A stretch of DNA of 64,000 nt from Vicinamibacterales bacterium (GTDB taxonomy: Bacteria > Acidobacteriota > Vicinamibacteria > Vicinamibacterales > 2-12-FULL-66-21), in NCBI GenBank assembly GCA_035699745.1, contig DASSPH010000069.1, positions 1-64,000 of the forward strand. Direction: 5' to 3'. The notes under the pieces are model-generated. The model saw nothing but the letters and a program-made list of their open reading frames with translations, searched no databases and had not been told where the DNA came from. Position numbers and translations under genes: made by a program. Positions 1 to 64,000 of this stretch are shown one piece after another; positions within the stretch are counted from its first letter, which is position 1; the number at the start of each line of letters is the position of its first letter.

Positions 1-750
1 TTCCGCCTCGCGGCGCTGGGCCGCCAGGAGCTGGCGACGCTCGCCGGACGCGTCGATCTGGCGCTGGGGGATTCCGACTTCAACCGGCAGGAACTGGAAG
101 CGCTCGGCTTCGAACGCACGGGGGTGATGCCGATCGCGGTGAACACGGAGCGCATCACCGGGGCGCCGCGCCGGCCGGCGCTGGAGCGGATCCTCGCCGA
201 CGGGCTGATCAACATCCTCTTCGTCGGCCGCATCGTCCCCAACAAGCGGATCGAAGACCACGTTCGCCTGGCGGAGATGTACAAGCGCTACGTCGACAGC
301 TACTACCGGTTCATCTTCGTCGGGCGCTACGACGGCGTGCCGCGCTACTACGCGCAGGTGCGGGCGCTGATCGAGCAGTACGAGATGCTGCCGGACCGTT
401 TCTGGTTCACCGGGCCGGTGCCCGACGAGGATCTGGCGGCGTTCTACCGCTGGTCGGACGTCTACGTGTCGCTGAGCGAGCACGAAGGCTTCTGCGTGCC
501 GCTCGTCGAAGCGATGGCGGCGGACGTGCCGATCGTGGCCTACGCCGCCGGCGCGGTGCCGGAAACGCTCGGCGGGGCGGGCCTGCTGTTCGCCCCCAAG
601 GATCTCGAGGTGGCCGCTGAACTGATCGGCAGCGTCGTATACGATCGCGAGGTCCGCGGCCGCGTGCTCGACGGGCAGCGCCGCCGTCTCGCGGATTTCG
701 CGCCCGACACAATTCAGAACAGGCTGGTTGAGGTATTGGAGCAGCTGTGA
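1..750 (+). CDS. glycosyltransferase family 4-like, 5' end outside window
   Basis: The reading frame is open from base 1, so the gene begins upstream and only about 249 C-terminal residues are present. They form the nucleotide-sugar-binding half of a GT-B glycosyltransferase: a VGRIVPNKR strand-loop starts the C-terminal Rossmann domain, and the EGFCVPLVEAM segment carries the spaced glutamates (E-x7-E) that hold the donor sugar nucleotide in GT4 enzymes. It would transfer a sugar to a polysaccharide or lipid acceptor on the cytoplasmic face. The next gene is a second glycosyltransferase in the same direction, 40 bp on, which suggests a surface polysaccharide operon extending upstream of the window. 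Donor and acceptor cannot be read from the sequence. Confidence 0.85.
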   Translation, partial: FRLAALGRQELATLAGRVDLALGDSDFNRQELEALGFERTGVMPIAVNTERITGAPRRPALERILADGLINILFVGRIVPNKRIEDHVRLAEMYKRYVDSYYRFIFVGRYDGVPRYYAQVRALIEQYEMLPDRFWFTGPVPDEDLAAFYRWSDVYVSLSEHEGFCVPLVEAMAADVPIVAYAAGAVPETLGGAGLLFAPKDLEVAAELIGSVVYDREVRGRVLDGQRRRLADFAPDTIQNRLVEVLEQL

Positions 751-790
751 GCGAGCGAAGCGAAGCGAACCGCGCGAGCCTCGGAAGAAG

Positions 791-2065
791 ATGAAGATCG
801 CGTTCATCGTGCAGCGCTACGGAACGGAGATCCTGGGCGGATCCGAATACCATTGCCGCCTGATCGCCGAGCGCCTCGCGCCGAAGCACCAGGTCGAAGT
901 GCTGACCACGTGCGCGCAGGACTACATCACCTGGAAGAACGAGTATGCCGAAGGCACCGACCGCATCCGCGGCGTGACGGTGCGGCGGTTCGCCAACGCG
1001 CGGACCCGGGACATCGACGCCTTCAACCGCTACTCGGAATGGATCTTCACCTCCGCGCACACGCGCGACGACGAGATGGAGTGGCTGCGCCAGCAGGGGC
1101 CGTGGTGTCCGGCGCTGCAGGACTATCTGGAGCGCAACCATCAGCAGTACGACATCCTGATCTTCTTCACCTACCTGTACGCGCCGACGGTGCTCGGCGC
1201 CCGGGTCGCACCGCACAAGTCGATCCTGGTGCCGACGGCGCACGACGAGCCCGCGATCCATCTCGAGATCTACAAGGAGCTGTTCGCCGCCCCGGCCGGC
1301 GTCGCGTTCAATACCGATGTCGAGCGCCGCTTTCTGACGACGCACTTCTCGATGCGGGCGATTGAAGAGGAAACCGTCGGCTGCGGCGTGGACCTGTCAC
1401 AGGCGCAGATCTACCAGCACGACAAGCCGGACGAGGACCTCAAGGACGAGCCCGAGCCCGAGAACGTGCCCGATGACGAGCGCTCTCCGTCCTGGCGGCC
1501 GCACCTCGCCGGCCGCGGCGTGCTCTTCAAGCGGCGTCACCGCCTGCACGGCCCGCTCGCGCTCTACGGCGGCCGGATCGATCCGGGCAAGGGCTGCGAG
1601 GAGCTGATCGAGTACTTCAGCACCTACGTGCAGGAAGGGGGCGACGCCTCGCTCGTGCTGATGGGCGTCAAGCTCATGCCGCTGCCCGAGGAGCCCTTCA
1701 TCCACTTTGCCGGCCGTCTGCCCGACAACGAGCGGCTGCAGGCGCTGGAAGCCGCGACGGTCGTCGTCGTGCCGTCCCCGTACGAGAGCCTGTCGCTCCT
1801 CGCGCTGGAGGCGTTCGCGGTCGGCACTCCCGTGCTGGCCAACGCGCGCAGCGAGGTCCTCGTCGAGCACTGCCAGAAGAGCAACGCCGGACTCTACTAC
1901 GCGGATCGCGACGAGTTCGTCGAAGCGATGAAGCTGCTCGTGGCGGATCACCGGCTGCGCGCCGCGATGGGGCGCAACGGACGCGCCTACGTGCGCAAGA
2001 ACTACCGCTGGGACGTGATCATCTCGAAATACGAGCGGATGTTCGCGAAGCTGCGCGGACGGTGA
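791..2065 (+). CDS. glycosyltransferase family 4-like
   Basis: A 424-residue GT-B glycosyltransferase. The N-terminal domain opens with MKIAFIVQRYGTEILGGSEY, the usual first strand plus glycine loop of this family, and the C-terminal donor domain shows YGGRIDPGKGCEEL and SPYESLSLLALEAFAVGTPV with the E-x7-E pair. An acidic, proline-rich insertion (DEDLKDEPEPENVPDDE) lies just before the donor domain and is unusual. An in-frame ATG exists at 728, but the 21 residues it adds (many Arg/Ser/Lys) read through a GCGAA-rich spacer and match no family start, so 791 is preferred. It follows another glycosyltransferase and probably shares its transcript; the substrate is unknown. Confidence 0.85.
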   Translation: MKIAFIVQRYGTEILGGSEYHCRLIAERLAPKHQVEVLTTCAQDYITWKNEYAEGTDRIRGVTVRRFANARTRDIDAFNRYSEWIFTSAHTRDDEMEWLRQQGPWCPALQDYLERNHQQYDILIFFTYLYAPTVLGARVAPHKSILVPTAHDEPAIHLEIYKELFAAPAGVAFNTDVERRFLTTHFSMRAIEEETVGCGVDLSQAQIYQHDKPDEDLKDEPEPENVPDDERSPSWRPHLAGRGVLFKRRHRLHGPLALYGGRIDPGKGCEELIEYFSTYVQEGGDASLVLMGVKLMPLPEEPFIHFAGRLPDNERLQALEAATVVVVPSPYESLSLLALEAFAVGTPVLANARSEVLVEHCQKSNAGLYYADRDEFVEAMKLLVADHRLRAAMGRNGRAYVRKNYRWDVIISKYERMFAKLRGR

Positions 2066-2084
2066 CCGGTAGCCGGTAGCCGGT
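2064..2084. repeat. 7-bp degenerate tandem array (RRCCGGT x3)
   Basis: Three contiguous heptamers (gaccggt, agccggt, agccggt) begin inside the stop codon of the glycosyltransferase and end 11 bp before the vapB start. Same form as the other short arrays in this window and near-identical in unit to the TACCGGT array at 55805-55846. Confidence 0.7.
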
Positions 2085-2095
2085 AATGTAATGCC

Positions 2096-2350
2096 ATGCG
2101 CACTACCATCGACAAGGCAGGACGCGTGGTCATTCCGGCGCCGATCCGCGGTCGTGCGGGGCTGACTCCCGGCACCGCCCTGGAAGTCACTGCGGACGAG
2201 GCCGGCATCCGGATCGAGCGGGTGGCCGCTGGCCCGAAGCTGGTCCGGATTGGCAAGCGCCTCGTGGCGCGACCGACGGTCGGCGCCGACGAACGGCCGG
2301 CGGTCGATATCGCGGCGCTGATCGAGGACGAGCGGAACCGCTGGCCGTGA
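2096..2350 (+). CDS. vapB: AbrB/SpoVT-type antitoxin (VapB)
   Basis: An 84-residue protein whose first 45 residues fit the swapped-hairpin AbrB DNA-binding fold: MRTTIDKAGRVVIPAPIRG, then a G-L-T-P-G-T-x-L-E-V turn. The C-terminal half (PAVDIAALIEDERNRW) is the kind of tail that wraps the toxin active site. It overlaps the next gene by 4 bp (ATGA-type coupling: TGA of vapB inside GTGAGC start of the toxin), the usual antitoxin-first arrangement. It would neutralise the PIN RNase and autoregulate the pair. A TAATGT box 6 bp before the ATG could be a leaderless -10 element, but this is weak. Confidence 0.85.
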   Translation: MRTTIDKAGRVVIPAPIRGRAGLTPGTALEVTADEAGIRIERVAAGPKLVRIGKRLVARPTVGADERPAVDIAALIEDERNRWP

Positions 2351-2814
2351 GCGTGTTCCTGGATACCAGCGTGCTGGTCGCGGGACTGATCGATCTCGGC
2401 CCGCAGAGCGCGCCGGCGCATTCACTGATGCATGGTGTGGCGGAACGGACGATCGGGCCTGCGGCGACCGCCTGGCACTGCTGCCTCGAGTTCTTCTCGG
2501 TGTCCACGCGGCTGCCGGCGGAGTTCAGATTGTCGCCGGGCGACGCCGCCCGCCTCGTCGAGGAGGAGATCTTCGCGCGCATGAGCGTGCACGATCTGCC
2601 CGCGGGCCATCGTGCGCCGCTGCTGCGCGCGGCGGCGCACGACGCGATCGCCGGCGGCCGCATCTACGACGCGCACACCGCCGGCGTCGCGCGCGCGGCA
2701 CAGGCAGATGTCATCGTCACCGACAACCGCCGCCATTTTCTCGCCGCGCTGCGTCACGGCATCCGCGTCGAGACGCCGACAGAGTTTCTCGCCGGCCGGA
2801 AGAAGCACCGCTAG
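2347..2814 (+). CDS. vapC: PIN-domain ribonuclease toxin (VapC)
   Basis: A 155-residue PIN domain. The first acidic residue is in MSVFLDTSVLVAGLID, the middle carries the conserved glutamate region, and the C-terminus has GGRIYDAHTAGVARAAQADVIVTDN-type motifs: D of YDAH and TDN, which with the N-terminal Asp coordinate the catalytic metal. VapC toxins are Mg-dependent endoribonucleases cutting tRNA or rRNA loops. The start is GTG at 2347, overlapping vapB by 4 bp. All PIN acidic positions appear intact, so the toxin should be active. Followed by a degenerate heptamer array and a convergent regulator gene. Confidence 0.88.
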   Translation: MSVFLDTSVLVAGLIDLGPQSAPAHSLMHGVAERTIGPAATAWHCCLEFFSVSTRLPAEFRLSPGDAARLVEEEIFARMSVHDLPAGHRAPLLRAAAHDAIAGGRIYDAHTAGVARAAQADVIVTDNRRHFLAALRHGIRVETPTEFLAGRKKHR

Positions 2815-2831
2815 CCAGCACCTGGCACCGG

Positions 2832-2878
2832 CAGCGGTCAGCGGAAAGCCGTCAGCCGGAAGCTGTACGCGGCAGCCG

Positions 2879-2880
<2 letters not shown>
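2832..2880. repeat. 7-bp degenerate tandem array (AGCGGTC-like, about 7 units)
   Basis: Seven heptamers (cagcggt, cagcgga, aagccgt, cagccgg, aagctgt, acgcggc, agccgtc) fill the gap between the convergent vapC and the sigma-54 activator, running into the last codon of the latter. The AGCGGTCAGCG core also occurs in the array upstream of the ExeA-like gene (27108-27142). Confidence 0.6.
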
Positions 2881-4317
<1,437 letters not shown>

Positions 4318-4321
<4 letters not shown>

Positions 4322-7191
4322 CGCGCCTTGCGGACCGCCCCGGCGAGCGGCAGGTGAATCGTGAAGCGCGTCCCCTGCCCGAGCTGACTGTCGCAGGTGA
4401 TGTGGCCGCCGTGTTCCTGGACGATGCCGTAGGTGATCGAGAGCCCGAGCCCGGTCCCCTTGCCGATGGCCTTGGTGGTGAAGAACGGATCGTAGATGCG
4501 CGACAGCTGGTCGGCGGGAATGCCGGATCCGGTATCGGCGATCTCGACGACGGCGCCGTTGCGCTCCTGCCGCGTCACGATCGTCAGCCAGCCGCCCTTG
4601 GGCATGGCGTCGCGGGCGTTGAGGAACAGGTTGAGGAACACCTGCTGGAGCTTGTGCTCGATGCCCTGGACGATCGGCGCCGCCGCGGCCAGCTCCTTGC
4701 GCACCTGGATGCTGCCGGTGCGGAACTGGTGCTCGAGCAGCGACAGCACGTCGTTGATCACCGCGTTGATGTCGCACGGGCCGCTGTCGACCTGCGCCGG
4801 ACGGGCGAGGTTGAGCAGGCCGTTGACGATCTTGGCGGCGCGGAACGTCTGGCGCTCGATCTTCTCGAGCACCTTGGTCGACGGATCGTCGGCCGGCGCC
4901 TGCTGCAGCAGCATCTGCGTGTAGCTGGAGATGCCGGTGAGCGGCGTGTTGACCTCGTGAGCGACGCCGGCGGCGAGCAGGCCGATCGACGCCATCTTGT
5001 CCGAGATCTGCAGCTGCTCTTCGAGCTGCACGCGGGTCGAGATGTCTTCGATGATGACGATGGTGCCGACGATCTCGGCGGCGGAATCACGGAGCGGCGT
5101 CGCCCCGACGTTGACCAGGAGGCGGCGCGGCGGATCGTGACGCGTCGACATCGGGATCCGGTAATACGCCGCGCCCTCGCGCGACGCGCCGCGGATCATG
5201 GCGACCAGCGAGGAATCGAGCAGCGCATCGAGCGGCTGGCCGACCGCCGCTTCGTGGCGCACGCCGTAGAGCTCTTCCATCTGGCGGTTCCAGCGGATCA
5301 CGCAGCCGTTGCGGTCGAGCACCGCCAGGCCGTCGTTCAGCGATTCGAGGATGTTCTCGCTGAACTGCCGCATCCGCTCGAGCTCGTCCGCCTTGGTTCG
5401 CAGCTGCCGGTACAGACGGCCGTTCTCCAGCGCCGTCGCCGCCTGCGCCGCCACCGCCGACAGCAGCGCCATGTCTTCGCTGCTCAACGGCTCGCCGCCT
5501 TCGCCCCTGCGGGGCTTCGGCGAGACCGCCTGCGGCGGCGCGAGCTTCCGTCCCAGGGCCATCACCGCGATCGTTCCCTCCTTTGAGACGCAGGGAACGA
5601 AGTAGTGGATTCCGGCGTGGCGCCAGAAATCCACTTCGTGCGGGTCGAGCCGGCGCAGCGCGAACGTGTCGTCGAGCGCGAGCGTGTGCCCCGAGAACAA
5701 CCGCGTCGCCACCTCGGAGCCCGCCTGCAGCGGCGGCGGCCCGTCGGCGAAGCCGGCGTGCGCGATGGTGACGAAATCGCCGGCCGCCGCGGAAACCGGC
5801 GCCAGCATCAGCGCCATGCGATCGACCACCAGCGTTTCGGTGACCCGGTTGACCAGACGCTCGCTGAGCCGCTGCAGATCCAGGTCGCTGTTGAGATCGC
5901 GCGCGAATCCGACCAGCGCGCGCCGGTAGTCGTAGCGATCGCGGTAGTACACCCGATCGAGCCCGGTCTGGATCGCGTTCTTGACCGGCCGCGACAGGAG
6001 CACGACGACGAACGTCGCGAGCAGCGCGATGACCGGGTTGCTGCGCTGATCGGCGTCGCGCAGGAACACCGCCCCGGCCATCCGCAGCAGCACCGCGTAG
6101 ATCGCCGCGATGGCGGCGAGCGCCGCCGCGTAGACCAGCGCGCGCTTGATGATCACCTCGACGTCCATCAGCCGGTAGCGCACGATGGCGGAGGCAAAGG
6201 CGAGCGGGATCAGGCCGAGCAGCAGCGCGGTCAGCTCGAACCCCCTGATCGGCGGCAGGCCGAACGCGAACGGCAGCGCATAGCCGAGAACGAACGGCAC
6301 CGAGCCGAGCGCGGTGCCCCACACGATCCATCGCAGCTGGCGGCGGGCGGTCACCGATCGGACGCGGCGCAGCGCCCGCACCATGATCGCCAGCCCGGCG
6401 ATCAGGCTCACCGCCAGGTAGACCAACTGGGCGGCCTGCACCAGGCCGGCGACACGCGTCAGCACCTCGCCGTGACGCGCGCCGTTGACGACGCCGGCCA
6501 CCGACACCGCCCCCAGCAGCAGCGCGGGCAGATAGATCGCGGGCACCAGCGTCCGCCCGGTATCGCTGCGCACCCACGCGTCGGGCCGATCCGGGAAGAC
6601 CAGCGCGAAATGCAGGAACAGCGGCGGCAGCAGCAGTTGCGCCGTGATGTCCCCCCAGTAGAACGTCCAGTCGAGCGGATCGAGCTTGCCCGTGAACGAG
6701 AACGCCATGACGCCGAAGAAGGCGACGGTGAGCCAGAAGAAGTGCAGCGTCGCCTGATGATCCGGCCGGCGCAGACGCACCGACGCGCCGACGAGAAGCG
6801 AGAAGATGCCGACCGCGGCCAGCGACAGATAGAGCCCGAACGGACCCGACGGGACGGGCGCGACGTCGATCTCGGCGTGCTGCTGCGCCCGCATCCGCAG
6901 GATCGTGTAGCGCAGCCGGTCGCCGGCCGCCGCCTCGTGCAGCCGCGACACCACGTCCTCGACGCGCTCGACGATCTGCCCGTCGACCATCAGCAGCACG
7001 TCCCCCTGCTCGACGCCGGCGCGCGCCGCGGCGGTCCCGGCGGCGACTTCGGCCGCCACGACCTCCCCCCCGGGTCCCATCTTCCAGAGGACGCCGTCTT
7101 CGAGCTCCCGCCACGTCCATCGCTGGGCGACGTTCAGCCCGGCGAGGAGGAGCAGGGCGGCGACGATGAGGCTGGTGCCCGTGCGGATCAT
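4318..7191 (-). CDS. membrane histidine kinase with PDZ, 7-8 TM, GAF and PAS domains
   Basis: A 957-residue sensor kinase. Order: N-terminal TM ([11 protein letters not shown]), a PDZ domain (about 45-100: GVEQGDVLLMVDGQ), seven or eight further TM helices (about 115-430), a DRVYYRDRYDYR link, GAF (about 445-600), PAS (about 640-750, NILESLNDGLAVLDRNG), HisKA with His in AGVAHEVNTPL, and HATPase with DTGSGIP and GTGLGLSI. A PDZ before a multi-TM sensor suggests it detects C-terminal peptides or damaged proteins in the periplasm, but this is inference. Start taken at the ATG followed by IRTGTS, directly before the TM; an in-frame ATG at 7239 adds 16 residues lying over a promoter-like element. 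Coupled to the downstream sigma-54 activator. Confidence 0.92.
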
Positions 7192-7218
7192 GCGTACAGG
7201 GTGTATCCACCCCGACCT

Positions 7219-7234
7219 AGCAAACGGCATACCC
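7219..7234 (-). promoter_or_regulatory. candidate sigma-54 -24/-12 promoter for the kinase-regulator operon
   Basis: On the minus strand the sequence GGGTATGCCGTTTGCT has the GG-N10-GC spacing of sigma-54 promoters and an exact TTGCT -12 part; the -24 part (GGGTATG) matches TGGCACG at four of seven positions. Transcription would begin about 18 bp before the kinase ATG. The operon encodes a sigma-54 activator, which makes autoregulation plausible. Found by eye only. Confidence 0.4.
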
Positions 7235-7363
7235 CGCACCCGGCCGCAGAATCAGCATCGAAACCCTTTGTTTTCAGCCATTTATATCACGGCGCAGAGG
7301 CACCGGCGGCGCCGATTCCAACGCCGTGGAACAACGCATCCAAATTGTTGGAGCGGGGACTGT

Positions 7364-9256
7364 CTAGAACCGGATCAGGACGCCGCCGACCATCCGCTTC
7401 GGCGGCCGGACGACGAGCAGCTCGTCGTAGATCGATCCGGCGTCGTTCGGATCGCGGAACAGATTGCGAAGCCCCACGAGCACTTCCCAGCGCGCGGCGT
7501 TGCTGAACGGCATGAACGGCAGCGCCTGGTTGACCTGGACGTCGAACCGGTAGTCGAGGGACGGACGCGTCGGATCGTTGCCGCGCGCGAACGCGTTGTT
7601 CACCTTGTAGAGCACGAACACGCGCGTCGCGGTGTGCGGCAGCTCCGTTTCGAGCGACGTGGTCACGTCGTGGATGTCTTCCTGCCGCGGACGGATCGCG
7701 GCCGGCGCCCACATCGCGATCGCGGCCATGTCGCCGCGCGCGATCCACTGCGTCCGGGTGACGCTGTAATCGACCGAGCCGCGGATCTTCTGCGCCGGCG
7801 TGCTGCTCCAGCGTACGCCCCAGCCTTCCGCCTCGAGCCCCCCGGCGTTGGCGACGAAGTAGTGTCCGGGAGACTTCGGACCGCCGTTGATCGGCAGGCC
7901 GAAGAGCGTCGCGACCTGGCCGTTGACGCGCTGCTCGAAGCGGCGCACGCCGATGACGAACGCGCCGCTGAACTCGTGCGCGATGCCGACGTCGACGAAC
8001 CGCACGCGCTCGACGCGCAGGTCTTCTCCTTCGAGCGGCGCGAACGTGCGCTCGGGCGGCAGCCACGGCCCGACGGTGGCCGGCGCGAGGAACTCCTCGG
8101 CGCCCGGCGCGACCATCCGCTGACCGGCGGTCGCGGTCACGAACGTATGGCGGTACGGCGTGAGCGTCAGCCCCAGACGGGGGCTGAGCAGCGACCGCTG
8201 GCGGAGGTAGTCGTAGCGGGCGTAGCGCGCGCCGTATTCGAGGGCCAGCGTCGGCGACACCGTCCAGCGATCGCGCCCGTAGATCTCGCCGACGTTGCGC
8301 GACTCGTCGTTCACCGGGGCGGCCCCGGACAGCAGCGCCCGCCGCGGGTGGGTGTACTGCTGCGTGCTGTACGACACGCCGAACGCGGAATCGTGCGACG
8401 TGGCGATGCGCGACGAGAACGACCCCGCGACGATCCACGCCGAGACGTCCGACTGGCTCATCGACGCCCGCACGTCCCAGCGGCCCGCCGCGGCGGGCGC
8501 GCCGATCGACATGTAGGCGACCCCGCGCGGCACGAACTCGCTGAACAGCAGCGGACCCGGTCCGAACGCCGACGTGGTCAGGAAGTTGACTTCGCCGGAG
8601 AACGGGGTCGCGGTGAAGAACGTCGCGGCCATGGTCGCGGCGCTGTCGAGCGCGCGCCCGAAAATCGATCCGGCCGGATCGCCGTCGAACCCGCTGGTGC
8701 GTGCCGCGTCGGCGATCGAGACGACGCCGCTCTCCTGTTTCAACACGCTGCGCTTGATGTGGCGCAGCCGCCACGCCGTCTCGGAATGATTGTCGTCGTC
8801 GGGGACGGGATTCTCGCCGGACGGGACCGACATCCCCGCGGCGAGAATCGTCCGCGCCGCCAGCGGGGCGTCGTCCGCGCGGCGCATCTGGATCTTGTCC
8901 ACGTCTGCCGCGGCGGCGTTGACGCGGACGCGGTCGCGGCGCGTCGAGACGAACCCGGCGCGATGCACCCGCAGCTGATACTCGCCCGAGGGCAGCGGCT
9001 GGATGACGAAGCGGCCGCGCGCGTCGGTCGTCGCCATGAGGGTGGCGGCGCCCAGCGCCGAGACCATCGCGCCCGCCACCGGCCCGCCGCGGTCGTCGAT
9101 GACGGTCCCCTGAATGCTGCCGAGCATGAGCCGCGCCTGCTGCCCCTGGACGCTGGCACGCAGCGGGGTCGCGGGAATCCGTGACTGTGCGTGCGCCGGC
9201 CCCACCGTCGCCCCGACGATCGCCGCCGCCGCGAAAAGCCCGGTCAGGCGTGCCAT
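7364..9256 (-). CDS. TonB-dependent receptor-like outer-membrane protein with N-terminal regulatory domain
   Basis: A 630-residue exported protein: signal peptide ending PAHAQ (about 1-24), a carboxypeptidase-regulatory-like Ig domain (about 45-125: GSIQGTVIDDRGGPVAGAMV ... GEYQLRVHRAGF), then long amphipathic beta-rich sequence ending in GVLIRF with the terminal phenylalanine used by outer-membrane barrels. The plug is not obvious and the barrel is shorter than in the two 1,100-residue receptors at 52 and 62 kb, so it may be a smaller barrel or a non-transporting relative. An SD (gaggac) sits 5 bp before the ATG. It lies 11 bp downstream of the next exported gene, so the two are likely co-transcribed. 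Substrate unknown. Confidence 0.75.
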   Translation of the reverse strand: MARLTGLFAAAAIVGATVGPAHAQSRIPATPLRASVQGQQARLMLGSIQGTVIDDRGGPVAGAMVSALGAATLMATTDARGRFVIQPLPSGEYQLRVHRAGFVSTRRDRVRVNAAAADVDKIQMRRADDAPLAARTILAAGMSVPSGENPVPDDDNHSETAWRLRHIKRSVLKQESGVVSIADAARTSGFDGDPAGSIFGRALDSAATMAATFFTATPFSGEVNFLTTSAFGPGPLLFSEFVPRGVAYMSIGAPAAAGRWDVRASMSQSDVSAWIVAGSFSSRIATSHDSAFGVSYSTQQYTHPRRALLSGAAPVNDESRNVGEIYGRDRWTVSPTLALEYGARYARYDYLRQRSLLSPRLGLTLTPYRHTFVTATAGQRMVAPGAEEFLAPATVGPWLPPERTFAPLEGEDLRVERVRFVDVGIAHEFSGAFVIGVRRFEQRVNGQVATLFGLPINGGPKSPGHYFVANAGGLEAEGWGVRWSSTPAQKIRGSVDYSVTRTQWIARGDMAAIAMWAPAAIRPRQEDIHDVTTSLETELPHTATRVFVLYKVNNAFARGNDPTRPSLDYRFDVQVNQALPFMPFSNAARWEVLVGLRNLFRDPNDAGSIYDELLVVRPPKRMVGGVLIRF

Positions 9257-9267
9257 TGGATGTCCTC

Positions 9268-10413
9268 CTACGGCGTCACGGTGAAATTCACGTTCTGCGT
9301 CAGGGTCTTGGCGCTGAGCTTGTCGGTGATCTTGATTTCGAGCCGGTACGTGCCTTCGGGGAAACTCTGCAGCGGGACGCCCTGCCCCGCCTGGATGCTG
9401 CTGTTGCCGGACGGGTCGAACCCGGCGCCCATCGTCTCGGCGCTGAACGTCTGCGGCTCGGTGCTGTTGAACCGCTTCTCCGTCCCGCCGTCCTGGCGAT
9501 AGAAGGTGTAGGTCGCCTCGAGATTGAATTTCTTCTCGGGCGTCAGCATCGGGTTGTAGATCTGCAGCAGGACGATCAGCTCCTGCGATTTCTTGAATTT
9601 CCGCTCCGGCGACACGACGATTTCGGTCTGGCCGAAGGCATACGGCTTCTCGGACTGCTGATCCGGGGTAATCGGCGCCGGGAGCTGATCGACGCGTTCG
9701 GCGAGGATCACCGAGCTGGTGGCGAGCTCGCCGTTGGCGTAGTTCGGCACGTCGAGCGGCTGCTTCAGCACCGACGTCTTGCCGCCGGCCGGTGCGGCCG
9801 CCGCTGACGCAGTGGACGGCGCCGCAGCGGCGCGCTCGTGCAGGACGATGTAGAGATCGTAGCTGCCGGCCGGCACGCCGATGCCGCGGTAAATCCGGAT
9901 CGGCTGACCCGGCCCCGCCGCCTTCACATCCATGAAGGACACGTCTTCATAGGGATACGCCGGCCCGGCCGCGGCGGCAGCCGGCTTGTTCTTGTCTTTG
10001 TCCTTGTCCCGGTCCTTCGGGTTGGCAGGGGCCGTTGGCGCCGGCGGCGTCGTCGTGCCGCGCGGGACCACGCGCAGATACAGCGTGAGCGGACCGCTCG
10101 CCACCTTGGCCGGATCCAGCGTGAGGGTGATCGGCACCCAGACGCGGTTGCCCTGCGCCTTGAGGAAATCGTTCTGGAACTGAATCGGGAACTCGGCCGG
10201 CGCCTGCGCTCCGCTCATCGCCGTGTCGGCGAGGCGCACGAGGGACTGAATCTCCTGCTGCTGCGCCTGGGCCTGCGCCTGAGCGGCGGGATCCGGTTTC
10301 TGGTTGCCGGGAGCCTGACGAGGTTGACCGAGCGCCGGGAGCGCCCCTGTGCCAATGACCACCGCCGCCGTCAAAACGCGGCCGACCACACCCCGGGGAA
10401 CCCTCAGCGCCAT
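9268..10413 (-). CDS. exported protein of unknown function, beta-sandwich-rich
   Basis: A 381-residue protein with a cleavable signal peptide (VLTAAVVIGTGALPALGQ), a short Gln/Ala stretch (AQAQAQAQQQ), and a body of alternating beta strands ending in YRLEIKITDKLSAKTLTQNV, which resembles the Ig-like domains used in acidobacterial GWxTD-type and cell-surface proteins, although the GWxTD motif itself is not seen. A Lys/Asp/Pro linker (NPKDRDKDKDKNKP) sits mid-protein. A gaggagc SD precedes the ATG, and a TATGAT -10 box lies about 25 bp upstream on the minus strand. It is first in a likely two-gene operon with the barrel protein downstream, so a periplasmic or surface partner role is possible but not shown. 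Confidence 0.7.
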   Translation of the reverse strand: MALRVPRGVVGRVLTAAVVIGTGALPALGQPRQAPGNQKPDPAAQAQAQAQQQEIQSLVRLADTAMSGAQAPAEFPIQFQNDFLKAQGNRVWVPITLTLDPAKVASGPLTLYLRVVPRGTTTPPAPTAPANPKDRDKDKDKNKPAAAAAGPAYPYEDVSFMDVKAAGPGQPIRIYRGIGVPAGSYDLYIVLHERAAAAPSTASAAAAPAGGKTSVLKQPLDVPNYANGELATSSVILAERVDQLPAPITPDQQSEKPYAFGQTEIVVSPERKFKKSQELIVLLQIYNPMLTPEKKFNLEATYTFYRQDGGTEKRFNSTEPQTFSAETMGAGFDPSGNSSIQAGQGVPLQSFPEGTYRLEIKITDKLSAKTLTQNVNFTVTP

Positions 10414-10478
10414 CGATTGCTCCTCAACCCATGGATCATAAGCTCGTAACAGGTGGGAGTCAAAAGGACTTGTGGCTC

Positions 10479-10487
10479 TGATAAGAT
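10479..10487 (+). promoter_or_regulatory. extended -10 box, near-leaderless start of the cyclase gene
   Basis: TGATAAGAT (TG-n-TAAGAT) ends 9 bp before the ATG at 10497. Transcription would start about 3 bp before the start codon. No SD is visible. Weak -10 match (4 of 6). Confidence 0.35.
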
Positions 10488-10496
10488 GCCCGGTCT

Positions 10497-11135
10497 ATGC
10501 CGCGCCCGCCGCGCCTCGTGGACGTGAGCGTGCTGCTTGCGCCCGGCCTCGCCACCTACCCCGGCAATCCGGAGTTCGAGATCACGCCGGTGCACAAGAT
10601 TGCCGACGGCCACGGCTCGAACAACTCGCGTCTGGTCATGGGCACGCACACCGGCACCCATGTCGACGCGCCGCTGCACTTCTTCGACGGCCGCCCGGGC
10701 GTGGACGCCATGCCGCTCGAGCTGCTCGTGGGGCGCGCGCGCGTCATCGATCTGCCGCACCGCGGGGGCATCACCGAAGCGCATCTCGCCGAAGCGGGCC
10801 TCCGCGAGGACATCCGCGTGCTGCTGCGCACGCCGAACTCCGCGCTCTGGAACACGACCGACGGCTTTCACACCGACTACACGTATCTGACCGAAGGCGG
10901 CGCGAAGTTCCTCGTCGGCCAGGGGGTGAAGGTCGTCGGTGTCGACTACCTCTCGGTCGAGCAGTTCAAGAAGGCGGGAGCGCCCGCCCACAAGGCGCTG
11001 CTCGGCAACGACGTCGTCATCATCGAAGGGCTGAACCTGTCCGAGGCCGAGGCGGGGCAGTACGAGATGTACTGCCTGCCGCTGCGCATCGCGAACGGCG
11101 ACGGCGCCCCCGCCCGGGTCGTCCTCAAACGATGA
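10497..11135 (+). CDS. cyclase family protein (kynurenine formamidase-like)
   Basis: A 212-residue metal-dependent hydrolase of the cyclase/KynB fold. The signature HTGTHVDAPLHFFDG near residue 57 supplies the His and Asp ligands of the catalytic zinc or manganese centre, and the N-terminus LVDVSVLLAPGLATYPGNPE matches the family start. Members hydrolyse N-formylkynurenine, isatin and other amides; no tryptophan-degradation genes are adjacent, so the substrate is open. The stop overlaps the glgC start by 4 bp (ATGA), implying an operon with carbon-storage and glycolytic genes. The start is fixed by the conserved N-terminus and by a -10 box just upstream. Confidence 0.85.
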   Translation: MPRPPRLVDVSVLLAPGLATYPGNPEFEITPVHKIADGHGSNNSRLVMGTHTGTHVDAPLHFFDGRPGVDAMPLELLVGRARVIDLPHRGGITEAHLAEAGLREDIRVLLRTPNSALWNTTDGFHTDYTYLTEGGAKFLVGQGVKVVGVDYLSVEQFKKAGAPAHKALLGNDVVIIEGLNLSEAEAGQYEMYCLPLRIANGDGAPARVVLKR

Positions 11136-12394
11136 GCGTGCTCGACGAGGCGGTGGTGATGGTGCTCGCCGGCGGCGTCGGCGAGCGGCTGTCGCCGCTG
11201 ACCAAGGATCGGGCGAAGCCGGCGGTCTATTTCGGCGGTCCCTACCGCATCATCGACTTCACGCTCAGCAACTGTCTGAACTCGGGGCTGCGCAAGATCT
11301 TCATCGCGCTGCAGTACAAGTCGCTGTCGCTCACCCGCCACCTGCGTTTCGGCTGGAGCGTCGTGGCCGACGAGCTCGGCGAGTTCATCGAGGTGCTGCA
11401 CCCGCAGAAGCGCGTCGGCGAGCACTGGTATCAGGGCACGGCGGACGCGGTCTATCAGAACCTCTATTCGATCCTGCGCGAAGGTCCGCGCCATCTGATC
11501 GTGCTGTCGGGCGATCACGTCTACAAGATGGACTACTCGCGGATGCTGCGCTTCCATCTCGATCGCAAGGCGGCGGCGACGCTCGCCGTGATCGACGTGG
11601 CGTCGGAGGACGCGCACCGCTTCGGCATTCTGCAGGTCGACCACGAGGATCGGCTGACCGGATTCCTCGAGAAGCCGCGCCACCTGCCGCCGCACCAGCA
11701 GCACCTGGCGTCGATGGGGATCTACATCTTCGACATCAACATCCTGCTGCCGGCGCTCGAGGACGACGCGCGCAGCGCCTCGAGCCACGACTTCGGCAAG
11801 GACATCATCCCGTCGCTCATCACCAAGGTGCCGGTCTACGCCTACCGCTTCACGGACGAGAACAAGAAGGCGTCGAAGTACTGGCGCGACATCGGCACGC
11901 TCGACGCCTACTACGAAGCGAACATGGATCTGTGCCGGGTGAACCCGGAGTTCAACCTGTACGATCCCGAGTGGCCGGTGCGCACGCACCAGGTGCAGGC
12001 GCCGCCGGCGAAGTTCGTCTTCGCCGACGAAGGGCGGCGCTCCGGCCAGGCGCTCGACTCGCTGATCTCGGCGGGGTGCATCATCTCGGGGAGCATGATC
12101 CGCGGCAGCGTGCTGTGCCCGAACGTGCGGGTGCACAGCTTCTGCCGGGTCGAGGAGAGCATCCTGATGCCGGGCGTGCGGATCGGGCGCCACGCCCATC
12201 TGCGCAAGGTCATCGTCGATCGCGACGTCTTCATCCCCCGCGGCGCGCTGATCGGCTACAACGAAGCGGAAGATCGCCGCCGCCACACCGTCACCGAACG
12301 CGGCATCGTCGTGGTGACCAAGGACGATGAGCCGCTCATCGGTACGATCAGCGAGCACGCGCTGCGCAACGAAGCGGAGTTCGATGCGCGGTGA
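11132..12394 (+). CDS. glgC: glucose-1-phosphate adenylyltransferase
   Basis: A 420-residue ADP-glucose pyrophosphorylase making ADP-glucose from ATP and glucose-1-phosphate for glycogen synthesis. The nucleotidyltransferase domain begins with VLAGGVGERLSPLTKDRAKP and has the PYRIIDFTLSNCLNSG motif; GDHVYKMDY is the substrate loop, and the C-terminal third is a left-handed beta-helix (SVLCPNVRVHSFCRVEESIL) that carries allosteric sites and tetramer contacts. Length is normal for bacterial GlgC (about 410-430). The frame is open far upstream, but family alignment and the 4-bp overlap with the cyclase gene set the start at 11132. No glgA or glgB is in the window. Confidence 0.95.
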   Translation: MSVLDEAVVMVLAGGVGERLSPLTKDRAKPAVYFGGPYRIIDFTLSNCLNSGLRKIFIALQYKSLSLTRHLRFGWSVVADELGEFIEVLHPQKRVGEHWYQGTADAVYQNLYSILREGPRHLIVLSGDHVYKMDYSRMLRFHLDRKAAATLAVIDVASEDAHRFGILQVDHEDRLTGFLEKPRHLPPHQQHLASMGIYIFDINILLPALEDDARSASSHDFGKDIIPSLITKVPVYAYRFTDENKKASKYWRDIGTLDAYYEANMDLCRVNPEFNLYDPEWPVRTHQVQAPPAKFVFADEGRRSGQALDSLISAGCIISGSMIRGSVLCPNVRVHSFCRVEESILMPGVRIGRHAHLRKVIVDRDVFIPRGALIGYNEAEDRRRHTVTERGIVVVTKDDEPLIGTISEHALRNEAEFDAR

Positions 12395-12398
12395 GGCG

Positions 12399-12438
12399 GA
12401 TTTGGAAATTTGGAAACCTGGAAATCTGGAAATCCGGG
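12399..12438. repeat. 8-bp tandem array (AATTTGGA x5)
   Basis: Units gatttgga, aatttgga, aacctgga, aatctgga, aatccggg start 5 bp after the glgC stop and end 11 bp before the enolase ATG. The AATTTGGA unit recurs at 32983-33014, about 20 kb away, so this is a dispersed repeat family rather than chance. Confidence 0.75.
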
Positions 12439-12449
12439 GCGGAGTGTAG

Positions 12450-13762
<1,313 letters not shown>

Positions 13763-13763
<1 letters not shown>

Positions 13764-13793
13764 ATCACCCGATCACCCGATTACCTGTCACCC
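13763..13793. repeat. 8-bp tandem array (GATCACCC, about 4 units)
   Basis: Units gatcaccc, gatcaccc, gattacct, gtcaccc span the whole eno-gpmA gap, from the last base of the enolase stop to 2 bp before the gpmA ATG. The complement (GGTGATC) resembles the TTTGGTGA array at 30436. Confidence 0.7.
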
Positions 13794-13794
13794 G

Positions 13795-14541
13795 ATGCAC
13801 AAGATCGTTCTGTTACGACACGGCGAAAGCGAGTGGAACCGCGAGAACCGGTTCACCGGCTGGAAGGACGTCGACCTCTCCGACAAGGGACGCGCCGAAG
13901 CGAAGGAAGCCGGCCGCCTGATGAAAGAGGCGGGATTCACGTTCGACCTGGCGTTCACCTCGGTGCTCACCCGCGCCATCAAGACGCTCGGCATCGCGCT
14001 CGACGAGATGGGGCTGCTCTGGATTCCGGTGGTCAAGCACTGGCGCCTGAACGAGCGGCACTACGGCGCCCTGCAGGGGTTGAACAAGGCGGAAACGGCG
14101 GCGAAGCACGGCGAAGATCAGGTGAAGATCTGGCGGCGCAGCTACGACATCCCGCCGCCGGTGATGCCGCCGGACGACGAGCGCTACGCCGGGCGGGATC
14201 CGCGCTACGCCGATCTCGCGCCGGGAGAGATCCCCGGGTCCGAATCGCTGAAAGACACCGTCGCGCGGTTCCTGCCCTACTGGCACGACAGCATCGCCCC
14301 GGCGATCAAGCGCGGCAGACGCGTGTTGATCACCGCGCACGGCAACAGCCTGCGGGCGCTGGTCAAGTATCTCGACAACGTCGGCGACACCGACATCGTC
14401 GAGTTGAACATCCCGACGGGGATACCGCTCGTTTACGAGCTGGACGACCAGCTCGCGCCGATTCGCCACTACTACCTGGGCGATCCCGAGGCAGCGGCCA
14501 GGGCGGCCGCGGCGGTGGCGAATCAGGGCGCGAAGAAATAG
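13795..14541 (+). CDS. gpmA: 2,3-bisphosphoglycerate-dependent phosphoglycerate mutase
   Basis: A 248-residue histidine-phosphatase-fold mutase. The catalytic signature [18 protein letters not shown] holds the phospho-histidine, GLNKAETA is the substrate helix, and [15 protein letters not shown] holds the second histidine. Length fits the dimeric dPGM family (about 250). It interconverts 3- and 2-phosphoglycerate, one step before enolase encoded 31 bp upstream. The start is set by the conserved [11 protein letters not shown]; an open frame upstream of it runs back through the enolase gene and is not coding. The C-terminus ends in an Ala-rich tail with a final KK. Confidence 0.96.
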
Positions 14542-14542
14542 G

Positions 14543-14571
14543 GCGCGTCGAGCCGGATCTGACTCGCGCGC
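14543..14571. terminator. hairpin between convergent genes
   Basis: GCGCG-t-CGAG and CTCG-CGCGC form a nine-pair stem with one bulge around a 10-base loop, filling the 30-bp gap between the convergent gpmA and small minus-strand gene. No U-tract follows on either strand, so termination is possible but not certain. Confidence 0.4.
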
Positions 14572-14892
14572 CTACTCGACTTCCTTCTCCTGAGTTTCGT
14601 CAGACGCGATCCGCAGCGATCTCAAGAAGCGCTTGTCGTTGGCGCTGATTTCGAACTGGCGGCGCTGCGCCGCCGGCAGCGCTTTCTGCTGCGGAACCGC
14701 CGCCGCGGCCCGCGCCATGGCGCCGGGCTGGGTGCGATTGACGAAACCGATGACCGCTTCGAGCGAGACGCGCATCTCGAATCCCGCAGCGCGTGCACGC
14801 TCGCGGCACGCCTCCACCCGGGCATCCTCCGCGACCGCGGCAGCAATGGCGTCGGACAGCTCTTTGGCCATTCGGTTCACGACGTCATCCAT
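14572..14892 (-). CDS. small hypothetical protein, helical
   Basis: A 106-residue protein I do not recognise. It is predicted mostly helical and charged: MDDVVNRMAKELSDAIAAAV, a central EMRVSLEAVIGFVNR, an Ala/Gln linker, and a C-terminal segment FEISANDKRFLRSLRIASDE that reads like a conserved core. Coding is supported by a perfect SD (gaggaggt) 6-8 bp upstream of the ATG at 14892 and by the convergent arrangement with a hairpin after the stop. No signal peptide, TM or metal motif. Two cysteine-free halves and the basic KRFLRSLR patch could suit nucleic-acid or protein binding, but no function is claimed. Confidence 0.6.
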   Translation of the reverse strand: MDDVVNRMAKELSDAIAAAVAEDARVEACRERARAAGFEMRVSLEAVIGFVNRTQPGAMARAAAAVPQQKALPAAQRRQFEISANDKRFLRSLRIASDETQEKEVE

Positions 14893-15069
14893 TCGAGACC
14901 TCCTCAACGTTCAGCGGGTTGAGCGAGCCGCCGGGGCTGGGAAACCGGGGCATGCCGCGGACGACGCCGGCCTGTGGGAATGGCGGCAGTGTCCGAGCGC
15001 CAAAGTTAATCATATGAAGGGTTTGGGGCGTGGGAAACGCTGGGAACATTGTAAACTCATGGTGCAATC

Positions 15070-16611
15070 GTGTCAATGGATGAACTCCCGGGCGCTTTCC
15101 CCTTTACCCGCGGCATCCAGCCGACGATGTACCGCGGCCGGCTCTGGACCATGCGGCAATATGCCGGGTTCGGGACCGCGGCCGAGTCCAACCGCCGGTA
15201 CCACTACCTGCTCAGCCAGGGGGTCAGCGGCCTGAGCGTCGCCTTCGACCTGCCCACCCAGATGGGCTACGACTCCGACCACCCGCTCGCCCGTGGGGAG
15301 GTGGGGCGGGTCGGCGTCGCCATCGATTCGCTCGCCGACATGGAGGAGCTGTTCGCCGGCATCCCGCTCGGCAGCGTCTCCACCTCGATGACGATCAATG
15401 CGACCGCGATCGTGCTGCTGGCGCTGTACATGGCGGTGGCGCGGCGCCAGGGGCTCGCCGACAACGTCCGGCGCGGGCTCTCCGGAACGATCCAGAACGA
15501 CATCCTCAAGGAATACGTGGCGCGCGGCACCTACATCTACCCGCCGCGGGCGTCGCTGCGGATCGTGACCGACGTCTTCGCCTTCTGCGATCGCGAGCTG
15601 CCGAACTGGAACACCATTTCGATCAGCGGGTATCACATCCGCGAGGCGGGCTCCACCGCGGTGCAGGAGGTCGCGTTCACCTTCGCCAACGCGATTGCCT
15701 ACGTGCAGGCGGCGGTGGACGCCGGGCTCGACGTCAACCGGCTGGGGCAGCGGCTGTCGTTCTTCTTCAACGCGCACAACGACTTCCTCGAGGAGGTGGC
15801 GAAGTACCGCGCCGCCCGCCGGCTGTGGGCGACCATCATGCGCGACCGCTTCGGGGCGACCAACCCGCGCGCGCAGCAGCTTCGATTCCACACCCAGACG
15901 GCCGGCAGCACGCTGACCGCGCAGCAGCCCGATAACAACATCGTCCGGGTGGCGCTCCAGGCGCTCGCCGCCGTGCTCGGCGGGACGCAGTCGCTGCACT
16001 GCAACGGCCGCGACGAAGCGCTGGCGCTGCCGACCGAGGAGTCCGCCCGCATCGCGCTGCGCACGCAGCAGGTCATCGCGTTCGAGAGCGGCGTGGTCAA
16101 CACCGTCGACCCGGTCGGCGGCTCGGGCGCCATCGAAGCGCTCACCGACCGCATCGAGCGCGAAGCGGCGGCGATCCTCGAGCGCATCGATCGTCTCGGG
16201 GGAACGCTGGCGGCGATCGAAGGCGGCGTCATCCAGCGGGAGATCCAGGACGCGGCCTACCTCGCCCAGCAGCGCGTCGATTCCGGCGACACGGTCGTCG
16301 TCGGCGTGAACCGCTTTGCCGATGACGATCGTCGGCCTGGCGGCGGAAGCCACCAGCAGCCTCGCATCGAAACGCTGCGGATCGATCCCGAGATCGAGAC
16401 GCGGCAGATCGAGCGCTTGCAGCGCGTGCGCGCGGGACGGGATCGGGCGGCGTGGCGCGCCGCGCTCGACGCAGTGACCGCCGCCGCCCGCGGCACCGAC
16501 AATCTGGTGCCGCCGATCATCCGCGCCGTGGAGGCTCACGCCACGGTCGGCGAGATCTCCGACGCGATGCGCGCCGTGTTCGGCGAGCACAGGGAGTCCG
16601 ATGTCGGATGA
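15070..16611 (+). CDS. methylmalonyl-CoA mutase-type acyl-CoA mutase, large subunit
   Basis: A 511-513-residue alpha-subunit-type mutase TIM barrel (GTG 15070 or ATG 15076). Conserved blocks: [51 protein letters not shown] and [13 protein letters not shown], all substrate or cofactor-facing in MCM/ICM. It lacks the C-terminal B12-binding domain, as in two-subunit enzymes, but no small subunit lies nearby. It also starts right at the FPFTRG block; most relatives carry roughly 40-50 more N-terminal residues, and a TAA at 15052 blocks any extension. Upstream TAAACT (15052-15057) is a possible -10 box. It would isomerise methylmalonyl-CoA, isobutyryl-CoA or a similar acyl-CoA; which one cannot be told. 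Confidence 0.88.
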
Positions 16612-17623
16612 GCCCCTGCTCAGCGTCGGGCACCTGACGACCGTCTTCGATCTCGCCGCCGGTCCGGCCGCGGCGGTGAACGACGTGAGCTTCCACGTCG
16701 CCTCCGGTGAGACCTTGTGCCTCGTCGGCGAGTCCGGCAGCGGCAAGTCGGTGACCGCGCTGTCGATCATGCGGCTGGTCCAGCCTCCGGGGCGAATCGC
16801 CGCCGGAAAGATTCTCTTCAAGGGGCGCGATCTGCTTCAGCTCGACGAACGCGGGATGCAGAAGGTCCGCGGCGCCGGGATCGGCCTGGTCTTTCAGGAG
16901 CCGATGACCGCCCTGAACCCGGTCTTCACGATCGGCAATCAGATCGAGGAGACGCTGGCGGTCCACGGCCTCGCCCGCGGCAGGCAGGCGCAGCAGCGGG
17001 CGGTGGAACTGCTCGACGCCGTCAGCGTGCCGGAGCCCCAGCGGCGCGTGCGCGACTATCCGCACCAGCTCTCCGGCGGCCTCCGGCAGCGCGCGCTGAT
17101 CGCGCTGGCGCTGGCATGCAATCCGACGCTCCTCATCGCGGACGAACCGACGACGGCGCTCGACGTCACCATCCAGGCGCAGATCCTCGATCTGCTGCGC
17201 GACCTGAAGTCGCGCTTCCGCCTGTCGGTTCTTCTCATCACCCACGACCTCGGCGTCGTCGCCGAGATGGCGGACCGGGTGGCGGTGATGTATGCGGGAC
17301 GGATCGTCGAAGAGGCGCCGGTCAGGCGGTTGTTCAGCGATCCGCGCCACCCCTACACGCGCGGCTTGCTCGGATCGATCCCCGGCGGGGCGCGAGGATC
17401 GAAATTGCAGGCCATCCAGGGGACGGTACCGCCTCTTGGGAAGCTGCCGCCCGGGTGCGCGTTCGCGCCGCGGTGCGCGTTTCGCTTCGAGCCCTGCGAC
17501 AAGGCAGTGCCGGGAATGACGGCGATCCTTCCGCCTGAAGGCGGAAGCCCCGCCGCGACCGCTCGCTGTTATCTGTATTCGCCAGCCGTCGATCCGGAGA
17601 TCCTTCCCGAGGTGAAGCGCTGA
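16601..17623 (+). CDS. peptide/nickel ABC transporter ATP-binding protein (DppD/OppD type)
   Basis: A 340-residue ABC ATPase. Walker [10 protein letters not shown]-loop in [12 protein letters not shown], signature [13 protein letters not shown] (Leu in place of the usual Gln after GG), Walker [14 protein letters not shown], and H-loop [10 protein letters not shown]. The C-terminal 60 residues hold the OppD/F extension with the cysteine set [10 protein letters not shown] and PCDKAVPG. It powers uptake of short peptides together with DppF. It overlaps the mutase gene by 11 bp and the next ATPase by 1 bp, so all three are probably one transcript. No permease or binding-protein gene is in the window, so the pair must work with subunits encoded elsewhere. 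Confidence 0.93.
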
Positions 17624-18501
17624 TGCCGCTGCTCGAGGTCCGGCACCTCACCAAGGAGTTCACCCGCAGGAAAGGGCTGTTCGGCAAGGCCGCCGCGGTG
17701 CGCGCGGTCGACGACGTCAGCTTCGCGATCGAGAAGGGTGAGACCTTCGGGCTGGTCGGAGAATCCGGCAGCGGCAAGACGACGACGGGACGCTGCATTC
17801 TCCGGCTCATCGAGCCCACGGCGGGGCAGGTGCTGTTCGACGGACGCGACGTGCTGGCGCTCTCGCGGGCGGATCTGCGCCGCGCCCGCCGCGACATGCA
17901 GATCGTGTTTCAGGATCCGTACTCGTCGCTCAACCCGCGGATGCGCGTCGCCGACATCGTCGAGGAGCCGCTGATCATCCACAAGCTCGGATCCCGGGAC
18001 GAGCGCCGCGCGCGGGTGAAGGAGCTGTTCGCGCTGGTCGGCCTGAATCCGGATCATCTCGAGCGCTACCCGCACGAGTTCAGCGGCGGCCAGCGGCAGC
18101 GCATCGGTCTGGCGCGGGCGCTGGCGCTCAACCCCTCGCTCGTCGTCGCCGACGAGCCGGTGTCGGCGCTGGACGTCTCGGTCCAGGCGCAGGTCGTGAA
18201 CCTGCTGATGGAGCTGCAGCAGCGGCTCGGGCTGACCTACCTGTTCATCGCGCACGACCTGCGCCTGGTCGAGCACATCTGCACCCGCACGGCGGTGATG
18301 TATCTCGGGCGGATCGTCGAGATGGGAGAAACCGCCAAGCTGTTCAGCGCTCCGCAGCACCCGTACACACGGGCGCTGCTGTCGGCGATTCCGGTGCCGG
18401 ACCCCGAGGCGCCGCGGCAGCGGATCGTGCTGGATCCGGACTCGTTCGACAGGACGGCACCCCTGCGGGAGATCAGTTCGGGGCACCTGGCCGCGGTTTG
18501 A
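17623..18501 (+). CDS. peptide ABC transporter ATP-binding protein (DppF/OppF type)
   Basis: A 292-residue ABC ATPase, partner of the preceding one (TGATG overlap). Walker [10 protein letters not shown]-loop [15 protein letters not shown], signature [15 protein letters not shown], Walker [14 protein letters not shown], and HDLRLVEHI are all present. It keeps the OppF-type C-terminus ([16 protein letters not shown]) but stops before the cysteine motif seen in DppD and in most DppF, making it about 30 residues shorter than usual. As with DppD, no membrane subunits are adjacent. The cysteine-free tail may be a simple loss. Confidence 0.92.
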
Positions 18502-18519
18502 GCGGCGGAATTCCATGCC

Positions 18520-18535
18520 TGGCACCCAACGTGCC
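18520..18535 (+). promoter_or_regulatory. candidate sigma-54 element or GGCAC/GTGCC palindrome
   Basis: TGGCACCCAACGTGCC has the exact TGGCAC -24 block and GC at the -12 distance (GTGC for TTGC). It is also an inverted repeat GGCAC-n5-GTGCC, so an operator is equally possible. It lies 46 bp before the permease ATG. Confidence 0.3.
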
Positions 18536-18580
18536 CTGGCAGACCGATCCCCGGGAGAATCCCGGCTCCAGGCGACAAAT

Positions 18581-20902
18581 ATGTTGTCCGAGTTCCGTTT
18601 CGCGGCACGCGCGCTCGGGCGCTGGCGCGGCGGCGCGATCGCCGCGGTCCTGACGCTCGCGGTCGGCATCGGGACCACGACGGCCCTGTACGCCGTCGTC
18701 CGTCTGCTGCTCGGCGAGCTGCCGGGCGTCCCGGCGCTCGACCGGCTCGGGCGCGTCTATGCGGCCAATCGCGCGATTGGCGTCGAGCGCTCGCCGGTCG
18801 CGCTCACCGAGTTCGACAGCTCCCTTTCGACGGCGGCATCCTTTTCCGCCATCGGCGCCTACTCCGCCCAGGATGCGACGCTTGGCGGCGGGCCCGACGT
18901 CCTGCCGATCGTTGCCGGCCACGTGTCGCCCGCGTTCTTCACCGCGATGGGTGTGGCGCCGGCGCGCGGCCGTGTCTTCTCCCCTGCTGACCTCGACGGC
19001 GACCGGGCGGTCGCCGTCGTCAGCGACGGTCTCTGGCGGCGGCACCTGCACGGCGCCGATCTGTCGAACGCCGTGATCAGCGTCGACGGTGTGCCCCGCG
19101 CCGTGGTGGGCGTCATGCCTGCCGGGTTCGTCTATCCGTTCGTCGGGATCGGCGCCGACGTGTGGCTGCCGCTCGCCCGAGCCGGGCGGAACACGCCGGC
19201 GATCGTCACCGTATACGCGCGATTGCGCGACGGCGTCACGTGGGCGGCGGCGGAAGCCGAACTCGCGGCGCTCTCGCGCGCGCCCGGGTCGTGGGTCTGG
19301 CATGCGATCCCGGTTGCCAGCGACGTGCGCTCCCGGGCGCTGAACGCGTACGCCGGGGCTCTTGGGCCGGCGCTGCTCGTGCTGGTGATTGCGTGCGTCA
19401 ACGCGGCGTGCCTGCTGCTGGCGCGCGGCCTCGCCCGCGATGCGGAGCTCGCGGTGCGCCGCGCGCTCGGCGCGACGCGCGGACGGATCGTCGCGCAGCT
19501 CTTCACCGAACACCTGGTGCTCGCCGCCGTCAGCGGCGCGCTCGGCACCGCCTTCGCGGCGGTGATGCTGCGGCTGATTGGCCGCTCGCTGGCGGTCGTC
19601 CAGCCCGAACTGGTTGCACGTCTGCCGACCGTTCCCGACCTGCTGCCGATCGCGCTCGCCGTCAGCGCGGCCGCCTGTCTCCTGTTCGGAACTGTGCCCG
19701 CCGTCCGGTTGTCCCGCCGCGACGTCGCGGCGGCCATGAACGGCGTTCCGCCGGCGCACCGCGTGCACATCGCCGGATACGGCGCGCGCGACGCGGTGGT
19801 CTTTGCCGAGGTCGCTGCCGGCGTCGGTCTGCTCGTGTGGACGGCGATGCTGTTCACGCTCTTCGCGCAGATCCGCGCCATCAGGTTCACGTTTCCGGCG
19901 GACCAGGTCGTCGCCGTTCGCGTGCCGGGCTCCGACGTGCCCGCCGTCGCGGCGCGAATCGCCGCGATTCCCGGCGTGGCGCGGGTCGGCACGTCTTCAG
20001 GAATGATCGGCGGCCGTTCGCCGGTTCGAGCGGTGGCGGACGGCGCGGCGCCGGTCGTGATGTCGCGGGTGACGGTCGGCGCTGATTTCTTCGACACGCT
20101 CGGCGTACCGATCGTCCGCGGCCGCGCGTTCGACCGATCGGAGCTGGGCGCCCTCGACGGCGTGCTGGTGCTGAGCGAGAGCGCGGCGGCGAAGCTCGCG
20201 CCGCAAGGGGACGCACTGGGCATGCGCGTGAGACTCGGCGGCGGGCCGCCGAGCGTCGTCATCGGCATCTGCCGCGATGCCATCGACTACGGCGCGCTGT
20301 CGAAAGCCGCGGTCTTCTCGCCGCCCGAAGTGTACGCGCCGTACGGGACGGCGCCCGCGGAAGGGGTCGTGCTCGCGCGCGTCAACGGCGACGCCCACGC
20401 CATGCTGCGGACGATCGCGAGCGCGGCGGGTCCGCTGCACGGCGCGCGCCCGCTCCGCCCGGTCGTTCTTGGCGACGAAGCGCAGGACAGGGCGCGACAG
20501 AGCCAGGGCGGGTTCATGATCACCCGGCTGCTCGCGTCGTTCGCGATCCTGACGCTGATCCTTGCGGCCAGCGGCGTGTTTGCCGTGGTCAATCAGTCGG
20601 TCGCGCAGAGGACCCGCGAGTTCGGCATCCGGCTGGCCGTGGGCGCGACGCCGGCGCGGGTGCTGCGCATGGTGCTCGCGCGCGAGGCGAAGCTGATCGC
20701 CGCGGCGATTGGGACGGGACTGGTGTTCGCGATGGCCGGGACGCGCGCGCTGTTCGAGGAGCTTGCCGCTCTCAATGCGATCGTGCCGGCGCTGTGGATT
20801 GGGGCGCTGATCGTTTCCGCCGCCGTTTCGGCGGCCGCCTGCGCGCTGGCGACTTGCCGGATCGTCCGCCTCGATCCGGCGGCGGTGCTGCGCCGGACGT
20901 AA
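18581..20902 (+). CDS. ADOP-type FtsX/MacB-like ABC permease
   Basis: A 773-residue permease of the 'acidobacterial duplicated orphan permease' class: two MacB/FtsX units in one chain. It opens MLSEFRFAARALGRWRG with the first TM (AVLTLAVGIGTTTALYAV), then a large periplasmic domain, a first three-TM FtsX block (about 260-400, LLLARGLARDAELAVRRALG), a second periplasmic domain, and a second FtsX block at the C-terminus (about 650-770, REFGIRLAVGATPARVLRMVL). Such proteins carry no ATPase domain; a MacB/LolD-like ATPase lies convergently just downstream but is organised with other genes. An in-frame ATG at 18515 is upstream of the conserved start and is not used here. Substrate unknown. Confidence 0.9.
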   Translation: MLSEFRFAARALGRWRGGAIAAVLTLAVGIGTTTALYAVVRLLLGELPGVPALDRLGRVYAANRAIGVERSPVALTEFDSSLSTAASFSAIGAYSAQDATLGGGPDVLPIVAGHVSPAFFTAMGVAPARGRVFSPADLDGDRAVAVVSDGLWRRHLHGADLSNAVISVDGVPRAVVGVMPAGFVYPFVGIGADVWLPLARAGRNTPAIVTVYARLRDGVTWAAAEAELAALSRAPGSWVWHAIPVASDVRSRALNAYAGALGPALLVLVIACVNAACLLLARGLARDAELAVRRALGATRGRIVAQLFTEHLVLAAVSGALGTAFAAVMLRLIGRSLAVVQPELVARLPTVPDLLPIALAVSAAACLLFGTVPAVRLSRRDVAAAMNGVPPAHRVHIAGYGARDAVVFAEVAAGVGLLVWTAMLFTLFAQIRAIRFTFPADQVVAVRVPGSDVPAVAARIAAIPGVARVGTSSGMIGGRSPVRAVADGAAPVVMSRVTVGADFFDTLGVPIVRGRAFDRSELGALDGVLVLSESAAAKLAPQGDALGMRVRLGGGPPSVVIGICRDAIDYGALSKAAVFSPPEVYAPYGTAPAEGVVLARVNGDAHAMLRTIASAAGPLHGARPLRPVVLGDEAQDRARQSQGGFMITRLLASFAILTLILAASGVFAVVNQSVAQRTREFGIRLAVGATPARVLRMVLAREAKLIAAAIGTGLVFAMAGTRALFEELAALNAIVPALWIGALIVSAAVSAAACALATCRIVRLDPAAVLRRT

Positions 20903-20920
20903 CCGCGGGTCAGGCCCTGC

Positions 20921-21628
20921 TCACGCGTGGCTTGGGGCCGCGGCGGGGAGTTCCGCGCGAGTGACGTCCTTCTCCACCTGCCCGTCGCGCACGGAAATGA
21001 TCCGGTGCGCGTGCGCGGCAATGTCGGCTTCGTGCGTGACCAGGATGATGGTGTTGCCGCTTTCGTGAAGCCGCTCGAACACCTGCATGATCTCCTCGCC
21101 GGTCTTGGAGTCGAGGTTCCCGGTCGGCTCGTCGGCGAGCAGGATGGATGGATTGTTGACCAGCGCGCGGGCGATCGCGACGCGCTGCCGCTGCCCGCCC
21201 GAAAGCTCGTTGGGCCGATGGCTGGCGCGGTGCGTGAGCTCGACCTTCTCGAGCGCCTGCCTGGCGCGCTCGACCCGATCCTTGGCGGACACGCCCGCAT
21301 AGACCAGCGGCAGTTCCACGTTGTGCAGCGCCGTCGCGCGCGGCAGCAGGTTGAACGTCTGGAACACGAACCCGATCTCTTCGTTTCTGATCCGCGCCAG
21401 GTCGTCGTCGTTCATCTCGGCGACTTCCTTGCCGTTCAGCAGGTAGCTGCCCTTGGTCGGCGTGTCGAGACAGCCGATCAGGTTCATCAGCGTGGACTTG
21501 CCGGATCCGGAGGGACCCATGATGGCGACGTATTCACCGCGCTCGATGTTGATGGACAGGCCGCGCAGGGCGTGGATCTCCTCGTCGCCCATCACATAGG
21601 TCTTCCAGAGATCGTGCGTCGTGATCAT
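20921..21628 (-). CDS. MacB/LolD-type ABC transporter ATP-binding protein
   Basis: A 235-residue ATPase: Walker [11 protein letters not shown]-loop [14 protein letters not shown], signature [15 protein letters not shown], Walker [14 protein letters not shown]-loop [11 protein letters not shown]. The TGNLDS wording and size are typical of LolD/MacB/FtsE-like ATPases that drive mechanotransmission permeases. The chosen ATG at 21628 overlaps the upstream gene by 4 bp (ATGA); a second ATG at 21634 would extend it by two residues. It is last in the minus-strand secretion-like cluster and convergent with the ADOP permease 18 bp away, so either may be its partner. Confidence 0.93.
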
Positions 21629-23061
21629 TCCCATGGGATCCCTATTCTACGTGCGGCCGAGGCGCGCCCGTCCAGACGAATACGAACCCGGGCGCCTGAT
21701 GGTTCGCGCAGCGTGACCGTCCGCTCGTCGATGGCGACGACCACCCGGCCGCCGATGCGGTCGCCGACCCCGACCACCCTCCCGTCGTCGATCGTCGCAA
21801 ACCGCCGATCCTGCGAGAACAGGATGGCCGTAACCCTGGGCAGGGGCTCCTTCGCCACCGGCGGCGGCGCTTCCGGCTCACCGGGCCGGTAGCGCGGCTC
21901 GGCTCCCAGGCGCGGCGGCTCCTCCTGCGCGGGTGTTGACTCGGCGCGCCGAGGCGGCTCCACGGGAGACCGCGGGGCGGGGTCGGCCCTGGGTGCTGCG
22001 GGCGTCGGCCGGGCGACCTGCGGCGGCAGGGCTTCGCGTCGCGGCGGCGCCGGATCGGTTCGCGGCGGCGCGGCCCTCCCCGACGTCGCGGCCGGCGGGT
22101 CGGCCGGCCGAGGAGCGGCCGTCTGAACGCTCCGCGCCTCCGCGGGCACCGCTGCCGACGACGATGAGGCTGGCGGGGCCGGCAGCCGTGCGAACCACAG
22201 GTAGGCGCCGCCGCCGCCGGCAAGCAGCGCGACCAGCGCGGCGGCGCGCATCAGCACGGCCGTTCGGTGCGCGGCGATTCGCTTCGAGTCGTCCCACGGC
22301 CGCGAGCGCCGCGCCATCACCCCGGCGCTGGCCAGCCTGATCGCGGCGGCGAGCTCGGTCAGCCGCTCGGGCGTGCCGGTTCCGATCTGCAGTCCGTCCA
22401 GCGAATCGAGCGTCTCGACCTCCACGTCGAGCTCCTCGATGAGCGGCATCGTCAGCGCGCGAAGATCGGGCAGATTGCCGCACGTGACGACGGCGGAGAC
22501 CGGGGATCCGATCGCGCCCGCCGCCGCCAGCGCCCGCTTGATCTCCGGCGAGAGATAGGCGACGAGGGAATAGCGCTGCAGCATCCGCGCCTGGCTGCCG
22601 GTGGCGCCGACGCTCGAGTCCCACCCGAACGATCGGGCGTAGATCTGCTGGCCGGGACGGATCGCGACGATCGCCACGCCGGCGGTGTTGATCGCGACCC
22701 AGCAGGCCGCGCCGCCGGGGCGCGCCGGCTTCAGGCGCGCGAGGGCGCCCAGCGCGTTGCAGGGAGTCACGACGCGCTCGACCCTGAACCCGGCGGCGAT
22801 GAGCGGCGCGAGCGCAGCGACCGCCCCGGGGTCGCGCGGAGTGGCGCCCTCGGGCAGGCCCCACAGCACGACGCGGGAACGCCGCGGCAGTCCGAGCGTG
22901 CGGCGCGACCTGCGCAGCGCCGCCACGAACGCGTCGGTGCCGGGGAACGACGTCGGATTGAGGAGCTCGGCCGCCGAGACCGTCACTTCGCCGCGGCGCA
23001 CCGTGGTGCGCGCAATCGCGCAGGTATCGCCGTCGAACTCGATCGCGGTGATGACCGCCAT
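21625..23061 (-). CDS. PilM-like plus GspB/PilP-like fusion, bitopic membrane protein
   Basis: A 478-residue protein with three parts. Residues about 1-230 read as a divergent actin-fold domain of the PilM/MshI/GspL-cyto kind ([20 protein letters not shown], ... [18 protein letters not shown]). One TM (about 270-290, [19 protein letters not shown]) follows, then a 110-residue Pro/Ala/Arg linker, and a small C-terminal beta domain (about 415-475: [20 protein letters not shown] ... [13 protein letters not shown]) that resembles the GspB/MshK/PilP domain which docks on the secretin. Thus one chain would link cytoplasm to the secretin. It belongs with the secretin, ExeA-like and TPR genes upstream on the same strand. 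Assignment is from pattern, not search. Confidence 0.6.
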
Positions 23062-23118
23062 AGTTATCCGAGCGGCTTCGCCTCTCTGCCCCGCCTCGAC
23101 GCCCGCTCCGGCACGCCG

Positions 23119-25065
<1,947 letters not shown>

Positions 25066-25069
25066 GTGT

Positions 25070-25097
25070 GTGTGCAGTCCGCGATCAGCAGTTCGCA
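25070..25097. repeat. 7-bp degenerate tandem array (TGCGAAC-like x4, read on minus strand)
   Basis: Minus-strand units TGCGAAC, TGCTGAT, CGCGGAC, TGCACAC end 4 bp before the acs start codon; a short GT dinucleotide run overlaps the last unit. Confidence 0.5.
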
Positions 25098-25134
25098 GTG
25101 AGCCGTCTGGCGTTGCCGTTCGATCCGGCGCGCG

Positions 25135-26136
25135 CTACTTCGCCGCGCGCGTCTGGACCGCCTGCAGCCGGGCGCGAACGTCGGCCGCCTGCGGTTCCCG
25201 TTCCGGACCAGCGTACCGCAGGAACTGCCGGTAATGCTCGACCGCGCGCACGGCTTCCCCCGTGTCTTCGTACTGTCGCGCGAGATTGTAGTGCGCCAGC
25301 GGGTGGCGGGGGTCGAGCTCGAGCGCACGGCGCAGCGCCGCGAGCGAATCGGCCGGATGGCCGGCGCCTTTCCGGGCGAGAGCGAGGTTGACGAATCCGT
25401 CCACGTTGCGCGGGTCGAGCCGGAGCGCCTCCCGGGCCGAGGCCGCGGCGGCCTCGAACCGGCCGAGCTGGTAATACGCGGCCGACAGATTCACATGCGC
25501 CGTGACGTACTCGGGATCGATGGCCAGCACCCGCTGGAACTCTCGTACGGCTTCGTCGAGCAGGCCGCGGCTCAGATACAGCCCGCCGAGGTTGTTGTGC
25601 GCCTCGACGTTCAGCTCGTCGCGCTGCAGCGCCGCCTTGTAGTGCAGCAGCGCCTGTTCGAAGTCGCCCGCCCGGTGGTGGTAGAGCGCGAGCTGGAACG
25701 GATCGCCGCCGGCGGTCCGGGGCGTCGGGATCGACGCGGGGCGTCTCACGCCCCCGCGGGGCCCTGCGTCGGTCGTCGGGGGCGCGGCGTCCGAAGCGGC
25801 GGCAGCCGTCTCCGGCACGCGAGGGGCCGGCGCCGGCAACGCAGGCGGCGGGCTGGCGTCGACGGGACGCGACTGCGCCGGAGTGGAAACGGGAGAGGAA
25901 GGAGCGGTGGGAGCGGGCGGCGCTCCGGCGGATCGAACCCCAAGCCGCGGCGCCAGCGTCCAGGCGGCCGCGCCGGCGGCGACGAGCAGCAGGACGATGA
26001 GCAGCGGCCGGCCGACGCTGCCTCGCTCGGCGGCATGGTGGCCCAGTGCCGAGGGAACGGCGGTGGCGCGCGGCGGGCGTACGACCGGCGCACTCCTGCC
26101 GCGCCCGTCGCGAAGCGCATCGTGGACGCGGCTCAC
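25135..26136 (-). CDS. TPR protein, single TM (MshN/GspA-like companion)
   Basis: A 333-residue protein beginning VSRVHDALRDG, which echoes the SxIxDAL start of GspB/ExeB/MshN proteins. One TM (about 42-60, LLIVLLLVAAGAAAWTL), a Pro/Ala-rich periplasmic linker, then five to six TPR units (about 160-325; for example AHNNLGGLYLSRGLLDEAVR and HYNLARQYEDTGEAVRAVEH). The start is GTG at 26136, overlapping the ExeA-like stop by 4 bp (GTGA), which fixes it. In MSHA clusters mshN follows mshM, as here. Likely role: periplasmic scaffold of the same envelope machine. Confidence 0.75.
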   Translation of the reverse strand: MSRVHDALRDGRGRSAPVVRPPRATAVPSALGHHAAERGSVGRPLLIVLLLVAAGAAAWTLAPRLGVRSAGAPPAPTAPSSPVSTPAQSRPVDASPPPALPAPAPRVPETAAAASDAAPPTTDAGPRGGVRRPASIPTPRTAGGDPFQLALYHHRAGDFEQALLHYKAALQRDELNVEAHNNLGGLYLSRGLLDEAVREFQRVLAIDPEYVTAHVNLSAAYYQLGRFEAAAASAREALRLDPRNVDGFVNLALARKGAGHPADSLAALRRALELDPRHPLAHYNLARQYEDTGEAVRAVEHYRQFLRYAGPEREPQAADVRARLQAVQTRAAK

Positions 26137-27086
26137 GGGCGGAAGTAGTGCCACATCGCGGCGGCGCCCGCTCCGAGCACGGCGGCGAGCGTGACGCCCG
26201 CCGCAAACCCCGCGAACCGTTCGCGCACCCAGCCGCGCAGCGAGCGACTCGGACGCTCGATCTCGAGCGACTCGGCGGCGCTGCGGACGAACGCCGGGAC
26301 GATGCGGCCCGCATGCGCCGAGTAGGCCGTCAGGAGCGCGCGATCGCAGAGCAGATTGATGAGACGCGGAATGCCGGCGGTATAGCGGTGCACGCGCGCC
26401 AGCGCCGTGGACGTGAACGCGGCCGCGGTGCCGCCGCCCGCCACCGAGAGCCGGTGGCGCACGTAGGCGGCCGTCTCCTCGGCGGTCAACGGCTTCAGAT
26501 CGTAGCGGATGGCGACGCGCTGATCGAGCTGACGCAGCTCCGGCCGGCGCAACAGGTCCTTCAGGTTCGACTGCCCGACCAGGATGATCTGCAGCAGCTT
26601 CTCCTTGTCGGTTTCGAGGTTCGAGAGGATGCGGATCTGTTCGAGCACCGGCATGGGCAGGTTCTGCGCCTCGTCGAGGATGAGCAGCGCCTGCGCACCG
26701 ATCGATCGCAGCGAGAGCAGGAACTCGTTCAGCGTCTCGACCAGCTCCGCCTTGCTGACGCGCGCCAGACGTCCACGCTTGATCTCCTCGCGCGAGACGA
26801 CCCCGAACTCCTGCAGCACCACGCGCAGCAGATCCTCCTCGGCGAGGAACGGATTCAGCACCAGCGCGGTGAAGGTTCGCCGATCGATCTGCTCGAGCAG
26901 CGCCCGGCACAACGTCGTCTTGCCGGTCCCGATGTCGCCGGTGATGACGACGAAGCCCTCTCGCCGGCGGATGGCGTACTGCAGCAGCTCGTAGGCGCTG
27001 GCGTGCGACGCGCTCTTGAAGAGGTACTTCGGGTCCGGTGTGAGGCTGAAGGGTTTCTCCGAGAACCCGTAATACTCCTCGTACAT
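26133..27086 (-). CDS. ExeA/MshM-type AAA+ ATPase
   Basis: A 317-residue AAA+ ATPase with the family-defining start MYEEYYGFSEKPFSLTPDPK. Walker A TGDIGTGKTTLCRALLEQ, Walker B ALLILDEAQN, sensor region LVGQSNLKDLL and the C-terminal lid (TAGIPRLINLLCDRALL) are intact; one TM near the end (about 290-308, VTLAAVLGAGAAAMW) replaces the longer periplasmic peptidoglycan-binding domain of ExeA. ExeA uses ATP to place the secretin in the cell wall; MshM is its MSHA homologue, and XrtA-associated ATPases look similar. Position between a secretin-like gene and a TPR gene supports the MSHA/T2SS reading. Confidence 0.88.
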   Translation of the reverse strand: MYEEYYGFSEKPFSLTPDPKYLFKSASHASAYELLQYAIRRREGFVVITGDIGTGKTTLCRALLEQIDRRTFTALVLNPFLAEEDLLRVVLQEFGVVSREEIKRGRLARVSKAELVETLNEFLLSLRSIGAQALLILDEAQNLPMPVLEQIRILSNLETDKEKLLQIILVGQSNLKDLLRRPELRQLDQRVAIRYDLKPLTAEETAAYVRHRLSVAGGGTAAAFTSTALARVHRYTAGIPRLINLLCDRALLTAYSAHAGRIVPAFVRSAAESLEIERPSRSLRGWVRERFAGFAAGVTLAAVLGAGAAAMWHYFRP

Positions 27087-27107
27087 GTGGTCTCCTGATG
27101 CCGGCAG

Positions 27108-27142
27108 CTGTCGCTGACCGCTCTCCGCCTGCCGCTCTCCGC
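27108..27142. repeat. 7-bp tandem array (GCGGAGA x5, read on minus strand)
   Basis: Minus-strand units GCGGAGA, GCGGCAG, GCGGAGA, GCGGTCA, GCGACAG fill most of the gap between the secretin-like stop and the ExeA-like start. The AGCGGTCAGCG string is shared with the array at 2832-2880. Confidence 0.65.
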
Positions 27143-28336
27143 TCAGTGCCTACTGCTGCTCACGAAGGTGCCGGGATCGACGACGGTGGGTCTCAGCAGC
27201 ACGACGAGCTCGGCGTAGCCGGCGGTGCGCCCCTCGCCGGCCGGGACGGCACGCAGCAGGCCGCTGACCATCGCCGTGTTGCCGTCCATGACTCGCGTCA
27301 CCGTGTCGCTCTCGGCGGCCAGCGCCGGCGACGACTCCGCCCAGGCGTGCGTCACGCTCAACTGGACGATGCCGTCGGCGGCGATCTGCGGCACCACCGT
27401 CATCGTCAACGACGCTCCGGCGGCATTGCCGACGCGCACCAGCACCGGTTCGTTGTTGAGCGTGGTCACGTCGGGGGTCCACAGCGTGCGCACCGTCCCC
27501 TGCGCGATGAGCGCGTCGCGCAGCGCCGCCGGATCCGCCGCGAGTCCCGCCTGCGGCACGCCGGACTGCAGGCCGAGCTGCTGCCGCACGCGTCCCCAGT
27601 CGATCGCCGGCGCGCCGTTCAACGTGACCTCGAACACCTGCGCCTGCAGCCGGACCTGCCGCCCGCTGCGGCGATGGAGCGCGTCGACATACAGGGCGAC
27701 GCGGTCGAGCCGATCGGCATAGTCGGTGACCTGCGCGATGCCGGCGTGCGGATCGACGTGGACGCGTCCGCCGTCGGACAGCAGCGTGCGAATCCCCGCG
27801 GCCACGCCGGCCATCACGTCGTCGCCGGCAAGCGTCGTGTCGAGCGCGGGGGCGGCTGACGTGCTGCCGGCCGTTCGCGACAGACCGCGGCGTACGGCCA
27901 GCAGATTCAGGTCGAAGATGCGCGTGTCGAGCTGCCGCCGCCGGACGCGGATCACCGTGCCGCGGACGTCGAACTCGAGGCCGAGCGGCGCAAGGATGGT
28001 CGTCAGCGCGTCGCGCAGCGTGAGCTGCTTCAGCTCGCCGCGGAACGATCCGCCGGCGTCGGCGTCAATCGCCACGCTGAACGGCGTTCCGGCGGTGAGC
28101 AGGGTGAGCACTTCGTCGATGGGCCGCGGCTCGAGGAACGACAGGGTCAGCCGCCGCGGCGAATTGAGCGTCGCCTCGCGCGCGTCGGTCTGCGTCGCCG
28201 GCACGCCCGGCAACGGCGGCCGCGCCCCGCCCGGAGACCCGGGCGCCTGCGCCGGGGCGCCGTTGGAGAGGCGGACGACGGGCACGTCCTGCCCCCAGGG
28301 GAGCAGCAGAACCGCCGCCAGCAGGACGCGCTGCAT
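27143..28336 (-). CDS. secretin-like protein with STN domain (MshL/PilQ type)
   Basis: A 397-residue exported protein: signal peptide (VLLAAVLLLPWGQ), a low-complexity Pro/Gly segment, an STN/N0-like domain (about 65-135: FLEPRPIDEVLTLLTAGTPF ... TLRDALTTILAPLGLEF), and a C-terminal secretin core (about 230-390: VRLQAQVFEVTLNGAPAIDWG ... VPQIAADGIVQLSVTHAWAE). It is shorter than a typical MshL/PilQ (450-700 residues) and appears to have a reduced N1 region. Secretins form the outer-membrane gate for type IV pili and type II secretion. It heads the order secretin, ExeA-like, TPR, matching mshL-mshM-mshN. Confidence 0.75.
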   Translation of the reverse strand: MQRVLLAAVLLLPWGQDVPVVRLSNGAPAQAPGSPGGARPPLPGVPATQTDAREATLNSPRRLTLSFLEPRPIDEVLTLLTAGTPFSVAIDADAGGSFRGELKQLTLRDALTTILAPLGLEFDVRGTVIRVRRRQLDTRIFDLNLLAVRRGLSRTAGSTSAAPALDTTLAGDDVMAGVAAGIRTLLSDGGRVHVDPHAGIAQVTDYADRLDRVALYVDALHRRSGRQVRLQAQVFEVTLNGAPAIDWGRVRQQLGLQSGVPQAGLAADPAALRDALIAQGTVRTLWTPDVTTLNNEPVLVRVGNAAGASLTMTVVPQIAADGIVQLSVTHAWAESSPALAAESDTVTRVMDGNTAMVSGLLRAVPAGEGRTAGYAELVVLLRPTVVDPGTFVSSSRH

Positions 28337-28417
28337 AACGCTGCACAGAATTTCGGCTCGCGGGCAGGGCTTCTTTAACCCGGACGGTGGGGATGGTTTC
28401 AGCAGCCGGGTTTCGGG

Positions 28418-28590
28418 GTTACGGGTTCTCCGGGTTCCTCGGGTTCCTCGGGTTCTCCAGGTTCAGGTTCTCCAGGTTCAGGTTCTCCGGGTTCCAGTGG
28501 TTCTGCGGGTTCGAACCCTGAACCGTCCGAACCCGAGGAACCTGAACCCGGAGAACCCGGAGAACCCGTAGAACCCGTAGAACCCGGATC
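28418..28590. repeat. inverted array of 9-bp units (GGGTTCTCC / GGAGAACCC)
   Basis: About nine units of GGGTTCTCC, GGGTTCCTC or AGGTTC run to a perfect palindrome GGGTTCGAACCC (28507-28518) and then continue as the complementary GAACCC units up to the stop of the membrane-protein gene. The whole can fold into one long imperfect hairpin in the minus-strand transcript upstream of the secretin gene. No coding sense in either strand. Confidence 0.8.
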
Positions 28591-29103
28591 CTAAGCTGGG
28601 GGCAGGACCTCGAGTGACCCCGCCGGTGGGGGCGGGACGTTCTTCTTGAACAGCGCGACGCCGAGCAGGCCGCCGAACATGCCGAAGATGAGGCCGAAGA
28701 TGATCGACGTCACGAGCTTGACCATCGTCGCCGCCACCGTGGCGGCGCCGACGTTCATGTTCTCGATCATCGTGCGCGTTTCTGCGGGAAAGTCCGGGTT
28801 GCTGGCGATGATGCGCTCGAGCAGCTGGCGCTGATACGGGCCCATCACCATGTCGAGCGGAATCGAGAGGATCGTGCCGATGACGCCTCCAATGAGGCCG
28901 GCCAGCAGCCCCACCAGCGCGCCGTCAGCGGCCGTAATCGCGTACGGGTGGTTCTGCTGCATCAGATACGTCGCGAGCACGCCGCCCCCGACCACCCACA
29001 TGCAGCAGAGACAATTGCCCGCGCTGATGATCGGCAGCGCCGACAGTACGCCGATGAACAGACCGCCGAACAGCGCCGGCTGCAGCTTTGGAGGCGTAGG
29101 CAT
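28591..29103 (-). CDS. integral membrane protein of unknown function
   Basis: A 170-residue protein with four or so TM segments (LFGGLFIGVLSALPIISAG, ADGALVGLLAGLIGGVIGT, and a C-terminal SIIFGLIFGMFGGLLGVALF) and a striking NCLCCMWVVGGG motif in the first hairpin, whose three cysteines could bind a metal or heme, or form disulphides. The soluble loop between TMs (QRQLLERIIASNPDFPAETR) is charged. It overlaps inositol-3-phosphate synthase by 1 bp (TGATG), implying translational coupling and a linked function such as inositol-lipid metabolism or transport; this is inference. I do not recognise a named family. Confidence 0.7.
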   Translation of the reverse strand: MPTPPKLQPALFGGLFIGVLSALPIISAGNCLCCMWVVGGGVLATYLMQQNHPYAITAADGALVGLLAGLIGGVIGTILSIPLDMVMGPYQRQLLERIIASNPDFPAETRTMIENMNVGAATVAATMVKLVTSIIFGLIFGMFGGLLGVALFKKNVPPPPAGSLEVLPPA

Positions 29104-30416
29104 CAGTCGTAGTACTCCCGCCCGAGGTGCGTGATCAGCTCCTCGCCCTGCATGTAGCGCAGCGTGTTCTTCAGCTTCATCAACTGGATGAACAGGTCGT
29201 GCTCGGGGTACAGCCCCGCGGCGTGCATCGGACTCTTGTAATAGAACGACAGCCATTCCTGGATGCCGCTCATGCCCGCGCGCCGCGCCAGGTCGAGAAA
29301 CAGCGCGGAATCTAGCACAATCGGCGCCGCCAGGATGCTGTCGCGGCACAGGAAGTTGATCTTCAGCTGCATCGGGTACCCGAGCCAGCCGAAGATGTCG
29401 ATGTTGTCCCAGCCTTCCTTGTTGTCGCCGCGCGGCGGGTAGTAGTTGATCCGCACGACGTGACAGAGCTTCTCGTACAGATCGGGATAGAGATTCGGCT
29501 GGAAGATGTAGTCGAGCACCGACTTCTTGCTCTCTTCCTTGGTCTTGAACGACTCGGGGTCGTCCAGCACCTCGCCGTCGCGGTTCCCGAGGATGTTGGT
29601 CGAGTACCAGCCCTCGACCCCGATCAGCCGCGCCTTCAGACCGGGCGCGATGATCGTCTTGATCAGCGTCTGCCCCGTCTTCAGGTCCTTGCCGGCGAGC
29701 GGCGATCCGGTCGTCTGCGCGAGCTGGATGAGCGCCGGGATGTCGGCGCTCAGGTTCGGCGCGGCGTTGGCGTAGGGAATCCCTTCCTTGATCGCCGCAT
29801 AGGCGTAGATCATGCTCGACGGGATCGCGGCGTCGTTCGCCTCGAGCCCCTTCTCGAACGCCTCGATGCTGCCGTGCACCTCGGACTCGGTGAGGTACAC
29901 CTCCGTGCTGCCGCACCAGATCAGCACCATGCGGCTCAGGCCGTGGTCGCTCTTGAACTTCTGGATGTCGGCGCGGAGCTGCTCGGCGAGATCCTTCTTC
30001 GTCTTCCCCTTCTTGACGTTCGGTCCGTCCAGGCGCTTGACGTAGCGGCGGTCGAACACGGCGGGCCACGGGCGCACCGCCTCCAGCTCCGGCTTGATCT
30101 GCTCCAGCAGCTCGCGATCGAGCACGCCGGCCGTCCTGGCCGCCTCGTAGCAGTTGTCCTCGAAAATGTCCCATCCGCCAAAGACGACGTCGTCCAGCGA
30201 GGCGAGCGGGACGAAGTCCTTGATGCGCGGCGAATTGCCCTCGGTGCGCTTGCCGAGGCGGATCGTGCCCATCTGCGTCAGCGAGCCAATCGGTCGGGCA
30301 AGGCCGCGCCGGATCGCCATCACCCCGGCGATCGTCGTGGTGCTGACGGCGCCCAGGCCGACGAGCATGATTCCGAGCTTGCCTTCCGCCTTCTCGATCT
30401 TCAACGGCTTGTTCAC
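29103..30416 (-). CDS. ino1: myo-inositol-1-phosphate synthase
   Basis: A 437-residue NAD-dependent synthase converting glucose-6-phosphate to inositol-1-phosphate. The Rossmann loop GIMLVGLGAVSTTTIAG, SMIYAYAAIKEGIPYANAAP, LAGKDLKTGQTLIKT and NILGNRDGEVL are characteristic; the last two contain the catalytic lysine and NAD contacts. Length suits the bacterial/archaeal-eukaryotic-like type (about 430). Start is GTG at 30416, with a TATAGT -10 box 8 bp upstream, so the message is probably leaderless. In Acidobacteriota the product may feed inositol lipids or compatible solutes; nothing here decides. Confidence 0.94.
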   Translation of the reverse strand: MNKPLKIEKAEGKLGIMLVGLGAVSTTTIAGVMAIRRGLARPIGSLTQMGTIRLGKRTEGNSPRIKDFVPLASLDDVVFGGWDIFEDNCYEAARTAGVLDRELLEQIKPELEAVRPWPAVFDRRYVKRLDGPNVKKGKTKKDLAEQLRADIQKFKSDHGLSRMVLIWCGSTEVYLTESEVHGSIEAFEKGLEANDAAIPSSMIYAYAAIKEGIPYANAAPNLSADIPALIQLAQTTGSPLAGKDLKTGQTLIKTIIAPGLKARLIGVEGWYSTNILGNRDGEVLDDPESFKTKEESKKSVLDYIFQPNLYPDLYEKLCHVVRINYYPPRGDNKEGWDNIDIFGWLGYPMQLKINFLCRDSILAAPIVLDSALFLDLARRAGMSGIQEWLSFYYKSPMHAAGLYPEHDLFIQLMKLKNTLRYMQGEELITHLGREYYD

Positions 30417-30424
30417 GACACTCG

Positions 30425-30430
30425 ACTATA
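30425..30430 (-). promoter_or_regulatory. -10 box (TATAGT) for ino1, leaderless
   Basis: Minus-strand TATAGT (5 of 6 matches to consensus) ends 8 bp before the GTG, so the predicted +1 is within 2-3 bases of the start codon. No SD is present. Confidence 0.5.
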
Positions 30431-30435
30431 TCGGA

Positions 30436-30467
30436 TTTGGTGAATTGGTGATTTCGTGATTTGGTGA
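30436..30467. repeat. 8-bp tandem array (TTTGGTGA x4)
   Basis: Units tttggtga, attggtga, tttcgtga, tttggtga lie in the divergent gap between ino1 and the methyltransferase-like gene, directly behind the ino1 -10 box. Confidence 0.75.
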
Positions 30468-30472
30468 TCGCC

Positions 30473-31021
30473 GTGGGGTTGTTCCGCAGGTCTTCGCAGG
30501 AGCCGCTGGCGGTGACCATGGCCGGCGTGAAGCTCGGACAGCGGCTGCTCGGCGTCGGCACGCGCGATCCGAAGCTGATGGCGCAGCTCGCGGTGAAGGC
30601 CGGTCTGACCGGCCGCGCCTGCATCGTCGACGCGGATGACACCGAACTGGCGAAGGCGGTGTCGGCGATCGAGCGGGAGGGGGCGTTCGTCGAACCGGCG
30701 CGCGCGCCATACGGCATGTGGCCGTTCGACGACGACAGCTTCGACGTCGCCGTGATCCCGGACCTGCTGCCGTCGCTGACTCCGGACGTCCGCGTTCTCT
30801 GCGTTGGAGAGACGCTGCGCGTGCTGCGCCCGGGCGGGCGGGCGATCGTCGTGGAGCGCGCGCAGCGCGGCGGCCTGGTCGGCGCGTTGCTGGGCGGCGC
30901 CCGCGCCGCGCCGGCGTACGAGGGTCCGATCGAGGCGCTGCGGCGCCACGGGTTCGCCGCGGTCCGTCAGCTGTCGGACGCCGACGGCGTGACATACGTC
31001 GAGGGGGTCAAGAAGGCGTGA
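30473..31021 (+). CDS. SAM-dependent methyltransferase-like protein
   Basis: A 182-residue class-I methyltransferase fold. After an N-terminal helix region (SQEPLAVTMAGVKLGQRLLG, typical of this subfamily), the Gly-rich SAM loop is weak (VGTRDPKLM), the acidic strand end is IVDADDTELAKA, motif IV is DDDSFDVAVIPDLLPSL, and the post-motif LRVLRPGGRAIVVERA is well kept. The degenerate GxGxG loop may reduce SAM binding, so catalysis is not certain. Start codon is unclear: GTG 30473 is used, GTG 30464 or TTG 30461 would run into the repeat array. Divergent from ino1. Confidence 0.7.
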   Translation: MGLFRRSSQEPLAVTMAGVKLGQRLLGVGTRDPKLMAQLAVKAGLTGRACIVDADDTELAKAVSAIEREGAFVEPARAPYGMWPFDDDSFDVAVIPDLLPSLTPDVRVLCVGETLRVLRPGGRAIVVERAQRGGLVGALLGGARAAPAYEGPIEALRRHGFAAVRQLSDADGVTYVEGVKKA

Positions 31022-31040
31022 CTGTCACGCCGGGTGACCG

Positions 31041-31796
31041 CTATCTCGCACAAGTCAGGTGACGTCCGCCGTCGATTGAGATCGTCTCGCCGGTAATCCA
31101 CCCGGCGCGGTCCGACGCCAGGAACCAGATCAACTCCGCGATCTCTTCCGGCTCCCCGGCGCGCCCGAGCGGATGGGTCGTCTTCGAGCGTTCCAGGAAT
31201 GCCGCGTACTTCTCCTCGTCGACCCCGCTGCGCCGGTGCAGGTTGGTGACGGTGACGCCCGGGTTCACCGCGTTGACGCGGACGCCGTGGGGCGCGAGCT
31301 CGAGCGCGGCGCAGCGCGTGAGCTGATCGACGCCCGCCTTGCTCACGCAGTAGGCGAGCACGCCGGGAAAGGCGCGCAGCCCGGTGACGCTCGACACGTT
31401 GACGACCGATCCGCGGGAGGCGATGAGCAGGGGCGCCGCGCTGCGCATGAGGCGGAACGGCGCGCGGAGATTGATGTCGAGCATCTCGTCCCAGGCGCCG
31501 TCGGACGTGTTCTCGATCGTGCCGCTGGCGATGATCCCGGCGGCATTGACCAGCGTGTCGAGGCGGCCGAACGCCTCGCCTGCGGCGGCGGCAATCGACG
31601 CCGGCGCGGACGCCGCGGTCACGTCGGTCTCGAGCGTCACGCACCTTCCGCCCGCCAGCTCGACGGCGTGAGCCACCTCCGCGAGCGCTGCCGCCTTACG
31701 GCCGACGGCGAGAATCGACGCCCCGTCGCGCGCGAAGCGGAGCGCGGCGGCGCGGCCGATGCCGCTGGTCGCGCCGGTCACCACTACGGTCTGCAT
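31041..31796 (-). CDS. SDR-family oxidoreductase
   Basis: A 251-residue classical short-chain dehydrogenase/reductase. NAD(P) loop VTGATSGIGRAAALRFA, NAAG motif (TLVNAAGIIASG), catalytic Ser-Tyr-Lys set (NVSSVTGLRAF ... AYCVSKAG) and NPGVTVT are all intact; Arg in VGRKAAAL after the second strand points to NADP. The ATG at 31796 is set by the conserved MQTVVVTGATSG, although an open frame extends far upstream. Substrate unknown. A TGCTACAAC extended -10 box ends 7 bp before the ATG. Confidence 0.93.
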   Translation of the reverse strand: MQTVVVTGATSGIGRAAALRFARDGASILAVGRKAAALAEVAHAVELAGGRCVTLETDVTAASAPASIAAAAGEAFGRLDTLVNAAGIIASGTIENTSDGAWDEMLDINLRAPFRLMRSAAPLLIASRGSVVNVSSVTGLRAFPGVLAYCVSKAGVDQLTRCAALELAPHGVRVNAVNPGVTVTNLHRRSGVDEEKYAAFLERSKTTHPLGRAGEPEEIAELIWFLASDRAGWITGETISIDGGRHLTCAR

Positions 31797-31802
31797 CGCG
31801 CG

Positions 31803-31811
31803 GTTGTAGCA
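31803..31811 (-). promoter_or_regulatory. extended -10 box (TGCTACAAC) for the SDR gene, leaderless
   Basis: Minus-strand TG-C-TACAAC with the hexamer ending 7 bp before the ATG; the predicted +1 coincides with the start codon. No SD visible. Confidence 0.4.
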
Positions 31812-31931
31812 CAAGTTGAACACCTGTCCGTGGCGTGCGACAGCGCCGAACGGCCGCCGCAACAGATCGGGCCGCGAACGGCCGAAACTGCGATGGAACG
31901 GCCTTTGCCCGAAAGGGGGCCGGACCCCTCC

Positions 31932-32981
31932 ATGATCGACAGCCAGGAACTGCCGCACGTCTTCTCGGCGGCGGAGATCGCCCGCGCGGCCGGGGTCCAG
32001 CCGCGCGACGTGCAGGATCTCGCGGCGGCCGGTCTGATTCAGCCAATCGGCCGCCGGTATTTCAGCTCGACCGATGCCGTCAACGCGGTGCGCGCGCTCA
32101 AGGGGCACGCCGTCGTCGTCGAACGGCCGCTGTTCCGGCCGGCGGGCGGAGTACGCCGCGAGCCGGGCCTGCCGATTGCGCTGTCGGGCACGCTGCACGC
32201 CGCGCTGGTCGCCGGGTTCGTCCTGGTGACCTCGGTCGGCATGGCCAGGACGCAGGCGCTCGTGACCGACGACGACAAGAACGAAATGCGGCTCGTGTTC
32301 CTCGTCGAGCCCGGCCCGGGCGGCGGCGGGGGCGGCGGCGGATTGAAGCAACCGGCGCCGCCGCCGCCGGCGGAACGCAAAGGGCTCGAGAAGATGCGGA
32401 GCCCGGTTCCGCCGCGGCGGCCTCCCCCGCCGGTCGATCCGCCGGTCGTCGAGCGGCCGGTCGAGCCGCCGCCGATCAAAGTGGAGCCGGTCGCGGCACC
32501 GGTCGTTCCCGTGGCCGCCGATCCGCGCGACCGCGCCGGCGTCCCGTGGACGCCCCGCGAGGCGCCGCCGCAGGAATCCGACAGTCAGGGTCCCGGCGCC
32601 GGCGGCGGCACGGGCAGCGGCCAGGGAACCGGAATCGGCGAAGGCAACGGCGCGGGCATCGGTCCCGGATCGGGAGGCGGAACCGGCGGCGGGCCGTATC
32701 GCCCCGGCACCGGCATTACGCCGCCGGCGATCGTCCGCGAAGTGAAACCGGATTACACGGAGGAAGGGCGCCGCCGGCACATCGAAGGGGACGTCGTGCT
32801 GGAAATCGTCGTCAGGAGCGACGGGAACGTGGGCAGCGTGAAGCTGGTGCAGGGGCTGGGCGCCGGCCTCGACCAGCGCGCCATCGACGCAGTCCGGCAG
32901 TGGCGGTTCTCGCCCGCGAAACGATACGGCGTGCCGGTGGACGTCATCGTGGAAGTCGCGATGGAATTCAAGCTCCGGTAG
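31932..32981 (+). CDS. TonB-family protein with an N-terminal MerR-type helix-turn-helix
   Basis: A 349-residue protein (ATG 31893 would add 13). Residues about 8-58 read as a MerR-like winged helix: FSAAEIARAAGVQPRDVQDL, AAAGLIQPIGRRYFSSTDAV. One TM (about 76-97, LSGTLHAALVAGFVLVTSVG), a Gly/Pro-rich periplasmic stalk (about 110-265, many PPPP and GGGTG runs), then a TonB C-terminal domain (about 270-349: KPDYTEEGRRRHIEGDVVLE ... AVRQWRFSPAKRYG). TonB normally needs only a short cytoplasmic stub before its TM; here a DNA- or protein-binding domain replaces it. It is followed by repeats, a membrane protein and a VWFA protein. No exbB/exbD nearby. Confidence 0.85.
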   Translation: MIDSQELPHVFSAAEIARAAGVQPRDVQDLAAAGLIQPIGRRYFSSTDAVNAVRALKGHAVVVERPLFRPAGGVRREPGLPIALSGTLHAALVAGFVLVTSVGMARTQALVTDDDKNEMRLVFLVEPGPGGGGGGGGLKQPAPPPPAERKGLEKMRSPVPPRRPPPPVDPPVVERPVEPPPIKVEPVAAPVVPVAADPRDRAGVPWTPREAPPQESDSQGPGAGGGTGSGQGTGIGEGNGAGIGPGSGGGTGGGPYRPGTGITPPAIVREVKPDYTEEGRRRHIEGDVVLEIVVRSDGNVGSVKLVQGLGAGLDQRAIDAVRQWRFSPAKRYGVPVDVIVEVAMEFKLR

Positions 32982-32982
32982 A

Positions 32983-33014
32983 GATTTGGAAATTTGGAAA
33001 TTTTGGAATTTGGA
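32983..33014. repeat. 8-bp tandem array (AATTTGGA, about 4 units)
   Basis: Units gatttgga, aatttgga, aattttgga (one base longer), atttgga begin 1 bp after the tonB stop. Same unit as at 12399-12438. Confidence 0.75.
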
Positions 33015-33022
33015 AATCTAAG

Positions 33023-33134
33023 AACTGGAAACTGGGAACTGGGAACTGGAAACTGGAAACTGGGAACTGGAAACTGGGAACTGGAAACTGGCCACTGGAA
33101 ACTGGGAACCGGAAACTGGCCACTGGAAACTGGT
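33023..33134. repeat. 16-unit perfect-phase heptamer array (AACTGGR)
   Basis: Sixteen contiguous 7-bp units, all variants of AACTGGA/AACTGGG/AACTGGC with only three internal substitutions (CACTGGA twice, AACCGGA once). The last unit, AACTGGT, directly abuts the ATG at 33135, so the RBS region of the next gene is made of repeat units. Confidence 0.9.
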
Positions 33135-33830
33135 ATGGATACCACGCTCGTCGGAGTGACTCTGCTCTCGCTGGCCATGGCGGCCGCCTTGAGTGTGATC
33201 GTGTGGCGGATGCTGCGTGACGAGCGGGCGCGCAGCGACGCGCGCGTCGCGGTGCTGACGTCGATGGCCGCCGCGCCGGCCGCCGCGAGCCGGCAGGACC
33301 TGCCGCTGCGGCAGGCGCCTCCGTCAGTGGGCGCGATGTTCACGGAGCCGGAGCAGGCGTCCCCGTGGGGCAACCGTGTCGCGGTGATGGCGGGGCTGGC
33401 GCTGGTCATCGCCTCAACCGTGTTGTTCGCGCTCGCGGCGGGCGGCACCAGGACCGCCGCGCGCGGCGCCGGCGCTCCGGGCGCGCCCGCCGGCGCGGCC
33501 GTTTCCGCCGCCGGGCTCGAGTTGCTCTCGCTGCGGGACAGCCGCCAGGCAGACACGCTCACCATCACCGGACTGGTGCACAATCCACGGAGCGGCACTC
33601 CGCTCACGCGCGTCGCGGTCACGGCCTACGCGTTCGACGACAATGGATCGTTCCTGGCGAGCGGACGCGCGCTCCTCGACGTGACGTCGTTCGCGCCGGG
33701 AGACGATTCGCCGTTCGTCGTCGCCGTGCCGGTGAGCGGCACGGTGGCGCGCTACCGGATTGGATTCCGAACCGAAGACGGCCGCGTCATCGCGCACATC
33801 GACAAGCGGCAGCAGGCACTCGTCCAATGA
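33135..33830 (+). CDS. bitopic membrane protein with a beta-sandwich (FxLYD-like) domain
   Basis: A 231-residue protein with two TM segments (about 5-25, [19 protein letters not shown]; about 83-103, [20 protein letters not shown]) and a C-terminal beta-rich domain (about 130-225: [20 protein letters not shown] ... [20 protein letters not shown]). That domain reads like FxLYD-type 'non-redox interaction' sandwiches, where VxGxVxN is the first strand pair. An open frame continues upstream through the heptamer array, but the ATG directly after the last repeat unit is the sensible start. It overlaps the VWFA gene by 4 bp (ATGA), so both are co-translated. Confidence 0.75.
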
Positions 33831-34939
33831 CCACCCGCACGCGCCCGATCGTCGCCGCGCTCCTGCTGCTCGCCGGCACGCTGCTCTCCGCGCAGGAGCC
33901 GGCGCCGCAGCCGCAGGAGCAGTCGTTCAAGTTCCGCACCGGCGTCGAGCTGATCAACGTCAACGCGACGGTCACCGATCAGTCCGGCCGGTTCGTGTCG
34001 GGGCTGAACAAGGACGATTTCCGCGTCTTCGAAGACGAGCAGCCGCAGACGGTGACGCACTTCAACGCCGAGCGCGTACCCGTCAGCCTCGGCATCGTCC
34101 TCGACACCAGCGGCAGCATGGACGGCGACAAGATGTACGCGGCGAAGCAGGCGCTGGAGCGCTTCCTGGTCCAGCTGCTCGATCCCGAAGACGAAGTCTT
34201 CCTCTACCGCTTCGACAACGCCCCCGAGCTCGTCGAAGGCTGGACGCGCGACAAGCGGCGGATCAGCGACTCGATCCGGCGCATTCAGCCGCGCGGCGGC
34301 ACGGCGCTGTATGACGCCGTCGCGGATGCCGTGCAGCTCGCGCAGCAGGGACGCAACAAGAAGAAGGCGGTGGTGATCATCTCCGACGGGAACGACACGA
34401 CGAGCCGGACCGACATCTTCACGGTGAAGCAGCTGATTCGCGAGACCGAAGTGCTCGTCTACGCGATCGGCATCGACAGCCCCGGCACGGCGTTCTCGGG
34501 GTTCCGCCGGCCGGCGCCTTCCTTCCAGTTCGGCGGTGCGGCGGCGCAACTCCAGCGGCAGCGCCCGCCGCGGGCGCCGATTCCGCTGCCGTTCCCCATC
34601 CCCGGGCGAAGGCCGAGTCCGCTGCCGCCGCCGCAGCCGCCGACCAACCCGATTCCGGGCAGCAATCCGCGGACGCGATCGACCGGCACCGACGATCGCG
34701 TGAACGTCGCCGCGCTGCGCGACATCACCGACGACAGCGGCGGACGCACGGAGATCATCCGCTTCACGCGCGATCTGGATCCGGCGACCGCCGGAATCGC
34801 CGACGAGTTGAGCAAGCAGTACTACCTCGGATACGCCGCGTCGGGCCCGAAGGACGGCCGCTGGCACGCCATCCGCGTCGAGGTGCGCAGCGCGGCGTAC
34901 CACGTGCGCGCTCGAAAAGGGTACGTCGCGGGGAAGTAA
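33827..34939 (+). CDS. secreted VWFA-related domain protein
   Basis: A 370-residue exported protein: signal peptide ([17 protein letters not shown]), an N-terminal strand block typical of acidobacterial 'VWFA-related' proteins ([32 protein letters not shown]), then a von Willebrand A domain (about 88-300) with a complete [13 protein letters not shown], the Thr in GGTALYDA, and ISDGNDTT. A Pro/Arg/Gln-rich insertion (about 225-290) interrupts the A domain before its last helix, after which [19 protein letters not shown] closes the fold. It should bind a divalent metal and a protein ligand in the periplasm or at the surface. Coupled to the membrane protein upstream. Confidence 0.9.
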
Positions 34940-34954
34940 GCCCGAGAGCTGATG

Positions 34955-34960
34955 CATACT
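34955..34960 (+). promoter_or_regulatory. -10 box (CATACT) for the ZIP transporter, leaderless
   Basis: CATACT ends 8 bp before the GTG start at 34969; predicted +1 is at or within two bases of the start codon. Moderate consensus match (4 of 6). Confidence 0.35.
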
Positions 34961-34968
34961 CCTAGAGC

Positions 34969-35700
34969 GTGCACCTGCTCGGGATCTCTGTCGCTCTGTC
35001 CGTCCTCGGCTCGTTGGGCGGAATTCTCGTCGCCTCCACGTTCCTGCTCCTGCACGAACAGATTCGCGGACGGCTCGTTCCCTGGCTGATCAGCTACGCC
35101 GTCGGCACGCTGGTCGGCGCCGCGCTGCTCGCGCTGGTGCCGGAAGCGCTCGAAGCGCTGCCGGCGCGCACGGCGATGCTGGCGATGGCGACGGGGATCC
35201 TGAGCTTCTTCGTGCTCGAGAAGGCGGTGATCTGGCGGCACTGCCATCACGACGAGGACTGCCACGTCCACAATACCGCCGCATCGCTGGTCATCGTCGG
35301 CGACGCGTTCCACACCTTCGTCGACGGCGCGGTCATCGCGGCGGCGGTGCTGACCTCGGTGCCGCTCGGTGTCACCACCGCGATCGCGGTGGCGGCGCAC
35401 GAGATCCCACAGGAGGTCGGCGACGTGGCCATCCTGCTGCGCGCCGGCTACTCCCGCGGCCGCGCGCTCACGCTCAACGTGCTGTCAGCGCTCGGCGGCA
35501 TCATCGGCGCGGGCGCGATGGTGCTGGCATCGACGGCGCTGCCCCAGGTGCTGCCCTACGTCCTCGCATTCGCCGCCGGCAACTTCCTGTACGTCGCCAT
35601 GTCGGATCTGATTCCCGACCTGCACCGGGGCAACGACACCGGCGGCGCCCGCCAGTTTCTGCTGATTACCGCGGGGATTGTCACGATCGCGCTGATCTAG
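34969..35700 (+). CDS. ZIP-family divalent metal transporter
   Basis: A 243-residue membrane protein with about eight TM helices. TM4 has VIVGDAFHTFVDGAV and TM5 has AVAAHEIPQEVGDVAILL, the paired His/Asp/Glu motifs that line the binuclear metal site of ZIP (SLC39) carriers. A His-rich cytoplasmic loop (WRHCHHDEDCHVH) between TM3 and TM4 is the usual metal-sensing loop. It would import Zn, Fe or Mn. Start is GTG (34969) giving MHLLGISVALSVLGS. Stands alone between the VWFA gene and a secreted protein. Confidence 0.92.
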   Translation: MHLLGISVALSVLGSLGGILVASTFLLLHEQIRGRLVPWLISYAVGTLVGAALLALVPEALEALPARTAMLAMATGILSFFVLEKAVIWRHCHHDEDCHVHNTAASLVIVGDAFHTFVDGAVIAAAVLTSVPLGVTTAIAVAAHEIPQEVGDVAILLRAGYSRGRALTLNVLSALGGIIGAGAMVLASTALPQVLPYVLAFAAGNFLYVAMSDLIPDLHRGNDTGGARQFLLITAGIVTIALI

Positions 35701-35714
35701 TCGTAGAGGGGATC

Positions 35715-37589
35715 ATGACCTCACGCCGCGCCGCCGCGCTCGCCGCCCTGCTCGCGTTGTCGTTGTCGCCAGTGTGGGCGCGCCAGGGGCCTCCGGCGCA
35801 GGCGCCGGCGTCCGCCGATCAGGGCGGACGCGCACAAGGCCGGGGACAACGCCAGCCCGCGCGCGACCGGACCGCGCTGCCGAAAGGGACGGCAACCATC
35901 GCGGGCCGCGTGCTCGGAGCGGACAACGGCCGGCCGATCAAACGCGCGCGCGTCATGGTCACGGGCGCGGCCGCGGCCGGCGGCCGCGGCGGCGGAACGG
36001 CGATCACCGACGATCAAGGGCGGTATGTCGTCGCCGAGCTGGCGGCCGGCACGTACTCGATTACCGCATCGAAGAGTGGATTCGTCGACGCCGCCTACGG
36101 CCAGCGCCGTCCGCTGCAGCCCGGGCAGCCGCTCCAGGTCGCCGACGGACAATCGGCCGCCAACGTCGACCTCCGTCTCACCCGCGGCGGGGTGATCACC
36201 GGACGCATCGTCGACGAGGATGGCGAGGCGCTCGCGCGCGCGCTGGTGACCGTGCAGCGCTACCAGTACGTCCGCGGCGAGCGGCAGTTGACGCCCGCCG
36301 GCGGCGACCAGACGGACGATCGCGGCCAGTATCGCGTTTTCGGCCTTCCCCCGGGCGAGTACTTCGTCAGCGCGTCCGCCAACGGGCTCAACGAACTGAT
36401 CGGACGCGGCCTGCAGCAGCTCGCGGCCGGCCTCGGCGCACAGGCCGCCGGCGGACGCGGCGGACGCGGCGGCGCGCTCGGCGCGTTCGGGCTCACGGAG
36501 GAACCCGAGGCGACCGGCTATGCGCCGACGTACTACCCGGGCGTGGTGAACGCTCCCGAGGCGGGGAAAGTGCCGGTCGGCCCGGGCCAGGAGGTCGGCG
36601 GGATCGACTTTCAGATCCAGCTCGTTCCCTTCGCGACGGTCAGCGGCATCGTCGCCGGCGCGGCCGACGACGTGGGCACGGTGATCATCGCGCCGCAGGA
36701 CGGCGCCGGCGGTCCGCTGGCACGCCTCGGCGGGCAGGTCCTCACGGGGCGTGTCCAGGCTGACGGCACCTTCCGCGTCAGCAACGTTCCGCCGGGGCGC
36801 TACGTCGCCATCGCGCGATCCGGCGGCCGCGGCGGCGAGGCGCGCACCGCCGTCCAGCCGATCGTCGTCAACGGCCAGCATCTCGACGGCGTCACGCTGA
36901 CGCTGCAGCCGGGCGTCACGATCTCCGGCAACATCACCGTCGAGTCGTCCGGCACGCCGGCGCCCGAGGACTACTCGACCTTCCGCATCGACGCCCCCGA
37001 CGTGAGCCCGCTGCCGTTCGGCGGCGGCGGCCGCGGCGGCGGACCGTTCGCCGGCCCCGTCGGCGCCGGCGGCCGCGCCGAGAAGAACGGCAGCTTCCAG
37101 ATCGCCAATCTGCTTCCCGGCGCGCACTACATCCGCGTCGCCGGCGGCGGTCAGGGACAGGCGCAGTGGGCGGTCAAGTCGATCACCGTCGGCGGACAGG
37201 ACGTCTCCGATTCGACGGTCGAACTGAAACCGGGTCAGAACCTCGACAACGTGACGGTGGTGCTCACCGATCGCACGACGGAGATCTCGGGGACGGTGCG
37301 CGACGCGCGCCGCGCCGGCAGCGCCGGCATCAATGTCATCGCGTTCTCGACCGAGCAGGCCTACTGGCGGCCGCAGTCGCGCCGCATCCAGGCGGTCCGC
37401 AGCGATGGCTCCGGCGCCTACCGGATCCGCAACCTGCCGCCGGGCGATTACTTCCTGCTGGCGACCGACGACGTCGAGCAGGGGGAATGGTTCGATCCGG
37501 CGTTTCTCGAGAGCGTCCGCGGCGCGGCCGAGCGCGTCACGATCAACGAGGGGGACCGCAAGACGCAGGACCTGCGCGGTCCGGGCTGA
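35715..37589 (+). CDS. secreted protein with repeated carboxypeptidase-regulatory-like domains
   Basis: A 624-residue exported protein: signal peptide (ALAALLALSLSPVWA), Gly/Arg-rich spacers, and four or five Ig-like CarboxypepD_reg/SdrD-B domains (for example ATIAGRVLGADNGRPIKRAR ... GTYSITASKSGF; GVITGRIVDEDGEALARALV ... PPGEYFVSASANG; PGVTISGNITVESSG; TEISGTVRDARRAGSAG ... PPGDYFLLATDD). There is no barrel or anchor, so it is probably periplasmic or secreted, and may bind polymer or protein ligands. Its last codons and stop are the site of a 32-bp direct repeat that recurs 8.7 kb downstream. A gagggga SD lies before the ATG. Confidence 0.88.
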   Translation: MTSRRAAALAALLALSLSPVWARQGPPAQAPASADQGGRAQGRGQRQPARDRTALPKGTATIAGRVLGADNGRPIKRARVMVTGAAAAGGRGGGTAITDDQGRYVVAELAAGTYSITASKSGFVDAAYGQRRPLQPGQPLQVADGQSAANVDLRLTRGGVITGRIVDEDGEALARALVTVQRYQYVRGERQLTPAGGDQTDDRGQYRVFGLPPGEYFVSASANGLNELIGRGLQQLAAGLGAQAAGGRGGRGGALGAFGLTEEPEATGYAPTYYPGVVNAPEAGKVPVGPGQEVGGIDFQIQLVPFATVSGIVAGAADDVGTVIIAPQDGAGGPLARLGGQVLTGRVQADGTFRVSNVPPGRYVAIARSGGRGGEARTAVQPIVVNGQHLDGVTLTLQPGVTISGNITVESSGTPAPEDYSTFRIDAPDVSPLPFGGGGRGGGPFAGPVGAGGRAEKNGSFQIANLLPGAHYIRVAGGGQGQAQWAVKSITVGGQDVSDSTVELKPGQNLDNVTVVLTDRTTEISGTVRDARRAGSAGINVIAFSTEQAYWRPQSRRIQAVRSDGSGAYRIRNLPPGDYFLLATDDVEQGEWFDPAFLESVRGAAERVTINEGDRKTQDLRGPG

Positions 37590-37600
37590 CGCGGCGGCGC
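37569..37600. repeat. 32-bp direct repeat, left copy (putative attachment site)
   Basis: Exact 32-bp match to 46281-46312, starting GACCTGCGCGGTCC and ending GCGGCGGCGC. The left copy covers the last codons (DLRGPG) and stop of the secreted-protein gene. Together the copies bracket 8,680 bp. Confidence 0.9.
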
Positions 37601-37660
37601 CTGTGGCGATCAACACGGAGACGCACGGCGGTGTGAAACCTGACGCGCACGGCAGGTGAC

Positions 37661-39061
37661 GTGCTGCAGCCGGCGCCGATGGAGCGAAATGGCGCCAAAC
37701 GGGGTTCTGGACCGAGCGTCGCCCGGGCCGCCCCAGCGACTACAATTGCCCCACCCGCCGTGTCGACCGCGCCTCGCGCCGATTCGGGACCGCCCGCCGC
37801 CAGCCGGCGGCTGCACTCCTGGAAGGAGATCGCCGACTACCTGCGGCGCGGCGTTACCACCGTGCAGCGATGGGAGCGCGAGGAGGGCTTGCCTGTCAGG
37901 CGTCACCGGCATGCCTCCAGTGGATCGGTGTTCGCGGAGACCGGCGACATCGACACCTGGCTCGACCGCCGATCCACGCCGCCAGGAGATGACGAAGAAA
38001 CGCGACCGCCCGCGGCCCGGGCTTCGGCGCTGACGGAGCACCTGGGCGCGTTGGACCCGGTCGGCGGCGCCATCCCGCTCGACTCGAGGCTCTACATCGA
38101 GCGCCCCACCGACGACGACGTCCACCAGGCCGTCGGACACGGAGCGGGCCTGGTCCTGATCAAAGGCGCGCGCCAGGTGGGCAAGAGTTCGCTGTTGGCG
38201 CGGACGCTGGATCGCGCGCGCCGCGCGGGCATGAGGGTGGCCATTTCGGACGTCCAGGCACTGGGCTCCGACGATCTGCGGTCGGCGGCGACCTGTTTCC
38301 AGGCGCTGGGCCGGAGCCTGGCGGATCAGGTGTCCGTCAAATCGCCGATTCATGCCGACTGGAACGTTCAGGACAGCCCCAACACGAACTTCTCGCGCCA
38401 TCTGCAGCGCAGCGTCCTCGCCGCCAGCCCCGAACCGCTGATCTGGGGGATTGACGAGGTCGATCGCCTCGTCGGGCGCGACTACGCGATCGACGTCTAC
38501 GGCCTGTTTCGTTCCTGGTACAACCGGCGCGCGCTGGACCCGCTGGCGCCGTGGCGGCGCCTGACGCTCGTGCTGGCCTATGCCACGGAAGCCCACCTCC
38601 TCATCCGCGATCTGAACCAATCGCCGTTCAACGTCGGCGTGCGAGTGACGCTCGAGGATTTCACACGCTCCGAGGTCGCGGCGCTCAACAGCAGGCACGG
38701 CTCGCCGCTCGCGTCGGACGCGGCGCTCGATCGGCTCGTCGCGGTCGCCGGCGGTCACCCCTACCTGGTGCAGACCGCGTTGCACGGGCTGACGCACGGT
38801 TCGACACTGGACGATGTCGAGCGCGACGCGCGGAAAGGAGCGGGGCCGCTCGCCGATCATCTCCGGCACGTCGCGGTGCTCCTCGAGGCCGATCCGGCGG
38901 CACGGCAGGCGATGCGGGCCGTCGTCGCGGGCGGGCGGTGTCCGGGGCGCGACGTCTTCTACCGGCTGCGCAGCGCCGGACTGATCGTCGGCGACGCACC
39001 TGAAGACGCTCGCCCGCGGTGCGGACTCTATGCTGCATACTTCGCCGCCGCCGGCGAGTGA
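37661..39061 (+). CDS. HTH plus AAA-like (AAA_35-type) NTPase
   Basis: A 466-residue protein (GTG 37661; ATG 37679 also possible). After a 45-residue disordered start comes a helix-turn-helix (about 50-100: SWKEIADYLRRGVTTVQRWE, LPVRRHRHASSGSVFAETGD) of the MerR/excisionase kind that is common in Acidobacteriota regulators. Then an AAA-like domain (about 130-400): Walker A KGARQVGKSSLLART, Walker B LIWGIDEVDRLV, and the C-terminal VAGGHPYLVQTAL typical of AAA_35/STAND-like ATPases. It overlaps the next gene, which has the same ATPase domain, by 32 bp. Likely role: ATP-dependent regulator acting with that membrane sensor. First gene of the direct-repeat-bounded block. Confidence 0.85.
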   Translation: MLQPAPMERNGAKRGSGPSVARAAPATTIAPPAVSTAPRADSGPPAASRRLHSWKEIADYLRRGVTTVQRWEREEGLPVRRHRHASSGSVFAETGDIDTWLDRRSTPPGDDEETRPPAARASALTEHLGALDPVGGAIPLDSRLYIERPTDDDVHQAVGHGAGLVLIKGARQVGKSSLLARTLDRARRAGMRVAISDVQALGSDDLRSAATCFQALGRSLADQVSVKSPIHADWNVQDSPNTNFSRHLQRSVLAASPEPLIWGIDEVDRLVGRDYAIDVYGLFRSWYNRRALDPLAPWRRLTLVLAYATEAHLLIRDLNQSPFNVGVRVTLEDFTRSEVAALNSRHGSPLASDAALDRLVAVAGGHPYLVQTALHGLTHGSTLDDVERDARKGAGPLADHLRHVAVLLEADPAARQAMRAVVAGGRCPGRDVFYRLRSAGLIVGDAPEDARPRCGLYAAYFAAAGE

Positions 39062-42000
39062 CGTGCGTGCGCCCGACTTCTTCGTCACCGGCGGAGCGCT
39101 GGCCAGCGATGCGCCCAGCTATGTAGTCCGCGATGCCGACGCGGAGCTGCTCGAGGCGCTCATCGCCGGCGAGTTCTGCTACGTCCTCACCGCGCGCCAG
39201 ATGGGCAAGTCGTCCCTGATGGTGCGGACGGTCGCCGAGCTGCGCAAGAACGGCATCGATGCGGCGGTCGTCGATCTCACGGCCATCGGCCTTCACGTCA
39301 CGGTCGAGCAGTGGTATCGCGGGCTGCTCACGGAAGTCGGCGAGCAGCTCGGGATGGAATCCGCCGTGGACGCGGCGTGGTCGGCGCTGCGCGATCTGCC
39401 GCCGACGCAGCGATGGCTCAAGGTCCTGCGCGATCTCCTCGTCATTCCCCGGCCGCGGCCGCTCGCGATCTTCGTCGACGAGATCGACGTCGTCCGCAGC
39501 CTGCCGTTCCGCACCGACGACTTCTTTGCCGGCATCCGCGAGATCTTCAATCGCCGCGCCCGCCAGCCGGCGATGCGGCGGCTGTCGTTCTGCCTGCTGG
39601 GCGTCGCGGCCCCGACCGACCTGATCGCCGATCCGACCTTGACCCCGTTCAACATCGGACGGCGAATCGAGCTTGCGGACTTCACGCCGACCGAAGCCGT
39701 CGTCCTCGCGGCCGGACTCGGCCGTCCTCCGGATGCGGCGCGCGCCCTGCTGGCCCGGATCGGCTACTGGACGGGCGCGCATCCGTATCTCACCCAGCGG
39801 CTCTGCCTGGCGATCGCCCGCGACCCGTCGGTGCGAAACGATGCCGACGTGGACCGGTGCTGTCAGCAGCTCTTTCTGTCGCCGCATGCTGCCGAACGCG
39901 ACGACAACCTGATCTTCGTGCGCGAACATCTGCTGACGCAGGATGCGCTGCGCACGCCGCTGCTCGATCTCTATGCATCCGTCCTGCGCGGCGACGGCCG
40001 CGGCGGCGACGATCGGGTCAATCCGGTGGTCAGCGCGCTGCGGCTCTCCGGCATCGTCCGCGCGGACGGAGATCGGCTGCGCGTCCGCAACGAGATCTAT
40101 GCGCGCGTCTTCGATCGGGCGTGGGTCGCGCGGCATCTCCCTGATGCGGAGGTCCGGCGGCAGCGCGCCGCGTTCCGGCGTGGCGCGTTGAGGACCGGGA
40201 TCGCCGCGGCTGTCGTGCTCGCCGCGGTGTTGGGCGGTGTGGCGGCGCTGTGGCGGCAGCACGGCCAGCTGCGCGCCGAGCAGGACCGCAGCCGCGGTCT
40301 GCTGTACGCGGCCGAGATGAATCTGGCCGCGCAGGCGTGGAACGCGTCCGGGGCGGGGCGGACGCGGGCGCTGCTGGAGCATCACGTCCCTGCAGCGGGC
40401 GAGCGCGATCTGCGCGGCTTCGAGTGGCGTTACCTGTGGCGGCTCACCCACGGCGACCAGCCCCCGCTGCGCGGACGCGTCGAGGATCCGACCCGTGTTG
40501 CCTTCGCGCCCGACGGCGCTCGCCTCGCGGTCGCCGGATGGCGCGGACTGCTCGATGTCTGGGATCTCGCGTCACGTCGTCTGCTCTTCACGGTCGGTGA
40601 TGCTCAGCACGGAGGGCAGACCGCCGTCACGTTCTCACCCGACGGACGCATGCTGGTGGCGGGCGGGGCGCTCGACTGGGTCCGCGTCTACGACGCGGCG
40701 GGCGGAACGCTCCTCCAGGAGCTGCGCGGCCACACCGACCGGCTGCGCGACGTGGCGTTTTCGCCGGACGGGCGGCTGCTCGCCACTGCCGGCTTCGACC
40801 GCACGATCCGGTTGTGGGATACGGCATCGTGGCGACTGCTCTCGACACTCACCGGCCACACCCGCGGTGTCAACGCGGTGCGCTTCACGGACGACGGAAC
40901 GCAACTGGTCTCGGGGAGCTGGGACAACACCGTCCGGCTGTGGGATGTCCACCAGCGCCGCGAGATCGCGCAACTGCCCCACGACGGCGACGTCGAGACG
41001 CTGGCGCTGACGGGCAACGGCCGGACGCTGGTCACTGGTGGCTGGGAGCAGGCGCTGAAGATCTGGGACACGGCGTCGCGCCGGGTGCTGGCGACGCTCG
41101 CCGGTCACACGACCGTGGTCTCGCACCTGGCGGCGTCGCCGGACGGACGCACGATCGTGTCGGCGAGCAGCGACGGTACCGTTCGCCTCTGGGATCTCGG
41201 CCGCCGCCGCGAAGTTTCGCGAGTCCGGACCGGCGGGCAGCGGTACCTCGCGATCGGACTGTCGCCGGACGGGCGCCGCCTGGTTACCGCCGGAGATCAA
41301 GGAGAGCTTCGCGTGTGGCCCGTCGAAGGGCCGGGCCGCGTCGACCAGGATGCTGCGGTCCTCGAAGGCCACACGGATGTCGTCACCGGACTGGTGTTCA
41401 CGCCAGACGATCGTCGATTGATCTCCACCAGCTACGACGGGACGGTGCGGATCTGGGACTGGCGCGCACGTCAGGCGGCGGCGACCCTGACGCAGGGTGG
41501 GCGCATCGGGTTGGCGCCGAGCCTCTCCTCCGACGGCCGGCTCATCGCGGTCAAGGACGATGAACGCGGCGTCGTCGTGTGGGACGTAGTCGCGGCACGC
41601 GAGACTCGGGCGTTGCCCTCGACCCCGGCACTCACGGGTGCCGTATTCACGCCTGACGGGCGTCTCGTCGCCTGCGGCAACTTCAACCTCGTGCTGTGGG
41701 ACGTGACCCGCGAGACGCCTCTGTCGCGGCTCGAGACCAGCGTGAACGTGGGACCGAATCTCGCGATGTCGCCGGACGGGCGCACTCTCATCAGCGGCAA
41801 CCGGCAGGGTGAAGTGACATTCTGGTCGATCTCGCCGTTCGCGCCGATGGCGGCGACGGCGCCGCACACCGATTACGTGTCGGCGTTCGATTTCTCGCCG
41901 GACGGCCGCACGATGCTGACCGCCAGCTTCGACGGCGTGATCCGGTTGTGGGACATGCGCACGCGCACGCCGCGTGCGGAGCTGCGCGGACACCAGGGCT

Positions 42001-42233
42001 GGGTCACGAGCGCGGTGTTCTCACCCGACGGACGCCGGATCGCGTCCGGCGGCGCCGACGGCGTCATCAAGTTCTGGGACGTCGAGACCGGGCACGAGCT
42101 GATGACGCTGTTCGGTCATCGCGACCGCATTCACGCGCTCGCGTTCGCGCATGACGGCCAGGTTCTTGCCAGCGGCTCGGCCGATCGCACCATCCGGCTG
42201 TGGCGCGCCGCGGCGTCGATGCCGTCGCGCTGA
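39030..42233 (+). CDS. AAA-like NTPase fused to a TM and 14 WD40 repeats (STAND-like sensor)
   Basis: A 1,067-residue protein. AAA-like domain (about 10-340): Walker A LTARQMGKSSLMVRT, Walker B LAIFVDEIDVV, and YWTGAHPYLTQRLCLA. One TM (about 388-408, TGIAAAVVLAAVLGGVAALW), a helical link, and 14 WD40 repeats (about 485-1060; units such as VAFSPDGRLLATAGFDRTIR and VRFTDDGTQLVSGSWDNTVR), enough for two seven-bladed propellers on the other side of the membrane. STAND NTPases use a repeat sensor to control an NTPase switch; here sensor and switch are split by the membrane. Start ATG 39030 or GTG 39063. A heat-like transducer for its HTH-AAA neighbour is a reasonable inference. Confidence 0.88.
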   Translation: MLHTSPPPASDVRAPDFFVTGGALASDAPSYVVRDADAELLEALIAGEFCYVLTARQMGKSSLMVRTVAELRKNGIDAAVVDLTAIGLHVTVEQWYRGLLTEVGEQLGMESAVDAAWSALRDLPPTQRWLKVLRDLLVIPRPRPLAIFVDEIDVVRSLPFRTDDFFAGIREIFNRRARQPAMRRLSFCLLGVAAPTDLIADPTLTPFNIGRRIELADFTPTEAVVLAAGLGRPPDAARALLARIGYWTGAHPYLTQRLCLAIARDPSVRNDADVDRCCQQLFLSPHAAERDDNLIFVREHLLTQDALRTPLLDLYASVLRGDGRGGDDRVNPVVSALRLSGIVRADGDRLRVRNEIYARVFDRAWVARHLPDAEVRRQRAAFRRGALRTGIAAAVVLAAVLGGVAALWRQHGQLRAEQDRSRGLLYAAEMNLAAQAWNASGAGRTRALLEHHVPAAGERDLRGFEWRYLWRLTHGDQPPLRGRVEDPTRVAFAPDGARLAVAGWRGLLDVWDLASRRLLFTVGDAQHGGQTAVTFSPDGRMLVAGGALDWVRVYDAAGGTLLQELRGHTDRLRDVAFSPDGRLLATAGFDRTIRLWDTASWRLLSTLTGHTRGVNAVRFTDDGTQLVSGSWDNTVRLWDVHQRREIAQLPHDGDVETLALTGNGRTLVTGGWEQALKIWDTASRRVLATLAGHTTVVSHLAASPDGRTIVSASSDGTVRLWDLGRRREVSRVRTGGQRYLAIGLSPDGRRLVTAGDQGELRVWPVEGPGRVDQDAAVLEGHTDVVTGLVFTPDDRRLISTSYDGTVRIWDWRARQAAATLTQGGRIGLAPSLSSDGRLIAVKDDERGVVVWDVVAARETRALPSTPALTGAVFTPDGRLVACGNFNLVLWDVTRETPLSRLETSVNVGPNLAMSPDGRTLISGNRQGEVTFWSISPFAPMAATAPHTDYVSAFDFSPDGRTMLTASFDGVIRLWDMRTRTPRAELRGHQGWVTSAVFSPDGRRIASGGADGVIKFWDVETGHELMTLFGHRDRIHALAFAHDGQVLASGSADRTIRLWRAAASMPSR

Positions 42234-42340
42234 CACCCCATCTCGCGCCAAATCACGCCACGTCCGGCCGGTGCATTTCGGTGTGCCTCGGCCGGGCGCT
42301 GGCTGCGTAGGCTCGTCTCGGCCGTTCCCGGAGGAGTGTC

Positions 42341-44125
42341 ATGCCGCATGCACGAGTCACACGCATTTCCGCTGCGATCGCGGTACTGCTGTCAGCGTCC
42401 GCCAGCATTCATGCGCAGACGGCGCTCACCGAGCCGCAGCGCACCGCCGATCTGAACCAGCTGGCCGGCTTCTACGCCAAGAACTACGCGCCCTACGAGT
42501 GGAAGCGCGACCTGTTCGGGATCGACCTGCTGCGGCTCAACGACTGGTTCCAGGCGATTCACAAGACGGATGACCTGGACTTCCAGGAAGTCTTGATCGA
42601 CTACGCGGCGTCGCTGAACGACGCGCATGTGGGCGTGTCGTTTCCCTCCAATTTCGACGCGGCGCTTCCTCTGCGGTTCGACATCTACGACGGCCGCGTG
42701 TTGATCGACGCGATCGATCGCACCGCACTGCCGCTCGCCCAGTTCCCATTCGGCATCGGCGACGAGCTGATCGCGTTCGACGGCATCCCCGTCCGCGACG
42801 CCATCGCCGCGCTCGCCAAGTACGCGCAGGTGGGTGTTCCGCAGATCACCGACCGGCTGGCCGCCGACCTCCTGACCTTCCGGTCGCAGAACTTCTTTCC
42901 GCACGCGCCCGACCTCGGCGACACGGCGGCGCTGCGCATCCGGCTGGACAGCAGCGGCGTCCAGAACACGTGGCTCGTGCCGTGGTTCAAGAGCGGCACG
43001 CCGATTACGTCGCAAGGGCCGGTCCCCAGCCCTGGGCGGCGCCCGTACCGGCTGACCCGCGCGGCGACCGCCGCACCGGCCGCCGACGACGTCGCGGAGG
43101 CGCCGCTCCCGCGGTCGCGTTATCGCGGCGCGGACACGGGGGTCGTCGACGACACTCTTCCCGGGTATATGGAACCGCTCCGCCCGCTGCTGAATGCCGC
43201 GCTGACGCGGGCGCCGGAGGGCGTGCTCAACTTCGGCACCAAGACGCCCGTCTATGCGATGCCGCCCGGATTCGTGCGCCGCCGCGGCGGGCCGAGCTCC
43301 GACTTCTTCCTGACCGGCGTCTTCCCGGCGGGCGGCCGCACCATCGGCTACATCCGCATTCCCAGTTTCTCGCCGCCGAGCACGTCGGTCGCGCTGCAGC
43401 AGCTCGATCAGGAGATCGCCTTCTTCACCGCGAACACGGACGGCCTCGTCGTCGACGTGATGCGGAATCCGGGAGGAAACATCGTGTTTGGCGATTCCAT
43501 CCTTCAGCGGTTGATGCCGTCGCCGTTCCGCACGCTCGGCTTCGAGATTCGCGCCACTGCGACATGGCTCGCCGCGTTCGCGAACTCAGTCGAAGCGGCG
43601 CAACTGTCGAACGCGCCGCCCCAGATCATCAGCAACCTGCAGAACAACTTTGCAGAAGTCCTCCGCGCGTACCAGGAGCAGCGCGGCAGGAGCGCACCGG
43701 TCGCGCTGAATCCGACCGGCAGCGTGACGCTGACGCCGAATGCGGTGCGGTACACCAAGCCGCTGCTCGTCCTGATCGATGAATTCTCCGCCTCGGCTGC
43801 CGACATGTTCGCGGCGATCGTTCAGGACAATCAGCGCGGGCCGCTGTTCGGAATGCGCACGATGGGGGCGGGCGGCAGCGTCAGGAACTATCAGGCCACG
43901 GCGTACACCGAAAGCTCGTTCTCGATCACCGTGTCGCTCGCCAACCGCGGACGGATCGTTCAAACCTCCGACTATCCCCCGGCGCCGTACATCGAGAACA
44001 TCGGCGTCCGCCCCGACATTCTGCAGAACTACATGACGCGCGAGAACCTGATGAGCGCCGGGACGCCGTTCGTGCAGGCGTTCTCGACCGCGATCGTCAA
44101 TCTGATCCAGACCGGTGTCTGGTAG
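42341..44125 (+). CDS. S41-family (C-terminal-processing-like) peptidase
   Basis: A 594-residue exported protein with signal peptide (ISAAIAVLLSASASIHAQ) and a strong SD (ggaggag). Helical N-terminal part (LAGFYAKNYAPYEWKRDLFG), DAHVGVSF, a PDZ-like stretch (GIGDELIAFDGIPVRDAIAA), and the S41 catalytic domain: VGYIRIPSF-like GYIRIPSFSPP, GLVVDVMRNPGGNI and LVLIDEFSASAADMFAAIVQ, where the Ser of SAS/SAAD is the expected nucleophile. It resembles tricorn/CtpA-like proteases acting in the periplasm. It lies in the direct-repeat-bounded block between two WD40 genes; whether it is an effector of the AAA pair is unknown. Confidence 0.85.
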   Translation: MPHARVTRISAAIAVLLSASASIHAQTALTEPQRTADLNQLAGFYAKNYAPYEWKRDLFGIDLLRLNDWFQAIHKTDDLDFQEVLIDYAASLNDAHVGVSFPSNFDAALPLRFDIYDGRVLIDAIDRTALPLAQFPFGIGDELIAFDGIPVRDAIAALAKYAQVGVPQITDRLAADLLTFRSQNFFPHAPDLGDTAALRIRLDSSGVQNTWLVPWFKSGTPITSQGPVPSPGRRPYRLTRAATAAPAADDVAEAPLPRSRYRGADTGVVDDTLPGYMEPLRPLLNAALTRAPEGVLNFGTKTPVYAMPPGFVRRRGGPSSDFFLTGVFPAGGRTIGYIRIPSFSPPSTSVALQQLDQEIAFFTANTDGLVVDVMRNPGGNIVFGDSILQRLMPSPFRTLGFEIRATATWLAAFANSVEAAQLSNAPPQIISNLQNNFAEVLRAYQEQRGRSAPVALNPTGSVTLTPNAVRYTKPLLVLIDEFSASAADMFAAIVQDNQRGPLFGMRTMGAGGSVRNYQATAYTESSFSITVSLANRGRIVQTSDYPPAPYIENIGVRPDILQNYMTRENLMSAGTPFVQAFSTAIVNLIQTGVW

Positions 44126-44153
44126 GCATTGACGAATCAGGAATGACGGCGGG

Positions 44154-44795
44154 GTGACCGGCGTGCGAACGTTCGACCTGAGCGCTGATCTCGACGAGGT
44201 GACGCCGGAGCTGGTGCGCGCCATTCGCACGGCAACCGCGGCCGCGCACGTCGTCGTGCTGTCGACGTGGAATGGCTGCGACAAGCGCACGTGGGACGTC
44301 CCGGCGGAGACCGCGCCGTGGGGAGACGTCACCGTCGAATGGCTGCTCCGTGCAGGCCAGTTCCGGCTGGATCTCAAGCTTTGGGGCAGGGCGATTCCGC
44401 CGCGCTTCACGCCCGCCGCGCTGGCGCGCGAGATCGCCAGAGCGCTGGGCGGGCCGCTGCTCTTCAGCGACTGCTCGCTGTTCCCGTGGTCGTATCTCGA
44501 AGCGACGCCGGATGGCGCGATCTGGCATGTCGTCGCGCGTCCCAACGAGGAGGACCGGCTGGATCTCCTGCCGGCCGCACCGGCCGGTGACCGCGGCCGC
44601 GAGTACTTCCCGCCGCAGCTCGTCTACGCCGCCGCGGAGGCGCTGGCGGACGCGGATCCGTCGGCGCCGGACCGCTCCAGTCCTCCCGACTACTGTGCCG
44701 TCTTCAACCGTTCGTGCCCGAAGGCGCTCCGCTGCGATCGCATAGACCTGGAGCGACCTGTCTTCCCGCCCGGAGGGTCCGATGCCGCGGTTTGA
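44154..44795 (+). CDS. hypothetical protein with AAA-block context
   Basis: A 213-residue soluble protein (GTG start) I do not recognise. It has a mixed alpha/beta N-terminal part (RTFDLSADLDEVTPELVRAI, HVVVLSTWNGCDKRTWDVP), a central amphipathic helix (FTPAALAREIARALGGPLLF), and a C-terminal segment with three cysteines (DYCAVFNRSCPKALRC) that might bind metal. No signal peptide or TM. It overlaps the WD40 gene by 14 bp and follows the S41 peptidase by 28 bp, so it is in the same transcriptional run. Function not inferred. Confidence 0.6.
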   Translation: MTGVRTFDLSADLDEVTPELVRAIRTATAAAHVVVLSTWNGCDKRTWDVPAETAPWGDVTVEWLLRAGQFRLDLKLWGRAIPPRFTPAALAREIARALGGPLLFSDCSLFPWSYLEATPDGAIWHVVARPNEEDRLDLLPAAPAGDRGREYFPPQLVYAAAEALADADPSAPDRSSPPDYCAVFNRSCPKALRCDRIDLERPVFPPGGSDAAV

Positions 44796-45744
44796 CCTCT
44801 CGATCGGAGTGCTGCTCGTACTCGCCGGCATGCACGGCTGGTCCGGTCAAACCGCGGTCAGCGGACACACCAGCGAGGTGCGCGTGGTGTCGTTTCTGGC
44901 GGACGGCCGTACGCTGCTGTCCGGCGCCGCCGACTATACGATTCGCCTCTGGGACGTTCCCGATGGCAGGTCGCGGGGCATCTGGCAGAGGGTTCCCGAG
45001 TTCGACGCGGCTGCAAGTACGACGGTCATCTCCGTCTCTCCGGCCGCAGGACTCATCGCCCGCGCCGGCGCGGAGCAGGGCACCGCCGAAATCTGGGACA
45101 TTGCGAAAACCGCCCGCGTCCGGACGATCCGGGCGCACGCGAGGGTGGTGGACGCGGTCGCGTTGTCGCGCGGCGGCTCGCTCCTGGTCACGGCCACCGC
45201 CGACGAAGTCAGGACGTGGGACGTGGCGGCGGGAAAAGCGCTCGCCCGGGTCACCGCGCCGAATCTCTACCGCATCGGCGGCATCGCGGCGGCGCCGGAC
45301 GGCAAGACGATCGCGGTCGCCGCCACCGATCGCACGCTCGTTCTGTACGACGCGGTCAGCGGCAAGCCGCTGGTCCAGTACCAAGGGGTGCCCGGACAGG
45401 TGAAGTCGTTGGACTTCTCGCCGGACGGCAAGCTGCTGGCGTCGGGACAGGAGGCGCCGGCGGAAGACTCCGTGCGCATCTGGGATGTCAGCCAGGCCGC
45501 CGCCGTGCAGCACGTGGCCGGACCGCCGAACCAGGCCTCGGCGGTCGCGTTCTCGCCCGACGGGCGTCTACTGGCGAGCGCAGAGCGGATCGTCATGGTG
45601 TGGGACGTCGAGGCTCGAACGCCGACGCACTCGTTCACCGGGCACACCGCGCCCGTCCGCTCCCTCGCGTTCTCGCCGGACGGCGCGCTGCTGGCGTCGG
45701 CTGCCGACGATCGCGTGATTGCGCTGTGGACCATCCAGAAGTGA
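44782..45744 (+). CDS. exported WD40-repeat protein (single propeller)
   Basis: A 320-residue protein: signal peptide (VLLVLAGMHGWSG) followed by seven WD40 units, one propeller (for example VSFLADGRTLLSGAADYTIR, LDFSPDGKLLASGQEAPAED, LAFSPDGALLASAADDRVIA). No other domain. Repeat wording is very close to that of the large AAA-WD40 protein 2.6 kb upstream, suggesting a duplicated sensor or a soluble partner. It overlaps the previous gene by 14 bp. It probably acts as a periplasmic binding platform. Confidence 0.85.
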   Translation: MPRFDLSIGVLLVLAGMHGWSGQTAVSGHTSEVRVVSFLADGRTLLSGAADYTIRLWDVPDGRSRGIWQRVPEFDAAASTTVISVSPAAGLIARAGAEQGTAEIWDIAKTARVRTIRAHARVVDAVALSRGGSLLVTATADEVRTWDVAAGKALARVTAPNLYRIGGIAAAPDGKTIAVAATDRTLVLYDAVSGKPLVQYQGVPGQVKSLDFSPDGKLLASGQEAPAEDSVRIWDVSQAAAVQHVAGPPNQASAVAFSPDGRLLASAERIVMVWDVEARTPTHSFTGHTAPVRSLAFSPDGALLASAADDRVIALWTIQK

Positions 45745-45777
45745 CCGATCCGGCTGACAAGGAAGAGGAGAGATGAC

Positions 45778-46272
45778 ATGTTCGACGCTCAATCGATTCG
45801 TCGAATCGCGCTGCTTGCAGCCGTGGTCGCGATCGCTCCCGCGCAAGCTGTCGCACAGCTCGACAAAGCGAGACAGGACCCGCTCAGCGCGCTGCGCAGG
45901 AACTTCGAAGAGACCAGTCGCTACGCCAGGGACAAGAACCGCACGGACGCCGTGAAGTACCTGTTTCTGTTCGAGGAAGCGCTGTTCAAGATACGCGACC
46001 TGACGCGCGACGTCCCCGCGCAGCTCAGCAACGGAGGTCTCCCGGCGCTCGCGCAGAAGGCCCGGGAACTCCTGATCGCCCAGGCGGACCTCGAGAGAGC
46101 CGACTCGCAGCTTCGCACCAAGCTCGAGAGAGTCAGCGAGACGTACGACTCCGAGCTCTCGGCCTTCACGACGCTCTACAACGATTTTCTGAAGAAGTTC
46201 AACGAGGTATGGGAGGCATTCCTCCGCGCCGGCGCTGCGTTCAAGGCGGCATGCGCCGAGTGCGTGCGGTGA
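45778..46272 (+). CDS. small exported helical protein, unknown
   Basis: A 164-residue exported protein with a signal peptide (IALLAAVVAIAPAQAVAQ) and an almost wholly helical, charged body that fits a three-helix coiled coil (RNFEETSRYARDKNRTDAVK, ERADSQLRTKLERVSETYDS, YNDFLKKFNEVWEAFLRAG). It ends with the cysteine pair KAACAEC. It is the last gene of the block; the right-hand copy of the 32-bp repeat starts 8 bp after its stop. No family recognised. Confidence 0.65.
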   Translation: MFDAQSIRRIALLAAVVAIAPAQAVAQLDKARQDPLSALRRNFEETSRYARDKNRTDAVKYLFLFEEALFKIRDLTRDVPAQLSNGGLPALAQKARELLIAQADLERADSQLRTKLERVSETYDSELSAFTTLYNDFLKKFNEVWEAFLRAGAAFKAACAECVR

Positions 46273-46280
46273 GTGGTGTC

Positions 46281-46312
46281 GACCTGCGCGGTCCGGGCTG
46301 ACGCGGCGGCGC
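46281..46312. repeat. 32-bp direct repeat, right copy (putative attachment site)
   Basis: Exact copy of 37569-37600. Here it is non-coding, in the gap between two convergent genes; it carries the final codons and stop of the secreted-protein gene without the rest of that gene. Confidence 0.9.
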
Positions 46313-46316
46313 GCCG

Positions 46317-47132
46317 CTAGCCAGCCGCGCCCTCCGGCTTTCCGCCGCGCCGCATCGTCAGCCAGATGAGCGCGGCAATCACCAGCATCGCGGCGACGAA
46401 GGCGATTCCGAACAGCCACAGCGTGCGGTAGAGGATCGACTGGCGATCCATGCGCGCTTCCATCACGTCCGGCGTCCGATCTTCCGCGTAGGCGATCGGC
46501 TTTCCCTGCAGCCGCTCGCGCAGCCGCTGCTCCCAGGTGACGATGTTGCCGCGCGCCGCCGGGCGCGACTCGTCCTTCTCGAGGTAGCGGGAGTTCTGGA
46601 AGCGGATCCGCGCCGGGATGTGCAGGCGGAAGGCGACCACTTCGTCGCCGGTGAGCCCGGCGGTCAGCGGTCCCGGGCTCGACGGCTTCGACAGCGTCTG
46701 CCGGAAGACGAACTGCTCCCCTTCCTGGCGCAGATCGTACGTCGCCCACGACAGCGGCGCGACCCCGGTCAGGGCGCGGATGTCGTCGACGACGAGGTGG
46801 ACGCCGACGAAGCGCCGGCCGCGCCGCGCCCAGCTGCTGATCCTGCCGACGCGGGTGTGCTCGGATGAATACAGCGATCGCAGCTGCGTCCGCAGCTCGT
46901 CGGCGCGGGTGTTCAGCGCCGTGTTCAGCGGCAGGCCGCGCAGCGCGACGAGCGCGGGAACCGACGCGTTGATGACCAGCGTCGCGGAACCGTCGAGGCG
47001 GATGGCGAGATCTTCTTCGTACTCGTACTCGGTTCCGAGCGGTCCGCCGCCGCGGCCGCCGCAGGCGCTCACGACCGCCGCCATCGCCGCCACGGCCACG
47101 GCGAGCAGGGCCGCGCGCCAGCGTGAGTGCAT
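46317..47132 (-). CDS. lipoprotein with C-terminal TM (LppM-like)
   Basis: A 271-residue protein with a lipobox (AVVSACGGRGG; Cys about 24), a beta-rich domain (about 40-215: EYEEDLAIRLDGSATLVINA, RRFVGVHLVVDDIRALTG, LTGDEVVAFRLHIPARIRF) and a C-terminal TM (about 238-262, LWLFGIAFVAAMLVIAALIW) with a short basic tail. A lipid anchor plus TM resembles LppM-like envelope proteins. It is divergent from polA: the intergenic space is 32 bp. Role unknown. Confidence 0.75.
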   Translation of the reverse strand: MHSRWRAALLAVAVAAMAAVVSACGGRGGGPLGTEYEYEEDLAIRLDGSATLVINASVPALVALRGLPLNTALNTRADELRTQLRSLYSSEHTRVGRISSWARRGRRFVGVHLVVDDIRALTGVAPLSWATYDLRQEGEQFVFRQTLSKPSSPGPLTAGLTGDEVVAFRLHIPARIRFQNSRYLEKDESRPAARGNIVTWEQRLRERLQGKPIAYAEDRTPDVMEARMDRQSILYRTLWLFGIAFVAAMLVIAALIWLTMRRGGKPEGAAG

Positions 47133-47140
47133 CAGGCGAA

Positions 47141-47149
47141 TGATATACT
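47141..47149 (+). promoter_or_regulatory. extended -10 box (TGATATACT) for polA, near-leaderless
   Basis: TG-A-TATACT (5 of 6 hexamer matches plus TGn) at 15 bp before the ATG; +1 expected about 9 bp before the start. No SD consensus is present. Confidence 0.5.
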
Positions 47150-47164
47150 GAAGCTTCCCTCCGA

Positions 47165-49858
47165 ATGACGCCGCCGCGACTGTACCTGATCGACGGCAGC
47201 TCGCAGATGTATCGCGCGTATCACGCGATTCGCGGGCTGACGAATCCCGCTGACGGAAAATCCACCAACGCCGTCTACGGCTTCGTGACGATGCTGCGGA
47301 AGCTGATCAACGATCACCAGCCGCAGTACATCGCCGCCTCGTTCGATCTCGCCGGTCCGACGTTCCGCGACGAGATCGTCAGCGACTACAAGGCGAACCG
47401 CACGCCGATGCCCGGCGATCTGGCGGAACAGATCCCGCTGGTGCACGAGGCCTGCGAGGCGATGGGAGTGCCGATCCTGACGTCGCAGCGCTACGAAGCC
47501 GACGACGTGATCGGCACGCTGGCGACCAAAGCGGCGGCGGCCGGATTCGAGGTGGCGATCGTCACCGGCGACAAGGACTTCTTCCAGCTGGTGCACGACG
47601 GCATCAAGGTCTACAACCCGAAGGAGGAGGGGACCTGGTTCGACGCCGCCGGGGTGAAGGAGAAGTTCGGCGTCGCGCCGGCGCAGGTCGTCGACGTGCT
47701 CGCGCTGATGGGCGACACGATCGACAACATCAAGGGCGTGCCGGGCATCGGCGAGAAAGGGGCGCGCGATCTGATCGCCAGGTACGGCGACCTCGAGACC
47801 CTGCTCGCGCACGCCGCGGAGGTGCCGAACAAGCGTCAGCGCGAAGGGCTGCAGAACCACGCCGAAGACGCGCGGCAGAGCCGCACGCTGGCGCGCATCC
47901 ACGTCGACTGTCCGGTGGAGTTCGACCCGGAGGCGATGCGCTATCGCGGCGCGTCGCAGCAGCGGTGCTTCGAGCTGTTCTCGCGGCTCGGCTTCCGCAC
48001 GCTGGTGATGGAGTTCGCGCCGACGGCGCAGACCGTCGGCAAGGACTACGCGGTGGTGGACACGCTCGACGGGGTGGCCGCGCTGGCGGCCGATCTGCGC
48101 GCCGCCGGCCGGTTCGCGCTGCGGGTGCTGCCCGACGCCCCGTCGGCGATGCGCGCCGGCATCGTCGGGCTGTCGTTCTCGACGGCGCGCTTTCAGGCGC
48201 GCTACGTGCCGTTCGCGGGCTCCGGCCTCGGCTTCGACGGCGGGCTCGACGCGCGCGCCGCGCTCGACGCGCTCGAGCCGGTGCTCGAGGACGCGGCGAT
48301 CCGCAAGGTCGGCCACGACCTGAAGTTCGACACCATCGTGCTCGCCCGCCATGGCGTGGCGCTGCAGGGGCTCGAGACCGACACGATGCTCGCGAGCTAC
48401 CTGGTCGACGCGAACCGGTCGTCGCATCTCATCGAGGACCTCGCGCTCGAGCACACCGGGTACAAGGCGCTGACCGAGGACGACGTCTGCGGCCGCGGCG
48501 CCAAAGCGATGACGTTCGCCCAGATCCCGGTGCAGGCGGCGCTCGACTACGCCGGCGAGCGCTCCGACCTGGCGCTGCAGCTCGCGGCGCCGCTGCGCGC
48601 CATCCTCGCGCGCGACGGACTCGAGGCCGTGTACGAGGAGCTCGAGCATCCCCTGCTCCCCGTGCTCGTCGCCATCGAGCGCGCCGGGATCCGCATCGAC
48701 GGCCCGGCGCTCGCCTCGCAGGCGCAGCGCATCGACGAGGAGCTGTACAAGCTGGCGCGGCGCATCTACGAACTGTCGGGGGAGGAATACAACATCAACT
48801 CGCCGAAGAAGCTCGGCGAGATCCTCTTCGACAAAATGGGCCTGACGACGGAGACGCTGAAGCGCACGTCGAAGACCAAGGCGCATTCGACCGCGTTCGA
48901 GGTGCTGGAGGAGCTGGGGCAGTATCACGAGCTGCCGCGGCTGGTGCTCGAGTGGCGCGCGCTGATGAAGCTGAAAGGCACCTACATCGACGCGCTGCCG
49001 CAGCTGGTCAATCCCGACACCGGCCGCGTCCACACCTGTTTCAACCAGGCGGTCGCGGCAACCGGACGCCTGAGCAGCAGCGATCCGAACCTGCAGAACA
49101 TCCCGATCCGCACCGAGCTGGGGCGGGAAATCCGCCGCGCCTTCATCGCCGATCCGGGCAACGTGCTGATTTCCGCCGACTACTCGCAGATCGAGCTGCG
49201 CGTCCTGGCGCACATGTCGGGCGATCCGGCGCTGCTCGACGCCTTCACCAACAACGTCGACATCCACGATCGCACGGCGCTGAAAGTCTTCGGCACCGCC
49301 AGCGGGCTGAGCGAGCACGAGCTCCGCCGGCGCGCCAAGATCGTGAACTACGCGCTGCTCTACGGCAAGCAGGCGTTCACGCTGGCGAAGGACATCGGCG
49401 TCTCGCGGGAAGAAGCGCAGTCGTTCATCGACGCCTACTTCGCCGGCTTCCCGTCGGTGCGCGCCTTCATCGACGGCATCATCGAATCAGGACGCCGCAC
49501 CGGCTCGGTGAAGACGATGTTCGGCCGCCGCCGGCTGGTGCCCGATCTGAACAACCGCAACGGCCAGATCCGCGGCGCCGCCGAGCGCGCCGCGGTGAAC
49601 ATGCCGATTCAGGGATCGGCGGCGGACATCCTGAAGAAGGCGATGATCGACGTGCACCGGGAGCTGCCCGGCATCGCCGGCGGCCGCGCCCGCATGATCC
49701 TCACGGTGCACGACGAGCTGCTGTTCGAGGCGCCGGAAGCCGCCGCCGGGGAAACCGCCGCGGCCGTGCGTCAGTTGATGGAGTCGGCGGTGACCCTCAC
49801 CGTGCCGCTCACCGTCGACGTCGGCATCGGCGCCGACTGGAAAGCGGCCAAGAGCTGA
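47165..49858 (+). CDS. polA: DNA polymerase I
   Basis: An 897-residue family-A polymerase. 5'-3' exonuclease (about 1-290: YLIDGSSQMYRAYHAIRGLT, EADDVIGTLAT, GDKDFFQL, GVPGIGEKGA) is intact. The 3'-5' exonuclease region (about 300-490) keeps the fold, for example VGHDLKFDT, but lacks the DxE of motif I and has Arg466 where the motif III Asp belongs, so proofreading is probably lost. Polymerase motifs A (DYSQIELRVLAHMSGD), B (RRRAKIVNYALLYG) and C (VHDELLFE) are complete. Motif B carries Tyr729 where E. coli has Phe762. Length is normal for Pol I (about 900). Confidence 0.97.
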   Translation: MTPPRLYLIDGSSQMYRAYHAIRGLTNPADGKSTNAVYGFVTMLRKLINDHQPQYIAASFDLAGPTFRDEIVSDYKANRTPMPGDLAEQIPLVHEACEAMGVPILTSQRYEADDVIGTLATKAAAAGFEVAIVTGDKDFFQLVHDGIKVYNPKEEGTWFDAAGVKEKFGVAPAQVVDVLALMGDTIDNIKGVPGIGEKGARDLIARYGDLETLLAHAAEVPNKRQREGLQNHAEDARQSRTLARIHVDCPVEFDPEAMRYRGASQQRCFELFSRLGFRTLVMEFAPTAQTVGKDYAVVDTLDGVAALAADLRAAGRFALRVLPDAPSAMRAGIVGLSFSTARFQARYVPFAGSGLGFDGGLDARAALDALEPVLEDAAIRKVGHDLKFDTIVLARHGVALQGLETDTMLASYLVDANRSSHLIEDLALEHTGYKALTEDDVCGRGAKAMTFAQIPVQAALDYAGERSDLALQLAAPLRAILARDGLEAVYEELEHPLLPVLVAIERAGIRIDGPALASQAQRIDEELYKLARRIYELSGEEYNINSPKKLGEILFDKMGLTTETLKRTSKTKAHSTAFEVLEELGQYHELPRLVLEWRALMKLKGTYIDALPQLVNPDTGRVHTCFNQAVAATGRLSSSDPNLQNIPIRTELGREIRRAFIADPGNVLISADYSQIELRVLAHMSGDPALLDAFTNNVDIHDRTALKVFGTASGLSEHELRRRAKIVNYALLYGKQAFTLAKDIGVSREEAQSFIDAYFAGFPSVRAFIDGIIESGRRTGSVKTMFGRRRLVPDLNNRNGQIRGAAERAAVNMPIQGSAADILKKAMIDVHRELPGIAGGRARMILTVHDELLFEAPEAAAGETAAAVRQLMESAVTLTVPLTVDVGIGADWKAAKS

Positions 49859-49862
49859 TCGA

Positions 49863-50660
49863 TCACCACAGCGATTTGAAGGTGTCCCACTCGGCCGTCA
49901 TCGCCGCCTGCGCCTGACGCCGCTCGCGCTGCGGCAGGCGGGCGGCGCGGTCGGGAATGATGGCCTGCAGCATCAGCCGATCGAGATCGCCGCGCAGCGC
50001 GGCGCCGCGATCGGGCGCGAGCGAGGCGCGAATCCATCCCGCCATCGCCGCCGACCACGCGCGATCGAGATCGCCGGCCGAGCGCGCGGCGGACGTGAGC
50101 CAGTAGTTCGCCGGGCCCGACGAGGGATCGCGCCGCAGCTCGGCTTCCATCCGCTCCGTGATCCGGAAATACACCATGCCGCGCTCGGAGGGGGCCTGCG
50201 CCTGCGCCTGGCGATCGAGCGCGGTCGCCCACCAGTCGAGCGCCCGCGCGTGCGCGTCGGGCGCCAGCGTCGACGATGATTCGACGATCGGCGCGAGCAG
50301 TTCGGCGGCGGGGCCGTAGCGCTCGTCGTAATAGAGCAGCGCCGCCAGTCCGACCTGCAGCTCGATCAGCTCTCTCGCATCGAGCACCGCGCGATCGACG
50401 AGCCGCAGCTCCTTGCGCGCCTCGTCGAGATCGGCGGGCGTGCTGGTCTGCCGGTAACGCTCGAGGTGAATGCGGCCGATCACCAGGCGGGCGGAGGAGG
50501 CCGTCTTGGGATTGCCCGCCGCCTCGCGCGCGGCGGTCAGCGCCTGTTCCAGCTGCCCCTGGTTGTAATAGCGGCGGGCCAGGGTGAGCTGGTCCGGCGT
50601 GCCCATCGCCGCCAGCGAGCTCACGAGGACGAACAGCACCACCGCGCCACGGGAGCCCAT
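49863..50660 (-). CDS. exported TPR-like protein
   Basis: A 265-residue exported helical-repeat protein: signal peptide (GAVVLFVLVSSLAAMG) and five or so TPR-like helical pairs (LTLARRYYNQGQLEQALTAA, YYDERYGPAAELLAPIVE, ANYWLTSAARSAGDLDRAWS). It ends 4 bp from the polA stop, convergent with it. The start is the ATG at 50660 (MGSRGAVVLF), after which the signal peptide is normal; an upstream ATG at 50714 would add 18 residues including several arginines. Its role may be a periplasmic scaffold. Confidence 0.7.
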   Translation of the reverse strand: MGSRGAVVLFVLVSSLAAMGTPDQLTLARRYYNQGQLEQALTAAREAAGNPKTASSARLVIGRIHLERYRQTSTPADLDEARKELRLVDRAVLDARELIELQVGLAALLYYDERYGPAAELLAPIVESSSTLAPDAHARALDWWATALDRQAQAQAPSERGMVYFRITERMEAELRRDPSSGPANYWLTSAARSAGDLDRAWSAAMAGWIRASLAPDRGAALRGDLDRLMLQAIIPDRAARLPQRERRQAQAAMTAEWDTFKSLW

Positions 50661-50739
50661 CCGCGGAATCCTAACACACCTGCGTGATGGCATAAGTGGT
50701 TGTCTTATCGTCACTTACCGAATGGCTCCGGCGGCCTGG

Positions 50740-50748
50740 TGCTATAAT
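50740..50748 (+). promoter_or_regulatory. extended -10 box (TGCTATAAT) for pcnB, leaderless
   Basis: TG-C-TATAAT, a perfect hexamer with the extended TGn element, ends 8 bp before the ATG at 50757. The +1 should be within two bases of the start codon. Confidence 0.65.
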
Positions 50749-50756
50749 CGGACGCG

Positions 50757-52124
50757 ATGGTGGAGCCGACCGTCATCGCGCGGTCAGAGCACTCGATTTC
50801 TCGCCGCGACATTGATCCTGACGCGCTCAAGGTTCTGTACCGCCTCCACGAGCACAACTACGTCGCGTATCTGGTCGGGGGCAGCGTGCGCGATCTGCTG
50901 CTCGGGCGGCGTCCCAAGGACTTCGACGTCGGCACCTCCGCGCACCCGCATCAGGTCAAGAAGCTCTTTCGCAACTGCTGGATCATCGGCCGCCGCTTCC
51001 GCCTCGCGCACATCAAGTACGGGCCCAAGACGATCGAGGTCGCCACGTTCCGCCGGCAGGTCGACCCATCCGAGCTGCCGGCCGATGCCGCGCAGGCGGC
51101 TGAAGCGATCGACGCGGCGATCGAGGCGTCGCCGGACATCCCGCTGCCGCCTGACGCCACCATCGAAGAGCAGGTGCAGTCGGAGGGCACGCACCTCGCC
51201 AAAGTGCGCGCGCACGATCGGCTGATCCATCGCGACAACACGTTCGGCACGCCGGAGGAAGACGCCTTCCGCCGCGACTTCACCATCAACGCGCTCTTCT
51301 ACGACATCGGCACCTACGCGATCATCGATTACGTCGGCGGCCTGCAGGATCTCGAGCATCGGCTGATCCGATCGATCGGCGACCCCGGCACGCGCTTCCT
51401 CGAAGATCCCGTCCGCATGCTGCGCGCCGTCGTCTTCGCGGCGCGGCTCGACTTCACCATCGACGAGCCGATCCTCGAGGCGTTCGACACCCACCGCCAC
51501 GAGATCGGCCGCGCCGCGCCGGCGCGCCTGATGGAGGAGTACTTCAAGATCCTGCGCTCGGGCAGCGCCGAGAAGACGTTCCGGATGCTGAAGGAGACGC
51601 GGCTGCTGCGTGAGATCACGCCGGAGCTCGACGCCGCCCCCGCCGCGCTCTGGGACGCGCTGGCGCGGCTCGACCGATATCGCCACCAGTTCCAGGGCGC
51701 CCCCGAGACGCTGACGAATGCGATCCTCGCCGGCACGCTGCTGGCGCCGCTCGGCCTCGCCGGGCGCGAGCGCCGCTTCAGCGCCGACGCGCTGGAGCGG
51801 CGGGTCGAGCTGGGCGTGCTGCCGATTCCGCGGCGCGACGTGGAGCGGCTCCATCAGATTCTCGCGCTGCAGCCGCGCCTGCACGACCTGCGCGCGCCGT
51901 TCCGCGCGCAGCGCGCGCTGCTGCACCGGCACGTCCTCGGCGAGGCGCTGACCTGGCTCGAGATTCACGGCAACCGCCCGGACGCGCTGGAGCACTGGCG
52001 CGCGCTGCAGGCCGAGCCGGGACCAGGAGCGCCGGCGGACCCGCTCACCCCGGGGGCGCCGCCCGCCTTCCGCCGGCGCCGCCGAAGGCGGCGGCGTCCG
52101 CGAACCGGGAGATCTCCCGCCTGA
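50757..52124 (+). CDS. pcnB: poly(A) polymerase / CCA-adding-like nucleotidyltransferase
   Basis: A 455-residue class-II nucleotidyltransferase. Catalytic head: YLVGGSVRDLLLGRRPKDFD, with the two Asp of the metal site, then LFRNCWIIGRRFRLAHI, the signature that separates bacterial poly(A) polymerases from CCA enzymes, RRDFTINALFYD, and the RNA-binding neck (DPVRMLRAVVFAARLDF). The C-terminal 15 residues are nearly all Arg (RRRRRRRRRPRTGRSPA), as in other PcnB basic tails. It adds 3' poly(A) that marks RNA for decay. A perfect extended -10 box lies just upstream. Confidence 0.93.
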   Translation: MVEPTVIARSEHSISRRDIDPDALKVLYRLHEHNYVAYLVGGSVRDLLLGRRPKDFDVGTSAHPHQVKKLFRNCWIIGRRFRLAHIKYGPKTIEVATFRRQVDPSELPADAAQAAEAIDAAIEASPDIPLPPDATIEEQVQSEGTHLAKVRAHDRLIHRDNTFGTPEEDAFRRDFTINALFYDIGTYAIIDYVGGLQDLEHRLIRSIGDPGTRFLEDPVRMLRAVVFAARLDFTIDEPILEAFDTHRHEIGRAAPARLMEEYFKILRSGSAEKTFRMLKETRLLREITPELDAAPAALWDALARLDRYRHQFQGAPETLTNAILAGTLLAPLGLAGRERRFSADALERRVELGVLPIPRRDVERLHQILALQPRLHDLRAPFRAQRALLHRHVLGEALTWLEIHGNRPDALEHWRALQAEPGPGAPADPLTPGAPPAFRRRRRRRRRPRTGRSPA

Positions 52125-52433
52125 AGGTTCTTCCGCCGAATCCTGCTGTTCTTGAACGCCGCCCGGCCGCCGTGGTCCCGAATGCCGAGGTGGCGCGACC
52201 TGCTGCAAGCAGGCGGATCATGCGCCGATATTACCCGTAAGCGGCCACGAGGAACCATCCGGCACCATACGCATGAGCTTAAGTGACTGAAACGAAAAGG
52301 TTTAGTTGCCCATAAGTTCTGCTTCCATTTGCGTCCCACTCGGCGTATACCTTTCCGTTACATCCGGCCGCACGCCGGTCCCGGTTCGGCGTCGAGTTGC
52401 GGCATCTGGCAGGCATAAGTGGGAGGAGGAACA
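52125..52433. other. 309-bp intergenic region upstream of the TonB-dependent receptor
   Basis: No gene seen. It holds a small hairpin, CCTGCT-gca-AGCAGG, at about 52200-52214, an AT-richer stretch around 52280-52360 that should contain the receptor promoter (no convincing -35/-10 pair), and at its end a strong SD (gggaggagga, 52421-52430) before the GTG at 52434. An 11-bp string GGCATAAGTGG is shared with the region upstream of pcnB (about 50689) and is probably chance. Confidence 0.5.
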
Positions 52434-55400
52434 GTGATCCACGTTTCTCGGACGTCGGCGCAACGCTGGTGTGCCAGCGGGCTGCTGATCGGAGCGCTAC
52501 TGCTGCTCACGTCGTCGGCGACGATCGCGCAGGTGCTGTACGGCAGCATCGTGGGAGTCGTGAAGGATCCGCAGGGCGGCAACGTGCCCGGCGCGACGGT
52601 CACGATCGTCAACAAAGACACCAACCTCACCAGGGAAGCCACGACGGACGCGGAAGGAGGCTACACGTTCAACAACGTGCAGGCGGGCCGCTACGACGTG
52701 AAGGTGACGCTGCAGGGGTTCCGCGAGAATGTCCGCACGGGCGTCCCGGTCAGCATCGGCGAGATCTCCCGCGTGGACCTGACGCTCGAAGTCGGCACGG
52801 TCAGTGAGACCGTGACGGTCGCCTCGGAGGCGCAGCTCCTCCAGACCGACAAGGCCGACGTCAGCACCGAACTCAAGTCGCAGGAACTGACCTCGATGCC
52901 GCTGAACCGGTTCCGCAACTACCAGGCGCTCATCAACCTGGTGCCGGGGACGACGCCGATGGCGTTCGGCAACGCGGAGACCGACACGCCCGCCCGTTCG
53001 CTGGCCACCAACGTCAACGGCCAGGTCAACACCAACAACTCGACCCGGACCGACGGCGCCACGAACATGAACATCTGGCTGCCGAACCACAACATGTACA
53101 TCTCGCCGGCCGAGACGATCGACACGGTCAACATCTCGACCAGCAGCTTCGACGCCGAGCAGGGGATGGCCGGCGGCGCGGCGGTGACGGTGGTGACGAA
53201 GTCCGGGACGAACAAATTCAAGGGGTCGGCCTTCGAGTTCTACAACAGCGACAAGCTGAACGCGACGCCGCGGTTCTTCGGGTCGGGCGCAACCCCACCC
53301 AAGCTGCCGGTGAAGGCGAACACGTATGGCGGCACGATCGGCGGTCCGGTTCGTCGCAATGCGGTGTTCTTCTTCGGGTCGTTCGAAGGCTACAAGCGCG
53401 AGCAGAGCCTGTTTACGTTCTTCACGGTCCCGAATGAAGCGCTGCGCCGTGGCGACTTCAGCGGCGCCGTGAACACGAACGGCTCCATCCAGAACATTTA
53501 CGATCCGTCGACCGGCAACACCGACGGCACCAACCGGACGCAGTTCGCCAACAACGTCATTCCGACGAACCGCATCGACCCGATCGCTCTCAAGGTGCTG
53601 CAGTTGTTCCCGCTGCCGACCCAGCCCGGCATCGGCGCCGGCGGCCTGACCAACAACTATCGCCGCCAGGAAGATCGCACGGTCGATCGCGACAATTTCG
53701 ACCTGAAGCTGAACTGGAACCGGACGGCGGCGAACCAGTTGTGGGGCAAGGTCAGCTACATGAACGCGGTCGTCGACGACCTCACCAACTACCTCGGTCC
53801 GGACCCGAACGCGGAAGGTGATGGCGGCTTCACGAAGGTCTACCAGATCACCGGCGGTCAGACCTGGACGATGACCCCGACGCTGCTGATGGACATGACG
53901 TTCGGGTTCTCGCGCCAGAAGCAGGATGTCTACGGGCCCGACTTCAATGCCGGCAACTTCGGTCTCGACGTGCTCGGCATTCCCGGCACCAACGATCAGG
54001 GCATCGGCGACCAGCGCTATGCGGGCTACCCGCAGTTCGATACCGGGTTCAGTGCGGTCGGCAATCGCGACGGCTGGAACCCCATCTTCCGCGACGAGCG
54101 GACCTACTCGTTGGCCACGAACGTGTCGAAGATCAAGGGACGCCACGACGTTCGCGGCGGCTACTTCGTCAACTTCATGTATCTCGATCACTGGCAGCCG
54201 GAAACCGGCAATCCGCGCGGCCGTTTCGAGTTCAGAGGCAACGTGACGGCGCTCAACGCGTCGGGGGCGCAGTCATCGAACTTCTACAACCAGTACGCGT
54301 CGTTCCTGCTCGGACTCGTCGGCACCGCGTCGAAGAGCGTGCAGAACGAACTGATGACCGCTCGCGAATGGCAGCACGCACTGTTCATCCGCGACCGCTG
54401 GAACGTCAGCTCCAGGCTGACGCTCGACCTCGGCCTGCGCTGGGAGTTCTACCCGATCATGACGCGCGCCGATGGCCGCGGCATCGACCGGCTGGATCTC
54501 GACAACCCCGACTTCGCCCGTCGTCTCGATGTGCTCGTCGCCGGTCGCGGCGGGAACCCGCAGAGCAGCGGGATGGAGGCCAGCTTCGACAACTTCGCGC
54601 CGCGCGTCGGCGGCATCTACCGTCTGAACGACAAAACGGTGCTCCGCGCCGGCTACGGCCTGACCTTCAACGCGACCCCGTGGGCGCGCGCGCTGCGTGG
54701 CGACAACGACTACCCCGTCACCATCGCGTCGAGCAGCTCAAATCCGGGGCAGTGGCTGCCGTATGGCACGTTCGCGCAGGGCATCCCGATCCTGCGGGGC
54801 CCGGACGTCAGCTCGGGCCGGGTGCTGCTCGATCGCACGGCCGCGGTCTACACGCCGGAAGTGGGCAACGTCGATCGCGGCGAGGTCCACACCTGGAACG
54901 TCGCGTTCGAGCGTCGTCTTCCGCTCGACGTCTCGGTGGACGTCGCCTACGTCGGCGCCAAGGGCATCGGCGGCTACGCCGCGGTCGACGTCAACGCGCC
55001 GCAGACGCTCGGCGTCGGTGACGCCGGCCGTCCCTACGCGTCGCTCGGTCGCATCCTGGCCATCAACTCCTGGGGTCAGCGCCTGAAGACCGACTACGAC
55101 TCGCTGCAGATCGCTCTGAACAAGCCCTTCACGAGAGGGCTGCTCTTCAAGGGAGCCTACACCCTCAGCAAGTCGATGAACGAGAGCGACAACGACGGGC
55201 GGGCGACTCTGAGCTATAACACGCCGAGCGAGTTGCACCGCAACTGGGCACCGGCCGGATTCGACCGGCGGCACAACTTCCAGTTGGGTTTCGCCTACCA
55301 GCTGCCGTGGCAGAGCCAGGGCTCGCTGGGCTCGAGCCCGGTTGGCTGGGTGATCAACGACTGGCAGATCAACGGCGTTTTCGCGGCATTCAGCGGTACG

Positions 55401-55805
55401 CCGTTCACCGTGACCGCGAGCGGCACCAGCCTGAACACTCCGAACAACCTGCAGACCGCCGATCAGGCCAAGGAGTTCACGGTGCTGGGCGACATCGGCG
55501 CCTCGGGTCCCTGGTTCGATCGGACGTCGTTCACGCAACCGACGGGGGTGCGCTTCGGCAACACCGGCCGGAACCAGTTCTACGGACCCGGCGCCTATAA
55601 CCTGGACTTCTCGGTGTTCCGCATGTTCCCGGTGGGTGGCGCCAAGCGTCTCGAGTTCCGTGTCGAAGCCGGGAACGTGCTCAACCACGCGGTCTATGGC
55701 AACCCGCAGGGCAGCATTACCTCCGGAACGTACGGCCAGATCACGGGCATCAACGGGAACTACCCGGAGCGCATGGTGCGTCTCGGGCTGCGGTTCACGT
55801 TCTAA
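52434..55805 (+). CDS. Oar-like TonB-dependent receptor with N-terminal carboxypeptidase-regulatory domain
   Basis: A 1,123-residue outer-membrane receptor. Signal peptide to SSATIAQ, a CarboxypepD_reg domain (about 38-120: GSIVGVVKDPQGGNVPGATV), a plug (about 125-250) with VTVVTKSGTNKFKGSAFEF, and a large barrel ending RMVRLGLRFTF with the terminal Phe. This is the Oar/SusC-like type abundant in Acidobacteriota, taking up glycans, peptides or siderophores by TonB force. Start is the GTG 4 bp after the SD gggaggagga; an upstream GTG at 52419 precedes that SD. A near paralogue lies at 61774. Followed by a heptamer array, a clear terminator, and the TPR-CRTAC1 pair. Confidence 0.93.
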   Translation: MIHVSRTSAQRWCASGLLIGALLLLTSSATIAQVLYGSIVGVVKDPQGGNVPGATVTIVNKDTNLTREATTDAEGGYTFNNVQAGRYDVKVTLQGFRENVRTGVPVSIGEISRVDLTLEVGTVSETVTVASEAQLLQTDKADVSTELKSQELTSMPLNRFRNYQALINLVPGTTPMAFGNAETDTPARSLATNVNGQVNTNNSTRTDGATNMNIWLPNHNMYISPAETIDTVNISTSSFDAEQGMAGGAAVTVVTKSGTNKFKGSAFEFYNSDKLNATPRFFGSGATPPKLPVKANTYGGTIGGPVRRNAVFFFGSFEGYKREQSLFTFFTVPNEALRRGDFSGAVNTNGSIQNIYDPSTGNTDGTNRTQFANNVIPTNRIDPIALKVLQLFPLPTQPGIGAGGLTNNYRRQEDRTVDRDNFDLKLNWNRTAANQLWGKVSYMNAVVDDLTNYLGPDPNAEGDGGFTKVYQITGGQTWTMTPTLLMDMTFGFSRQKQDVYGPDFNAGNFGLDVLGIPGTNDQGIGDQRYAGYPQFDTGFSAVGNRDGWNPIFRDERTYSLATNVSKIKGRHDVRGGYFVNFMYLDHWQPETGNPRGRFEFRGNVTALNASGAQSSNFYNQYASFLLGLVGTASKSVQNELMTAREWQHALFIRDRWNVSSRLTLDLGLRWEFYPIMTRADGRGIDRLDLDNPDFARRLDVLVAGRGGNPQSSGMEASFDNFAPRVGGIYRLNDKTVLRAGYGLTFNATPWARALRGDNDYPVTIASSSSNPGQWLPYGTFAQGIPILRGPDVSSGRVLLDRTAAVYTPEVGNVDRGEVHTWNVAFERRLPLDVSVDVAYVGAKGIGGYAAVDVNAPQTLGVGDAGRPYASLGRILAINSWGQRLKTDYDSLQIALNKPFTRGLLFKGAYTLSKSMNESDNDGRATLSYNTPSELHRNWAPAGFDRRHNFQLGFAYQLPWQSQGSLGSSPVGWVINDWQINGVFAAFSGTPFTVTASGTSLNTPNNLQTADQAKEFTVLGDIGASGPWFDRTSFTQPTGVRFGNTGRNQFYGPGAYNLDFSVFRMFPVGGAKRLEFRVEAGNVLNHAVYGNPQGSITSGTYGQITGINGNYPERMVRLGLRFTF

Positions 55806-55846
55806 ACCGGCGACCGGTTACCGGTTACCGGTTACCGGAAACCGGG
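55805..55846. repeat. 7-bp tandem array (TACCGGT x6)
   Basis: Units aaccggc, gaccggt, taccggt, taccggt, taccgga, aaccggg start at the receptor stop codon and end 9 bp before the terminator. Unit shared with 2064-2084. Confidence 0.8.
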
Positions 55847-55855
55847 TAATCTGCA

Positions 55856-55885
55856 GGGGCGCGGCATCCATGCCGCGCCCCTTTT
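55856..55885 (+). terminator. rho-independent terminator
   Basis: GGGGCGCGGC-atccat-GCCGCGCCCC is a perfect 10-bp stem (12 if the AT pairs are counted) followed at once by TTTT. It ends the receptor transcript; the next gene's ATG is 8 bp after the T run. Confidence 0.85.
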
Positions 55886-55892
55886 CATTTCC

Positions 55893-57272
55893 ATGCGCGC
55901 GCTCGTACCCGGCCTCGTCGTGCTCACGCTGCTGCAGCCCGCGGCGCAGCCGCCGCTGCCCGCGCTGGCGCTCGACAGCTACCCGGCAGCGGCGCGGACG
56001 GCGATCGCGCGCGCCTATCAGGCGGCACAGGCGGCGCCCGGCGAGGCGCAGGCCGCCGGGCACCTGGGACGCGTGCTGCACGCGTGGGAACAGTGGGAGG
56101 CGGCGCGCGCCGCATACGCGCGCGCGTCGGCGCTCGCGCCCAAGGCTCACGAATGGCGATACCTGGAGGGGCTCGTGCTGGTGCGGCTCGCCCGCCCCGA
56201 TCTGGCGGTCGACGCTCTTCGCGCGGCGCTGGCGCGCGAGCCCACCTATCTGCCGGCGCGGCTGAAGCTGGCGGAAGCGCTGCTCGACGCCGGCGACCTG
56301 GCAGAGAGCCGGACGCGCTTCACCGAACTCACCGATCCATCCTGCGCGCCGGCGGTGCAGTTCGGCCTCGGCACGATCGCGGCGCGCGAGGGGCGCCACG
56401 CGGACGCGGTGTCGCACCTCGAGCGCGCCGTCGCCCTCTTTCCCGAGTTCGCTGCCGCGCACTATGCGCTGGCGCGTTCGTATCGCGCCCTCGGCCGGGT
56501 CGCGGACGCGGAAGCGGCGCTTGCCAGGCATGCGCGGTTCGGCGCGCGCTGGCCGGCGATTCCGGATCCGCTCGCCGAATCGGTCGCGGCCCTGCGCGCC
56601 GATCCGGGCGCGCTCCTGCAGCGCGGCGTGAAACAGGCGGAGGCCGGCGAGGTGGAGGCCGCCATCGCGTCGCACGAAGCGGCGCTGGCGCTCAACCCGT
56701 CGTTCGCGCAGGCGCACGCCAACCTGATCTCGCTCTACGGGCGCGCGCGCAACTGGAGCAAAGCCGAAGAGCACTACCGCGCCGTCGTCGCGCTCGCCGT
56801 CAACGTCGCCGACGCGCACTATGACTATGGCGTGCTCCTGGGAATGCAGGAGCGGTGGGACGCCGCCGCGGACGCGTATCGCAAGACGCTCGAGCTCAAT
56901 CCGCAGCACGCCCAGGCGCGCAACAATCTCGGCCAGATGCTCGAGCGGCTGGGACGGCCGGCCGACGCCGCCGCCGAGTACCGCCTCGCCGTCGAGAGCC
57001 AGCCGACGCTGCGCATCGCACGCTTCAACCTCGGCCGCATGCTGATCGCGCAGGGAGCCAACGACGCCGCAGCCGCCGAGCTGTCGAAGATTACCGAGCC
57101 ACGCGACGCGGAGGCGCCGCGCTATCTGTTCGCGCTGGCCACGGCGCACCTGCGCGCGGGGCGCCGCGACGAGGCCATCCGGTGGGCGATGGATGCTAAG
57201 GGGCTGGCGGAGCGCTTCGGCGACACCGCGCTCGCGGCGGCGATTGAGAAGGATCTGGCGAGGATTCGATGA
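55893..57272 (+). CDS. TPR-repeat protein, exported
   Basis: A 459-residue protein with a short N-terminal hydrophobic segment (LVPGLVVLTLLQPAAQP) and ten or more TPR units over its whole length (for example AAHYALARSYRALGRVADAE, AHANLISLYGRARNWSKAEE, ARNNLGQMLERLGRPADAAA). It overlaps the CRTAC1 gene by 4 bp (ATGA). TPR plus CRTAC1/ASPIC pairs are common beside Oar receptors in this phylum and are thought to be surface or periplasmic binding assemblies. Confidence 0.85.
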   Translation: MRALVPGLVVLTLLQPAAQPPLPALALDSYPAAARTAIARAYQAAQAAPGEAQAAGHLGRVLHAWEQWEAARAAYARASALAPKAHEWRYLEGLVLVRLARPDLAVDALRAALAREPTYLPARLKLAEALLDAGDLAESRTRFTELTDPSCAPAVQFGLGTIAAREGRHADAVSHLERAVALFPEFAAAHYALARSYRALGRVADAEAALARHARFGARWPAIPDPLAESVAALRADPGALLQRGVKQAEAGEVEAAIASHEAALALNPSFAQAHANLISLYGRARNWSKAEEHYRAVVALAVNVADAHYDYGVLLGMQERWDAAADAYRKTLELNPQHAQARNNLGQMLERLGRPADAAAEYRLAVESQPTLRIARFNLGRMLIAQGANDAAAAELSKITEPRDAEAPRYLFALATAHLRAGRRDEAIRWAMDAKGLAERFGDTALAAAIEKDLARIR

Positions 57273-58990
57273 GCAGAGCGTTCGTGTCGATCGGGATGGC
57301 GATCGGCATTCTGATTCTCCGGCCCGAAGGCCGGAGCTCCCTGCAGATCTCGATCGACGCCCAGGCGCCGCTGTTCGTGGACGGCGCGGAATCCTCCGGA
57401 CTGAAATTCGTTCACGTCACGGGTGAGACCGGTCAGTACTACATGGCCGAGCAGATGGGCGCGGGAGTGGCGCTGTTCGATTACGACGGCGACGACGACC
57501 TCGACGTGTTCCTGGTGCAGGGGGGGCCCGCCTTCGGGGCGGGCAAGCCGGAACGGGCGGCGAACCAGAATCCTGGCAGCCGGCTGTTCCGCAACGATCT
57601 CTCCGTCACGCCGGATGGCAGGCGCACGCTGCGCTTCACCGACGTCACCGCCGCGGCGGGCGTGGGCTTCCGCGGCTACGGCATGGGCGTCGCAGTCGGC
57701 GACTACGACAACGACCAGCGGCTCGATCTCGTCGTCACCGGCTTCGAGACGGCGGCGCTGTATCACAACAACGGCAACGGCACCTTCAGCGACGTCACCG
57801 CGAAGTCGGGCATCCGCGAACGGCTGTGGAGCACGAGCGCCGCCTTCGTCGACTACGATCGTGACGGGCGGCTGGATCTCTTCGTGGCGCGCTATCTGGA
57901 TTTCACGCCGGCCGGCAACAAGGTGTGCCACGACGCCGTCGGGGCCCGCGACTACTGCAGCCCGCGCGCCTACAAACCGGTACCCGCGGCGCTCTATCAC
58001 AACGCCGGCAACGGCACCTTCACGAACGTCAGCGATGCGGCGGGCATCAGCAAGGCGTACGGCGCCGGACTGGGCGTCGCGACCGGGGACTACAACGGCG
58101 ACGGCTGGCTCGACCTCTACGTCGCCAACGACGCCACGCCGAACCAGTTGTGGATCAACACCGGCAAGGGCACGTTCCGGGACGAAGGGATGCTCTCGGG
58201 GGCCGCGGTGAACGCCGCCGGCAATCCCGAAGGCAGCATGGGGATCGCGTCGGGAGACTTCGACACGGATGGCGACGAGGATCTCTTCGTCACCAACATC
58301 GTCGGCGAGACCTTCGCGCTGTACGTCAACGACGGAAAGGGAGTGTTCGAGGACCTGCGCACGCGCGCCGGGCTCGCCGGCCCGACCGCGCCGTATACCG
58401 GCTTCGGCACGGACTGGTTCGACTACGACAACGACGGCCGGCTCGATCTGTTCGTCACCAACGGCGCGGTGAACATCGTCGAGGCGCAGCGCGGCAGGCC
58501 GCGGCCGTTCCGCATGAAGAATCAGTTGTTCCGTAACACCGGCAGCGGACGGTTCGTCGAAACCGGCGGCTCGGCGGGGCCGGCGTTCGCGCGCACCGAC
58601 ATCGGCCGCGGCGCCGCCTTCGGCGACGTCGACAACGACGGCGACGTCGACATCGCCGTCACCAACAATGGCGGGCCGGCCAGCCTGCTGTTGAACCAGT
58701 CGGTGGAGTCGAAGAGCGCGCATCACTGGATCGGGATTTCGCTGCGGCAGGCGTCCGGGAACCGCTTCGCGTTCGGCGCGTGGGTCGGGATCGAGCGCGC
58801 CGGGCAGCCGACGCTGTGGCGCCGCGTGCGCACCGACGGGAGCTATCTCTCGGCGAGCGACGTGCGCCTGCACTTCGGTCTTGGCGCGTCGCCGGCGATC
58901 ACTGCCGTCGTCATTCAGTGGCCCGACGGCCAGCGCGAGCGGCGGACCGGCATTGCCGTCGACCGGATCGTCACTGTGGCGCGGCAGTAG
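57269..58990 (+). CDS. CRTAC1-like FG-GAP/ASPIC-UnbV protein
   Basis: A 573-residue exported protein with an N-terminal hydrophobic segment (VSIGMAIGILIL), several FG-GAP/VCBS calcium-binding repeats (DYDGDDDLDVFLVQ, DYDNDQRLDLVV, DYNGDGWLDLYVANDA, DYDNDGRLDLFVTNG, DVDNDGDVDIAVTNNGG) that build a beta propeller, and a C-terminal ASPIC/UnbV domain (about 485-570: IGISLRQASGNRFAFGAWVG). It should bind Ca2+ and an extracellular ligand. Translationally coupled to the upstream TPR gene; convergent with the regulator that follows. Confidence 0.92.
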   Translation: MSRAFVSIGMAIGILILRPEGRSSLQISIDAQAPLFVDGAESSGLKFVHVTGETGQYYMAEQMGAGVALFDYDGDDDLDVFLVQGGPAFGAGKPERAANQNPGSRLFRNDLSVTPDGRRTLRFTDVTAAAGVGFRGYGMGVAVGDYDNDQRLDLVVTGFETAALYHNNGNGTFSDVTAKSGIRERLWSTSAAFVDYDRDGRLDLFVARYLDFTPAGNKVCHDAVGARDYCSPRAYKPVPAALYHNAGNGTFTNVSDAAGISKAYGAGLGVATGDYNGDGWLDLYVANDATPNQLWINTGKGTFRDEGMLSGAAVNAAGNPEGSMGIASGDFDTDGDEDLFVTNIVGETFALYVNDGKGVFEDLRTRAGLAGPTAPYTGFGTDWFDYDNDGRLDLFVTNGAVNIVEAQRGRPRPFRMKNQLFRNTGSGRFVETGGSAGPAFARTDIGRGAAFGDVDNDGDVDIAVTNNGGPASLLLNQSVESKSAHHWIGISLRQASGNRFAFGAWVGIERAGQPTLWRRVRTDGSYLSASDVRLHFGLGASPAITAVVIQWPDGQRERRTGIAVDRIVTVARQ

Positions 58991-59042
58991 CCTTCGCCGT
59001 CGCGGATCACAAGGACTGCTCCTCGTTCGTGGGCTTCCCCGG

Positions 59043-60308
59043 TCACCACACGTGTGTGGCGAGCACCGTCGGGGCGCCGGAATCCTCGCCGACGACCGCG
59101 GCCTTGACGACGATCTGCGCGTTGCGCTGACCCCAGACGGAAGCCGGCGGCTCCGCGCCGGCAAGGCAGGTCTCGTCCAGCACGCATTCGGCGGCGGCAC
59201 GGGTACCGAGCAGCAGTCCGGAGAGAATCATCACCCAGCCGCCGGTCGCGGGATCTTTCATACGCGTGATCAGACCGTAGGTCTCGGAGAGATCCTTCAA
59301 CCGCGTCGTCCGTCGGCCGGTCCGCCACTGCCGGCTGTCGGGGCGTGTGCGATCGAGGATGTAGTTGCCGTCCTCGTCCCCGGCCAGGGTGAATCTGAGC
59401 CCCTCGCTGAGTCTCAACGTCCACGGGTTGTTGAAACCGCCGATCAAGATGACGGGCCCCTCGCGCAGATCCTTGAGATCGGTCGATGCCGGGCGGCGAA
59501 TGCGAAAAGGCTTGGACTTCGCGCGCAGCTCTCCGGCGATCAACGCCAGGGTCACCGAATCGGTGAAGCGTACTGAGTTGGTTTGCAGGAAATCCTGGAG
59601 CGTCAGGTCTCCCGCGGGCGTCTCTCCGGGCGTACCCGAGAGTTGCTGTCCGTTCGAATACGGATCGCCGATGCACAGCAGGACCGCACCCGATTCGCCG
59701 AGGATCGGCTGCCAGAATCTGACGAGCGCGTTCTCCGCCGCGATGTTGCTGCGCGGCCACATCGCCAGTGCCGCAAACGCGCCGGCGGCCACGAGCGCTG
59801 TGGCAATCCAGAGGATTGATGTGGTGCGCCCCGGCGGCACGGGCGCGCCCGTGGCTCCGGCGCCCACGCTTCCGCCGGCGAGGGATCGTGACGGTGGAGC
59901 GAATTCCGGGACGTACGATCCGGGCTGATAGCTGATGACCACTTCGCCGGCGCGATCGGCCTGGTAATACTGCACCAGGCGCTTTCGAACTTCCGCGGCC
60001 GCCATTCGCACGATGGGGTCCTGCGACGTGTCGTATCCAGGCTCCCGGCCGAAGGCCTCGTGTCCGATCGTCCGCTCCTTCAGGGTTTCGCTGGACGAGA
60101 GCGCGTGCTCGACCGTGAATCGAAGAAAGGCGGGGAACCTCCGGCTGTTACTGAACAGCGGCGAGCCGAGGATGCGGGTCAGCTGGCCGCGTACCAGGGC
60201 CTTCTCCTCCGCTGACGAGGGCCTCCAGGTGTGCAGTGACTCGGATTCCTGGTCGGCGCTCAACGGCTGGGGCATCTGCAGGTTAGACGACGGCCGGCTG
60301 CTCACCAT
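59043..60308 (-). CDS. membrane-anchored regulator with acidobacterial N-terminal domain
   Basis: A 421-residue protein. Its N-terminal domain (about 25-125: LTRILGSPLFSNSRRFPAFL, RTIGHEAFGREPGYDTSQDP, VRMAAAEVRKRLVQYYQADR) is the predicted DNA-binding module that precedes TPR or cyclase domains in many Acidobacteriota and Planctomycetota proteins. One TM follows (about 155-178, LWIATALVAAGAFAALAMWP), then a periplasmic domain of unknown fold (about 190-421). A ToxR-like layout, DNA-binding inside and sensing outside, is suggested. Start at ATG 60308 leaves an inverted repeat in the gap to the next gene; ATG 60344 or 60272 are alternatives. Divergent from the TnpB-like gene. Confidence 0.7.
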   Translation of the reverse strand: MVSSRPSSNLQMPQPLSADQESESLHTWRPSSAEEKALVRGQLTRILGSPLFSNSRRFPAFLRFTVEHALSSSETLKERTIGHEAFGREPGYDTSQDPIVRMAAAEVRKRLVQYYQADRAGEVVISYQPGSYVPEFAPPSRSLAGGSVGAGATGAPVPPGRTTSILWIATALVAAGAFAALAMWPRSNIAAENALVRFWQPILGESGAVLLCIGDPYSNGQQLSGTPGETPAGDLTLQDFLQTNSVRFTDSVTLALIAGELRAKSKPFRIRRPASTDLKDLREGPVILIGGFNNPWTLRLSEGLRFTLAGDEDGNYILDRTRPDSRQWRTGRRTTRLKDLSETYGLITRMKDPATGGWVMILSGLLLGTRAAAECVLDETCLAGAEPPASVWGQRNAQIVVKAAVVGEDSGAPTVLATHVW

Positions 60309-60314
60309 TACGTC

Positions 60315-60363
60315 TCGATACGGAAATTTACGGCGTGCGAACACCGCGACGCTGCCGTATCGA
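60315..60363. promoter_or_regulatory. 9-bp inverted repeat in the divergent promoter region
   Basis: TCGATACGG (60315-60323) and CCGTATCGA (60355-60363) are perfect inverted copies with 40-bp centre-to-centre spacing (about four helical turns). They lie between the divergent regulator (ATG 60308) and the TnpB-like gene (ATG 60410), an expected place for a looped or dimeric operator. Confidence 0.45.
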
Positions 60364-60409
60364 TACCCGAAATCCGTTGTGCGGGCGCGGCGGCTCGAGG
60401 CATCGTGCG

Positions 60410-61582
60410 ATGTTCCCTGAAATGCAGATTATCAGATGTGCCGGGTGCGGTCTGGAGCGCGCGATGCCGCCGTCGAAGGCGGGCGCGCCGCGGACGCCGC
60501 GCGACTGGAAGGTGCTGAACGGACGGGCCTTCTGCCCGTCGTGCAAACATGACGCCTATTCGCTGCGCGCGGTGATTCTTCCGGTGTCTCGACCCGACGG
60601 GAGGTCGTGGGACGACTTGCGCGCCGAGCTGCGGACGTTGTGGGGCGAGACGACCCGGTGCGCCAACTGGCTGATGTCAGAGTTCTACGCGCGCGACCTG
60701 CGAAGGGGCGCGTTGGACGAGACGCTCGGCCCGATGCCCCAGATCTATCTGTATCCGGAGGCGCGGCTTCTGTTTCCCGGGCTGCCGCCGCAGTCGCTCT
60801 CGGCCCTCATTCAGACGGTCCGCAAGAAGTATCGAGCCCAGCGCCACGCCGTCCTCTGGACGCGCGCCGCGTCATTGGCGTCCTATCGCTTTCCCGCTCC
60901 GCTGATGCTGCCTCCGCAGGCGTGGTCCCTGTGCGAACACGAGGGGAGCTGGACCGTGGACGTGCGCCTCCGCGACGCGCGCTGGACGCTGAAACTCCGC
61001 GGCGGAGCGCCGATGCGCCGCCAGACAGAACGGTTGAGGCAGATCGTCCGCGGCGAGGCGAGCCGCGGATCGCTTACCATCTATCACTCGACGGGCGGCT
61101 CGGCTCCGCAGGTCATGATAAAAATCGCGGTGTGGCTGCCGAAGCCGCCGGCCGTGAGCCACGGCACCGTCGCCGTGGTCAGGACCGACGAGCGAGCGCT
61201 GCTCACGACCGAACCCATGTGGAGGATCGATCCGGGACCAGTCAGAAACGTTCTCGCGGCAGATGCCCGCCGCCGCACCGCGCTGCTCACCAATCTGCAG
61301 GCTGCCCGCCGATCGCACTCGCAGACAGACGGCATCGAGCGTGCGCTCGCCGAATTGGCCGGGCGGACGCGGCGGCGGCTTGCGGAAGCGTGCCGCATGT
61401 ATGCGGCACAGCTGGCGACGCACGTCGCCGGACGCGGCGCGCGGGCGGTCGAATACGACGACAGCGTCCGCCCCGCGCTCGATCACTTTCCGTGGTCCCA
61501 GCTGCGGACGCGGATTGGCGAACAGCTCGAAAAGCGTGGCATTCGGCTGGTGGCCACCGCCGGAGGAGAGAACGCCGCATAA
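60410..61582 (+). CDS. putative TnpB/Cas12-like protein with degraded RuvC site
   Basis: A 390-residue protein that I read as a distant, altered TnpB/Cas12 relative. N-terminal CxxC-x28-CxxC (Cys10/13 and 42/45) is a zinc ribbon; then WED/REC-like ILPVSRPDGRSWDDLRAELR with TTRCANWLMSEFYARD; SYRFPAPLMLPPQAWSL and RWTLKLRGG; a pre-RuvC strand VMIKIAVWLPKP; GTVAVVRTDERALLTT where VGIDLG is expected (no Asp, Val256/Val257 instead); a long helix (LAELAGRTRRRLAEACRMYA); AVEYDDSV with Glu348 as possible RuvC-II Glu; and FPWSQLRTRIGEQLEKRGI, matching the FPxxQLxxxIEYKAxExGI that follows RuvC-II. It stops there, without the C-terminal zinc ribbon and RuvC-III Asp. No nuclease activity expected. ATG 60410 chosen. 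Confidence 0.5.
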   Translation: MFPEMQIIRCAGCGLERAMPPSKAGAPRTPRDWKVLNGRAFCPSCKHDAYSLRAVILPVSRPDGRSWDDLRAELRTLWGETTRCANWLMSEFYARDLRRGALDETLGPMPQIYLYPEARLLFPGLPPQSLSALIQTVRKKYRAQRHAVLWTRAASLASYRFPAPLMLPPQAWSLCEHEGSWTVDVRLRDARWTLKLRGGAPMRRQTERLRQIVRGEASRGSLTIYHSTGGSAPQVMIKIAVWLPKPPAVSHGTVAVVRTDERALLTTEPMWRIDPGPVRNVLAADARRRTALLTNLQAARRSHSQTDGIERALAELAGRTRRRLAEACRMYAAQLATHVAGRGARAVEYDDSVRPALDHFPWSQLRTRIGEQLEKRGIRLVATAGGENAA

Positions 61583-61773
61583 GCTTTCAGCCGCCGCCAG
61601 GCTGGACGGCGGGGACGGCTCGACACGCTGGCCGGTCGAGACCCCTCGCCAGACGCGGAGAAGAGTCGGGGATATTCGCAGTGCCCTGCGCCGCCCCCGA
61701 AGTACCGATGCATCACCGGTACTGCGGGTGGTTCGGCAGCCAGGCTGCCTAGTGAACGGGGAGGGGAGGCGTC
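61583..61773 (+). ncRNA. structured intergenic RNA region (leader or guide-type RNA candidate)
   Basis: The 191 bp between the TnpB-like stop and the next start contain four stems: CCGCCG/CGGCGG (61591-61612); GG-CTCGAC/GTCGAG-a-CC (61617-61643); CCCG-a-AGTACCG/CGGTACT-g-CGGG, 11 bp with one mismatch (61696-61728); and GGCAG/CTGCC (61735-61749). None is followed by a U-tract. It ends in a strong SD (ggggaggggagg) for the receptor. It could be a cis leader of the receptor or an RNA used by the TnpB-like protein, whose relatives take their RNA from the 3' end of the gene and just downstream. Confidence 0.4.
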
Positions 61774-64000
61774 ATGAGGAAGCTCTTTTTAGGCGTCGTG
61801 ATCGCACTGCTGGTCGCAGGCGGTCTCGCGAATGGGCAAGTTCTGTATGGAAGCATCGTCGGAACGATCTCGGATCCGCAGGGGTCGTTCGTACCAGGGG
61901 TCACCGTCGTCGCGACGAACACCGGCACGGGCGCGAAGTCGGAGGCGGTGACCGATGAAACCGGCTCGTACACGCTGCGCAATCTGCTGCCGGGCGTGTA
62001 CGACCTCACGGCCTCGCTCTCCGGTTTCCGCGAACACAAGGAGACCGGGGTCAACGTGACGGCGGGCAATCCGGTCCGGGTGAACGTCAAGCTCGTGATC
62101 GGCGCGCTCAGCGAAGTGGTGCAGGTCAAGAGCGAGCAGCTGCTGTTGCAGACCGACAAGGCGGATCTGCACACGGAACTGGGGCCGCAGGAGATCGTCA
62201 ACCTGCCGCTCAACACGTATCGCAACTATCAGGCGCTGATGAACCTCGTGCCGGGCGCGACGCCGGTGCAGGAGCAGAACGCGACCATCGATACCCCGGG
62301 CAAGTCGCTGCGGACGTGGGTCAACGGCACGCAGCCGAACTCCAACGCCACGCGCATCGACGGTGCGGTGTCGGTCAACATCTGGCTGCCCCACCACGTC
62401 GGCTACATCCAGCCGGCCGAGACGATCGAGTCGGTGAACGTGTCGACCAACTCCTTCGACGCGGAGTACGGGATGGCCGCGGGCGCGGCGTCCACGGTCA
62501 TCACCAAGTCGGGCACCAACAAGCTCAGGGGATCGGCGTTCCTCTTCCGCAACCAGGAGGAATTCAACGCCAACTCCTTCAACAACAACGCGTTCAACCT
62601 GCCGAAGGATCCGCTGTCGCGCAACACCTACGGCGGCACGCTCGGCGGCCCGGTCATGAAGGACCGCCTGTTCTACTTCGGCTCGGTGGAGCGCTACGCG
62701 GAACGCCGGCAGCTGCGGCAGAACCTCACGGTGCCGACGGCGAAGATGCGGCAGGGGGATTTCACCGAAGTCGCCGCGGCGTATCCGACCTTCCGGCTCT
62801 ACAACCCGTTCACCGGCGGCGCCGGCGGCACGGGGCGCTCGGAATTCCCCAACTTCACCATTCCGTCGAACCTGATCGATCCGATTGCGCGCCAGATCCT
62901 GTCCTACTACCCGGCGCCGGATCCGTCGCGCGACCTCAACTCGAACCAGATCTTCGACGACTTCACCCGGCAGGTGCCCTTCCGCATCGACCGCGACAAC
63001 TACGATGTCAAGCTCACCTTCCAGCGGAACACCGGTCACGCGCTGTGGGGCAAGTTCTCGCTGCTCGACGCGGCGGTGAACGACAACTTCATCCTCGGAT
63101 TCGACAAGGGCAGTCTCGGCGACACCAAGGTCTACGTCGCGACCGCCGGTCACACGTGGACGCTCAGCCCGACGCTGCTGCTCGACGGCAACTTCGGCGC
63201 GAACATCCAGAACCAGACCGTCACCGGGCCGGACTACGGCACCAACTACGGCCTGGATCTCGGCATCCGGGGCGTCAACCAGACGAACGACATCCGCGCC
63301 AGCGGACTGCCGACGTTCGAGAACGGCTACACGATCGGCAGCACCCCCAACTGGATGCCGCTGTTCCGCAAGGAGCGGAGCTTCACGTTCAGCTCGGCGG
63401 TCACCAAGGTGCTCCCCAAGCACGATGTCCGCGTCGGCGTGGACGTCGTTCACCACCGGCTGAACCATCGCCAGGCCGAGTTCGGCACCTACGGACTGAA
63501 GGGAGGCTTCGGCTTCAGCAACCTGACCACCGGCATCCCGGGCTACACGTCGCCCGGCTGGAACAACTTCGCCGGCTTCCTCCTCGGCCTGCCCTCGTCG
63601 TACTCGAAGGACGTGCAGCCGGAGGAGATGACGGGGCGCGAGTGGCAGACCGCGATGTACCTCCAGGATCGCTGGACGGTGAACAGCAAGATGACGGTCG
63701 CGGCGGGTCTGCGCGTCGAGCACTATCCGCTGATGCGCCGCGCCAACCGCGGCATCGAGCGCCTGGACTACGACACGTTCACGATGCTGCTCGGCGGCCT
63801 GGGCGACGTGCCCGACGACGTCGGGATCAATCTGAAGACGTGGTATCTCGCGCCGCGCGTCGGCACGATGTACCGCCTGTCGGAGAACCAGGTGCTGCGC
63901 GCCGGCTACGGCCGGACGATCAATCCGCTGCCCTGGTCGCGTCCGATGCGCGGCTCGTTCCCCTTCGACATCGCCCAGAACGCGTCCGCCGAGCAGTTCG
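61774..64000 (+). CDS. Oar-like TonB-dependent receptor, 3' end outside window
   Basis: The first 742 residues of an outer-membrane receptor, open at the window end. Signal peptide to ANGQ, CarboxypepD_reg domain (about 25-110: GSIVGTISDPQGSFVPGVTV), plug (about 115-245: STVITKSGTNKLRGSAFLFR), and the first two thirds of the barrel. It is a clear paralogue of the receptor at 52434 (shared QVLYGSIVG, LQTDKAD, NLPLNTYRNYQAL-type strings) but not identical. Strong SD and a 191-bp structured leader precede the ATG. Its neighbour upstream is the TnpB-like gene, which makes it a candidate regulatory target. Confidence 0.93.
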   Translation, partial: MRKLFLGVVIALLVAGGLANGQVLYGSIVGTISDPQGSFVPGVTVVATNTGTGAKSEAVTDETGSYTLRNLLPGVYDLTASLSGFREHKETGVNVTAGNPVRVNVKLVIGALSEVVQVKSEQLLLQTDKADLHTELGPQEIVNLPLNTYRNYQALMNLVPGATPVQEQNATIDTPGKSLRTWVNGTQPNSNATRIDGAVSVNIWLPHHVGYIQPAETIESVNVSTNSFDAEYGMAAGAASTVITKSGTNKLRGSAFLFRNQEEFNANSFNNNAFNLPKDPLSRNTYGGTLGGPVMKDRLFYFGSVERYAERRQLRQNLTVPTAKMRQGDFTEVAAAYPTFRLYNPFTGGAGGTGRSEFPNFTIPSNLIDPIARQILSYYPAPDPSRDLNSNQIFDDFTRQVPFRIDRDNYDVKLTFQRNTGHALWGKFSLLDAAVNDNFILGFDKGSLGDTKVYVATAGHTWTLSPTLLLDGNFGANIQNQTVTGPDYGTNYGLDLGIRGVNQTNDIRASGLPTFENGYTIGSTPNWMPLFRKERSFTFSSAVTKVLPKHDVRVGVDVVHHRLNHRQAEFGTYGLKGGFGFSNLTTGIPGYTSPGWNNFAGFLLGLPSSYSKDVQPEEMTGREWQTAMYLQDRWTVNSKMTVAAGLRVEHYPLMRRANRGIERLDYDTFTMLLGGLGDVPDDVGINLKTWYLAPRVGTMYRLSENQVLRAGYGRTINPLPWSRPMRGSFPFDIAQNASAEQF

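What the first reader, a model, noticed from the sequence alone, without database searches (positions are those of the whole stretch)
60410..61582. Nuclease-dead TnpB/Cas12-like protein beside a TonB-dependent receptor
The protein keeps the order zinc ribbon, WED/REC-like, pre-RuvC strand, RuvC-like, FPxxQL helix of TnpB/Cas12 but appears to lack the RuvC-I Asp (VAVVRT in place of VGIDLG), ends before RuvC-III, and has moved its CxxC pair to the N-terminus. Catalytically dead TnpB relatives (TldRs) and dead Cas12f proteins are known to act as RNA-guided transcription regulators, including for outer-membrane receptor operons in other phyla. Here it lies directly upstream of an Oar receptor gene and a structured intergenic RNA. 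No transposon ends or partner transposase are seen, which fits domestication. The homology is my reading by eye.
Basis: partly seen in the sequence, partly recalled or inferred. Interest (0 to 1): 0.88.

Follow-up and report, generated by a model that had tools for sequence, protein, structure and literature searches.

The report
Nuclease-dead Cas12f with built-in guide RNA
A bacterium carries a stripped-down CRISPR protein that has lost its DNA-cutting parts but keeps a matching guide RNA right beside it, probably to switch a gene off; its closest relatives are carried by phages, with full CRISPR arrays that seem aimed at rival phages.

Summary
The 390-aa protein at 60410-61582 has a Cas12f fold (AsCas12f, Foldseek E 5e-17, Z 23). 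It has an extra N-terminal zinc ribbon, no conserved RuvC-I acid, and ends before RuvC-III and the C-terminal zinc ribbon. Directly downstream, at 61585-61728, lies a natural single-guide RNA: scaffold, anti-repeat and one repeat-like hairpin. A covariance model built without the two chromosomal members finds it at E 8e-17. A guide follows from 61729, 45 nt before an oar receptor gene.

Eleven family loci were found. Nine are in IMG/VR records or in two contigs binned with one genome; eight of these carry CRISPR arrays (36-nt repeats) after the gene. Several spacers look aimed at phage genes. The window and one genome of the same order form an array-less chromosomal clade (97/99).

Best reading: a non-cutting, RNA-guided DNA binder related to a phage-borne dead type V-F system. 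The natural target is open. The guide's best match is 15 nt inside a second oar gene, 8.7 kb upstream. The claimed link to TonB receptors is not conserved synteny. New variant of a known kind.

The parts
60410..61582 (+). Nuclease-dead Cas12f-like protein, 390 aa: N-terminal zinc ribbon (aa 10-45), WED/REC-like half (aa 50-245), truncated RuvC-like half (aa 254-382)
   Evidence: Model pLDDT 88; AsCas12f Foldseek E 4.8e-17, VIA Z 23.3 over 307 residues; family profile vs PDB Cas12f 5.6e-8; homologues 26-40% identical
61585..61728 (+). Guide-RNA scaffold (tracr-like) fused to one repeat-like hairpin
   Evidence: Model R2, built without the two chromosomal members, hits 61585-61728 at 65.7 bits, E 8.4e-17; 25 of 34 pairs with changes on both sides
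61586..61606 (+). 5' stem-loop of the scaffold
   Evidence: Same stem with different sequences in the relatives
61608..61650 (+). Second, two-part helix of the scaffold with the conserved CACGCTkGCCGG core
   Evidence: Fold and covariation
61666..61671 (+). Anti-repeat TCGGGG, can pair with the 5' end of the repeat-like element
   Evidence: Nine systems: anti-repeats fit their own repeats better than swapped ones, 59 contiguous pairs vs 40.6 mean, 0 of 20,000 shuffles as high
61694..61728 (+). Single repeat-like element CCCCCGAAGTACCGATGCATCACCGGTACTGCGGG; no array
   Evidence: Lines up with the 36-nt CRISPR repeats of the relatives and ends CTGCGGG like several of them; only one copy in the window at up to 3 mismatches
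61729..61748 (+). Predicted guide TGGTTCGGCAGCCAGGCTGC (length inferred)
   Evidence: Position fixed by homology with the repeat/spacer borders of the arrays
53075..53089 (-). Candidate target: 15-nt exact match to the guide's 5' end inside another oar gene (52419-55805)
   Evidence: Among the best non-self matches in the 6.3-Mb genome, with mismatch only at position 16; chance for a random 15-mer to match some oar gene about 1.5%
61774..64000 (+). oar-type TonB-dependent receptor gene directly downstream (runs off the window); its equivalent site 62382-62396(-) has 2 mismatches to the guide
   Evidence: Pfam; search

Best explanation
A chromosomal, array-less, nuclease-dead Cas12f-like protein that is loaded with a guide RNA encoded directly downstream of its gene. 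Shown by sequence: the Cas12f fold (predicted model), loss of the active-site region, the conserved scaffold with anti-repeat and repeat in one piece, a single guide in place of an array, and common ancestry with dead Cas12f systems in virus records that have CRISPR arrays. Inferred: the RNA is made and processed; the protein-RNA complex finds complementary DNA beside a short flanking motif, unwinds and holds it without cutting, and so blocks transcription, as TldR and Cas12m do. The phage versions probably silence competing phages; the chromosomal clade has probably been co-opted to act on a fixed target. The most plausible target at hand is another oar receptor gene 8.7 kb upstream, which would make this a receptor-isoform switch like TldR-flagellin. 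That last step is a hypothesis (about 1 in 3).
For: Fold: AsCas12f E 4.8e-17, Z 23.3; dCas12f 9n9m Z 18.8; TnpB Z about 13. Sequence: family profile vs OsCas12f 5.6e-8, SpCas12f1 3.6e-7, AsCas12f 3e-6; PADLOC Cas12f matched by 9 of 12 members, best 1.9e-13. Dead: the complete members end where the window protein ends; no acidic residue is conserved at RuvC-I; the AsCas12f E324 position reads D/E/N. Guide RNA: leave-out model hit E 8.4e-17 in the window and 2e-12 in G070; covariation 0.519 vs 0.212 shuffled and at most 0.138 slid; anti-repeat/repeat coupling; one scaffold locus per chromosomal genome, beside the gene. Relatives with arrays. Spacers that read like phage genes. Chromosomal members one clade, 97/99.
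Against: No expression data. No guide match longer than 15 nt was found in the own genome apart from the guide itself, and no exact match in IMG/VR. No shared flanking motif among the candidate oar targets. The downstream gene differs in G070. Only two chromosomal members in 193 genomes of the class, so conservation is thin. Nuclease loss is inferred from sequence and model.
Confidence: 0.78

Rival explanations
1. A defence remnant: the single guide is the last spacer of a shrunken phage-type array, aimed at a phage or mobile element rather than at a host gene.
For: The array-bearing relatives are in virus records or phage-like contigs, with spacers that look aimed at other phages. The window guide has no long match in its own genome.
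Against: The first 21 nt of the guide have no exact match in IMG/VR; two distant chromosomal members share the same single-guide layout and form one clade, which favours a stable role.
Confidence: 0.3
2. RNA-guided repression of oar genes specifically (receptor isoform switch): the adjacent oar is spared and the paralogue at 52419-55805 is repressed.
For: 15-nt exact match from guide position 1 in the neighbouring oar, 2 mismatches at positions 5-6 in the adjacent oar. In G070 the guide's best matches are 14 nt exact in two oar genes and close in more. A published parallel exists in TldR-flagellin prophages, where guides as short as 6 nt still reduce motility (PMC13418256).
Against: oar genes are very many (about 60 here, at least 61 in G070), so a random 15-mer has about 1.5% chance to match one here and a 14-mer in G070 roughly 4-13% (and scaling). 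Strand differs (antisense here, sense in G070), the sites are in coding sequence, no common flanking motif is seen, and no oar is next to the gene in G070.
Confidence: 0.33
3. A degenerate, non-functional relic of a Cas12f or TnpB gene.
For: Rare; catalytic region lost; no close homologues.
Against: Intact 390-codon frame; the truncation is shared by the whole family, including members with arrays of diverse spacers; RNA helices and anti-repeat pairing are kept in the window.
Confidence: 0.07
4. An RNA-guided transcription activator of the dCas12f-sigma factor kind acting on oar operons.
For: Dead Cas12f fold beside an outer-membrane receptor gene; dCas12f structures are good fold matches.
Against: No recognisable sigma factor gene next to it; the profile search does not retrieve the dCas12f sequences of 9n9c/9n9m while it retrieves other Cas12f chains.
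Confidence: 0.08

Closest known systems
Type V-F effectors, Cas12f (AsCas12f, OsCas12f, SpCas12f1)
   Same: Fold over residues 51-387, profile similarity, scaffold with anti-repeat plus 36-nt repeats in the array-bearing relatives
   Different: RuvC-III and C-terminal zinc ribbon missing, RuvC-I acid not conserved, extra N-terminal zinc ribbon; in the window no array, one fused guide
Phage-encoded 'dCas14' noted in huge phages (Al-Shayeb et al. 2020, PMC7162821)
   Same: Phage-borne type V-F relative with a damaged active site, suggested to repress; phage arrays mostly lack cas1
   Different: There one catalytic residue was missing; here a whole lineage lacks the RuvC-III region. Whether they are the same clade could not be tested
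TldR (TnpB-like nuclease-dead repressors; PMC13418256 and work cited there)
   Same: Dead RuvC, gene plus adjacent guide RNA, no array in the window, a gene for a surface protein next to it
   Different: Nearer to Cas12f than to TnpB; guide RNA has scaffold/anti-repeat/repeat architecture; relatives have CRISPR arrays; no partner gene is conserved
Cas12m (type V-M)
   Same: Type V effector with inactivated RuvC that silences without cutting, carried with arrays on mobile elements (review PMC11656645)
   Different: Structural similarity clearly weaker (Z about 12.7 vs 23); longer protein
dCas12f (structures 9n9c, 9n9m; partner sigma factor from my own knowledge)
   Same: Dead Cas12f-type protein with a guide RNA; good fold match (Z 18.8)
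   Different: No adjacent sigma factor; no sequence-profile match; a separate inactivation is likely

Membership tests
Cas12f (type V-F) effector lineage | Cas12f fold and sequence profile similarity | tested here: met
   Foldseek E 4.8e-17, Z 23.3; profile 5.6e-8; PADLOC Cas12f 9 of 12 members
Cas12f (type V-F) effector lineage | Intact RuvC triad (D...E...D) | tested here: not met
   No conserved acid at RuvC-I, D/E/N at RuvC-II, RuvC-III region absent
Cas12f (type V-F) effector lineage | C-terminal target-binding zinc ribbon | tested here: not met
   Proteins end before it
CRISPR-Cas system | Repeat-spacer array next to the effector | tested here: not met
   Window has one repeat-like copy only; eight relatives do have arrays
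CRISPR-Cas system | Adaptation gene cas1 in the genome or virus record | tested here: not met
   PF01867 not found in G000, G070, G414 and 8 virus records, some of them fragments
TldR | RuvC-dead TnpB-type protein with adjacent guide RNA and no array | tested here: inconclusive
   Dead and array-less with guide RNA: met; TnpB rather than Cas12f origin: evidence points to Cas12f
TldR | Guide matches the promoter of a partner-gene homologue | tested here: inconclusive
   15-nt match inside an oar coding sequence, not a promoter
dCas12f-sigma factor activators | Adjacent ECF sigma factor gene | tested here: not met
   Neighbours are TPR, FG-GAP/UnbV_ASPIC, a 433-aa protein without Pfam match, and oar
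Cas12m (type V-M) | Cas12m as the closest structural match | tested here: not met
   Cas12f far better than Cas12m
All of the above | RNA-guided DNA binding without cleavage | not testable with these tools
   Needs biochemistry

The most novel reading that the evidence does not exclude
A phage-borne lineage of truncated, nuclease-free Cas12f with CRISPR arrays, used in phage-phage competition (even against a rival's own dead Cas12f), gave rise to a chromosomal clade that lost the array and turned the first repeat and spacer into a fixed single-guide RNA, which now silences a paralogous outer-membrane receptor gene: a CRISPR system turned into a host transcription factor that chooses between receptor isoforms.
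Probability: 0.22. Interest if true: 0.9.

Novelty: new variant of a known kind. Interest (0 to 1): 0.78.

Why it matters
It links two things usually studied apart: phage-carried CRISPR arrays with dead effectors, and host regulators of the TldR type. Both forms exist here within one protein family and share one RNA scaffold, so the step between an array and a fixed single guide can be compared directly. A protein of 390 residues with a natural one-piece guide is also a very small candidate tool for gene silencing.

Tried and rejected
Single-sequence searches of Pfam, NCBIfam, PHROGs and phage/plasmid records gave nothing; family profiles and the structure model did. L002 (Bacteroidaceae) was rejected as an unrelated protein; the other weak phylum hits (L005-L012, L014) are short or interrupted stretches and were set aside as chance without closer study. 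Rfam has no matching family. Guide targets: the 16-nt search with up to 2 mismatches gave chance-level numbers (18 including the guide itself vs 15 for the reversed control). The idea that the guide reads a motif shared by most oar genes was tested and dropped for the window (one oar fits); for G070 a shared TQQWN-coding motif gives a weak signal (P about 0.04, 15 selected oar genes). Spacers were compared with the sequences fetched; no convincing self-targeting was seen in the part of the output that was printed, which was cut. No exact IMG/VR match of either chromosomal guide. No terminator was found between guide and oar, and no promoter-like site on the + strand. A conserved downstream neighbour was looked for and not found.

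Full report
WHAT IS THERE. The ORF at 60410-61582 is intact and lies directly upstream of an oar-type TonB-dependent receptor gene at 61774. On its own the protein has no significant match in Pfam, NCBIfam, PHROGs or phage records. A search of 100 related genomes found one full-length homologue, in G070 (39% identity, same order). A phylum sample found G414, with two copies. Profile-based scans of IMG/VR found seven further distinct systems in virus records, one duplicate (L027/L028), and one record (L022) whose length equals that of contig G414:C112. In all, eleven distinct family loci were found, 26-40% identical to the window protein.

FOLD. A 12-row alignment gave a model with mean pLDDT 88. 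The best solved structures are all Cas12f: AsCas12f Foldseek E 4.8e-17 and VIA Z 23.3 over 307 residues; OsCas12f Z 19.4; dCas12f (9n9m) Z 18.8; TnpB, Cas12k and Cas12m about Z 13. The family profile retrieves Cas12f chains by sequence alone (5.6e-8 to 6e-6), and PADLOC's Cas12f model matches 9 of 12 members (best 1.9e-13); the window protein alone matches PADLOC Cas12f only at 0.07. Model residues 51-387 correspond to AsCas12f 1-367. Residues 1-49 are therefore an extra N-terminal zinc ribbon, and the protein stops before RuvC-III and the C-terminal zinc ribbon. The other complete members stop at about the same point. At the RuvC-I strand no acidic residue is conserved (VVRT, IVRT, FVKT, LLRR and so on). 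The position aligned with AsCas12f E324 (catalytic, from my own knowledge) is D, E or N. Loss of cleavage is thus a property of the whole lineage, inferred from sequence and model.

GUIDE RNA. In eight of the nine loci outside the two chromosomes a CRISPR array follows the gene: 36-nt repeats at a spacing of about 72 nt, 2 to about 15 copies. The ninth, L020, ends 327 nt after the gene. Between gene and array (or one gene further on in L029) lies a scaffold of about 110 nt that in most cases runs straight into the first repeat; in L030 the scaffold match is weak and separated from the array. The same scaffold plus one repeat-like hairpin, but no array, follows the window gene and the G070 gene. 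A covariance model built only from six array-bearing systems finds the window at 61585-61728 with E = 8.4e-17 and G070 with 2.1e-12; the next hit is 0.06. On eight aligned scaffolds 25 of 34 pairs have changes on both sides, and the covariation score is 0.519 against 0.212 shuffled and at most 0.138 slid. Anti-repeats fit their own repeats better than swapped ones (59 vs 40.6 contiguous pairs, 0 of 20,000 shuffles as high). In G000 and G070 the scaffold occurs once, beside the gene; the only other matches there are marginal. Rfam has no such family. This is a natural single-guide RNA, and homology to the repeat/spacer border puts the guide's first base at 61729.

WHERE THE RELATIVES LIVE AND WHAT THEY AIM AT. 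Checked neighbours include phage portal and terminase genes (L021, L088). No cas1 was found in the virus records or the three genomes. Two spacers of L029 encode N[ED]xTRGVSKADR with the same start point, and IMG/VR records carry ENVWTRGVSKADR in a protein that I read as a RuvC-like resolvase. Other spacers read like a ParB-like motif (L025_12) and a HELGH peptidase motif (L030_13). One (L029_5) encodes GCPQCLSDRYV, which resembles the zinc ribbon of this very protein family, as if a rival's dead Cas12f were the target. These readings come from short translations and are leads. They agree with published phage CRISPR arrays aimed at other phages, and with a reported phage 'dCas14' lacking a catalytic residue (PMC7162821).

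TREE. The two chromosomal, array-less members form one clade (97/99), apart from all array-bearing ones. The tree is unrooted and small, so array loss in the chromosomal clade is likely but not proven.

WHAT THE WINDOW SYSTEM TARGETS. The guide TGGTTCGGCAGCCAGG... has no second full match in the genome. With up to 2 mismatches in 16 nt the number of hits is at the level of a reversed control. The standout is 15 nt exact from guide position 1, inside another oar gene at 53075-53089(-); the adjacent oar has two mismatches at positions 5-6 of the guide. In G070 the guide's closest matches are 14 nt exact in two oar genes, and near matches sit in the same TQQWN-coding motif of several more. But oar genes are abundant (about 60 in G000). 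Empirically a random 15-mer of this window matches some oar gene with about 1.5% probability, and a 14-mer in G070 with roughly 4-13% (and scaling). No common flanking motif is seen. The oar link is suggestive, not shown.

MECHANISM. Most likely the complex binds DNA complementary to the guide and blocks transcription without cutting, as reported for TldR (guides as short as 6 nt sufficed, PMC13418256) and Cas12m (review PMC11656645). Expression, processing, binding and silencing are inferred.

NOVELTY. Each element has a precedent (dead Cas12f, phage arrays, TldR). I found no published description of this lineage in the open library searched, but many relevant papers are not held there. I rate it a new variant of a known kind.

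Noticed in passing
L029 3178-3213: A spacer whose reverse complement encodes GCPQCLSDRYV, like the N-terminal zinc ribbon of this same dead-Cas12f family: possible targeting of a rival phage's dead Cas12f gene.
   Followed up: partly
L023 1080-1797 and L053 19441-19615: One virus record (G458) carries four scaffold-like RNA units around the gene, only one of them fused to a two-repeat array.
   Followed up: partly
L063 14315-14783: Array of seven strongly diverged repeats that keep a palindromic core, in a contig (G414:C112) whose ends appear to overlap; repeats seem to drift while keeping pairing.
   Followed up: no
L025 5028-5135: Two neighbouring spacers are near-copies that differ by a substitution and a 1-nt indel, as if taken from two variants of one target.
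   Followed up: no
L016 9040-9090 and 10560-10600: In G070 the region upstream of the dead-Cas12f gene and that upstream of the following PadR-type gene look alike (TTGACrTAGCTAG...GGTATG), suggesting common control.
   Followed up: no
window 52419-55805 and 61774-64000: Two of about 60 oar-like receptor genes in this genome (80 matches); G070 has at least 61 (61 of 205 candidates were scored).
   Followed up: partly
window 59043-60344 (-): Divergent neighbour of 433 aa without any Pfam match; its N-terminal half looks by eye like a winged-helix regulator.
   Followed up: no
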